Below, piece after piece: positions 1 through 39,795 of a stretch of DNA of 39,795 nucleotides. Position 1 is the first letter of the stretch, and each line of letters opens with the position of its first letter. The stretch is from positions 1 to 39,795 of the forward strand of contig JASBTH010000347.1 of NCBI GenBank assembly GCA_030148525.1, given 5' to 3'. This DNA is from Saprospiraceae bacterium (lineage in GTDB: Bacteria > Bacteroidota > Bacteroidia > Chitinophagales > Saprospiraceae). The position numbers were made by a program, and so were the translations under genes. Under the pieces are notes generated by a model, which was not told the DNA's origin, ran no database searches, and was given only the letters and a program-made list of their open reading frames with translations.

Positions 1-14
1 GGGCATTCTGAAAA

Positions 15-84
15 GGTCCCGTTAGGGACCAGATATGGGTAGAAATTTGAATTGGACAAGGGAAGACCGTGCCGTTAGGTACGG
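15..84. repeat. Pair of palindromes sharing a GTTA loop
   Basis: GGTCCC-GTTA-GGGACC occupies 15-30 and is a perfect 6-bp stem. CCGTGCC-GTTA-GGTACGG occupies 67-84 and is a 7-bp stem with one G.U pair. The loops are identical and the stems differ, as expected for members of one interspersed palindromic repeat family. A degenerate trailing motif near 140-160 (GGTCCAATATTGGTAGTA) may be a third member. No function is assigned. Confidence 0.5.
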
Positions 85-235
85 AATGTAGGACATGCAT
101 TACCCCCGAAGAACAAATAATCTTGACCCGCAGCACTAGAGAGGTCCAATATTGGTAGTAAAAAAGACGGAAAGAACCCTCACTCGACCTCGGTAGTGCC
201 GCGGATCAAAAAGCAATAATTGTGGGTGCAAGAAC

Positions 236-256
236 AGTCGGTCCAGAGGACCGACT
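236..256. repeat. Perfect 9-bp inverted repeat
   Basis: AGTCGGTCC (236-244), spacer AGA, and GGACCGACT (248-256) form a perfect hairpin. It lies about 20 bases from the Nfu terminator and has no T-run on either side, so it is not an obvious intrinsic terminator. Confidence 0.5.
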
Positions 257-273
257 TCCATTGGCTCGAGCAA

Positions 274-312
274 AGAAAAACTGGGCTGCTAGTATCTTCT
301 AGCAGCCCAGTT
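274..312 (-). terminator. Intrinsic terminator of the Nfu gene
   Basis: The arms 279-292 and 299-312 are perfectly complementary over 14 bp (AACTGGGCTGCTAG and its complement) with a 6-base loop. Read on the minus strand the stem is followed by a T-rich tail (complement of 274-280). It lies 30 bases past the stop of the minus-strand Nfu gene, the usual place for its terminator. Confidence 0.8.
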
Positions 313-342
313 AGTTTAGAATTATCTGGCACCGGAAGGGGC

Positions 343-957
343 TTAACCCATTACCGCTTCTACATTTTTCACTTCCGGTACCATGCGCTTCATCATGCCT
401 TCGATACCGGCCTTGAGGGTTACCGTGGAAGACGGGCAACCACTGCAGGCACCCTGCATGATCAGGCGGACCGTGCCTTCGTTGAAGGATTCAAACTCGA
501 TGTTACCACCGTCCATTTCCACGGCCGGCTTCACGTAGGTTTCGAGCAGGTCCTTGATCTTTTTCACAATCTCGGCTTCGTTTTCGGTATAGTCGTAGCT
601 GGCACCACGCTCTTCTTCGATCTTGGCCATCGCTTCGGCAAAACCATCCTTGATGATCTCACCACCTTCGGTGACGTATTCTTTGATAAACTCCTTCAAT
701 TGGAGCATGATGTCTTCCCAGGCGTAGTTAAACTCCTTGGTAACGGTCACGAAGTTATTGCTCACGTAGACACCCTTTACGTAGGGCTTCTCAAACAAAG
801 CCGTAGCCAGGGGTGACCACTCTTTAGCCAGTTCTTCCTCGCCAAAGTCGGCCGTACCTTTATACAGCATGCGATTCGTTACGAACTTCAGAGATTCCGG
901 GTTGGGTGTTTGTTCGGTGTACAACATGACCGGACTCTTGGTAACGGGATTGCTCAT
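343..957 (-). CDS. Nfu/NifU-type iron-sulfur cluster scaffold protein
   Basis: This 204-residue protein matches Nfu-type Fe-S carriers, which hold a 4Fe-4S cluster in the cytoplasm and pass it to apo-enzymes. The N-terminal half (about residues 10-95, with YTEQTPNPESLKF near its start) fits the Nfu N-terminal domain. The C-terminal half (about 120-200) fits the NifU C-terminal domain and carries the cluster-binding CSGC at 171-174. The frame stays open upstream to 1050, but that extension is unlike the family and overlaps the structured region. The ATG at 955-957, giving MSNPVTK, is therefore preferred. It appears to be a single-gene unit with its own terminator. The family assignment is firm; the client enzymes are unknown. 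Confidence 0.93.
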   Translation of the reverse strand: MSNPVTKSPVMLYTEQTPNPESLKFVTNRMLYKGTADFGEEELAKEWSPLATALFEKPYVKGVYVSNNFVTVTKEFNYAWEDIMLQLKEFIKEYVTEGGEIIKDGFAEAMAKIEEERGASYDYTENEAEIVKKIKDLLETYVKPAVEMDGGNIEFESFNEGTVRLIMQGACSGCPSSTVTLKAGIEGMMKRMVPEVKNVEAVMG

Positions 958-1063
958 ATCAGTTTCTTTAGTCGTTTTTCGATTAACAGGGAAAGCCAAT
1001 CCGGACGTGCGGATCGGGTGTTCTAACTCATAAAACGCAACAGGCGTCATTTAGTTTTACAAT

Positions 1064-1368
1064 ACCGTGAGGTTGGGGCTAAGGTGTTTGCTAAATATAC
1101 CGACAACGAAGTGGTTTTGCTCCGCAGTACTTCGTGCTGGGAGTCCCAAACCACTTCGAGTCGAGTATATACCCGCGTGAAAAGGTTTGGCAAAGCCCAA
1201 ACCTTTTCGGAAGCGGTATAACTGAATATCATAACCTCACGGTGTATTTGGTAGAGGGTATTAGGTAGTAGGACTCGCTTTAATCCCGATACCTTATACC
1301 TACTACTCTACACCGGGAGGTTGGGCTCTGAATATCATCACTTTACGAATAAGTCTGTGCCCAACCTC
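1064..1368. repeat. Structured dispersed element, copy 1
   Basis: This gene-free stretch lies between the start of the Nfu gene and the end of the GHMP kinase gene. An outer stem pairs ACCGTGAGGTT (1064-1074) with its exact complement at 1233-1243. Inside it are two perfect hairpins: 1107-1117/1148-1158 (11 bp) and 1179-1190/1197-1208 (12 bp). The segment 1233-1246 can instead pair with 1309-1322 (13 of 14), enclosing an imperfect stem formed by 1251-1270 and about 1288-1310. The stretch 1317-1326 also pairs perfectly with 1359-1368. The part 1236-1368 is clearly related in sequence to 15229-15364. It could be a non-autonomous mobile element, a structured RNA or a 3'-end element; the sequence alone does not decide. 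Confidence 0.75.
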
Positions 1369-1371
1369 GGG

Positions 1372-2280
1372 TTACAATACAAAACTCCGGTAGGCATGCA
1401 AAACGGTATGTCCGCGTTCCGCGAAATAGGCCTGCACCTCCGATTCAGGAACATCGCTAACGAACAGGACGTAATCTCCGCCCCAGGCTCCCAGAGATTT
1501 CACAACACCCGGTGCATCGGAAAACAGTACCTCACCTACTGGCTGTAACCCGGTACAGCGGGCAATGAGTTGCTCGTGCCTCAACAGCAATTCCGCAAAG
1601 TCCTTTCTTTTTTTGGCGGAAGCCAATTCAAGGCTAATCTGACTGATCGCCTCTACCGGCGGAGTTGTGCCCGCCTGCTTATATCGCTTAATGCCCGACC
1701 GGCTGTTTTGCTTTTGGCCCAGGTACACGAAATACAGATTGTCGGCAAAAGGGGGATCAAAGGGAATGCGCACATGATGACCACGATCATCACGACGCTG
1801 GTACAGAATGGGGCCATCACTGCGCGCGCAGGCCAGATCGTAACCCGAGCCACCAAAGGTAGCGTTGGCCAGATCGTAGGCATCAACTCCGGCCCAACCA
1901 GCCACCAACGTTAACAAGGTGGAGCTACTGCCGAGGCCCCAGGATCGGTCAAATTCCAGCAGGGTGCGGACTTGGCAAGGGCCGGGTTGAAAAGTGCCGT
2001 TCGATAATCTTCGCGCGTGGATTAGCACCTCACTCAGCCGCTGCCCCATACCAGGGTCGGTAGTGTCGATCACCGTCAGTCGATCCGGATCTAAGCGAAC
2101 CTGCAGCCATTTTTCCTGATCACCCTGCCAGCTCTCCCACCATAAATCCTTCCCACCATCCGCTTTGTCCAAGTATAAATGCTGCCCCATTCTAGTGGGC
2201 AAACCAATACCCAGAGCACCATCCAGAATGACGTATTCCCCCGACAAGAGTACCTTTCCGTGGGCATAGTAGTGGGCCAT
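1372..2280 (-). CDS. GHMP kinase of the GYDLA type (mevalonate-kinase-like)
   Basis: This 302-residue soluble kinase belongs to the galacto/homoserine/mevalonate/phosphomevalonate superfamily. The N-terminal strand carries HGKVLLSGEY (7-16). The ATP-binding glycine/serine loop is GLGSSST (115-121). GSGYDLA (144-150) is the signature that names this Bacteroidota subgroup. It lies 6 bp after the HMG-CoA reductase gene and in the same operon as a type II IPP isomerase. A role as one of the mevalonate-pathway kinases is therefore likely. Which phosphorylation step it catalyses (mevalonate or phosphomevalonate) cannot be read from the sequence. The remaining pathway kinases and the decarboxylase are not in this window. 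Confidence 0.9.
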   Translation of the reverse strand: MAHYYAHGKVLLSGEYVILDGALGIGLPTRMGQHLYLDKADGGKDLWWESWQGDQEKWLQVRLDPDRLTVIDTTDPGMGQRLSEVLIHARRLSNGTFQPGPCQVRTLLEFDRSWGLGSSSTLLTLVAGWAGVDAYDLANATFGGSGYDLACARSDGPILYQRRDDRGHHVRIPFDPPFADNLYFVYLGQKQNSRSGIKRYKQAGTTPPVEAISQISLELASAKKRKDFAELLLRHEQLIARCTGLQPVGEVLFSDAPGVVKSLGAWGGDYVLFVSDVPESEVQAYFAERGHTVLHAYRSFVL

Positions 2281-2286
2281 GGTTAC

Positions 2287-3627
2287 TTATTTAACGGTCG
2301 CTCCCGATTCCAGAAACTCCCGTACAGCCGTGAAGGAAACCGTTTTATCGGCGAAGTGCTGCTGGGCACGCTCTTTATCTTGGTCAGAGGCACCAAGATG
2401 ATTCAGGATGTTTTGCAAGTGCATTTTCATGTGCCCTTTCTGAATGCCAGTGGTCGTGAGAGATCGCACGGCCGCGAAGTTTTGGGCCAGTCCGGTACTT
2501 ACAATGATCTCCATCAACTGTGCTGCTGATGGATTACCCAGTAATTCCAGTGATAGTTTGGCCAGCGGGTGGAGCTTGGTCAGGCCGCCTACGGTTCCCA
2601 GAGCCAGGGGCAACTCCATCCAGAAGCGGAAAATGCCATCTGATACATCACAGTGACTCAGGGAGCGGTACTGTCCGTCGCGGGCGGCGTGCGTATGGCC
2701 GCAGGCCTCCACTGCCCGAAAATCATTGCCCGTAGCCAGCACCACTGCATCGACCCCGTTAAAAATGCCTTTATTGTGCGTAGTGGCCCGGTAGGGATCT
2801 ATTTCGGCAATGCGGACTGCTTTCTGGAATTTTTTGGCGAAAGCCAGGGGAGCCAAATCGCCACAAGCTCCCTTCAGTGTATCTACCGGACATTGTACTT
2901 CCGCCCGCACCACGCATTCGGGGGTGTAGTTGGACAGAATGGCCATAATAATGTTGAGATCGCGATCTTTTTCTGGCAGATTAGTCATTCCCTGCACAAA
3001 ATCACGGAGGGTACGCCCGAATTGCTCAAGCACCGAATTGATGAAGTTGGCCCCCATAGAATCACAGGTCTCAAAGGTCACTTTCAACTGGTGGTACTCA
3101 GGCTCCAGATGGGTCATATCGAGCCATTCAATCTTCAATATACCACCACCTCGTTTAACCATATTTTCGGTCAGATGGGTGGCTTCCGCCAAAAGGCGCT
3201 GCTTAAGGGCAGCAATATGCTGCTGGATCCGGGCGTAATCACCCGTCCAGGTAAAATGCACCTGTCCAACCTTAGTTGTAGAGATCACCTCGGCCTTAAA
3301 CCCTCCGCGTTCAAGCCAAAACTTAGCTGCACTGGAGGCCGCTGCCACCACTGAACTCTCCTCGATTACCATGGGTACAGCGTAGATGTGATCGTTGATC
3401 CGCATATTCGGGGCAATCCCGAAAGGCATGTAATAGTTGGTTAGCGTATTCTCACTGAATCCATCCAGAACACGCTGCAGAGCTTCATCCTCGTGCCAGA
3501 AGCTCCGTAGTAGTTGAGCTGCCTCAGTGGGATGCTGCAACCAATGTTGTGCCACCCATTCGATCTTTTCATTCTTGGAAAGCCTGGAGAAACCAGTGAT
3601 TGTCTTTTCCTGCATGTCCGGATTCAA
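2287..3627 (-). CDS. mvaA: Hydroxymethylglutaryl-CoA reductase, class II
   Basis: This 446-residue enzyme interconverts HMG-CoA and mevalonate using a nicotinamide cofactor. Class II features are visible: ENTLTNYYMPFGIAPN (59-74) leading to the catalytic glutamate in IEESSVVAAAS (88-98), DSMGANF (189-195), the catalytic lysine in HNKGIFNG (284-291), the aspartate in ATGND (298-302) and the C-terminal histidine of GHMKMH (398-403). Class II enzymes were first known from mevalonate degradation. Here the neighbours (IPP isomerase, GHMP kinase) argue for biosynthesis of isoprenoids. The stop is 6 bp before the kinase start. An ATG four codons further in (3615) is an alternative start. Confidence 0.95.
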   Translation of the reverse strand: MNPDMQEKTITGFSRLSKNEKIEWVAQHWLQHPTEAAQLLRSFWHEDEALQRVLDGFSENTLTNYYMPFGIAPNMRINDHIYAVPMVIEESSVVAAASSAAKFWLERGGFKAEVISTTKVGQVHFTWTGDYARIQQHIAALKQRLLAEATHLTENMVKRGGGILKIEWLDMTHLEPEYHQLKVTFETCDSMGANFINSVLEQFGRTLRDFVQGMTNLPEKDRDLNIIMAILSNYTPECVVRAEVQCPVDTLKGACGDLAPLAFAKKFQKAVRIAEIDPYRATTHNKGIFNGVDAVVLATGNDFRAVEACGHTHAARDGQYRSLSHCDVSDGIFRFWMELPLALGTVGGLTKLHPLAKLSLELLGNPSAAQLMEIIVSTGLAQNFAAVRSLTTTGIQKGHMKMHLQNILNHLGASDQDKERAQQHFADKTVSFTAVREFLESGATVK

Positions 3628-3675
3628 TTAATAAGCTACGCTGACAAAGCGCTAAAAATACAGCAACCAGCTCAC

Positions 3676-4734
3676 TTATAAGGAGCGTGGTTGCAAAAAG
3701 GCATGAGCCAATTCCAATCCCTCCCGTTGGGCCTGCACGTACTCGACCAATTCTTCGTATTCTCCCCGGGCGTGCTTCAGGAAGGCCGAAGCCTGCCCGT
3801 AAATGGCGGTCAACCGACTTGAGTTGATGAGGTAATAGCCGTCGAGAAAGGTTTTCACGCCACCTGAAATAATAACCTGCTTACAGATCAGGTCGTCACC
3901 TTTCTCCGCAACGAGTTGGTTGACCATCCCCACCATTTCCAGTGCACTATGCCCCACCAAAGCCAACTCCTTATATATTGTTTGCTTAGCTGCATCACTG
4001 CGCAGCAATTCCAAGCGGGCAAAATTGGTACCACCGTTAGCCGCAAAATCGACAGCTTCGAGTGGCAAGCTCAACAAAGCATCCAGACTACTACGCCCCA
4101 TACCTTGTCCTACCTCCTTGACGATAAGCTTTAGATCGGGAAAGTGATCAATTACTCTGCGAATGGTATCGAGGGGTGCCACCCGGAATCGGTCCCCTTC
4201 GGGCTGCAGCCATTCCTGAAGGGGATTGACGTGAATGATTAAGCCGTCTGCTTCCAGTTTTGCTACCAGCTCTCCGATACGGGCCTGAGCACCGTCGGTC
4301 AATAATTCTTCCACCTGGGCAATACCCAGATTGGCAAAAAGGGGCTGATCGCCCATCAGGGACCGCACCGAAAAATCGTCGAGGGTATCATCGCTATACA
4401 GCAGAGAGCGACAAGACCCCAATCCCATACCCATACCGAAATCGCCACAAGCGCGCGCCAGATTGTGGTTGATTGTACGCGCCCATTCCGTTCCGCCGGT
4501 CATGCTACTCACCCAAACGGGCAGGCGCAAGGTACGGCCGAGAAAAGGCGTTTCGGGGTAACTTCCTTCCCGCGGATGACCAGCCAAAAGGGGTTCGTAG
4601 AAAAAACGGGCATCCAGATCAGCACCGGCTACCTGCGATTGAAAGGCCAATTCAATATGATCGCGTTTGCGCGACCTGGCAGTTGGATCGCGATCTTCGG
4701 TAGAGGAAACATTGGGTTTGATATCGTCACTCAT
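3676..4734 (-). CDS. fni: Type II isopentenyl-diphosphate delta-isomerase (FMN-dependent)
   Basis: This 352-residue cytoplasmic flavoenzyme isomerises isopentenyl diphosphate and dimethylallyl diphosphate. It is a TIM barrel with the family motifs RKRDHIELAF (22-31), SSMTGG (76-81), HVNPLQEWLQPEGD (168-181), KEVGQGMG (206-213), NGGTNFARLE (233-242) and a later GGVK phosphate-binding loop. The stretch MGMGLGSCR has a Cys where many homologues have Gln, a subgroup variation. The open frame extends to 4806, but the added 24 residues are unlike the family; the ATG at 4734 gives MSDDIKP. It is probably the first gene of a fni-mvaA-GHMP kinase operon, 48 bp before mvaA. Confidence 0.93.
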   Translation of the reverse strand: MSDDIKPNVSSTEDRDPTARSRKRDHIELAFQSQVAGADLDARFFYEPLLAGHPREGSYPETPFLGRTLRLPVWVSSMTGGTEWARTINHNLARACGDFGMGMGLGSCRSLLYSDDTLDDFSVRSLMGDQPLFANLGIAQVEELLTDGAQARIGELVAKLEADGLIIHVNPLQEWLQPEGDRFRVAPLDTIRRVIDHFPDLKLIVKEVGQGMGRSSLDALLSLPLEAVDFAANGGTNFARLELLRSDAAKQTIYKELALVGHSALEMVGMVNQLVAEKGDDLICKQVIISGGVKTFLDGYYLINSSRLTAIYGQASAFLKHARGEYEELVEYVQAQREGLELAHAFLQPRSL

Positions 4735-4922
4735 GTATGTCATCAGGATCAGTATATGGCAAAGGTAGGCCTTTTTGCACTCCCCGTCGTTTGGCTTCAA
4801 CCTCACCTCACATGGTTTAGCTTACGCCAAAAAACAAAGGAAGGATTACCCCTACCTAAAAAAACGGTAATCGGTTGGGAAACGCAGGTTTGAAAAAATG
4901 GTTTATGACAGGTGCGCAAGGA

Positions 4923-5666
4923 TTAGCCAGAGACTTCGTCGAATCCAGGACGGATGAAAGAGCGTGCATGTACAAATTCCTGGTCAATACCTGCTCTCAG
5001 TCGGGCCAGCAGAAGCAGCAGGTCGAGTATGGAATTGGTCATTTCCGGGAAGCGGTCGCGTACTATCTCCCAGGCAGCCATACTATTCTCAATGGCCAGG
5101 AGGGCAACCTTAGCGCTGCCGTTGGCATCGTTCTGAATGGGGTCGGCATCGAAGACATCATCTTCATTGAACGACCGGATGGCTCGTTGCAATTTGGCCT
5201 GAATGAAGAACAAATACCACTGGATGACTTCCAGGGAATCGGCCAGTTGTACGCCCCTCTCCATCACATCCAATCCCATATGCAACTGAGCGGTGAGCTC
5301 GTTGCCGCGGGCGCGCAGAGTATCCTGATGTACTTCCAGCCACTTCTGGGCTGAAGTACTGTATTCTTTGGCGATCTCAACCAGGAGATCCTGATGTTGG
5401 GTAGAGTCAGGTTTTGGGATTGCGGTGTTAGCAGCTTCCTTTTGGAATACCTCCCAGTCGAGTCCCTGTTGCTCAACGTGGTTGCGCAAGCTGTCCATGG
5501 CCTCCTGCAGGCTATCGTGAAGGGTCTCCAGAATACTTTCTTTGCTATCCGAATCGGAGGTTTCCTGACGTGGATCAAAGGAACGGCATTGCCGGGTAAA
5601 GGGACAACGCTCGCACCAACTATCACAGTAGTTATAAATCCCGGGAATGTAGGACTGGTCGTTCAT
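4923..5666 (-). CDS. Unrecognised protein with an N-terminal cysteine cluster
   Basis: This is a 247-residue soluble protein with no signal peptide or membrane segment. The N terminus has four cysteines (14, 18, 21 and 27) spaced C-x3-C-x2-C-x5-C within IYNYCDSWCERCPFTRQC, which suggests a bound metal ion or Fe-S cluster. The remainder is acidic and predicted helical (for example SILETLHDSLQEAMDSLRNHVEQQ). I do not recognise the family. The start is set at the ATG at 5666 (MNDQSYIPG), because the 15-residue extension to 5711 is basic, low in information and enters the promoter region. It lies 188 bp upstream of fni on the same strand, so cotranscription is possible but not shown. Confidence 0.8.
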   Translation of the reverse strand: MNDQSYIPGIYNYCDSWCERCPFTRQCRSFDPRQETSDSDSKESILETLHDSLQEAMDSLRNHVEQQGLDWEVFQKEAANTAIPKPDSTQHQDLLVEIAKEYSTSAQKWLEVHQDTLRARGNELTAQLHMGLDVMERGVQLADSLEVIQWYLFFIQAKLQRAIRSFNEDDVFDADPIQNDANGSAKVALLAIENSMAAWEIVRDRFPEMTNSILDLLLLLARLRAGIDQEFVHARSFIRPGFDEVSG

Positions 5667-6026
5667 TGTTTGGTTTTTGGCATAGTTTGCGATTTGCCCG
5701 GGCTTTTTCACTTTATGTAGAAGAAGTTATGAGTTTTTCAGGATAAATGAAAGAGTATTCATGTAAGGAGCTGGCAGAAATAGTAGGTGAGACATACTTT
5801 CCCTACGATCAGGCCGGAAAATGCCGGGTCAAATTCGGGCCTCTAAAATTTTTGTGCGAAAATCGACCTGTTTTTCAGTCAGTTACAAAGGCGCCTTCCA
5901 ATTTTTTTAGTAAAAACCCTTGTTTATTGCTGCCCATTGATTTACCTTTGCACCTGCTTTGGTAAAGGGGCGGATTACGGCCTGTCGAAAAGCAGCAAAC
6001 TTTGATCACAAAAAATTCAATTACCA
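5667..6026. promoter_or_regulatory. Divergent promoter region before rplM
   Basis: This is a 360-base non-coding stretch between the cysteine-cluster gene (minus) and rplM (plus). It contains the rplM promoter listed separately and an A/T-rich leader. A short frame at 5747-5965 was considered and not accepted as a gene. No operator-like repeat stands out. Confidence 0.5.
5920..5950 (+). promoter_or_regulatory. Bacteroidota-type promoter of the rplM operon
   Basis: TTG at 5920-5922, then 20 bases, then TACCTTTG at 5943-5950. This fits the Bacteroidota sigma-70 consensus (TTTG at -33, TAnnTTTG at -7). Transcription would start about 5955-5960, giving a leader of roughly 70 bases before the rplM start. 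Confidence 0.7.
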
Positions 6027-6470
6027 GTGAATACACAGAGTTATAAAACGGTATCTCAAAAGAAAGAGACGGTGGACCGCAAGTGGTACATCGTGGATGC
6101 CGAAGGAGAGGTCGTAGGCCGTTTGTGTTCACGCATTGCACACGTGCTGCGTGGTAAGAACAAACCTACTTATACGCCTCACGTTGATACCGGCGATTAC
6201 GTCATCGTTATCAATGCTGACAAGATCCGTTTTACGGGTCAGAAAATGGCACAAAAAGAATACATCCGCCACACGGGTTATCCCGGTGGTCAGCGGGTAC
6301 GCACGGCACGCGAACAAATGGACAAACATCCTGAGCGTATTGTGGAAGCTGCTGTACGCGGTATGTTGCCCAAGAATAGCCTTGGTCGCCAGATGCTGAA
6401 CAAATTGTTCGTATACGCTGGCCCAGAGCACCCACACCAGGCCCAAAAGCCTGAAGAATTTTCCTTTTAA
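6027..6470 (+). CDS. rplM: 50S ribosomal protein L13
   Basis: This 147-residue ribosomal protein binds 23S rRNA early in assembly of the large subunit. Typical blocks are [20 protein letters not shown] (about 19-38), [17 protein letters not shown] and [16 protein letters not shown]. The length matches the family. The start is a GTG at 6027, the only start codon that keeps the conserved N terminus intact. It is followed 24 bases later by rpsI, the usual L13-S9 pairing. Confidence 0.97.
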
Positions 6471-6494
6471 TCAGACTAAACGGATCGACAGCAT

Positions 6495-6881
6495 ATGGAT
6501 ATGATCAATACCATCGGTAGACGCAAGGCATCAGTAGCCCGCATCTACCTGACCAAGGGCGAAGGCAAGATCACGGTTAATGGCCGCGACTTCACCGATT
6601 ACTTCCCCCAAAAGCACATGCAAAACGTTGTCCTGGCTCCTTTCACTACCGTGGAAGCCGAGAATATTTACGATTTGAACGTCAACGTTAATGGTGGCGG
6701 ATACAAAGGGCAAGCCGAAGCAACCCGTATGGCTATCGCTCGTGCTTTGGTTGAACTGAACGCCGATTTCCGCAAACCGCTCAAGGACAAAAAATTCCTG
6801 ATGCGTGACAGCCGCGTGGTAGAGCGCAAGAAATACGGTAAGCCCAAAGCGCGCAAGAGCTTCCAGTTCTCCAAGCGTTAA
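6495..6881 (+). CDS. rpsI: 30S ribosomal protein S9
   Basis: This 128-residue protein reads into the small-subunit head. It begins with the conserved TIGRRKASVARIYL block and contains YFPQKHMQNVVLAPF and GGGYKGQAEATRMAIARAL. It ends in the basic SFQFSKR tail, whose last Lys-Arg reaches the P-site tRNA in known ribosomes. It is cotranscribed with rplM. A hairpin with a T-rich tail follows it directly. Confidence 0.97.
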   Translation: MDMINTIGRRKASVARIYLTKGEGKITVNGRDFTDYFPQKHMQNVVLAPFTTVEAENIYDLNVNVNGGGYKGQAEATRMAIARALVELNADFRKPLKDKKFLMRDSRVVERKKYGKPKARKSFQFSKR

Positions 6882-6889
6882 TGGAGCCG

Positions 6890-6926
6890 GGGTGGGCCAT
6901 TGGCCAACCCTCTTCTTTCTTTTTTG
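6890..6926 (+). terminator. Hairpin with T-rich tail between rpsI and rpsB
   Basis: GGGTGGGCCA (6890-6899) pairs with TGGCCAACCC (6901-6910) with one mismatch; realistically the innermost bases form a 3-base loop. A pyrimidine run rich in T (6911-6925) follows. It may terminate or attenuate rplM-rpsI transcription before rpsB. Confidence 0.55.
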
Positions 6927-6941
6927 CCAACGTAGACAATA

Positions 6942-6949
6942 TAAATTTG
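6942..6949 (+). promoter_or_regulatory. Possible -7 element just before rpsB
   Basis: TAAATTTG (6942-6949) fits TAnnTTTG, and TTTG occurs at 6923-6926, but the spacing is only 15 bases. The start codon is four bases further on, so use of this site would give a nearly leaderless rpsB transcript. This is weak evidence only. Confidence 0.25.
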
Positions 6950-6953
6950 CATA

Positions 6954-7676
6954 ATGAATACGCCATCTTATAAAGAACTGCTCGACGCAGGGGTGCACTT
7001 CGGTCACCTGAAGAAAAAGTGGAATCCCAAGATGTCTCCATATATCTTCATGGAGCGCAAGGGCATCCACCTCATCGACATCAACCGCACCATCGAGTGC
7101 ATGGATCGTGCCGGCAAAGCGGCATTCCAACTGGCTAAAGCCGGTAAAAAAATCATGTTCGTTGCCACGAAAAAGCAAGCTCGTGAAATCGTAATGAAAG
7201 CTGCTCGCGAAGCCGAAATGCCCTTCGTTACTGATCGCTGGCTGGGTGGTATGATGACCAACTTTTCCACTATCCGCCGCTCGATCAAGAAGATGCAGAC
7301 CATCGATCGCATGTTGCAGGATGGTAGCCTGGAAAGCGTCACCAAGAAGGAGCGCCTTACCCTGACCCGCGAACGCGATAAGCTGGAGCGTGTACTGGGT
7401 GGTATCGCCAACCTCAACCGCTTGCCCTCCGCTATTTTCATCGTTGACATTCACCACGAGCATATCGCCGTGAAAGAATCTCACCGTCTCGGATTGCGCA
7501 CCTTTGGTATCGTCGATACGAACTCCGACCCCAACCAGGTAGACTTCCCTATTCCCGCTAATGACGATGCATCTAAATCCATCAAGATCATTACGGAGTA
7601 TATGGTAGAATGCATCAAGGCCGGAAAAGAGGAGCGCCGTAAGAGCAAAGATGAGAAGCAATCCGCTCGTGGCTAA
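6954..7676 (+). CDS. rpsB: 30S ribosomal protein S2
   Basis: This 240-residue small-subunit protein is needed for S1 association and translation initiation. Diagnostic blocks are LLDAGVHFGHLKKKWNPKM near the N terminus, FVATKKQAREIV, DRWLGGMMTNFSTIR and the C-terminal DTNSDPNQVDFPIPANDDA. The length is normal. It forms the usual pair with tsf, 68 bases downstream. The basic, charged tail (EERRKSKDEKQSARG) is species-specific. Confidence 0.97.
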   Translation: MNTPSYKELLDAGVHFGHLKKKWNPKMSPYIFMERKGIHLIDINRTIECMDRAGKAAFQLAKAGKKIMFVATKKQAREIVMKAAREAEMPFVTDRWLGGMMTNFSTIRRSIKKMQTIDRMLQDGSLESVTKKERLTLTRERDKLERVLGGIANLNRLPSAIFIVDIHHEHIAVKESHRLGLRTFGIVDTNSDPNQVDFPIPANDDASKSIKIITEYMVECIKAGKEERRKSKDEKQSARG

Positions 7677-7744
7677 AACGGATTACAGTGTAGGACAACC
7701 CCTGGATGTCTAACTTATTCAAATAACCAGCGAACACTACTACA

Positions 7745-8578
7745 ATGAGCAAAATTTCAGCCGCCGATGTCAAAAAACTGCGCGATATGACCGGCGCAGG
7801 TATGATGGACTGTAAAAAGGCTTTGAACGAAGCTGAAGGCGATTTTGATAAAGCCGTAGAGATCCTCCGCAAAAAAGGAGAAAAGCTGTCAGCCAAGCGT
7901 GCCGACCGCGAAGCTACGGAAGGTGCCGTCATTGCTAAAGTATCTGACGATAAGTCTAAAGGCGTTATCGTGAAACTGAGCAGTGAAACGGACTTCGTTG
8001 CCAAAAATGACGATTTCGTTAAATTGGCCGAGCAGTTTGCCCAGATCGCTCTGGAGCAGATGCCTGCCGATCTCGAAGGTCTGTTGAAAACCAATTTCAC
8101 CAATGGTATGACCATCGGTGATAAGGTTACCGAGCAGGTAGGCGTTATTGGCGAGAAGATCGAGCTCGCTACTTTCGAGAAACTGGAAGCCGAGCAGGTA
8201 GCTCCCTACATCCACATGGGTAACAAAGCAGCCGTTTTGGTTGCACTGAACCAGGGTGGTGAAGATGCTTACACGGCTGGCCGTGACGTTGCTATGCAAG
8301 TAGCTGCCATGCATCCGATTGCCGTCGATAAAGACGGTGTTGATCAGACTACGATCGATAAAGAGATTGAGATCGGTAAAGAGCAAGCTCGCCAGGAAGG
8401 TAAGCCCGAGCAAATCATTGAAAAGATTGCCATGGGTAAGCTGAACAAATTCTTCAAGGATAATACTCTGCTGAATCAGCAATTCGTGAAAGACAACAAA
8501 AAGTCTGTTGCCGAATACCTGAACAGTGTATCTAAAGGACTGTCGGTAACTGCTTTCAAACACGTTACCCTGGGTTAA
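7745..8578 (+). CDS. tsf: Translation elongation factor Ts
   Basis: This 277-residue factor exchanges GDP for GTP on EF-Tu. The N-terminal UBA-like domain has KLRDMTGAGMMDCKKALNEA. The core contains SSETDFVAKNDDF, the segment known to contact EF-Tu, and the two dimer-like subdomains follow. The length and order rpsB-tsf are standard. A strong terminator lies 19 bases after the stop. Confidence 0.97.
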   Translation: MSKISAADVKKLRDMTGAGMMDCKKALNEAEGDFDKAVEILRKKGEKLSAKRADREATEGAVIAKVSDDKSKGVIVKLSSETDFVAKNDDFVKLAEQFAQIALEQMPADLEGLLKTNFTNGMTIGDKVTEQVGVIGEKIELATFEKLEAEQVAPYIHMGNKAAVLVALNQGGEDAYTAGRDVAMQVAAMHPIAVDKDGVDQTTIDKEIEIGKEQARQEGKPEQIIEKIAMGKLNKFFKDNTLLNQQFVKDNKKSVAEYLNSVSKGLSVTAFKHVTLG

Positions 8579-8596
8579 GCAACCCAATCCAACCGG

Positions 8597-8632
8597 GAGG
8601 GCGAATTACCAGTTAATTCGCCCTCTTTTTTT
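8597..8632 (+). terminator. Strong intrinsic terminator after tsf
   Basis: GAGGGCGAATTA (8597-8608) and its exact complement (8614-8625) form a 12-bp stem with a five-base loop, followed by seven T (8626-8632). It ends the rpsB-tsf unit and separates it from pyrH. Confidence 0.92.
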
Positions 8633-8684
8633 GCCTGTTGCCCTCGGACATCCCCGCTATGCGCAACAAATTCGGAGGGAAACG

Positions 8685-8692
8685 TATATTTG
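8685..8692 (+). promoter_or_regulatory. Possible -7 element of pyrH
   Basis: TATATTTG fits the TAnnTTTG consensus and lies about 50 bases before the pyrH start and after the tsf terminator. No good TTTG partner is seen at the expected upstream distance, so the call rests on the -7 box and its position. Confidence 0.4.
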
Positions 8693-8742
8693 TGTGAATT
8701 ACGCCGGATTGTCTATAATGCTCACCTCCATAAACTGCATGC

Positions 8743-9453
8743 ATGCCACTGAAGTATAAGCGAGTCCTCTTGAAATTAAGTGGGGAATCCCTAATGGGAG
8801 ACCAATCCTACGGTATTTCCCCAAAGATGTTGAAGCATTACGCCCAGGAGATTAAAGGACTAACCGATATCGGTGTACAAGTGGCCGTGGTTATCGGTGG
8901 TGGGAATATTTTCCGTGGTTTACAGGCCGGCGAGTCCGGCATCGAACGGGTTCAGGGCGATTACATGGGCATGATGGCCACAGTAATCAATGGCATGGCC
9001 CTGCAAAGTGCACTGGAAGGTGTTGGTGTCTTCACGCGCCTGATTTCCGCCATCGAAATGAAGCAGATAGCCGAACCCTACATTCGGCGACGTGCCACCC
9101 GCCATCTGGAAAAAGGTCGCGTAGTCATCTTTTCAGCCGGTACGGGCAGTCCTTATTTCACCACCGATTCCGCAGCCGCACTCCGGGCCAACGAAATCAA
9201 TGCCGATGTCATACTAAAAGGTACACGTGTAGACGGTATTTACTCCGCCGATCCCGAAAAAGACCCAACTGCCACTAAGTTCGATACCCTCTCATTCGCC
9301 AAAGTTATCAGCGAAGGCCTCGGCGTTATGGATATGACCGCCTTCACGCTTTGCCAGGAGAATGACCTCCCAATTGTCGTCTTCGACATCGGGCAACCCG
9401 AAAACCTCATCCGCATCACCATGGGTGAGCAGATCGGTACCCTGGTACAATGA
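8743..9453 (+). CDS. pyrH: UMP kinase
   Basis: This 236-residue kinase of the amino-acid-kinase fold converts UMP to UDP in pyrimidine nucleotide synthesis. The phosphate-binding N terminus is [14 protein letters not shown] (6-19). [10 protein letters not shown], the [20 protein letters not shown] helix and [16 protein letters not shown] are all typical of bacterial PyrH. The length is normal. It sits after rpsB-tsf, a common order, but behind its own likely promoter. It converges on comF, with a long hairpin at the junction. Confidence 0.96.
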
Positions 9454-9456
9454 TCT

Positions 9457-9527
9457 TATCAGGTTTGAGGTTTGAGGTTTGAGGCGATAGGTTAGGTTAT
9501 AGGTAACCTCAAATCTCACACCTGATA
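9457..9527. terminator. Bidirectional hairpin made of heptamer repeats (pyrH/comF junction)
   Basis: The left arm 9457-9477 contains three tandem GTTTGAG-type heptamers. It pairs with 9507-9527 in 19 of 21 positions. A nested AGGTTA/TAACCT pair (9489-9494/9504-9509) lies within. It sits exactly between two convergent genes, so it probably stops transcription from both sides. The tandem period of 7 recurs at other gene ends in this window. Confidence 0.6.
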
Positions 9528-9539
9528 CCAGATACCTGT

Positions 9540-10241
9540 TTAAAGCTGAGCTATAGCGATGGTCGCCATAGAAATCTTGGCATCTGTCGCCCCCTGTAAC
9601 TGAATAGCGCAAGCCTCCAGGGTAGCTCCCGTCGTAAGGACGTCATCCACTAACAGAATGTGCTTTCCTTTTAACTGCTGAAGGTGTCGGGCTTGAAAAG
9701 CGGCCAACACATTCTGGAAGCGCTCCAACCGGCCCTTTTGGGTCTGGGAAGTTTGGTATACCGATCTCACGAGAAAGCGCTCTACCATAGGTATTTGCAG
9801 GCTGTGAGCCAGCCCTTCCCCGAAACGGGCAGCCTGATTGTACCCTCGCTTGTGCTTCTTTTTGGGGTGTAAGGGGACCGGAATGATCAGGTCGGGCTTT
9901 GCATCTTCGTAAGAGTCTGACAATATCCGTCCGTATTCCCGGCCCAGTCCGGTACCTACCTGTGGCTGGCTACGATACTTCAAGGCGTGAATGAGGGACT
10001 GAATTTGCCCGCCTTTAACGAAATGGAACATGGCGCTTCCGAATTGCAGAGGTACCCGTCCCCAGAAACGCTCCGTAAAGGTATTTTCGCGAAAGCGATG
10101 CATATCTGTCAATGGCCATTCCGACCGGCAGGTGAGGCAAACAAATTGCTTCGGATTGGCTAAGACTCCTTCACAGGCCACACAAAGATGAGGGTAAAAA
10201 AGGTGGCCCAGAGCTCGCAGGGACGTGCGCATCCACGACAT
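9540..10241 (-). CDS. comF: ComF family phosphoribosyltransferase-like protein
   Basis: This 233-residue protein has an N-terminal four-cysteine zinc-binding motif (C20, C23, C35, C38) followed by a type I phosphoribosyltransferase fold. The fold includes PVPLHPKKKHKRGYNQA (about 121-137) and the PRPP-binding loop VDDVLTTGAT (198-207). Homologues are linked to DNA uptake in naturally competent bacteria (ComFC/GntX), but many family members have no proven role. It stands alone between convergent pyrH and the upstream HtrA gene on the same strand. Confidence 0.92.
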   Translation of the reverse strand: MSWMRTSLRALGHLFYPHLCVACEGVLANPKQFVCLTCRSEWPLTDMHRFRENTFTERFWGRVPLQFGSAMFHFVKGGQIQSLIHALKYRSQPQVGTGLGREYGRILSDSYEDAKPDLIIPVPLHPKKKHKRGYNQAARFGEGLAHSLQIPMVERFLVRSVYQTSQTQKGRLERFQNVLAAFQARHLQQLKGKHILLVDDVLTTGATLEACAIQLQGATDAKISMATIAIAQL

Positions 10242-10333
10242 AGGTGTAGGTTTTTACGAGGATGCTTTTCCGTACCTGACAAATTGCACTTTTTTCGAAA
10301 ACGCAGCAAGGGCACAATTGTCGGGGCGCTAAC

Positions 10334-10366
10334 AAAAAACGCCTGCCTTGGCTAGCAAGACAGACG
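10334..10366 (-). terminator. Probable terminator downstream of the HtrA gene
   Basis: Read on the minus strand, an 11-bp stem (10356-10366 with 10340-10350, two G.U pairs) with a five-base loop is followed by six T (complement of 10334-10339). It lies 134 bases past the HtrA stop. A smaller hairpin GGGAAG/CTTCCC lies at about 10453-10479, nearer the gene. Confidence 0.55.
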
Positions 10367-10499
10367 CATCAAAACAAAACGAAAAACCAACTTTAAACAA
10401 GTCTTTTTTATAACGTAAAAACCACAACGTCAGTATTTTGTTTTACTAAACCTGGGAAGAAAAGATTTTTGACTTCCCGTAGACAAAGTGGCGTTTACT

Positions 10500-11678
10500 T
10501 TATTCTCCTTCCTGGATTTGCGCTTTCAATTTCACCGGGACTTCCCGAACAGCTCCTTCCCGGTTAATCGTTAAGTTTACGGTATCACCGACACGGGAGC
10601 GCCCGATGTACTCCTGCAGTTCAGGTACGCTTTTAACGTTGACACCATCCACCGCAGTGATAATATCTTTTTCCGCCAATCCGGCGTATTCAGCTGACCC
10701 TCCATTAAAAATTCGTTCGATCACCACACCCTGATTGATGCCTACGCCCAGCTGATCGGCGTATTCTCCATCGAGTTCGGAAATGGATACCCCCAGGTAA
10801 GCCCGTTGGTAACTGCCGTACTTAATGATATCATCGGCGATCCTCTTAACCAGATTGATCGGTATAGCAAAACTGTACCCCTGAAACACTCCGGTCCGGG
10901 TAGCTATGGCGGTGTTGATACCGACCAGGCGTCCTTCCTGATCCACCAGTGCTCCTCCGCTATTCCCGGGATTCACGGCGGCATCAGTCTGAATGAAGCT
11001 TTCAATAGCTTCACCACCGCCGAGCAGGGAGATATTACGCCCCTTGGCACTGACGATTCCGGCCGTTACGGTAGAGTTTAATTCAAAGGGATTTCCAACG
11101 GCTAAGACCCATTCACCAATTCGCACATTGTCGGAGTTAGCCAATTCGACCGTGGGGAATCCTTTCCCTTCAATTTTGATCACGGCCAGGTCGGATTTCG
11201 GGTCAGTTCCAATGACTTTGGCCGGATAACTTCGGTTGTCAGTGAGGGTAACTTCCACCTCGTCGGCAAATTGTACTACGTGATTATTGGTTACGATATA
11301 CCCATCCGACGAATAGATCACTCCCGACCCGGAGCCCTCGCGAGGCTGGTTGGGGCGCATATTCCCAAAAAGGTCATCCCCAAAGAAGTAACGGAAAGGG
11401 TTGTCACTATCTTCCTCTTCTCGCTGGACATTTTTTGCTCCCGAAGTTCGCGAAGTGATGTGCACGACGGCTGGCATGGCGCGTTCGGCAGCATCCACGA
11501 AACTGAAATCAGGCAAGGCTGGCACATTAGTACGCGCGAGCGACTGACTAACCTGCTGCACTATTGCCTGATCATTGTCTTGCCGGACTTCGTTATTTTG
11601 TTGGAGAAAGGCATAGCCGGCCAGGGTAACCAGGCCTCCGATTATGCCCGCCAGGGTAAAGGACAATACCTGCTTCAT
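10500..11678 (-). CDS. htrA: HtrA/DegQ-type serine protease with one PDZ domain
   Basis: This 392-residue envelope protease degrades misfolded exported proteins. An N-terminal hydrophobic segment (5-25) exports or anchors it to the periplasm. The chymotrypsin-like catalytic triad is visible: His133 in TNNHVV, Asp163 in DPKSDLAV and Ser240 in NPGNSGG. One PDZ domain follows (about 290-385). Many DegP/DegQ proteins have two PDZ domains, so this one is closer in layout to DegS or short HtrA proteins. An acidic loop EEEDSDNPF near 87-95 precedes the protease domain. An inverted repeat upstream (11729-11747) could take part in its control. Confidence 0.93.
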   Translation of the reverse strand: MKQVLSFTLAGIIGGLVTLAGYAFLQQNNEVRQDNDQAIVQQVSQSLARTNVPALPDFSFVDAAERAMPAVVHITSRTSGAKNVQREEEDSDNPFRYFFGDDLFGNMRPNQPREGSGSGVIYSSDGYIVTNNHVVQFADEVEVTLTDNRSYPAKVIGTDPKSDLAVIKIEGKGFPTVELANSDNVRIGEWVLAVGNPFELNSTVTAGIVSAKGRNISLLGGGEAIESFIQTDAAVNPGNSGGALVDQEGRLVGINTAIATRTGVFQGYSFAIPINLVKRIADDIIKYGSYQRAYLGVSISELDGEYADQLGVGINQGVVIERIFNGGSAEYAGLAEKDIITAVDGVNVKSVPELQEYIGRSRVGDTVNLTINREGAVREVPVKLKAQIQEGE

Positions 11679-11997
11679 ACCGTTTATTGTTTTTTATCAA
11701 AAAGTGATGGATTTCTCAGCTATATAAGTTCCGGGTATCTGCCGGAAATTCCAATTTAAATGGTATAATCTATACGAACGCCAACCGCTTTTGGATCAAC
11801 CGCAAGTCATTTGTGCCTTTTGGTTAAAATAGCGTACTTCGTAAAAACCGAAATACAGTGGAACGTTCACGTAAAAATTACGTACTTCACAAAAAACCCG
11901 TCTAAATTTTCCTTTGTTACGGTTCAAATTTCGTTTAACAGGAAATTAACAGCCCTAAAGCCGGGAAACAGGGAGCCCCACGTTTACTGGGTATATC
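11679..11997. promoter_or_regulatory. Divergent regulatory region between htrA and the HD-domain gene
   Basis: This 319-base non-coding stretch holds two features. One is an inverted repeat TTCCGG-7-CCGGAA at 11729-11747, upstream of htrA. The other is a near-direct repeat: CGTACTTCGTAAAAACCG at 11833-11850 and CGTACTTCACAAAAAACCCG at 11881-11900, 48 bases start to start. A small palindrome CGTAAAAATTACG (11870-11882) overlaps the second repeat. These are candidate protein-binding sites; no clear -33/-7 pair was found. Confidence 0.45.
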
Positions 11998-12582
11998 ATG
12001 AGCAAAGAAGTCTTCGAATATCAGCCGATTTACCAGCAACTACTGCAACCGGAGACGGAGCTGGAGCAACGGTTTCTGCAAGACCCTGAATTTCTCGAAG
12101 GACTTTCCTGGGGGACCCCACGCTACGGACATCCCGAGGGGGAAGTATACAAACACATCCGGGAGGTATTGGATAATATTGATCGGCTGCAAACCTCGGA
12201 TCCCGTGCGGGCGCAACTACGCATCATTGCTTTTGTCCACGATACTTTTAAATACAAAGAACACAAAGGGCATCCCCGCGACTGGAGTCGCCACCATTCC
12301 GTTTACGCCCGGAAGTTTCTCGACAATTATTCCGTGGAGCATTCCGTGAAGCTCGTAACCGAACTTCACGACGAAGCGTACTACTGCTGGTGCACTCAAT
12401 ATCTGTATCACAAACCCAAGCAGGCTAAAACACGCCTCAATCAACTTATCGGCCGCCTGGGTCCGCACCTCGATCTGTATTATTTCTTCTTCTGGTCCGA
12501 TACCCGAACCGGCGATAAAAACCTGGCTCCGCTGCGTTGGTTCGAAAAGATCATCAGTGATATCAGCCCCGTCTTTTCCTAA
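11998..12582 (+). CDS. HD-domain protein (putative metal-dependent phosphohydrolase)
   Basis: This 194-residue soluble protein has an HD-type histidine/aspartate arrangement: GHPEGEVYKHIREVL (44-58), the FVHDTFK doublet (79-85) and SRHHSVYARKFL (97-108). A later LHDEAYYCW adds further acidic and histidine residues. HD-domain proteins usually hydrolyse phosphoester bonds, often in nucleotides. The substrate here cannot be read from the sequence. It precedes the ECF sigma-factor gene by 177 bases on the same strand. The start ATG follows the divergent region with no competing upstream start. Confidence 0.75.
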   Translation: MSKEVFEYQPIYQQLLQPETELEQRFLQDPEFLEGLSWGTPRYGHPEGEVYKHIREVLDNIDRLQTSDPVRAQLRIIAFVHDTFKYKEHKGHPRDWSRHHSVYARKFLDNYSVEHSVKLVTELHDEAYYCWCTQYLYHKPKQAKTRLNQLIGRLGPHLDLYYFFFWSDTRTGDKNLAPLRWFEKIISDISPVFS

Positions 12583-12759
12583 AAAGCTTTTCATATTTTT
12601 TAACGATCGGGAAACTATTTTCCGGACAGTCCGGTTAGTGGGCATGGACACGCACAGCAGGACGTTTTACCCGCTCGCACCACGGGTAGGCTATGTTATT
12701 CGCCCGCTGGACGGTTTCCTTTTTTGGAATACCACAAAATGCCTACTTTTATGCTGGTA

Positions 12760-13338
12760 ATGGCTAACGACAAACCACATACTGATTACGAAAAGGTATT
12801 TGAGGACGAACTGCTCCCACAGATCGATGCCCTCTTTACGTTTGCGTATCACCTCACCAACTATCGGGAGGAGGACGCCAACGATCTGGTGCAGGAAACC
12901 TACTTCAAGGCGTATAAGGCTATTGACCGCTATCATCAGGGCACCAATGCCAAAGCCTGGTTGTTCCGCATTCTGAAGAACATTTTCATCAATCAATACC
13001 GCAAGCGCTCTAATCAACCACAAAGGGTCGATTACGAGGAGATCATACATTATCATGATGAGGAAACCGGCACCTACGCCAGCTACCTCGACCTGCGGCA
13101 GGAGATGTTCCAGAATATGATGGGAGACGAGGTAACCAATGCCATCAACTCGCTCCCCATAGCCTTCCGCGTGGTTATTCTGCTGTGCGATATTGAAGGA
13201 TTCACCTACGAAGAAATATCAAAGATCCTCGATATTCCGATTGGTACGGTACGGTCCCGCTTACACCGGGCCAGAAACCTGCTGAAGGAAAAGCTCAAGG
13301 AGTACGCCGAGTCTTTGGGATACGAAGACAAGCGCTAG
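12760..13338 (+). CDS. ECF-type RNA polymerase sigma factor
   Basis: This 192-residue sigma factor has region 2 in FTFAYHLTNYREEDANDLVQ and the following helix with AWLFRILKNIFINQYRK, which binds core polymerase and the -10 element. Region 4 carries the helix-turn-helix FTYEEISKILDIPIGTVRSRLHRAR, which binds the -35 element. The linker between them is long and acidic (about residues 92-120). The open frame extends back to 12724, but the ATG at 12760 gives the expected MANDKPHTDYEKVF start. The next gene encodes a small anti-sigma-like protein, so the two probably form a switch. Confidence 0.94.
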   Translation: MANDKPHTDYEKVFEDELLPQIDALFTFAYHLTNYREEDANDLVQETYFKAYKAIDRYHQGTNAKAWLFRILKNIFINQYRKRSNQPQRVDYEEIIHYHDEETGTYASYLDLRQEMFQNMMGDEVTNAINSLPIAFRVVILLCDIEGFTYEEISKILDIPIGTVRSRLHRARNLLKEKLKEYAESLGYEDKR

Positions 13339-13449
13339 CCTCCAGGGCCGCGATTTCTTATATTATTAAACCAAAGCTATCCGGACCACAGGCAAGCAAT
13401 CCAGACGGATCATGAACGGTAACCGCCACACATACGAAACAACATTTCC

Positions 13450-13497
13450 ATCCAGGTATCCACATCAGGGCTGCACAGCTCAGGTGGCTACCTGGAT
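13450..13497. repeat. Long hairpin between the sigma and anti-sigma-like genes
   Basis: ATCCAGGTA (13450-13458) pairs exactly with TACCTGGAT (13489-13497). After one mismatch, CCAC pairs with GTGG (13484-13487). The sequence CGGTAAC occurs on both sides, at 13417-13423 and 13501-13507, as a short direct repeat flanking the hairpin. No T-run follows. It could set the ratio of the two proteins in an operon mRNA, or be a tiny inserted element. Confidence 0.5.
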
Positions 13498-13572
13498 TAG
13501 CGGTAACTCCCGTCCCCTGTACAACAGTGGCCAGTGCCACTCCCCTTTCCCGGTAGCCAAAAACGTTTGATC

Positions 13573-13812
13573 ATGGGAAACCAAGATTATCAGGTATTGG
13601 TCCAAAAAGTGACCATGTACCTAGACAACGAGTTAAGCGAAAACGAAGAGCGCGAGCTGTTACAAGACATCCAGTCCAATCCCTCCTACTTGAAGGTGCT
13701 GAGCCAGGAAAAATCCTTCCGAGAATTCATCAAAAGTAAGATTCAGCGCCGCAAGCCATCTCCGGCACTTATTCAATCCATTAAAGAAAAAATTCGCATC
13801 GCACCCGTATAG
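13573..13812 (+). CDS. Small cysteine-free anti-sigma-like protein
   Basis: This 79-residue cytoplasmic protein contains TMYLDNELSENEERELLQDI (about 14-33), which resembles the helical core of zinc anti-sigma domains. It has no cysteine and therefore lacks the zinc-binding HxxxCxxC. No membrane segment is present. Position right after an ECF sigma gene and this helical motif suggest it binds that sigma factor; this is inference. The start ATG at 13573 is preferred over the upstream in-frame codon at 13534, which would add a proline-rich piece. Confidence 0.75.
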   Translation: MGNQDYQVLVQKVTMYLDNELSENEERELLQDIQSNPSYLKVLSQEKSFREFIKSKIQRRKPSPALIQSIKEKIRIAPV

Positions 13813-13973
13813 CGACCCTATACGCAATAAGTACGCTTCCAATGGGCTCCGATTGAATAGAGCCATCTCAGGAAAAACCCGGGATGGCATCTGGTATCGG
13901 GGCCTTTTGTGTTCGTGAACCACACTGGATTTTGCCATTGATTTTCTATATATTAAAAGGAAAATGATAGCAC

Positions 13974-14273
13974 ATGGTCCCCATCTATCCATCCTACCTC
14001 CGCAACATGAACCTGGTTGTTTTGAGCTGGCTGCTGATCTTTGGTTCACATCTGTACTTGTTGTCGCTACCCTGGTGGGGAACGGGAGAAATGGTGCTTT
14101 TCATCAACATGGCCATTCTGGTCGTTGGTTCCATCCTCCACGTACGCCCCGGCTCCCTTAAAGAATGGGGGCGCCCCACGAATCTTGTACAAAACCTGTT
14201 TAGTATGGGCTATTTATTGCACCTCGTAGTCACCTTGTTGAGCTTATACGATTTGCATTATATCGCCGTTTAG
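13974..14273 (+). CDS. Small integral membrane protein, unrecognised
   Basis: This 99-residue hydrophobic protein has about three membrane segments: residues 13-32 (NLVVLSWLLIFGSHLYLLSL), 40-57 (MVLFINMAILVVGSILHV) and 76-97 (SMGYLLHLVVTLLSLYDLHYIA). I do not recognise the family. Nothing in it suggests an enzyme. The ATG at 14007 is an alternative start that keeps all three segments. It is a single gene between the sigma locus and a secreted protein gene. Confidence 0.65.
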   Translation: MVPIYPSYLRNMNLVVLSWLLIFGSHLYLLSLPWWGTGEMVLFINMAILVVGSILHVRPGSLKEWGRPTNLVQNLFSMGYLLHLVVTLLSLYDLHYIAV

Positions 14274-14632
14274 AGCAAGCAAACAAGGTTTTGCTGACTA
14301 TTGCATTAAAGAATAGTATTTGGGACACGGCTTTTTATTAGATGCCCGGGGGTAGGTTGAGGTTTAGACTGAGACTCAGAATCCCGCCTTCACCGGGCAT
14401 ACGCCCGTATGGGTTTCGACGGGCAGGGAAGGTTAAGATTGGAGCTCATGTAAAAAACCATGTACCTTGAACCTTGAACCTTGAATGTTGGACCATGGAC
14501 CTTGCTCCTGAAGGCAGACAGAGAAAAGTATTTCTCAGCCTGAACCTTAACCTAAACCTGAATACTATTTCCAATGCCTTACATAAAAGGAGATTTGGCG
14601 TTGACCCAGGCCCTTCCAAAATCCACTTGGCT
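14274..14632. other. Non-coding region with palindromes and heptamer repeats
   Basis: This 359-base gap holds ATGCCCGG (14342-14349) pairing with CCGGGCAT (14393-14400), a nested CATACG/CGTATG (14398-14403/14406-14411), and the heptamer array listed separately. An upstream reading frame runs through the repeats into the next gene, but its composition shows it is not coding. No tRNA-like fold was found. Confidence 0.55.
14457..14505. repeat. Array of seven heptamers
   Basis: Seven consecutive 7-base units are seen: ACCATGT, ACCTTGA three times, ATGTTGG, ACCATGG and ACCTTGC. The three central units are identical (14464-14484). A looser run of the same kind follows near 14536-14562. The array lies in front of the secreted-protein gene starting at 14633. 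Confidence 0.8.
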
Positions 14633-15181
14633 ATGAAATCTCGTATCCTCATTTTTCTGACGTATTGTCTTTTTTCCCTCCCCCTCCACTCCCAGGGCCT
14701 CGGCCCGCTGGAGTTGGGCCAGTTGCTGGAGGAGATGCGAGCCGAAATATTGGCTCCGCTCGACGGTGATTATCGTCGCCTTAAGGTGCGTAAAAACCGC
14801 GTGCAAAACTACCAATGGGCGTTGGGTTCTGCCCGCGAAGACCTGGAAATACGCTACCTGGCCATCCCCGATGACGGTAGTGAATTACTCGACTATCCCC
14901 ATATCGAAGCCTCCCGGCTAGCTATGCAGATTTGCAGTAATGTGCAAGAGTCGGCCATTACCGCCCGCGACCTCACGGAAGAAGAACGCATCGACCTGTT
15001 CAATGCCGACTGGGGACGTATGTATATGTTCCCACCCAAAGAAGAATTCGGCCTGTACCTGCACTGCAAGATGGTCGCCCTCTTCCGGGAAGGTAGCGGT
15101 ATGATGGTCATCTTTCACCTCTTCGATGAACCCAGCCCCGAAATTGACAATCGCCTGTATACCTTCCGCTTTATGGATTGA
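14633..15181 (+). CDS. Secreted protein of unknown function
   Basis: This 182-residue protein has a clear signal peptide (MKSRILIFLTYCLFSLPLHSQG). The mature part starts with LGPLELGQLLEEMRAEILAPLDGDYRRLKVRKNRV, then alternates charged and aromatic residues with no catalytic motif I recognise. Two segments, DYPHIEASRLAMQICSN and KEEFGLYLHCKMVALFREG, contain cysteines that could form a disulfide. The start is set at 14633, because the longer frame upstream translates the heptamer repeats (LNLNLNLN). The stop codon touches the second copy of the folded repeat element. Confidence 0.75.
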   Translation: MKSRILIFLTYCLFSLPLHSQGLGPLELGQLLEEMRAEILAPLDGDYRRLKVRKNRVQNYQWALGSAREDLEIRYLAIPDDGSELLDYPHIEASRLAMQICSNVQESAITARDLTEEERIDLFNADWGRMYMFPPKEEFGLYLHCKMVALFREGSGMMVIFHLFDEPSPEIDNRLYTFRFMD

Positions 15182-15364
15182 CGTAAGGTTGGTGGCCATC
15201 AGTTCGGTAAATTACTGAAGGCTGCAACTTTACGTTGTATTTGGTAGATGGTATTGGGTAGTAGGACTTGCTTAAATCCAAATACCTAATACTAATTACT
15301 TGGTACCGGGAGGTTGGGCGTTGAAAATGATCACTCTACGAAATAGTCTACTCCTGACCTCCCG
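15181..15364. repeat. Structured dispersed element, copy 2
   Basis: This shorter relative of the element at 1064-1368 has the same orientation. The outer stem is ACGTAAGGTT (15181-15190) with AACTTTACGT (15226-15235), including one G.U pair. Compared with copy 1, one G-C pair has become A-T, which is a compensatory change. The middle part (15236-15308) keeps the TATTTGGTAGA..GGTATT.GGTAGTAGGAC block and its imperfect complement. The end part keeps CCGGGAGGTTGGGC (15306-15319) and pairs 15307-15318 with 15353-15364 (10 of 12). The inner part of the outer stem is only 35 bases instead of 158. The element begins at the last base of a gene and ends 99 bases before sdaA. Confidence 0.75.
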
Positions 15365-15387
15365 ATAAAATTGACATCCATAAAGCA

Positions 15388-15417
15388 TTGTCCGGCTGAG
15401 GGAAAGAATTACTTTTG
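15388..15417 (+). promoter_or_regulatory. Bacteroidota-type promoter of sdaA
   Basis: TTG at 15388-15390, exactly 19 bases, then TACTTTTG at 15410-15417, an exact TAnnTTTG box. The leader to the sdaA start would be about 40 bases. Confidence 0.75.
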
Positions 15418-15463
15418 CCTTGGCCTTTAGCCCGGCCATTAGCCAATTAAAACCAACCGTCGC

Positions 15464-16894
15464 ATGGAAGCCATTAGCGTATTCGACATGCTCAAGATAG
15501 GTGTGGGGCCCTCCAGTTCGCACACCCTGGGTCCGTGGCGCGCTGCGGAGCGCTTCATCCACGAACTACGGGGAAACGGGCATTTCCAGCATACTACCCG
15601 TTTGCAAACCGTTCTCTACGGATCTCTCGCACTCACCGGACACGGGCACGGCACCGACGTAGCTATCCTGCTTGGCCTTTCTGGGCAGGATCCCGTTAGG
15701 ATGCCCCTGGCGCGTGTGCAGCAAATTCCACAGCAGTGCTATCAGCAAAAGTGTCTTCATTTGGGTGGCGAACGGAATATTCCTTTCGATGCCGAGGTCG
15801 ACCTGGATTTCCGGTTCTCGGAGGTGCTACCCTACCACGCCAACGGACTCGTTTTCCGGGCTTTTAGCGAAAGCGGAAACATACTACACGAGGGTACCTA
15901 CTATTCCATTGGCGGCGGATTTGTACTGAAGAAAGGAGAACAACACGGCCCGGTGGAAACCCAGGCTGTACTGCCCTATCCCGTTAATAGTGGCAAGCAA
16001 CTCATCGGCTATTGTGAGGACAGCGATAAGCGTATTTGTGATATCGTATTTGCCAACGAACAACACTGGCGTACCCCCGGGGACATTCAGGAGGGTCTTT
16101 GGAATATCTGGACCTGTATGCGCGATAGCATGTACCGGGGTTGCCATACCGATGGCGTTCTACCCGGTGGATTAGACGTGAACCGGCGTGCGGCCAGTAT
16201 CAACCGGCGACTCCTCGCCGATCGCTCCTACGAAACACCCCGTGAGTGGATGGATGCCATCCGGTTCTACAATCCCGACTTCTCTAAAACGCTCAAATGG
16301 ATCGGGTGCTTTGCCATGGCTGTCAATGAAGAAAATGCCAACTTCGGCCGTATTGTAACCGCTCCCACAAACGGAGCTGCCGGTGTTATCCCCGCGGTAC
16401 TCATGTATTACTACTGCTTCTCGGGGGAAAAGGTCGACCGTCCCGAAATCCTGCAATTTCTGATGACGGCCGGTGAGATTGGCTCCCTGTTTAAGAAGGG
16501 ATCTACCATCTCCGCGGCCATGGGCGGGTGTCAGGCGGAGATAGGTGTCTCTTCAGCTATGGCAGCAGCTGCACTGTGCGAAGGGCTTGGTGGTTCAGCG
16601 GCTCAGGCGCTCATGGCGGCCGAGATCGCCATGGAACATCACCTCGGCCTCACCTGTGATCCGGTGGGAGGACTGGTTCAGGTACCCTGCATTGAGCGCA
16701 ATTCCATGGGAGCCGTCAAAGCAATTACTGCCGCTAAGATCGCCCTGGAAAGTGATCCCGGTAAAGCCAAGGTAAGCCTGGATGCCGTCATTAAGACCAT
16801 GTGGGAAACCGCTCAGGACATGAACACCAAGTACAAGGAAACCTCCCAAGGCGGGCTGGCAGCGAATATAGCTATTTCCGTTCCAGAGTGTTGA
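15464..16894 (+). CDS. sdaA: L-serine ammonia-lyase (iron-sulfur, single chain)
   Basis: This 476-residue enzyme deaminates L-serine to pyruvate and ammonia using a 4Fe-4S cluster. The N-terminal domain has the signature [22 protein letters not shown]. The catalytic domain has [62 protein letters not shown] and the C-terminal [11 protein letters not shown]. Cysteines in GCQAE, LTCDP and VPCIER are the expected cluster ligands. The alpha and beta parts are fused in one chain, as in proteobacterial SdaA. A good promoter lies upstream. It converges closely (29 bases) with the nuclease gene downstream. Confidence 0.96.
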
Positions 16895-16923
16895 TAGTTT
16901 TTTTTGCCTTCCGGCAAAACAGC

Positions 16924-17577
16924 TCACGTCGCTCGAATGACAGATGAATCGGTGATGACGAAAATCTGATCGTCAGCCGTAGGAGTAAGCACCTTGGATC
17001 CGGTAAATACACCAAAGGCCGGCAGAATCCCCGTTTTTCCCCCAAAATAGAAGCAAGGTAGCTTGAGGCGTTGTCGGCCGCCACCGCTTAGCCGGACCGC
17101 CGGATGGATGTGACCGGCCAGGTTATAGGCTGCATCGTGTTCCTCTTGCGGATGGTGACTTAATAAGAAATCGCCTACCCGGTGCGGTTCTTCGAGGATG
17201 TCCATCCGGGAGCGGGAATAGGCTTTATCGGATAGCCGGTCGTGATTACCCAGAACTAATGAAAAGGTCACCCTGGGAAAACGGTCCATCAGGTCACAGA
17301 ATTCTTCCCATTCAGCATTCCAGTCACTGTGAAACAGATCGCCCAGAAAATACACCCGCTCTGGACGGTAGTCGAGTAAGAGGGCGATCAGCTTATCCCA
17401 ATTGGTATTGGTGACATCCTGCGGGAGCGGAAACCCTTCCCGCCGAAAGTGCTGCACTTTCCCCAAGTGCAGATCGGCGAGCAACAAGGCTTCCTCCTGC
17501 TGCCAGTAGATGGCCCGGTAGGGATGGAGCTCAAGGTCAGCTCCGGCCAGATGAAGATGTTGGGTGGTTAATCGCAT
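16924..17577 (-). CDS. pdeM: Ligase-associated DNA damage response endonuclease PdeM
   Basis: This 217-residue metallophosphoesterase shows the five metal-binding blocks in order: ADLHLGK (34-40), GDLFHS (79-84), GNHD (110-113), SHHP (140-143) and GHIHP (155-159). The PdeM family is a manganese-dependent nuclease encoded beside an Lhr-type helicase, an exonuclease and an ATP-dependent ligase in many bacteria. Here the helicase gene lies 17 bp upstream on the same strand, so the two are almost surely cotranscribed. The ligase and exonuclease are about 13.7 kb away. The start ATG at 17577 agrees with family length. Confidence 0.92.
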   Translation of the reverse strand: MRLTTQHLHLAGADLELHPYRAIYWQQEEALLLADLHLGKVQHFRREGFPLPQDVTNTNWDKLIALLLDYRPERVYFLGDLFHSDWNAEWEEFCDLMDRFPRVTFSLVLGNHDRLSDKAYSRSRMDILEEPHRVGDFLLSHHPQEEHDAAYNLAGHIHPAVRLSGGGRQRLKLPCFYFGGKTGILPAFGVFTGSKVLTPTADDQIFVITDSSVIRAT

Positions 17578-17594
17578 GGTAATTGAACGTACGG

Positions 17595-20054
17595 TTAATC
17601 CTTTACAAGTTGCAACTTCATGCGCTGGACCCGATCCTCCAAACGCTCGGAGGTCAGGCGGCCGCGCAGCCGATCTACCATGATCGGGAAGGCAAAGGGT
17701 GTGGCTTTGATTGGTTTACTCAAGATTATCTTTTGCTGATTGATCCGTTCCAGGGCCTGCCGCATACGGGCTTCCTCCAGTTGAAAGGTCATAACCTCAT
17801 CATAAGCCTGTCGGTAGAGCAGGTTATGCGGCTCGTAATCCCGAAATACATCGAAGAACAACTGGGAGGAAGCCTGCACGTGGCGGTCTTTCTTTTGCTT
17901 ACCCGGATACCCCATAAAGATGAGTCCTGCGATGCTGGCAATACGACGAAAAGTTCGCTTGGCCAATTCGGCGGAGTTGATACTGTCCATGATATCCTGA
18001 CCAAGATTTCTGGTGCTGAACAGCTCATTAGCCAGTCCCTCGTCGATGGGTATGGGGATATCGGACAGCAATTCGAAGCCGTAGTCATTCATGGCGATGG
18101 AAAAACTGATCGGCTGTATGCGCGATAAGCGATAGGCCAGCAGCGAGCCCATTCCTTCGTGCACATTCCGCCCGTCGAAGGGATAAAATACTAAATGATG
18201 CCCCTCTCGGCTGGTAAAATACTCGATCAGAAACTCACTGCGGTCAGGGATGTGTGATCGCTCCGTTTGCACATCCAGCAATGGCTGGAGGGTTTGCAAC
18301 TCAATATCGTTGAGTTGGCCGGCCCGGATCTGATCCATTTTTGTCAGCAGAAAAGCTGACAATTGGGATGAAAGTGGCATACGCCCTCCTTGATAGGACG
18401 GGATCTTACCCTTCTTTTTCTTACTCCGTTTCACCTGGACGGTCATGTCTTTAATCCGTACCATCTCCAGTGACCGTCCCGCAAACCAAAAGGTGTCTCC
18501 CGGTTTCAATTGTCCGACGAACCATTCCTCGATGGAGCCAAGGCGGCTACCCTTCACGTATTTGACCTGCATATCCGCGTCGCCCACGATGGTACCAATC
18601 TGCAGGCGGTGTCGCATGGCTACCCGACGGCTGTTAACTTTGTAGCGACCATCTTCTTCGATCTCTACTTTACGGTATTCGTCGTAGGCGTAGAGGGACT
18701 CACCACCAGTGGTGATGAAGTGCAGCGTCCATTTCCATTCCTCCGGCGTAACGCTGCGGTAAGCGTACGTTCCGACGACTTCTTCGTAGATCTGGCCAGG
18801 AAAGAACCCATCGGATACAGCCAGGGTGATCAAATACTGGATCAGTACATCGAATGATCGGATATAGGGCATGCGCGACTCCAGGGCCTTTTCCTCTATT
18901 GCCTGACGCAGGGCAGCCCCTTCCAGTAATTCCAGGGAGTGGGTGGGTACGAAGAATATCTGGCTGGTCGCCCCCGGTTGGTGGCCGGAGCGGCCCGCCC
19001 GCTGGATGAAACGGGCAACGCCTTTGGGACTACCGATCTGGATGATATTTTCCACCGGTCGGAAGTCGACCCCCAGATCCAGGGAGGAGGTGCAAACGAC
19101 GGCTTTCAAAGTCCCTTCGTGCAGCGCATTTTCCACCCAGTCGCGCAATTTACGATCGATGGAGCCGTGGTGCATGGCAATGATGCCCGCCAGATCAGGA
19201 GCTACGTCGAGTAATTTTTGGTACCAGATCTCGCATTGGGCCCGGGTATTGGTAAAGATGAGGGTACTTTGACCCGCTTTGATGATGGGTACGATCTTCT
19301 CGATCAGGGTAATACCCAGATGTCCGGCCCAGGGGAAGGTCTCGATGGTATCGGGCAGGATGGTCTCTAGTTCGATCCGCTTGTCGATATTAGCCCGTAT
19401 CACCTTGTATTGATCGGGCTGACCGGCATTACCCATCAGCACGGAGATGGCCTCCTCAATATTACCGATGGTAGCCGAGATCCCCCACACTTTCAATTTG
19501 GGTAAGAAGCCTTTCAGCCGACTCAGGGCCAACTCGATCTGGACGCCGCGCTTGGAGCCGATCAGCTCGTGCCATTCGTCGATCACGATGGTCGAGAGGT
19601 CCTTAAAGTATTTCTCGTATTGCTTACTGGCCAGGAGTAAGTGCAGACTTTCCGGAGTAGTGATGAGTACCTCCGGAGGCTTGCGCTTTAGTTTCTGCCG
19701 TTCGGAGGAGGAGGTGTCACCGGATCGGATAGCCACCCGCCAGTTGAGGCCCATATCGTCGGCAGCCCGTTGCAAGGCCCCCTGTATCTCGCGGGTGAGT
19801 GCCCGGATAGGGGTGATCCAGATGGCTCGCAGGCCATTATCTGCCCGCCCCGGATCATCCGCATGATCCCGCAGGAATTCCAGTAGAATGGGCATACCCA
19901 GGGAATAGGTTTTTCCGCTACCGGTAGGTGCATTGACCAGGCCGTGATACCCATCCAGGTGCGCCTGCCACGCTTCCATCTGAAAGGGGAAGGGCGTCCA
20001 GCCTTGCTGCTTGAACCAGTCAGTTCCGCGTTGGATGAGGGCTTGTTGTTGCAT
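17595..20054 (-). CDS. Ligase-associated DEXH-box helicase (Lhr-Core type)
   Basis: This 819-residue superfamily 2 helicase translocates on DNA using ATP. Motifs in order are Walker A PTGSGKT (43-49), TTPESLH (132-138), the DEWH box (159-162), SATIGN (193-198), then TSSLDLGVDF and QRAGRSGHQPG in the second RecA domain. The C-terminal third fits the winged-helix and Lhr-core region. It is shorter than full Lhr proteins, matching the ligase-associated type. Its companion PdeM follows at 17 bp. The start ATG at 20054 leads into a region with a strong palindrome, described separately. Confidence 0.93.
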   Translation of the reverse strand: MQQQALIQRGTDWFKQQGWTPFPFQMEAWQAHLDGYHGLVNAPTGSGKTYSLGMPILLEFLRDHADDPGRADNGLRAIWITPIRALTREIQGALQRAADDMGLNWRVAIRSGDTSSSERQKLKRKPPEVLITTPESLHLLLASKQYEKYFKDLSTIVIDEWHELIGSKRGVQIELALSRLKGFLPKLKVWGISATIGNIEEAISVLMGNAGQPDQYKVIRANIDKRIELETILPDTIETFPWAGHLGITLIEKIVPIIKAGQSTLIFTNTRAQCEIWYQKLLDVAPDLAGIIAMHHGSIDRKLRDWVENALHEGTLKAVVCTSSLDLGVDFRPVENIIQIGSPKGVARFIQRAGRSGHQPGATSQIFFVPTHSLELLEGAALRQAIEEKALESRMPYIRSFDVLIQYLITLAVSDGFFPGQIYEEVVGTYAYRSVTPEEWKWTLHFITTGGESLYAYDEYRKVEIEEDGRYKVNSRRVAMRHRLQIGTIVGDADMQVKYVKGSRLGSIEEWFVGQLKPGDTFWFAGRSLEMVRIKDMTVQVKRSKKKKGKIPSYQGGRMPLSSQLSAFLLTKMDQIRAGQLNDIELQTLQPLLDVQTERSHIPDRSEFLIEYFTSREGHHLVFYPFDGRNVHEGMGSLLAYRLSRIQPISFSIAMNDYGFELLSDIPIPIDEGLANELFSTRNLGQDIMDSINSAELAKRTFRRIASIAGLIFMGYPGKQKKDRHVQASSQLFFDVFRDYEPHNLLYRQAYDEVMTFQLEEARMRQALERINQQKIILSKPIKATPFAFPIMVDRLRGRLTSERLEDRVQRMKLQLVKD

Positions 20055-20085
20055 GGTATTTGGTAACGCGGGAGGGGGCGAATGG

Positions 20086-20126
20086 TTGCGATGGCATCGG
20101 CGATGCTATCGCCGATGCCATCGCAA
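20086..20126. repeat. Perfect 19-bp inverted repeat in a divergent promoter region
   Basis: The arms 20086-20104 and 20108-20126 are perfectly complementary, with only GCT between them. The stem is itself built from GCGATG/CATCGC units (GCGATGGCATCGGCGAT). It lies between two divergently transcribed genes, so it is not at a gene end and has no T-run. Two tandem copies of AAAGTTTTCCAC follow immediately. Confidence 0.8.
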
Positions 20127-20148
20127 AGTTTTCCACAAAGTTTTCCAC
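20125..20148. repeat. Two tandem copies of AAAGTTTTCCAC
   Basis: The 12-mer occurs at 20125-20136 and again at 20137-20148 without a mismatch. Each contains TTTTCCACA or TTTTCCACAT, one base from the DnaA-box consensus TTATCCACA. The overlap with the end of the 19-bp palindrome is two bases. Function is unknown. Confidence 0.7.
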
Positions 20149-20213
20149 ATTTCGCAACTTCCCCGACAAGATAAGTCCTTTTCAACCAGTACATTTAAAC
20201 AAAATCCGCCCCA

Positions 20214-21653
20214 ATGAAACGCCTACGCCTCATCATCTTATTCTCAATGTCCTGCCTCGGACTTTCCGCAGCCGTCATCGATGGCTTTGTGTATTACTTC
20301 GAATCGGAGGATGGTTTCGACCGCCTCAAATTCAGCTTACCCGACTATTTATCCATGAAACGGTTGACCGAGTACGCAGGCATTGGTGAGGATGGCTATT
20401 TCCGCCTGGAACTCGATCTGCCCGAACCCGTCGAAATGAAATTGTACCAAGGTGGCCGGAACCAGTCGCTGCTCATAGGCCCGGACGATAGCCTGCATAT
20501 CACCTTCGATTACCCCGAATGGACGGAACATGGAGGAGCCGCCCTCGCAATCACCGGCACCGCGGTCGACCGGCAGTACCGATTGATGCAAATCCAAGAT
20601 GCTTACGCAGCAGCTTTCCCGGAATTGGACATGTATAAATACGCCGACATCTCCCCGGAAGAAGTACGCAGCCTCTTGGAGAATCGCCACCAAGATATGC
20701 TGACCTTCTGGCGGGGCTGGGATATTCAGGACCCTGTACTCCAGGAATGGGTCGATCACCAGGCTTTCTTCCGGTTGGTCCCGCTATATTTTAAGTATGC
20801 TAACCTCTCGCGCAAGAACCGGGAATCGTTCTTTCCCTCATCGACTTATTTTGACTTCTGGGAGGCTGTGCTACAGCAGCAGCAAATCAACTTGAGATCA
20901 TTCAGTTTGCAACGCCTTTGCAGTGTGTATACGAATTATCTCAACTTATCCATGCCTGAAAAACTTGCCGGTCAGTTGCCTAAGGAAACACCAGAGCGTT
21001 TCCATGCATTGATCCGGGCTCAATCACAGCATATTTTACAATTATCTATACCTCAATTGATGAAAGACCGTTTGCTGGCCCTCCAGCAAGGAAATAATCT
21101 GAATTTTAAAATGGGTGTTTCGGGGGTTGATACCGCTTACGCAAAAAGCATCCGAACGCCTTTTTTGCGCAAGCAATTACTAGATAAATACATTTCGGCC
21201 ACCAGTACGGAACCAGCCCTGACCAATGGGTCCGAGCTGGAAATACCGGTTAATACACCTTCACTCATTGAATTCCTGCACGCAAAATATCCCGGCAAAA
21301 CCATCCTCATCGACTTTTGGGGTACCTGGTGTGGTAGCTGCCTCAGGGGGATGCGTGAAAAAATGCCGGCGATCGTCGACCAGTTTCGGGAAAAAGACCT
21401 GCAAATAGTATTTGTGGCCTGCCTTTCTCCCCGTTACCAATGGATCAACACCATCAACGAGCTTCCCTATCCAGCTACTCATATCAATCTGATCGATCAA
21501 CAACTAGCCACCTTTACACCGGAATTCGGGCTTAAAGCATTTCCTCAATACACGCTCGTCGACAAGAACGGGCAGATGGTCTTCCGTAGAGCCGATTTTC
21601 CGGGTCATGGACTGGAGGAGCAGGTGAACGGGCTTTTATCCTCAAAAGACTAA
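20214..21653 (+). CDS. Exported TlpA-like thioredoxin-fold protein
   Basis: This 479-residue protein has an N-terminal signal peptide (MKRLRLIILFSMSCLGLSAA), a long family-less region of about 320 residues, and a C-terminal thioredoxin domain (about 350-475). The domain has the active site WCGSC, with cysteines 373 and 376, in FWGTWCGSCLRGM, and the cis-proline segment FPQYTLVD. Such proteins reduce or shuffle disulfides outside the cytoplasm in Bacteroidota. The N-terminal part resembles the beta-rich DUF4369-type layout of related proteins only loosely. It appears monocistronic. Its stop codon lies within the stem of a long hairpin. Confidence 0.87.
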   Translation: MKRLRLIILFSMSCLGLSAAVIDGFVYYFESEDGFDRLKFSLPDYLSMKRLTEYAGIGEDGYFRLELDLPEPVEMKLYQGGRNQSLLIGPDDSLHITFDYPEWTEHGGAALAITGTAVDRQYRLMQIQDAYAAAFPELDMYKYADISPEEVRSLLENRHQDMLTFWRGWDIQDPVLQEWVDHQAFFRLVPLYFKYANLSRKNRESFFPSSTYFDFWEAVLQQQQINLRSFSLQRLCSVYTNYLNLSMPEKLAGQLPKETPERFHALIRAQSQHILQLSIPQLMKDRLLALQQGNNLNFKMGVSGVDTAYAKSIRTPFLRKQLLDKYISATSTEPALTNGSELEIPVNTPSLIEFLHAKYPGKTILIDFWGTWCGSCLRGMREKMPAIVDQFREKDLQIVFVACLSPRYQWINTINELPYPATHINLIDQQLATFTPEFGLKAFPQYTLVDKNGQMVFRRADFPGHGLEEQVNGLLSSKD

Positions 21654-21718
21654 AGACAATTAGATGCTAGATAGAAGAGTCTGGATCTTCTATCTGTTAT
21701 CTAACAGTCTTTAGTCTT
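21646..21718. terminator. Long near-perfect hairpin at a convergent junction
   Basis: Three nested perfect stems are seen: 21646-21657 with 21707-21718 (12 bp), TTAGAT 21660-21665 with ATCTAA 21699-21704, and 21669-21678 with 21686-21695 (10 bp). TAGAT recurs at 7-base spacing within it. The outer stem includes the stop codon of the thioredoxin-fold gene. It probably ends transcription from both convergent genes. Confidence 0.65.
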
Positions 21719-21728
21719 AACCGGAACC

Positions 21729-22961
21729 CTAATCAGCTGTTGCAACACTTAATCCCCGATCAAAGTCCTCCATCCACTCAAAGGTCAACCGGTACAGTAA
21801 ATCCATGTTAGTCGGGTCATACAGGGACTGATAATTCTTCAACAGTGCCTCACTGAAGGCCGGAAATTGAACGAAGTTGCGATAGTCACCCATCATACTT
21901 TGCACATCGGCAATTACCTGGTGACGGTACTGCTCAGGAAAAGTATCCCAAACGTACAGCACATACATGCCAAAGGTCATGTACTCCAGGAAGGTACTGT
22001 AACTGCTTTCGTATCCCCATTTGCCGGTATTCCATTTTCGCCAGTCGGGCATGGCCGTTTTCAGATCTTCCAAACGCTGGTCCGTGAAGGGATTGACATA
22101 GTTGTGATCAATCTCGGTGAAGACCACCCGCCCCAGGCGACCCCGCAAAGCGTAGCCGGCCGAATCCATTGCAGGCAAGTCGGGCAGAGGGGCCGATACA
22201 AACATCAGATTTTGCTGGTAGCCCTTCTCCAGTCCTTCCAACGGCATGGTGTTGTGAAAACCACCCGTCAAGGGCGAGAAGATCACCCGGTACGATTCCA
22301 CGGTATTCGGGTAGCGGGCTTCCAGCCACTGAAACATATCCTCGAAATCGACGATCTGCGGATAGTTTGCTTCCAGCTTGGCATAGTACGATTGATGCTC
22401 CCGGTAGAAGGACATGAAATCCGTGTCCCGAATAAACCGATTGATCAAACGCACATTTTCCGGGATCAGAAAAGCCTGCCTCTGAAAAAGTAACGTCAAT
22501 AGTTTGGGCACCCGGTAATCACGTGTTTTCTGCAAACGGCCCCTGGCATCCAGTTCGTAATTCAGTGATAAAAACCGGATCGCGTAGTGATTCAGGCCAT
22601 ACTGTTTGGGAGTCAGATAAGCATCCAGTTTTTGTACGAGTGGATGATCGGCGTGTGCTCTGAAATAGCTCTCCACGGCTGCCAAATAATCGCCATGGCC
22701 ACCTCCCCGGTTCAGTACGTTATCGTCCGATTGGAAAGCCTCGGTTAGGGAGCAGGCGATCCACATCAGCTCGTATACGGGAGGCACCTCGGCGGTGAAC
22801 TGTCCTCGGTACTTATCGACCTGGCGCAGCTTGGGGTAAAACGCATCGTATACGTAGGCTTCTACCTTCGAAGGATTAGCGAAATATAAACCAACTAGGG
22901 TACCTACCATTAGCAGGAGGATGGCCAGGAATCGCCCCGTAACGCGAAGTACTTTTTTCAT
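21729..22961 (-). CDS. Membrane-anchored protein, possibly DUF4932-like
   Basis: This 410-residue protein has an N-terminal hydrophobic anchor (8-29, FLAILLLMVGTLVGLYFA) and a large extracytoplasmic part. The segment FTEIDHNYVNPF and the HPLVQKLDAYL region loosely resemble DUF4932 proteins, a Bacteroidota family with protease-like histidine and glutamate positions. I am not certain of this match. No complete HExxH motif is present. It lies 123 bases after the LytTR gene on the same strand, and a 42-base hairpin (22983-23024) precedes its start. Confidence 0.8.
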   Translation of the reverse strand: MKKVLRVTGRFLAILLLMVGTLVGLYFANPSKVEAYVYDAFYPKLRQVDKYRGQFTAEVPPVYELMWIACSLTEAFQSDDNVLNRGGGHGDYLAAVESYFRAHADHPLVQKLDAYLTPKQYGLNHYAIRFLSLNYELDARGRLQKTRDYRVPKLLTLLFQRQAFLIPENVRLINRFIRDTDFMSFYREHQSYYAKLEANYPQIVDFEDMFQWLEARYPNTVESYRVIFSPLTGGFHNTMPLEGLEKGYQQNLMFVSAPLPDLPAMDSAGYALRGRLGRVVFTEIDHNYVNPFTDQRLEDLKTAMPDWRKWNTGKWGYESSYSTFLEYMTFGMYVLYVWDTFPEQYRHQVIADVQSMMGDYRNFVQFPAFSEALLKNYQSLYDPTNMDLLYRLTFEWMEDFDRGLSVATAD

Positions 22962-22982
22962 GTCGTGTTTTTTGTGATTGAT

Positions 22983-23024
22983 TTGCCAGCAAAACTATAG
23001 GCTATTCCCATAGCTCGCTGGCAA
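22983..23024. repeat. Hairpin before the membrane-anchored protein gene
   Basis: TTGCCAGC (22983-22990) pairs with GCTGGCAA (23017-23024). Inside, CTATAGG can pair with CCCATAG with one mismatch. It lies 21 bases upstream of the minus-strand start at 22961 and would sit in its leader. No T-run follows it. Confidence 0.5.
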
Positions 23025-23084
23025 AAGCCACGACTGGCAGGGGTTTGGGACGAACGGGAAGGTCCCGGGATGAGTGGTTAATTT

Positions 23085-23990
23085 TCAGGGACGAATCGCG
23101 GTCGATCCGGAGGATCGACCACCAATACTCTCCAGCACTTCTTTTGAGCGGGAGCGGCTTACCGGAATGGGGTCCGCAACGCCATCCAGATGCAGCTGGT
23201 ATCCCTGGGCATTGCCGGTTACTTCCCGTACCTGTTCCACATTGACTACGTAGGACCGATGTACCCGCAGGAATGGCGGTGAAGCCAGCGATTCTGCCAC
23301 TTTTTTCAGGGTGTTGCGGATGACCTCCCGTCGCATCTGATCCTCGATACGGTAATGGATCTCCACGTAGTTCATGGCCGCCGCAACGTAGTAGACCCGA
23401 TCGGCCGGGACCTCCAATTGAATATCACCTTGTTCATCCGGAAAGGTGACCCCCATCCTTTTTTTGGCGAAAGCCGCATCCGGACGCTGTGCATTGACCA
23501 CCTCGGCTCCGGCTAAATGCAATCGCAACTGTCGGATATAGTCGATCAGCACAAAGGCGGTCAGGGGGAAAATACCGATGGACGCTGCGATCCCCGAAAA
23601 GTACCAGAACTGACTCCAGTAAAAGGTATACCCGAAATACCAATTGAGGTATACGAAACTGCAAATAATGGCGATAAAAAAACTGACCAGCAGCCAGATT
23701 AAATGCTTCCCAACTGTCCATCCGCTTTCGCGAAAAAGTCGGGGCAACAATCGGGGCAGACCAAAGCGCATAAAGGCTAATACCGCAACCGTGATCACCC
23801 CGTAACCGGCCAGGAAGAGATTTTTATTGGGGTCCGTCTCGGTATAGGTATCCCCCGGCTGAAAAATGATCAGAAACCCGGATACGAACAATCCCGATCC
23901 CAGAATAAAAAGGAGATCAGTACGCAATGTCCGGCGCAGCGGATAGGGTTCGCGGAAGTAGTTTCGCAATGCAGATTGGGTTTTGATCAA
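23085..23990 (-). CDS. LytTR-domain DNA-binding protein with membrane segments
   Basis: This 301-residue protein has four hydrophobic membrane segments (about 25-44, 60-77, 96-116 and 126-150) and a C-terminal LytTR domain (about 185-290). The domain contains RVYYVAAAMNYVEIHYR, FLRVHRSYVVNVEQVREV and the closing PVSRSRSKEVLE. LytTR domains bind direct repeats in promoters. Membrane-tied versions occur in Bacteroidota and probably sense envelope signals. There is no phosphoacceptor receiver domain. It is transcribed away from the AT-rich island that starts about 145 bases to its right; whether it controls that island is not known. Confidence 0.92.
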   Translation of the reverse strand: MIKTQSALRNYFREPYPLRRTLRTDLLFILGSGLFVSGFLIIFQPGDTYTETDPNKNLFLAGYGVITVAVLAFMRFGLPRLLPRLFRESGWTVGKHLIWLLVSFFIAIICSFVYLNWYFGYTFYWSQFWYFSGIAASIGIFPLTAFVLIDYIRQLRLHLAGAEVVNAQRPDAAFAKKRMGVTFPDEQGDIQLEVPADRVYYVAAAMNYVEIHYRIEDQMRREVIRNTLKKVAESLASPPFLRVHRSYVVNVEQVREVTGNAQGYQLHLDGVADPIPVSRSRSKEVLESIGGRSSGSTAIRP

Positions 23991-24134
23991 ACATAGGAAG
24001 AAAACCCGACACTACCCTTAACCCCGGTTTCTCACCGGAAATTGAACTAGGTTATCACTTTTTTATTTAAACGATTTACTTTCTAAAAAAATACATAAAT
24101 TGAAAAATATTATTCATCACCTAAATCCTTTTTT

Positions 24135-24410
24135 ATGAAAAAAACTGTGCGACATTTTTTCTTAATATTTGGTTTTGTGCTAGCTACCACCTGTCTTCAG
24201 GCATTGGAGTGTACTGGAGCCTGTCCATCCGGCTGTAGCTCTTGGGGAATGGTCTATGAAGTGGATAATAATTGTAAAGTAATACAATTCTCTTCCGTTC
24301 ACCTTTATCCTGATGGATCAATGTCATTTATGACCCAATCTTCTAATCCAGAATTTCTTGGAATGGACGCTGAAGCATTAGGCTGTAGTTGTGGCGGTCC
24401 AATTCAATAA
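24135..24410 (+). CDS. Small secreted cysteine-rich protein, unrecognised
   Basis: This 91-residue protein has a signal peptide (MKKTVRHFFLIFGFVLATTCLQA). The mature part of about 68 residues holds six cysteines (26, 30, 34, 47, 84 and 86), in ECTGACPSGC, NNCKV and LGCSCGG. That even number suggests disulfide bridges. The family is not recognised. Base composition is clearly richer in A and T than the surrounding genes. It lies 21 bases before a lipoprotein gene on the same strand, so the two are probably an operon. Confidence 0.7.
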   Translation: MKKTVRHFFLIFGFVLATTCLQALECTGACPSGCSSWGMVYEVDNNCKVIQFSSVHLYPDGSMSFMTQSSNPEFLGMDAEALGCSCGGPIQ

Positions 24411-24431
24411 TTAAATTAAAAATGAAGAAGT

Positions 24432-25058
24432 ATGAAATATTACAAAACCCTATTTTCATTTTTCGTCTTTGGGATCATTGTTAGTTGCAGTAGTCAAGAA
24501 GATTTGTCTGAAGATCTTTACTCTAGAGAAACGCAATTCATGACTGGCGCAGTTCCCGGAGGAACGCATTTCCCCTATGCATTTTCAATGAATTCATTAG
24601 CCGATGGGAAGCCATTGTTAAGCACCGAATTCCTGAAAGCGGTGCAACAAAACTCACCGGCTAATGCTATGGATAACTGGTTAGACCTGCACCAAATCGG
24701 TCAAAAAACCCTAAATAATATCTATAGCCTCAAAGAAGAGGAATCGGTATATCGAGTAAATACCGAAATTGTAGGTCTGACTATGCTTGATCAATACCTG
24801 GCAGGTTTACCAGAAACGGACCAGGTAAAAACGACGACTATTTATTACCTGGAAAAACTAGAATCCGTTGCTTCAAATACCGAATTACCAATTGTTCTGT
24901 CATCTTTTTTTGGTGTGCAAGAGGCAATGGATAATCCGATAAAAAAACGCCTTATCACCTTTTATAATGTAGCTCTGCAAGAAGCAATCCAACAAGAAGA
25001 AGATTCAAAAGAAGCTAAAAGTCTTAAAAAACTAAAAAGAAAGTTGGCTTCAATGTAA
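24432..25058 (+). CDS. Lipoprotein of unknown function
   Basis: This 208-residue protein has an N-terminal hydrophobic stretch ending in IIVSCSSQ, with Cys19 in a plausible lipobox. It would be lipid-anchored in the envelope. The rest is mostly helical and acidic to lysine-rich, ending in EAKSLKKLKRKLASM. No known domain was recognised. It shares the A/T-rich composition of its neighbours. A strong terminator lies 21 bases after the stop. Confidence 0.75.
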   Translation: MKYYKTLFSFFVFGIIVSCSSQEDLSEDLYSRETQFMTGAVPGGTHFPYAFSMNSLADGKPLLSTEFLKAVQQNSPANAMDNWLDLHQIGQKTLNNIYSLKEEESVYRVNTEIVGLTMLDQYLAGLPETDQVKTTTIYYLEKLESVASNTELPIVLSSFFGVQEAMDNPIKKRLITFYNVALQEAIQQEEDSKEAKSLKKLKRKLASM

Positions 25059-25079
25059 AGCTTAACTTATATCAAACGA

Positions 25080-25118
25080 AACCCCGGGCCAGCACACTGA
25101 CCCGGGGTTCTCTTTTTT
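25080..25118 (+). terminator. Intrinsic terminator after the lipoprotein gene
   Basis: AACCCCGGG (25080-25088) pairs with CCCGGGGTT (25101-25109), a 9-bp stem. It is followed by a pyrimidine tail ending in six T (25113-25118). It fits the end of the two-gene plus-strand unit. Confidence 0.85.
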
Positions 25119-25174
25119 GCGCAAAGTTCTGTACCTCCATCAGAGCCAACGCTGACACCTGATGCCCGTCCATG

Positions 25175-25717
25175 TTATCCTCTCTTTTTTCTCTTGATCT
25201 GCCCCAATAGCTTAGCCGTATGGGTTGAAGCATCGGCAACATATACCCACTTCCCGTTGGGGTTCCTATGCCAGAGACCTCTTCTTTTCCTGAGATAGGA
25301 GGAATGCTCGGCTATCGCTTTTCGCATACTGGAGGTCATTAATGATTGGCTGTCCTTGCTGCCGCCATCGTTGCCGGAGCCGTTATCTTTACCACCGGTA
25401 TCGGGATTGTCTTTACCGCCGGTACCTGGATTTTCCTGGTCGTCACCGGAACCCGGATTTTGTTCGCCGGGTTCTTTAGGCTCGAGGTCATCGGCTTTCC
25501 GGATTAATTCCCGGCAGGTTTCCGGAAACTCCGCACAGTCGACCCAGGTGTCGCTGCCTGCGGTTACCACACCCTGTTTACCTTCATTGGCCCTGGGCCA
25601 ATAAGTGGTACCATTTGAATAATGAGTTGACCCGTCGGGATGAACTCGCTGCGCAAAGAGGAATACGGGGAATATTATCAGGCTTATGAAAAAGCCATTT
25701 TTTATAATTCGTTTCAT
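25175..25717 (-). CDS. Secreted protein with VDCxEFPExC motif, paralogue A
   Basis: This 180-residue exported protein has a signal peptide (MKRIIKNGFFISLIIFPVFLFA). The mature part has VDCAEFPETC (59-68, Cys61 and Cys68). A flexible linker of Gly, Asp, Asn, Glu and Pro repeats (about 78-124) follows. A basic C-terminal segment has NPNGKWVYV (152-160) and ends in KRKKRG. The neighbour gene encodes the same order of parts with different sequence, so the two are diverged tandem duplicates. The family is not recognised. A host-attachment, structural or toxin-like role would be speculation. It lies 12 bases after paralogue B. Confidence 0.75.
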   Translation of the reverse strand: MKRIIKNGFFISLIIFPVFLFAQRVHPDGSTHYSNGTTYWPRANEGKQGVVTAGSDTWVDCAEFPETCRELIRKADDLEPKEPGEQNPGSGDDQENPGTGGKDNPDTGGKDNGSGNDGGSKDSQSLMTSSMRKAIAEHSSYLRKRRGLWHRNPNGKWVYVADASTHTAKLLGQIKRKKRG

Positions 25718-25729
25718 TTGTTCTGAATT

Positions 25730-26227
25730 TTAAACACCAAATACTTTTCGTATAAATTCACGAGGACTGTCAACTTGAATCCATTTCCCATTCGAGCCCT
25801 TACGGGTTATTCCTTTCAAACCAAGCTGGTCAATTTTCCTGATTTCCTGGGATATCCAGGAAGGAACATCACCCCAGGCCATGCTCTGTTTTTTCTTCTT
25901 TTTCTTCTTCTTGTCTTTATTTCCCCCTCCATCTGACCCGTCGGTATCTTCGTCAGGGTTGATTGGCGGAACCGGCTTAGGTTTGGGCTTTGGTTTAAAT
26001 TTATCCCGGATCTTATCGCAGATTTCTGGAAATTCTTCACAATCCACGTGGGTTTCTACATCATCCTGGGACTCGTTCACCGTGAAAAGATTTCTGCCGG
26101 CATCATAAATAGTGGTGTTTTTGGGTCCGGGATACTTGTCTACACCCTGGCCCTGAAGTAATGGAAGGGAAAAGAAGGAGACCAAAAGGTATAGTATGAC
26201 TCCTTTATCGATACAATATCGCTTCAT
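25730..26227 (-). CDS. Secreted protein with VDCxEFPExC motif, paralogue B
   Basis: This 165-residue exported protein has a signal-like N terminus (about 8-26). VDCEEFPEIC (61-70, Cys63 and Cys70) has the same C-x6-C spacing as paralogue A. A linker of Lys-Pro repeats (77-85), then an Asp/Gly stretch, then a run of nine lysines (105-113) separates it from the C-terminal part SNGKWIQVDSPREFIRKVF (145-163). The lysine run is encoded by an A/T-simple tract that could slip. It is the first gene of the two-gene unit. A C11 homopolymer and a 26-bp palindrome lie upstream. Confidence 0.75.
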   Translation of the reverse strand: MKRYCIDKGVILYLLVSFFSLPLLQGQGVDKYPGPKNTTIYDAGRNLFTVNESQDDVETHVDCEEFPEICDKIRDKFKPKPKPKPVPPINPDEDTDGSDGGGNKDKKKKKKKKQSMAWGDVPSWISQEIRKIDQLGLKGITRKGSNGKWIQVDSPREFIRKVFGV

Positions 26228-26329
26228 GATATATGGATTTACGGTGAAAAAATGCCGACTGCGGACTATCGTTTGGGATATCCGTCAGGTAGCAGGAACA
26301 CCAATAAAATTAGGAGATGTTGGGGTGGG

Positions 26330-26355
26330 AAAAATCAACCGATCGGTTGATTTTT
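26330..26355. repeat. Perfect 26-bp palindrome
   Basis: AAAAATCAACCGA and its exact reverse complement meet at the centre CGATCG with no spacer. As RNA it would be an 11-bp stem with a GATC loop and runs of five A and five T at the ends, so it could serve as a terminator in either direction. As DNA it could be a dimer-protein site. It lies 103 bases upstream of a minus-strand gene. Confidence 0.75.
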
Positions 26356-26388
26356 GAGCAGGATCGTATAAAATTCAGAGCTTTTCCG

Positions 26389-26399
26389 CCCCCCCCCCC
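26389..26399. repeat. Homopolymer of 11 C
   Basis: Eleven consecutive C (11 G on the coding strand of the downstream gene) lie 162 bases before the start of paralogue B. Such tracts slip during replication and can vary promoter spacing. The exact length may also be a sequencing artefact. Confidence 0.7.
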
Positions 26400-26417
26400 G
26401 GATAGGTGGCAGAAATG

Positions 26418-26455
26418 AAAACGCCCTTCACAGAAGCAAGCTGCGAAGGGCGTTT
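26418..26455 (-). terminator. Terminator of the zinc-protease gene
   Basis: AAACGCCCTTC (26419-26429) and its exact complement (26445-26455) form an 11-bp stem with a 15-base loop. The stem lies 22 bases after the stop of the minus-strand protease gene. T-rich bases close the minus-strand 3' side (GCGTTTTC). Confidence 0.75.
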
Positions 26456-26477
26456 CTTTTATTAATATCAGGTGTGC

Positions 26478-28940
26478 CTAATGAAAACCACCGCAACCAA
26501 TGTGCAATCCTCCGGACCCGATAGGACTACCATCCGGCATCGGTGGCATGGCCGGTAACTGATAGTTCTCAGGATCAGCCTGGAAGCGAGTGAATTGTTG
26601 ACCCAGATACATAATATGGGCACGGACGATTTGGTCCTCGTCATCATTGGCGTCAAGCTCACTCACCATACCAGCCATTTCCTGCATAAAAGCTTGCGCT
26701 TGCGCCAGGGCTACCGCGGAAACTTGCTGCATAATGTCGCGGTCGCCAGCCAGACGAAGCATATGCTGAAACAGTAGCTTCTGGACCATCATAGTCAACT
26801 CCTGATGATAAACCGAAGCGTTTGGATCGAGGGTTACACCCCGCCAGGCTTTTTCCATAACCGCGGTGAGCGGAGGATGCTCCGCGGAGCGCGCATGCTG
26901 CTCCACGATCCGGGTCAGGCGCTGGGCATTCAGCATGAAGCTGATCGTATGGTTGGCCGAGCTCTCCGCCGCACCGATCGGATCAAACGTAAGCCCCGTA
27001 TGGATGCGGAATAATTCACGGTCGCGCCGGTAACCGATGGGTTGGGGCGGAATCAGCTCGATCACCTCTTCCGGCAGTGCCAGGAAGTCGGGCTGGAGAG
27101 TCATCAGCAGGGCGTCCAGGGCATCCATCTGTGCCGCTACGGGTACCATTTCGTTAGTGGGCTGGCCGTCACCGCGCACAGCGTAGGAGTAGTTGACACC
27201 TCCGAGGACTTTGGAAACAGCCTCCACCTGATAACGGTGCGCCAGATACAGCGGCACCAGTACCCGCTCCAAATCGGCCATGGGCGTTCCTTCGGGAATA
27301 TTAGTCTCATCGAAAGAGGCCAGTGCAGTTTCCCGAACATCGCTCAGACGCTTGAGTTCCGCAACAGCGGAAGCACCATTATCCCACAAGTGTCCATCGG
27401 GATGTGCTCCGGAAGGCGGACGCGCATCGCTGTCCGACATATACTTCAGCCCCATTTCATTGTTTTCCGCCAAAATGTCGCGGAGTGCTTCTTTCTCATC
27501 GGTTCCTTCCGGAAAATCCTGGTAGCCGTAGAGAATAGTTCGCTTATCCCACTCTCCAATGCCGGTATCGTAGGCCTGGCTGAAGTCGATTTCGCCGCCA
27601 TCGTCGACGGTGATGTAAGGGTGTGGATAATCCATGACGGAGGCCCGGTCGTTAACGCTGGCCGCAAAGTTGTGTGCCAAACCAATGGTGTGTCCCACCT
27701 CGTGGGCTGATAGCTGGCGCAGTCGGGCAAGGGCCATCTGTAACAGGCGTGGATCAGCTTCCTCTCCGTTCTCGTAAGCATCGACCAGACCCTGCGCGAT
27801 GAGGAAGTCCTGGCGCACCCGCAGCGACCCTAGCAACACGTGGCCTTTAATGATCTCGCCGGTGCGCGGATCGGTCACGGAGCTTCCGTACGACCAGCCG
27901 CGCGTGCTGCGGTGTACCCAGTTGATCACATTGTAGCGTACATCCATGGGATCGGCATCGGGTGGCAGTACCTCCACCTGGAAGGCATCCTTATACCCGG
28001 CGGCTTCGAAAGCCTGATTCCACCAGCTGGCACCTTCGATCAGTGCACTGCGAATGGGTTCGGGGGCGCCGCGGTCCAGATAGTATACGATGGGCTCCAC
28101 CGCCTCGCTTACGGCTGCCTCCGGATTCTTTTTCTCGAGGCGGTGGCGGCGAATGAATCGCTTCACCAGGGACTGATCGATAGGCGTTGCGTAATCCTGG
28201 TAACTCAGGGCGTTGTATCCGGAGCGGGGGTCGTAGACCCGCGGCTCGTAGTTATCGTCGGGTAATTCCACGAAGGAGTGGTGCATACGCACCGTCACTG
28301 CTTCGGCAGAAGGCGTTACCGAACGCAGGTAGCGCCCGCGCGGATCACCCTGCAGGGTTACCATAGCTTCGAATTCGCTGTTCTTCGGAAAATTCTTGGT
28401 ACGGTCCAGGTAGATGGCCGAGCGACTGGCATCGACCCGGTAGCTGCCCTCACCTCCCCGCTGCAGCCGGTTGGCTACGCCATGGGCATCGCGCAACAGG
28501 AAGGGCGTAAGGTCAATCAGGGCCTTGCCATCCACCATTTCTTCGGCGGTAAAGCCCCAGATAACGGACTGGGCAAAAGCCTCTTCCACCGATTGGCGTT
28601 CATCGGCATTATCACTTACCGCCCGGTAGCTGTAATTGGGCTGGACCAGCATCACCTTGGGGCCGCTGCGAATAAATTTCACCACCCGCGTATCACCCAG
28701 CTGATTGCGGTCCAGACCAATATCGTTGGATCCTATGCCTGCAGGCAGGGAGTTGACGTACAGAAATTCTTCGTCGAAACGATCTACCTCCAACCAGATC
28801 TTGCCGGATTCCTCATCCCAGTGGAAGTCGAAATAGCCCTCGTAGGCCGTCATGCCATCAGTTTTTTCCTCAATGGCATCCTGCCCCGTCAGAGGCACTA
28901 ATAATCCCAGAACAAAAAGCAGAAAGAGTGTTTGTCGCAT
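26478..28940 (-). CDS. Secreted zinc-dependent metalloprotease (DUF5117 type)
   Basis: This 820-residue exported protein has a signal peptide (MRQTLFLLFVLGLLVPLTGQ). The active site HEVGHTIGLAHN is of metzincin form HExxHxxGxxH, with His413, Glu414, His417 and His423, followed by the Met-turn segment SVMDYPHPY. The N-terminal 250 residues (including EFLYVNSLPAGIGSNDIGLDR) fit the DUF5117 region found before this catalytic domain. Substrates of the family are unknown. The start is set at the ATG at 28940, because the longer frame to 28988 would put 16 polar residues before the signal peptide. It has its own terminator. Confidence 0.92.
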   Translation of the reverse strand: MRQTLFLLFVLGLLVPLTGQDAIEEKTDGMTAYEGYFDFHWDEESGKIWLEVDRFDEEFLYVNSLPAGIGSNDIGLDRNQLGDTRVVKFIRSGPKVMLVQPNYSYRAVSDNADERQSVEEAFAQSVIWGFTAEEMVDGKALIDLTPFLLRDAHGVANRLQRGGEGSYRVDASRSAIYLDRTKNFPKNSEFEAMVTLQGDPRGRYLRSVTPSAEAVTVRMHHSFVELPDDNYEPRVYDPRSGYNALSYQDYATPIDQSLVKRFIRRHRLEKKNPEAAVSEAVEPIVYYLDRGAPEPIRSALIEGASWWNQAFEAAGYKDAFQVEVLPPDADPMDVRYNVINWVHRSTRGWSYGSSVTDPRTGEIIKGHVLLGSLRVRQDFLIAQGLVDAYENGEEADPRLLQMALARLRQLSAHEVGHTIGLAHNFAASVNDRASVMDYPHPYITVDDGGEIDFSQAYDTGIGEWDKRTILYGYQDFPEGTDEKEALRDILAENNEMGLKYMSDSDARPPSGAHPDGHLWDNGASAVAELKRLSDVRETALASFDETNIPEGTPMADLERVLVPLYLAHRYQVEAVSKVLGGVNYSYAVRGDGQPTNEMVPVAAQMDALDALLMTLQPDFLALPEEVIELIPPQPIGYRRDRELFRIHTGLTFDPIGAAESSANHTISFMLNAQRLTRIVEQHARSAEHPPLTAVMEKAWRGVTLDPNASVYHQELTMMVQKLLFQHMLRLAGDRDIMQQVSAVALAQAQAFMQEMAGMVSELDANDDEDQIVRAHIMYLGQQFTRFQADPENYQLPAMPPMPDGSPIGSGGLHIGCGGFH

Positions 28941-29164
28941 AGTTTGGTTCTTTTTGTCCTGAATATAATCAATTGCCAACAACCTCATCTATGCATTAAT
29001 TATCGTTATTAACAACCTTTTAACGGCCTCCGATAACCAGATTAAGAAACCTTTAAGTATCCCCCGTTTTTTTCTTAGGGAGGCTTTTAGGAACTTAAGA
29101 ACCCAAAGCACCTTCTTTGTATTTACTATACAGAGCAGGCTTTCGCCAAAATTATACCGCAACC

Positions 29165-30682
29165 ATGAAGCTACCAATACCGATACTTCTTTTACTCTTT
29201 GGACTTTTTGTCACCCCTTTTTATTCCGATGCCCAAACCCAGGATCCGTTCGAAATGGAAGACCTGATTTCCCTTCCGGGGAAAAAATTTGTCATCATTT
29301 CCCTCAATGACTCCCGCAGGCCTACCCGCCTGGCAATGCGGTATTTCAATGCCGATGGCGACATGACGGGCGAGCGCCTGATCGACCTCGTTAAGCAGGG
29401 TCTTTCGGCTCAGTACGAGGGAGCCTTCTATTGGAACAACCAGATCAATCTGGTTACCTCCCTCTACTATCCGGGCCCCAAACGGAATCACCTCATCTTT
29501 CGCCAATTTAGTTTGCCCAACCTTACTGAAACCTACAGCGGAGTAATCGACGAGGCCTATACGCCCGAAGTGTACCGCATTCCATTCGGCTACGCCATTT
29601 CTCCCGATTCCAGCAAGATCATGTTCTACGGCTGGACCTACACCCTTCCCGAAGACCCCGCCAAACTCAACTTTCGGGTCTTCGATCGCCAGCTGGATGA
29701 GATATGGTCCCAGAAATACACCCTTCCCTATAATAACGAGACCCTCTATATCTACCGGGGTGCCCTAAACGATGCCGGCCGGGCCTATATCTTCTGCGAA
29801 AATTACGAGGGCCGTCCCGGACGCGAAATAGACGAACGCAAGGTCGAGCACATCATACTCGGAGCCGAAGGTAAACCCGAGGAAATGATCAAGTACGACC
29901 TCAACCTGCCCGACATGACCATCGTCGGACTTCAGGCCCGTATGATGCCTGATAACAGCATTGTGGGAGCAGCTTTTATGAACCAAGGGCGCAGAAGCCG
30001 GCACGAAGGCCTTTACAACTTCCGTATTTCACCCGATGGTTCGGAGTTGGTTCGCAATCGGATCACCATTAGCGATGACCTCTACCAAGCTGCCTATCCT
30101 TACGGGGATAAGGAGAGCATCTTCAATGCTAACCGACACCGCTTTCAGGATTATTTTGTGGATAAGGTCTATTTGGAACCCGATGGTTCCTGGACCATTC
30201 TGGCTGAACAACGGGTGGAGCGCTCTAATTATGCCGAGATCGAATTCAATGACCTATGTGTGATCCAGTTGAACGCCGATCTGCGTTCAATGAAGTGGAT
30301 CAAGCGCCTGCCCAAGCGGCAGGTGGGGTGGCAAGGTGACTGGACCATCTTCTCCCATAAAGCCATGCGATACCAGGGCAAAACCTTTGTGTTTTTCAAC
30401 GATACCCCTGCCAACTACGACGGAGACCGCAGTAATCAGACCCTGCAAGCCTATAACGGAGGACCGACCAAAGTGATGCTGTTCGCTATCCAGGGGAATG
30501 GCAATATTCAACCCTACGATCTCACACCTCTGGCCCGGGCCCGGGGTGTACGGGCCATCTGGCCTTCGCGCTGCCACGAGAACGGCCAACGCGGAGTGCT
30601 GTTATACGGAGAACAGATCGGCACTAACGGAGCACAAGGTTTACTCTTTGGTTTTCCCTGGTCGGATTTAAATCAGGATTGA
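29165..30682 (+). CDS. Secreted protein of unknown function, probably beta-rich
   Basis: This 505-residue exported protein has a signal peptide (MKLPIPILLLLFGLFVTPFYSDAQ). The rest has repeated beta-strand-like stretches with aromatic and charged turns, such as FRVFDRQLDEIWSQKYTLP and GLYNFRISPDGSELV. These suggest a beta-propeller, although no repeat signature is clear enough to name. No catalytic motif was seen. The start ATG at 29165 excludes a 16-residue polar extension. It is divergent from the zinc protease and 31 bases upstream of the sugar-isomerase gene, so it may share that transcript. Confidence 0.75.
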   Translation: MKLPIPILLLLFGLFVTPFYSDAQTQDPFEMEDLISLPGKKFVIISLNDSRRPTRLAMRYFNADGDMTGERLIDLVKQGLSAQYEGAFYWNNQINLVTSLYYPGPKRNHLIFRQFSLPNLTETYSGVIDEAYTPEVYRIPFGYAISPDSSKIMFYGWTYTLPEDPAKLNFRVFDRQLDEIWSQKYTLPYNNETLYIYRGALNDAGRAYIFCENYEGRPGREIDERKVEHIILGAEGKPEEMIKYDLNLPDMTIVGLQARMMPDNSIVGAAFMNQGRRSRHEGLYNFRISPDGSELVRNRITISDDLYQAAYPYGDKESIFNANRHRFQDYFVDKVYLEPDGSWTILAEQRVERSNYAEIEFNDLCVIQLNADLRSMKWIKRLPKRQVGWQGDWTIFSHKAMRYQGKTFVFFNDTPANYDGDRSNQTLQAYNGGPTKVMLFAIQGNGNIQPYDLTPLARARGVRAIWPSRCHENGQRGVLLYGEQIGTNGAQGLLFGFPWSDLNQD

Positions 30683-30713
30683 TTATATTCCGGCCAAACC
30701 AACCCGTAATGCT

Positions 30714-31769
30714 ATGAAAACCATCAAAGGCCCCGCCCTTTTTTTAGCACAATTCATGGGCGATGAACCGCCCTTCGATTCACTCGACAACATTTGCCGC
30801 TGGGCAGCCGACCTCGGCTACAAAGGCGTGCAAATCCCCACGTGGGAAACCCGCTTGATCGACGTGGCTAAAGCGGCAGAAAGCAAGACATACTGTGACG
30901 AACTAAAGGGACGAATCGGAGAATATGGACTGGAAATCACGGAGCTGGCCACCCACCTGATCGGGCAACTAATCGCTGTCCACCCCACCTATAATTCCCT
31001 CTTTGATGGTTTCGCGCCAGAAAAATACCGGAACAACTACCAGGCCCGTACAGAGTGGGCAAACAACCATATCCGACAAGCCGCCGCGGCGAGTCGCAAC
31101 CTGGGACTCGACGCCAGTGCTACTTTTTCCGGTGCCTTGCTTTGGCCTTTCTTTTTTCCCTGGCCCCAACGCCCCGAGGGACTCGTTGAGGAAGGCTTTA
31201 AAGAACTGGCGAAGCGCTGGAAACCCATTCTCGATGTATACGACGAACACGGCGTAGATGTGTGTTACGAGCTACACCCGGGTGAAGACCTCCACGACGG
31301 AGTATCCTACGAAGAATTCCTGAGTGCCGTGAATAATCACCCAAGGGCGTGTATCAACTACGATCCCAGCCACTTTCTATTGCAGGGCCTCGATTACCTG
31401 CAGTTCATCGACTTCTACCACGAGCGGATCAAAGCGTATCACGTCAAGGATGCAGAGCTGAACCCCGACGGCAAACAGGGCGTATACGGTGGCTTTCAAT
31501 CCTGGATAAACCGGGCCGGACGATTCCGTTCGCTGGGTGATGGCCAGGTTGATTTCAAAGGTATTTCCAGTAAATTATCGCAGTACGACTACGGAAGCTG
31601 GGCCGTGCTGGAATGGGAATGCTGCATTAAGTCCCCCGAGCAGGGTGCCCGTGAGGGAGCAAAATTCATCCGGGAGCACATCATTGAGGTAACCGACAAG
31701 GCCTTTGATGATTTTGCGGGCGGAGAAGCCGATGAAGCATCGAACCGCCGATTGCTCGGTTTGGATTAA
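30714..31769 (+). CDS. Sugar phosphate isomerase/epimerase family TIM barrel
   Basis: This 351-residue cytoplasmic protein has the xylose-isomerase-like TIM-barrel fold. Expected metal ligands are seen at the barrel ends: Glu186 in CYELHPGE, Asp217/His220 in NYDPSH, His243 and Asp246 in YHVKDAE, and a Glu in VLEWEC near 302. The Trp-rich segment LLWPFFFPWPQRP suggests a sugar-binding pocket. The true substrate is not known. Homologues often accompany Gfo/Idh/MocA dehydrogenases, one of which lies in this window on the other strand. Confidence 0.88.
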   Translation: MKTIKGPALFLAQFMGDEPPFDSLDNICRWAADLGYKGVQIPTWETRLIDVAKAAESKTYCDELKGRIGEYGLEITELATHLIGQLIAVHPTYNSLFDGFAPEKYRNNYQARTEWANNHIRQAAAASRNLGLDASATFSGALLWPFFFPWPQRPEGLVEEGFKELAKRWKPILDVYDEHGVDVCYELHPGEDLHDGVSYEEFLSAVNNHPRACINYDPSHFLLQGLDYLQFIDFYHERIKAYHVKDAELNPDGKQGVYGGFQSWINRAGRFRSLGDGQVDFKGISSKLSQYDYGSWAVLEWECCIKSPEQGAREGAKFIREHIIEVTDKAFDDFAGGEADEASNRRLLGLD

Positions 31770-31962
31770 TTGAACATGTTAACCGGCGTGGTCTGCTGAG
31801 CATACTATATTCCTTAGTCGAATTCCAGGCTACTAGCATTGCTACGCTGATGGCCATAGTCGCGCCCATACAAAACCCCGGCAAATAGCTGACTTACAAC
31901 ATCTACCCAAAGCTTTTTGGAAGCGGTATAGTTTCCTGTTCCACACTACCGAAACACGACCT

Positions 31963-32340
31963 ATGAAATTCATTAACCTAGCTTTGGGCCTTTTGTTGGC
32001 CCTGGCCATGGCCGCTCAGGTCAACGACCCCGATCCATGGATTTGGATCGTCCTATACGGCGGAGTGGGCCTGCTCTGCGGCTTTGCCGCTTTTAAGTTT
32101 ATCAATCGATGGGTATTGTACGCCGTAGGGCTGTTCATCCTGATTGGTATCATTATACTATGGCCGGTACTTCCCGAATGGATAGCCCGGGGAACACCTC
32201 CCATCAACGACGAAATGAAAGACACTCATCCGTATATTGAGGAGGTTCGGGAGCTGTTCGGCCTTTGCCTTTGCGCGGTAATTGTTATCTTCCTGATCTT
32301 CCAGGAACGCCTTCAACGGAAAAAAACGACATCACAATGA
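31963..32340 (+). CDS. TMEM220-like membrane protein
   Basis: This 125-residue protein has about four hydrophobic segments and the motif QVNDPDPWIW (19-28), typical of the TMEM220 family, which is found in bacteria and animals and has no known function. It overlaps the start of the next gene by four bases (ATGA), so translation is probably coupled. The adjoining gene encodes a sugar-isomerase-type protein with an export signal. The relationship between them is not known. Confidence 0.8.
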   Translation: MKFINLALGLLLALAMAAQVNDPDPWIWIVLYGGVGLLCGFAAFKFINRWVLYAVGLFILIGIIILWPVLPEWIARGTPPINDEMKDTHPYIEEVRELFGLCLCAVIVIFLIFQERLQRKKTTSQ

Positions 32341-33215
32341 ATCGACGCTCCTTCGTCAAAAAATCCGGTGCACTGGCAGCAGCCAGTACCTTCCTCTCAC
32401 CTGCTGCTTTATTCGATAAAAGGTTAAATCAGTACGGTGCCATGCTCTATACTGTAAGGGACCTGATGAAGACCGATCCGGCCAATACCCTGTTGCGCAT
32501 TCGGGAAATGGGGTATTTCGAGGTGGAGCATGCGGGATATGACGAAGGTACATTCTATGGTCTGGAACCTAAAGATTTCAAGACCCTGTGCTACCAACGT
32601 GGCTTGCGTATACGCAGCGGACACGTACAAACGGGCTTTACCGATTACAGTAAGATGCGTACTATGGTGCGCGACTGGGAGGCAGCACTGGATGATATGG
32701 CTGAAATAGACCAGGAATATGTGGTTTTGGCCTACCTGCAGGAAATTGAACGCAAGACCATCGACGATTATAAACGCATTGCCGATTTGCTCAACCAATG
32801 CGGGGAAATGAGCCGTAAAAAGGGTATTCGCATGGCTTATCACAACCACGCCTTCGAATTTGAGCCCATCGACGGGCAGGTTCCGATGGACGTCCTTCTG
32901 GAGATTACCGATGAAAAACTGGTGACCTTTGAAATGGATCTGTACTGGGTGCACAAGGCCAATGTCGATCCGGTAACCTACTTTGAGAAATATCCCAAGC
33001 GATTTGAATTGTGGCACGTCAAGGATATGGACAATTCGGAGGAACAGTTTTTCACCGAAGTAGGAACGGGGGTAATTGACTGGGAGCGTATGTTCAGCAA
33101 TTCCAAACAGGCAGGTCTAAAACTCTTTTACGTCGAGCAGGATGAGTGCCGGGAACATAACCCGCTGCGTAGCCTGGAGATTAGCCGGGAATACCTGAGT
33201 TCGATTCGGTATTAA
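32337..33215 (+). CDS. Tat-exported sugar phosphate isomerase/epimerase-like protein
   Basis: This 292-residue protein begins with a twin-arginine signal (MNRRSFVKKSGALAAASTFL), so it is probably folded in the cytoplasm and exported by Tat. The TIM-barrel part has AYHNHAFEFEP (167-177), FEMDLYW (198-204) and LWHVKDMD (225-232), which hold the presumed metal ligands. The start ATG overlaps the preceding stop; the longer frame upstream is the shadow of the TMEM220-like gene. It differs from the cytoplasmic relative at 30714 in length and location. The substrate is not known. Confidence 0.9.
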   Translation: MNRRSFVKKSGALAAASTFLSPAALFDKRLNQYGAMLYTVRDLMKTDPANTLLRIREMGYFEVEHAGYDEGTFYGLEPKDFKTLCYQRGLRIRSGHVQTGFTDYSKMRTMVRDWEAALDDMAEIDQEYVVLAYLQEIERKTIDDYKRIADLLNQCGEMSRKKGIRMAYHNHAFEFEPIDGQVPMDVLLEITDEKLVTFEMDLYWVHKANVDPVTYFEKYPKRFELWHVKDMDNSEEQFFTEVGTGVIDWERMFSNSKQAGLKLFYVEQDECREHNPLRSLEISREYLSSIRY

Positions 33216-33257
33216 TGGGTCAGCATTCCCGGGCAACACCAAAGCAATATACTATCC

Positions 33258-33653
33258 ATGACGGACACTTACCGTGAAGTTATGAGGAGATACCTGGAAG
33301 CTCTGGGAAAGGGTGACTATCCGGCGCTAATGGAATTATTTGCCCCGCAAGCAAGCGTACAATCCCCTTTGTACGGAAACCGGCCGGCCCATGCATTTTA
33401 CCGGGACTTACTTCGCGACACCCGGGCTTCGGAGCTTACAGCTCATACCTTTTTTGCGGAAGCAGAAAAAAAATCCGGAGCCCTGTATTTCACCTACGAA
33501 TGGACTATGGCTAATGGCGCAAGGGTTTCCTTCGATTGTGTGGACGTATTCACCTTCAACGATTCGGGAAAGATCCTGACACTGCACATCCTGTACGATA
33601 CCCGGCAGACACGATCATTCTGGGAGGTGTCCTCTCAGCGGTCACGTCATTAG
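33258..33653 (+). CDS. NTF2/SnoaL-like protein
   Basis: This 131-residue protein fits the cone-shaped NTF2-like fold: an N-terminal helix YREVMRRYLEALGKGDYPALMELFAPQ, the SPLYGNRPAHAFYRDLL helix and four C-terminal strands ending in HILYDTRQTRSFW. Such proteins are small-molecule-binding or isomerase-like; the substrate here is not evident. It lies between the isomerase gene and the exonuclease gene on the same strand, with gaps of 42 and 78 bases. Confidence 0.8.
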   Translation: MTDTYREVMRRYLEALGKGDYPALMELFAPQASVQSPLYGNRPAHAFYRDLLRDTRASELTAHTFFAEAEKKSGALYFTYEWTMANGARVSFDCVDVFTFNDSGKILTLHILYDTRQTRSFWEVSSQRSRH

Positions 33654-33731
33654 GTGCAGGCTTTCGCCAAAAAACATCCATCAACAAAGTCTCTCCGTAG
33701 CCGTTAGGTGATTGGTATAAATGATTATCAA

Positions 33732-34760
33732 ATGCCCCTGCTGGAATTTACGGATCGTGGGATTTACTGTTCCCGGGCCGATGTCTACATCGACCCCTGG
33801 AAACCGGTTGATCGTGCACTCATTACGCATGGTCACGCCGACCACGCCCGTTGGGGGCATAAAAAATACCTATGCACCCGATTGGCAAAACCCGTCATCC
33901 GGTACCGGCTCGGTCCTTCCAGCATTGAAACCGTTGAATACGGAGAGGAACGCCTGATCAATGGTGTGCGTTTTTCCTTTCACCCGGCCGGGCACATTAT
34001 TGGTTCAGCCCAGATCCGGGTCGAATTCAAGGGTGAAATATGGGTGGCCTCCGGTGATTATAAGATCGAAGACGACGGCCTTGCTACCGCCTTCGAGCCG
34101 GTCAAATGCCACACCTTCATCACCGAATCCACCTTTGGTTTACCGGTCTACGAATGGAAGCCACAGGAAGAGGTGATGACCAGTATTAATGATTGGTGGC
34201 GCGCGAATAAGGAAGCGGGCAAGGTAAGTGTACTTTCCAGCTACGCCCTTGGCAAAGCCCAAAGGGTGATGCACGGACTCGACCCCGCCATCGGCCCTGT
34301 CCTCACCCACGGGGCAGTTGAAAATACCAATGCCATTTTGCGAAAGCAGGGAATAGTTCTCCCCGAAACCAAGCGAGTTGTACAGGGCATGAAGAAAAAA
34401 GACTTCGAAGGAGCCATGGTCATTGCTCCGCCCAGTGCCACCCGTTCGTCCTGGATGAAGAAATTTCGCCCCTTCTCACTGGGTATTGCCAGTGGATGGA
34501 TGACCCTGCGGGGAGCCCGTCGCCGACGCAATGCAGACCGCGGATTTATTCTCTCGGATCACGCCGATTGGGGGGGACTGAACGAGGCCATTCGGGCCAC
34601 AGAATGCGAACGGGTATTCGTCACTCACGGATATACGGATATATTCCGACGCTGGCTGATCGAACAGGGCTACGAAGCCTTCGCTGAATCTACCGAGTTC
34701 GAGGGGGAGATAGCCGAAGATGACGACAATAAAGACGAGAACGAGGATTACCAGGCATGA
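33732..34760 (+). CDS. Ligase-associated DNA exonuclease (metallo-beta-lactamase/beta-CASP)
   Basis: This 342-residue nuclease has the metallo-beta-lactamase motif THGHADHAR (32-40) after IDPWKPVDRALI. Later blocks HPAGHIIGSAQI, SGDYKIEDDGL and LSDHADWGG fit the beta-CASP type of the ligase-associated exonuclease. The family works with the ligase, helicase and PdeM nuclease of the same cassette. The ATG at 33732 (MPLLEFTDRG) is preferred to the GTG at 33708, because homologues begin with this segment. The acidic tail overlaps the ligase start by four bases (ATGA), so translation is coupled. Confidence 0.9.
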   Translation: MPLLEFTDRGIYCSRADVYIDPWKPVDRALITHGHADHARWGHKKYLCTRLAKPVIRYRLGPSSIETVEYGEERLINGVRFSFHPAGHIIGSAQIRVEFKGEIWVASGDYKIEDDGLATAFEPVKCHTFITESTFGLPVYEWKPQEEVMTSINDWWRANKEAGKVSVLSSYALGKAQRVMHGLDPAIGPVLTHGAVENTNAILRKQGIVLPETKRVVQGMKKKDFEGAMVIAPPSATRSSWMKKFRPFSLGIASGWMTLRGARRRRNADRGFILSDHADWGGLNEAIRATECERVFVTHGYTDIFRRWLIEQGYEAFAESTEFEGEIAEDDDNKDENEDYQA

Positions 34761-36352
34761 GACAGTTTGCTCACTTGTTTACGCAGCTCGACCAGACAAC
34801 CAAGACCAACACCAAGGTCTCGGCCCTTGCTTCCTATTTTGCGGAAGCATCAGATGAGGACAAACTATGGACCGTAGCCATTCTCTCGCACCGCCGTCCC
34901 AAGCGAAGTGTAAATACCACCTACCTGCGAGAATGGGGCGCCGAATTTGCCGCCGTTCCTCTATGGCTCTTCGAAGAATCCTATCACGTAGTAGGCGACC
35001 TGGCGGAGACCATCGCCCTGGTATTGCCCGAACCCGAAGATTCGAGTAATCACTCTCTTACCTATTGGATCCAGTACATACGCGGCCTTAAGGAGCGGGA
35101 AGAAGAGGATCGCAGAGAGGCGGTTTTTGCCGCGTGGGGACAACTCGACAAGATCGAGCGCTTCATTTTCAATAAGCTGATCACTGGCGGATTTCGCATG
35201 GGTGTTTCCCAAAAACTGATGGTCCGCGCCCTGTCACAGTACACCGGTATTGAGGAAAACAAACTCGCCCACCGTCTGATGGGAAACTGGACACCGGACG
35301 ACACCACTTTCGAGGATCTGGTTCTCCGTAAAGATCCGACCGAAGATATTTCCCGCCCCTATCCTTTCTATCTCGCCTATCCACTGGAAGATGAGCCGGA
35401 GACGCTGGGTTCGCCCGAAGACTGGCTCATCGAGCGCAAGTGGGACGGTATTCGCGGTCAGCTGATCGTTCGCGAAGGTGAGCTTTTCGTATGGTCGCGC
35501 GGCGAGGAGTTAGTCACGGATAAATTTCCGGAGTATCATCCGCTGGCCGAAATGCTTCCCGACGGTACCGTCCTGGACGGAGAAATCATGCCTTACAAAG
35601 ACAATGAGCCTTTGCCTTTCAATAAACTGCAAACGAGGATCGGCCGTAAGAACGTGACGAAAAAAGTGCGCGAAAATGCTCCCGTGGTCGTGATTGTCTA
35701 CGACTTGCTGGAATGGCAGGGCGAAGATATTCGTGAACGTCCCATGCGAGAGCGAAGGGCTTTGCTGGAGCAACTCATGGCCGATTGCGATACCGATGGC
35801 ATCCTGCTGCTTTCGGAATCCATCGATGCTACCGATTGGCAAAACCTGCGCGATATACGGGAGCGGTCACGAGAGCACAAGAGTGAAGGGCTCATGCTCA
35901 AGCATCAGAATTCTGCATACAAATCGGGTCGCAAGCGTGGGGAATGGTGGAAATGGAAAGTGGACCCGCTGGTCATCGATGCGGTAATGATTTACGCCCA
36001 GCGCGGGCACGGGCGACGGGCCAATATGTTCACTGATTTTACTTTTGCCGTTTGGGACGGGGAAGATTTAGTCCCTTTTACCAAAGCTTATTCCGGCCTA
36101 ACTGATAAAGAATTCCGGCAGATTACGGCCTGGGTGCGCAAGAATACGCTGGAGCGCTTTGGTCCGGTGCGGAGCGTAAAGCGGGAACACGTCTTCGAGA
36201 TCGCCTTCGAGGGAATACAGCGCTCCAATCGCCACAAATCGGGCGTAGCCCTACGCTTCCCCCGTATGAGCCGGTGGCGGCACGACAAGCCCAAAGAGGA
36301 AGCGAATACCCTGGAGGATCTGCATCAGATGCTGGAGCAGTATGAAAGCTGA
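34757..36352 (+). CDS. ATP-dependent DNA ligase (ligase-associated cassette)
   Basis: This 531-residue ligase seals nicks in duplex DNA using ATP. An N-terminal helical domain (1-200) precedes the nucleotidyltransferase domain. The adenylated lysine is Lys228 in ERKWDGIRG (226-234). DGTVLDGEI, EGLMLKH and WWKWKVD are the next conserved blocks, followed by an OB-fold part. This fits the type partnered with Lhr-type helicase, exonuclease and PdeM. It is separate from the essential NAD-dependent ligase, which is not in the window. It is coupled to the exonuclease gene upstream. Confidence 0.95.
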   Translation: MRQFAHLFTQLDQTTKTNTKVSALASYFAEASDEDKLWTVAILSHRRPKRSVNTTYLREWGAEFAAVPLWLFEESYHVVGDLAETIALVLPEPEDSSNHSLTYWIQYIRGLKEREEEDRREAVFAAWGQLDKIERFIFNKLITGGFRMGVSQKLMVRALSQYTGIEENKLAHRLMGNWTPDDTTFEDLVLRKDPTEDISRPYPFYLAYPLEDEPETLGSPEDWLIERKWDGIRGQLIVREGELFVWSRGEELVTDKFPEYHPLAEMLPDGTVLDGEIMPYKDNEPLPFNKLQTRIGRKNVTKKVRENAPVVVIVYDLLEWQGEDIRERPMRERRALLEQLMADCDTDGILLLSESIDATDWQNLRDIRERSREHKSEGLMLKHQNSAYKSGRKRGEWWKWKVDPLVIDAVMIYAQRGHGRRANMFTDFTFAVWDGEDLVPFTKAYSGLTDKEFRQITAWVRKNTLERFGPVRSVKREHVFEIAFEGIQRSNRHKSGVALRFPRMSRWRHDKPKEEANTLEDLHQMLEQYES

Positions 36353-36358
36353 AGGGAA

Positions 36359-36381
36359 GGTCCGCGGTCCACGGTCCACGG
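36359..36381. repeat. Tandem GGTCCRC heptamers at a convergent junction
   Basis: GGTCCGC (36359-36365) is followed by GGTCCAC twice (36366-36379) and GG. It starts seven bases after the ligase stop and lies before the convergent M1 peptidase. Period 7 matches the arrays at 9461 and 14457, with a different unit. No strong hairpin is formed. Confidence 0.75.
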
Positions 36382-36524
36382 TTAAGTTTTTCTTTCCTTA
36401 TTGACATACAAGTCGAAAAGACCTTATTTTTTTGCTTTCCGGCTTCTCTGGCTGCCGAAGCTACAGCGCAGGTTGCCGATTAAACTACACTATTCCTACT
36501 TCACACTTCCTGATTCCCACTTCA

Positions 36525-38150
36525 TCACCGTTTCACTTGCAACAGCACCCAATTATTGGGGTCTACGACCGGCTTGCTGCCTTCCGGCAAATCGATGGTA
36601 GCGGGGACATTTACCCGGCGGATCTCGCCGTCGATTTCTACATCGATGGGCATGGGGAAATCCATCCCTTCCGGCAATTCCCATTCAAGCGTTAAGGTAT
36701 TATCGGCGACCCGGGAATTCATGGTGGGGATTTCGGCCTGACGCACGTAGGCGTCGAAGAACCACCCGAGGTCCTTCCCAGTTACTTCTTCGCAGATCAG
36801 AATAAAGTCTTTGGTCGTTACAAAGCGACATTGGCTACCATCGGTAGCTTTTGCTAGCTCTTCGGTCGGGTAGGTCATTTTGCGTAAAGCGGCAAAGAAA
36901 TCTTCGTCCCCGATCAGATACCGCAGGGTATGCAGCACCCATGCCCCTTTCGTATAAATCGGTGCCTGATAGATCTGCTCCGAACTTTTACCTTCAAGAG
37001 GCGCAATGGGTAATCGATCCGTAAAAAACCGCGAGCGCAACATATAGGCCTGATACTCCTCAGCCCCCGACAGTTCTTCGATATACAGAGCCTGCATGTA
37101 GGAGCCAAAGCCCTCGTGTATCCACATATCCTTCCAATCGTAATTGGTCACCAGATTGCCCCACCATTCGTGGGCCAGCTCGTGGTGGTGGAGGGCATCA
37201 AACCCCCAGTCCCGGCCGGTCATGGCGTCGTTTTTGAATCCGGCACCATAGGCTATGATGGTTTGGTGTTCCATACCCAGATGAGGTGTCTGTGCCACCC
37301 CGTATTTATCGGCCCGAAAGGGGTAAGGGCCGAGGTATTTCTCGAAAAAAGTCAGGTGTTCGATGATTTCCGGAAAGAAGGCCTTACCCTCTTCGAAATC
37401 TTCGGGCAGTATGTAGAATACCACGGGAAATGTTTCTCCGGCGACGCTCTCCATGTCTCCCTCGACGGTGCGGTAGGGAGCGATATTGAGGGCCACATTG
37501 TAATTATTGATGGGCGTGGATACGAACCAATGATAGGTGGTGGTGCCATCATCATGAGCCTCCGTTTCGCGCAGACGCCCATTGGTAGCAACGACTAGCG
37601 GATCCGGTACGCGTACGTGAATAGCCATGGAGTCGGGCTCATCGGAAACGTGATCTTTATTGGGCCACCACAGGTCGGCACCTTCGGTCTGGCAGGAGGT
37701 AGCGATCCAATGGGACCCCGAGGGTGTTTTTTCCCAGCTGAAGCCGCCATCCCAGGGCGCGCGGGGAGCTACCCGGGGTTTGCCTTCGTAATGCACAACG
37801 ATGCGTACTACTTCGCCCCGTTGGCGGGTTTGTCCGAGCTGAACGCGAACTTTTCCTTCGTTGCGAACGACCGGGCAACTGACATCACCCTCCGTAGCAC
37901 GTACAATGTGCAGCGTGGTATCCAGGTCGATCACCAGTTCATTCATCGGATGTACTACATCGGCCTGAATCAGCACTTTGCCTTCAATGAATCGGTCGTC
38001 CGGGTGAATCTGTAAATCCAGATCGTAAAAGGTCACATCGTAGGCGGCCTGTTCGGGCATAAGGGGCCCACCTGAATCGTATATACCTACCTGGGCCGTT
38101 AGGGGAGCAACACCCAGCACCACAACGCAAAGGAATAGCAGTATGCGCAT
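36525..38150 (-). CDS. M1 family metallopeptidase, exported
   Basis: This 541-residue protein has a signal peptide (MRILLFLCVVVLGVAPLTAQ). The exopeptidase motif is LGMEHQ (291-296), a variant of GAMEN, and the zinc site is HELAHEWW (323-330), with His323, His327 and Glu346 in WIHEGF (343-348). The catalytic glutamate is Glu324. These aminopeptidases remove N-terminal residues from peptides. It is shorter than the approximately 850-residue PepN group and lacks its long C-terminal helical domain. It lies 42 bases after the oxidoreductase gene stop, so it may be cotranscribed. Confidence 0.94.
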   Translation of the reverse strand: MRILLFLCVVVLGVAPLTAQVGIYDSGGPLMPEQAAYDVTFYDLDLQIHPDDRFIEGKVLIQADVVHPMNELVIDLDTTLHIVRATEGDVSCPVVRNEGKVRVQLGQTRQRGEVVRIVVHYEGKPRVAPRAPWDGGFSWEKTPSGSHWIATSCQTEGADLWWPNKDHVSDEPDSMAIHVRVPDPLVVATNGRLRETEAHDDGTTTYHWFVSTPINNYNVALNIAPYRTVEGDMESVAGETFPVVFYILPEDFEEGKAFFPEIIEHLTFFEKYLGPYPFRADKYGVAQTPHLGMEHQTIIAYGAGFKNDAMTGRDWGFDALHHHELAHEWWGNLVTNYDWKDMWIHEGFGSYMQALYIEELSGAEEYQAYMLRSRFFTDRLPIAPLEGKSSEQIYQAPIYTKGAWVLHTLRYLIGDEDFFAALRKMTYPTEELAKATDGSQCRFVTTKDFILICEEVTGKDLGWFFDAYVRQAEIPTMNSRVADNTLTLEWELPEGMDFPMPIDVEIDGEIRRVNVPATIDLPEGSKPVVDPNNWVLLQVKR

Positions 38151-38192
38151 AGAAATACCTGATTTAGTTATCCGTAAGATACGATGGTAATC

Positions 38193-39344
38193 CTAAAAGG
38201 AGATCCATTTCTGGTCGCTGTTGCTACTGGCCACCACGCGTTCGATAAAACGCATGCCCCGCAGTCCGTCGTGCACGGTCGGAAAATCCAGGTGCATGGG
38301 GTCTGGTTTTTCGCCAGCCAGCTTAGCCTGCAGGCAAGCGGCCACATTGCGGTAGATATTGGCGAAGGCTTCCAGGTATCCTTCGGGGTGGCCGGCGGGA
38401 ATACGGGCCGCATTCAGAGACTCGGGATACAAATCCCCCACCCCGGTGCGCAGGACCTGTACCGGTTTGTCAAGCCAGCGGGTGATGAGGGTGTTGGGTT
38501 CCATTTGGTGCCATTCCAGGCCACCTTTTTCACCGTAAACACGAATGTTCAGGTCATTTTCCTCACCGGCAGCAATCTGGCTGGCGTGGAGAATTCCTTT
38601 TGCGCCATTGTTGAAGCGAAGAAGCACATTACCATCATCATCCAATTCACGTCCCGGCACAAAAGCCGTCAGATCGGCACATAATTGGGAAATCTTCAGT
38701 CCGGTGATGTACTCCGCCAGGTTTTCGGCGTGGGTACCGATATCGCCCATAGCACCGGCAGCACCGCTGCGCTTAGGATCCGTACGCCATGAGGCTTGTT
38801 TTTGGTCTTCGGCTTCAATGCGGGTCGACAACCATCCTTGCGGGTACTCCACGATTACCTTACGGATCTCGCCCAGATCACCGTTGCGCACCATAGCCCG
38901 CGCTTGCTTGACCATGGGGTAACCGGTGTAGTTGTGGGTAAGGGCAAATAACAGATCGGATTGATCGACCAGATACACCAGCTCCTCCGCCTCGGGAATA
39001 TCAAAGGTGACCGGCTTATCACAGACAACGTGAAAGCCATTTTCCAAAGCCATTTTGGCGGGGCCGAAATGCACGTGGTTAGGCGTAACGATGGATACGA
39101 AGTCCATGCGCTCACCCTCCGGTAAGGCTTTTTCCTTTTCGATCATTTCGGTGTAGTTGGGGTAAACCCGGTCTTCGGGCAGGTAGAAGTCGGCACCGGA
39201 GGCTTTGGATCGCTCCGGGTCGCTGCTGAAAGCACCACAAACCAGTTCTATTTGACCATCCAGGGCTGCTGCCATGCGGTGAACAGCTCCGATAAAGGCT
39301 CCCCGGCCGCCACCGACCATGCCCATTCTTATTTTCCGTTTCAT
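38193..39344 (-). CDS. Gfo/Idh/MocA family oxidoreductase
   Basis: This 383-residue NAD(P)-dependent enzyme has an N-terminal Rossmann motif GMVGGGRGAFIG (about 8-19) and the CDKPV segment typical of the active site. GDIGTHAENLAEYI follows in the C-terminal domain. Members oxidise or reduce sugars, sugar alcohols or cyclitols. Specificity is not evident from the sequence. The start ATG at 39344 is preferred; the longer frame to 39377 adds a polar piece. The gene upstream on the same strand is a nucleoside-type permease, suggesting uptake and catabolism of a sugar-containing compound. Confidence 0.92.
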   Translation of the reverse strand: MKRKIRMGMVGGGRGAFIGAVHRMAAALDGQIELVCGAFSSDPERSKASGADFYLPEDRVYPNYTEMIEKEKALPEGERMDFVSIVTPNHVHFGPAKMALENGFHVVCDKPVTFDIPEAEELVYLVDQSDLLFALTHNYTGYPMVKQARAMVRNGDLGEIRKVIVEYPQGWLSTRIEAEDQKQASWRTDPKRSGAAGAMGDIGTHAENLAEYITGLKISQLCADLTAFVPGRELDDDGNVLLRFNNGAKGILHASQIAAGEENDLNIRVYGEKGGLEWHQMEPNTLITRWLDKPVQVLRTGVGDLYPESLNAARIPAGHPEGYLEAFANIYRNVAACLQAKLAGEKPDPMHLDFPTVHDGLRGMRFIERVVASSNSDQKWISF

Positions 39345-39381
39345 AAGTGTCGTTGGTTTTTTTGCGAAAGCATACAATGAC

Positions 39382-39442
39382 TGTCAACAATTCCTGTTTG
39401 CCGTCTACAAAAATTGAAGATGGCAAACAGGAATTGTTGACA
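39382..39442. repeat. Perfect 21-bp inverted repeat
   Basis: The arms 39382-39402 and 39422-39442 are exactly complementary, with a 19-base spacer. It begins with TGTCAACAATTCC and lies between the permease stop (39471) and the oxidoreductase start (39344) on the minus strand. There is no T-run after either arm, so it is not a typical intrinsic terminator. Confidence 0.8.
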
Positions 39443-39470
39443 AAATAAGGAGATCTAAACAAGACGCGAA

Positions 39471-39795
39471 TTACCCAATGGCCACATCGGGTTGCTCGGT
39501 CGAGGGCATCTCACCTGCTTCTTCCTCCACTTTGATCTTCTCATTTTTAAACAACAAACCAAACAATACGAAGACAACTCCTGCGAAGATAGCCGGGAAT
39601 ACCCAAACGTTCTTCCAGGTGTGTGTACCGTCGGGTAACAGATTGGCATCGGTGATCTGCCCGGCAACCCAGAAACCGATCAGCATTCCCACGCCATAAG
39701 TAGCCAAGGTGATCATTCCCTGGGCGGCACTTTTGATCTTGGGGCCGGCTTTGGAGTCGGTGTAAATCTGACCGGATACGAAAAAAAAGTCGTAG
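39471..39795 (-). CDS. MFS nucleoside-type permease, C-terminal part (cut by the window)
   Basis: Only the last 108 residues are in the window; the frame remains open to its end. The visible part starts YDFFFVSGQIYTDSKAGPK, then has IKSAAQGMITLATYGVGMLIG and a final membrane segment WVFPAIFAGVVFVLFGLLF, with an acidic tail. This matches the C terminus of the NupG/nucleoside:H+ symporter family of the major facilitator superfamily. The start at 39716 suggested by the first methionine would split a transmembrane helix and is not the true start. Substrate cannot be judged from this part. Confidence 0.85.
   Translation of the reverse strand, partial: YDFFFVSGQIYTDSKAGPKIKSAAQGMITLATYGVGMLIGFWVAGQITDANLLPDGTHTWKNVWVFPAIFAGVVFVLFGLLFKNEKIKVEEEAGEMPSTEQPDVAIG

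Follow-up and report, generated by a model that had tools for sequence, protein, structure and literature searches.

RUP, ERIC/IRU and Correia/NEMIS are bacterial miniature transposons (MITEs) with TA ends, and their insertion into transposase genes has been reported (PMC2229807). MITECca01 of Cardinium is an IS-derived MITE of the Bacteroidota with a parent in the IS982 family (PMC9769881). REPINs, or REP doublets, which are associated with RAYTs, are inverted pairs of a short hairpin-forming unit that occurs singly and in pairs outside genes (PMC3116915). GTAG/CGTC-tagged REPs are palindromes of 20–40 bp that carry their tag, GTAG or CGTC, unpaired; the CGTC type is found in Bacteroidetes, and some tagged repeats have been reported nested inside other palindromes (PMC3733652).

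The window, the whole stretch of 39,795 nucleotides analyzed here, contains at 1064–1368 an element that very probably consists of two different non-autonomous MITE-type DNA transposons, one (A) nested in the other (B). The likeness to RUP, ERIC/IRU and Correia/NEMIS lies in length (<200 bp), lack of coding sequence, palindromic structure, terminal inverted repeats, TA ends and tens of intergenic copies; A agrees with these repeats in size, ends and TA target, and B lies in a transposase gene in G009, a genome from another genus of the family, as reported for them (PMC2229807). A differs in having two separate hairpins rather than one long hairpin and no parent IS was found for it, while the target of B is 7 bp and A/T-rich, not TA; the repeats were compared by description, and a sequence relation is not evident. 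As with MITECca01 (PMC9769881), a short IS-like repeat has been amplified in particular lineages, chiefly between genes and within other mobile elements, but B is 184 bp with four alternating arms, and no IS982-type PF13612 gene was found in the host genome (G000), G009 or G285. B resembles REPINs in its inverted pair of hairpin units, in the occurrence of singles beside pairs and in lying outside genes, but it makes 7-bp duplications, its units are longer (~57 bp), there is a third palindrome in the center and no RAYT gene is linked to it. Tagged REPs share palindromy and nesting with B, which is far longer and in which CGTG is part of the stem. The features assigned in the window were:

1058–1064, no strand: left copy of the B target-site duplication, TACAATA, identical to 1373–1379; counting 1057, the left duplication is 8 bp (1057–1064, TTACAATA).
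1065–1095, + strand: left part of B, with arm 1 as the terminal inverted repeat, then the first half of the loop of the left hairpin; 100% identical to positions 1–33 of the whole-B query, the end of B being set by the G009 copies.
1096–1220, + strand: A, nested in B, TATACC...GGTATA, two hairpins; about 30 host copies at 80–95% identity.
1096–1097 and 1219–1220: presumed TA duplication of A, from unbroken B loops elsewhere.
1221–1372, + strand: right part of B, comprising the remainder of the left hairpin, the central palindrome and the right hairpin; 95% match to contig C306, with 40 other matches to B in the host genome.
1233–1243, − strand: arm 2 of B, which pairs with arm 1 (11 of 11 with 1064–1074) or alternatively with arm 3 (1233–1246, 13 of 14 with 1309–1322).
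1241–1314, no strand: central palindrome of B, GGTGTA...TACACC, from the fold and the alignment of B copies.
1313–1372, − strand: right hairpin unit of B (arms 3 and 4), a reverse-complement relative of the left hairpin, from a covariance model match (79 bits) and the unit alignment.
1373–1379, no strand: TACAATA again, the right-hand target-site duplicate, which shares bases with the kinase stop codon.
15181–15364, + strand: second copy of B in the window, uninterrupted, from a full-length profile match.
31905–31930, + strand: probable remnant of the right end of A, 92% identical over 25 bp to 1196–1220.

The host genome was searched with window positions 1052–1371 as the query. Matches were of two kinds, seldom overlapping and at different loci, and covered query positions 42–175 (A) and 168–320 (B). 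At several host loci B was unbroken, ~184 bp long and included the bases found on both sides of A in the window; with A taken out, 1065–1095 and 1221–1372 together form an ordinary copy of B, 94% identical to the copy in contig C306, and the split window copy now spans 1065–1372. The preliminary description had treated the region as a single element with two perfect hairpins inside the 1064–1243 stem. B does span the region and the hairpins are real, but they form a separate nested repeat, since 1096–1220 comes from the other family and the element is composite. A copy 14 kb away had likewise been claimed; it is real (15211–15371 matched, full element 15181–15364), but corresponds to only part of the region and is without the 1096–1220 hairpins. 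It starts at the TGA stop of the ORF 14474–15181, and its duplication has decayed, with ATTGA common to both flanks. The preliminary description had missed the nesting, the TACAATA duplication at the flanks and dozens of other copies.

B is short (<300 bp) and non-coding, with terminal inverted repeats ACGTGAGGTTGG... and ...CCAACCTCACG in most full-length copies. An arm of ~12 bp, GTGAGGTTGGGC, recurs in the order arm 1, arm 2 inverted, central palindrome, arm 3 and arm 4 inverted. Arms 1–2 and 3–4 form the hairpins, while arms 2–3 and 1–4 are also able to pair, so that the four alternating inverted copies by themselves give B competing, partly exclusive pairings. All three pairings proposed previously were recovered: that of 1064–1074 is exact, the alternative between 1233–1246 and 1309–1322 has its one mismatch as listed, and 1317–1326 pairs with 1359–1368 at 10 of 10 positions. 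When the right hairpin is reverse-complemented, the left one can be aligned to it across the loop as well (TTTGCTAAATAACTGAATGTCA with TTTCGTAAAGTGATGATAGTCAA, for example), and B is thus an inverted pair of a ~57-bp unit around a palindrome.

A is ~124 bp long, with two hairpins and TATACC/GGTATA ends, and has about 30 or more copies in the host. In 32 near-full-length copies, the ends TATACCGA...GCGGTATA were almost invariant and the flanks unrelated. The unbroken B loop in C306 reads GCTAAGTAACTG, the junction in the window reads GCTAAA-TATACC...GGTATA-ACTG, and the junction in C113 reads GC-TATACC...GGTATA-AATAACTG, placing A at the neighboring TA of the same B loop motif. A occupies different TAs in the window and in C113; the two insertions were independent, and both fit a TA duplication. 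In a third B-type unit (C622, L160), a degenerate A occupies the TA that is used in the window. A has the TA target duplication and inverted ends of a MITE, a slightly asymmetric element without duplication being formally equivalent. A entered later, at a TA in the left loop of B. Immediately to the left of A, a 42-bp sequence, AGAGCGTGTTTGGGATTTATCCTTTGGACTGCAAATGTCTAT, was observed with the same junction and different outer flanks at L005, L009, L010, L012, L024, L027, L028 and L030; its end also abuts or enters the B copies L056, L057 and L073. By appearance, this is one end of a third mobile element, which captured A.

The host genome contains at least 40 copies of B. In G009, eight copies, 99–100% identical over ~190 bp, lie at unrelated sites, nearly all with an exact duplication (for example, TACCTTA, TATCTTA, TATTTTA and TTGCTTA), which points to a recently active B family in Saprospiraceae. 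Exact duplications of at least 6 bp were present beside the ends of 22 of 37 unique full-length copies; when the right flanks were shuffled among the left flanks in 500 trials, the mean was 1.8 and the maximum 6. A clear duplication was absent from the other 15 of the 37, the second copy in the window included. The target is A/T-rich, roughly TAWTTTA, and the duplication 7 bp. In the window, TACAATA is perfect on both sides (1058–1064 and 1373–1379) and the kinase stop codon stays intact; this stop, TAA at 1372–1374 on the − strand, lies where the position earlier given relative to the GHMP kinase gene would place it. In G001, from another species of the genus, the same kinase-nifU pair is separated by a short gap without B or A; as its kinase is only 49% identical, the locus counts as a distant ortholog with the site empty. 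The suggestion that the element might be a mobile palindrome is upheld by the target-site duplications, the near-identical copies at unrelated sites and the empty orthologous site. B has the size, absence of coding sequence, terminal repeats, constant-length duplications and dispersed copies, some of them recent, of a MITE. B inserted at a TAWTTTA-like site at the kinase stop codon, with a 7-bp duplication that spared the stop; any effect on the transcript, such as added 3′-end structure between kinase and nifU, would be incidental.

In stop-free frames called mechanically near B copies, about a third of 28 copies lay no more than some 11 bp away from the 3′ end of a long frame, possibly as a consequence of the A/T-rich TAWTTTA target; in the G285 copy (L190), the TAA of the ORF is inside the end of B (ACGTAAGG). 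The − strand of 343–3627 in the window encodes a NifU-type scaffold protein, a GYDIA-family GHMP kinase and a relative of degradative hydroxymethylglutaryl-CoA reductase, the last scoring just under the model cut-off.

Competing pairings had also been taken to resemble an RNA switch. According to this explanation, a structured regulatory RNA (switch or attenuator) lies at the 3′ end of the kinase transcript and its alternative pairings control termination or stability. The predicted folds are indeed very stable, the 320-base region giving z scores of −8.4 (+ strand) and −9.1 (− strand), matched by 0 of 100 shuffles, the alternative pairings are exact, and the A hairpins contain pairwise compensatory changes. 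The near-equal strength on both strands follows from palindromic DNA, however, and is no argument for one RNA strand. Across 24 aligned B copies, the alternative pairing was not kept by compensatory change: the RNAalifold covariation term was −0.06, and 278 of 500 shuffles were as good for the nested alternative (arms 1–4 and 2–3). The local hairpins of B were marginal (20 of 500 shuffles for cells paired, 37 of 500 for covariation), an excess within what the relatedness of the copies can give. Copies lie beside unrelated genes on either strand, no terminator-like site was found in 950–1500, and no Rfam family scored above its curated threshold in the window, consistent with the preliminary description, which knew of no named family. 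As the alternative pairing of B is without covariation, the switch reading is not supported and deserves almost no credence; the mutual exclusion arises from the four alternating arm copies. Such arms can mimic competing RNA pairings, the apparent switch here being nested miniature transposons.

In A, six pairs were changed on both sides versus 1.5 in shuffles, and the paired share was 93.9% versus 93.0%. The first (inner) loop segment was inverted in L162, L119 and L029, and the second loop in L019 and L020. Loop inversion with arm correction is ascribed to replication template switching in two reports (PMC8794818, PMC8604942), and its presence alongside the covariation of A, a sign of template switching according to one of them (PMC8794818), speaks against the structured-RNA reading. 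From the loop inversions and paired changes we infer, short of proof, that the covariation in A reflects template-switch mutation bias and not a selected RNA; compensatory changes alone, when accompanied by loop inversions as in A, need not mean selected RNA. Paired stem changes were observed in A copies L013 and L019, and for template-switch mutation in palindromes the copies offer naturally occurring data.

The B terminal repeats would be cut with a 7-bp stagger by a DDE transposase acting in trans, and A would be moved by a TA-targeting (IS630/Tc1-mariner-like) transposase. In the draft genomes, which are fragmented and 84–89% complete, no gene flanked by the ends of B or A was found. Searches of G000 and G009 with PF01609, PF13358, PF01797 and PF13612 (DDE_Tnp_1, DDE_3, Y1 and DDE_Tnp_1_3) returned few genes, none with B or A ends. 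For an IS630/Tc1-mariner-like parent of A, one DDE_3 gene without A ends was found in G009 and none in the draft G000. The end pattern CGTGAGGTTGGRSS, allowing one mismatch, occurred 87 times in the host versus 8 times for the reversed control; most of the sites examined were in B or single units, some were unassigned, and none marked an autonomous element. Since neither an autonomous element nor a transposase was found, the class of enzyme is read from the duplication alone. Between two unit matches in C122 (L145), a 1.8-kb stretch that looked like an autonomous element was rejected, as its genes were ordinary host genes and none a transposase. An integron attC site was rejected as well: the order of the core-like GTTGGGC/GCCCAAC is wrong for one, and 7 bp are duplicated on insertion. 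One G009 copy of B appears to lie inside a Y1 (RAYT-like) gene, the halves of which are apparently on C254 (L175/L187) and C677 (L177), with the duplication ATCAATA; there, B is a parasite of the transposase gene rather than an evident substrate.

B could also be REPIN-like, that is, inverted pairs of hairpin units moved as single-stranded DNA by a RAYT (REP-associated tyrosine transposase). The inverted-pair architecture, the single units beside pairs, the extragenic placement and the RAYT-like Y1 genes in the host and G009 would fit this explanation. Single-strand transposition by Y1 enzymes of the IS200/IS605 type makes no target duplications, but B makes duplications of 7 bp; no copy of B, A or the unit flanks the RAYT-like genes of the host, and the sole linked Y1 gene in G009 is the one interrupted by B. 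With duplications and no associated RAYT, B falls outside the REPINs, and a REPIN-like origin is highly improbable.

Returning to B as a MITE, single ~57-bp units exist, at least four of them (L109, L119, L149 and L155) with 6–7 bp duplications and intact terminal repeats. We lean slightly toward these units being collapsed B only, produced by recombination between the direct-repeat arms 1/3 or 2/4, as such a deletion would keep the outer duplication; one unit, L147, has an arm-1-like base at its start and reads as arm 3 from there on. The duplications and intact repeats in L109, L119, L149 and L155 are, however, equally predicted by independent transposition. That the single ~57-bp hairpin unit is itself transposable with a 7-bp duplication, B being its inverted dimer and the enzyme recognizing the form of the hairpin rather than the 12-bp end alone, is unlikely; if true, the unit would be among the smallest transposable elements known.

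A covariance model of the right hairpin was run against 298 genomes of the family and 395 genomes of the class, using strict filters and a limited number of candidates scored per genome, so that weak relatives may be missed. The copy numbers of A and B, from searches with a similarly capped number of scored candidates, are lower bounds. Within the family, many copies were found only in the host and G009, with one strong match in G285 (a full B) and two borderline matches. Among the genomes of the class, there was no match besides the host. A scan of GTDB r220 for the right hairpin gave only the Saprospiraceae MAG HLSAbin9 (10 contigs) and one Kuenenia contig, the latter a probable chance match. 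Phage and plasmid collections gave no match; the scan of IMG/VR for B was empty, and A-pattern matches there do not extend to A. The patchy spread over three genera fits horizontal spread or frequent loss. A and B are new families of bacterial MITEs, known in kind, whose parent element is missing.

Other repeats were observed in the window. The intergenic repeat at 14354–14441 has relatives several times in L056 and once each in L003, L151 and L184, and the intergenic palindrome at 9457–9542 has a copy in C370. The segment 109–146, one arm of an inverted repeat with 186–209, and the strong palindrome at 20075–20127 each have a match at another host locus. Two strong intergenic inverted repeats unrelated to A or B are at 21646–21718 (33-nt arms, 85% complementary) and 39382–39442 (29-nt arms, 93% complementary).
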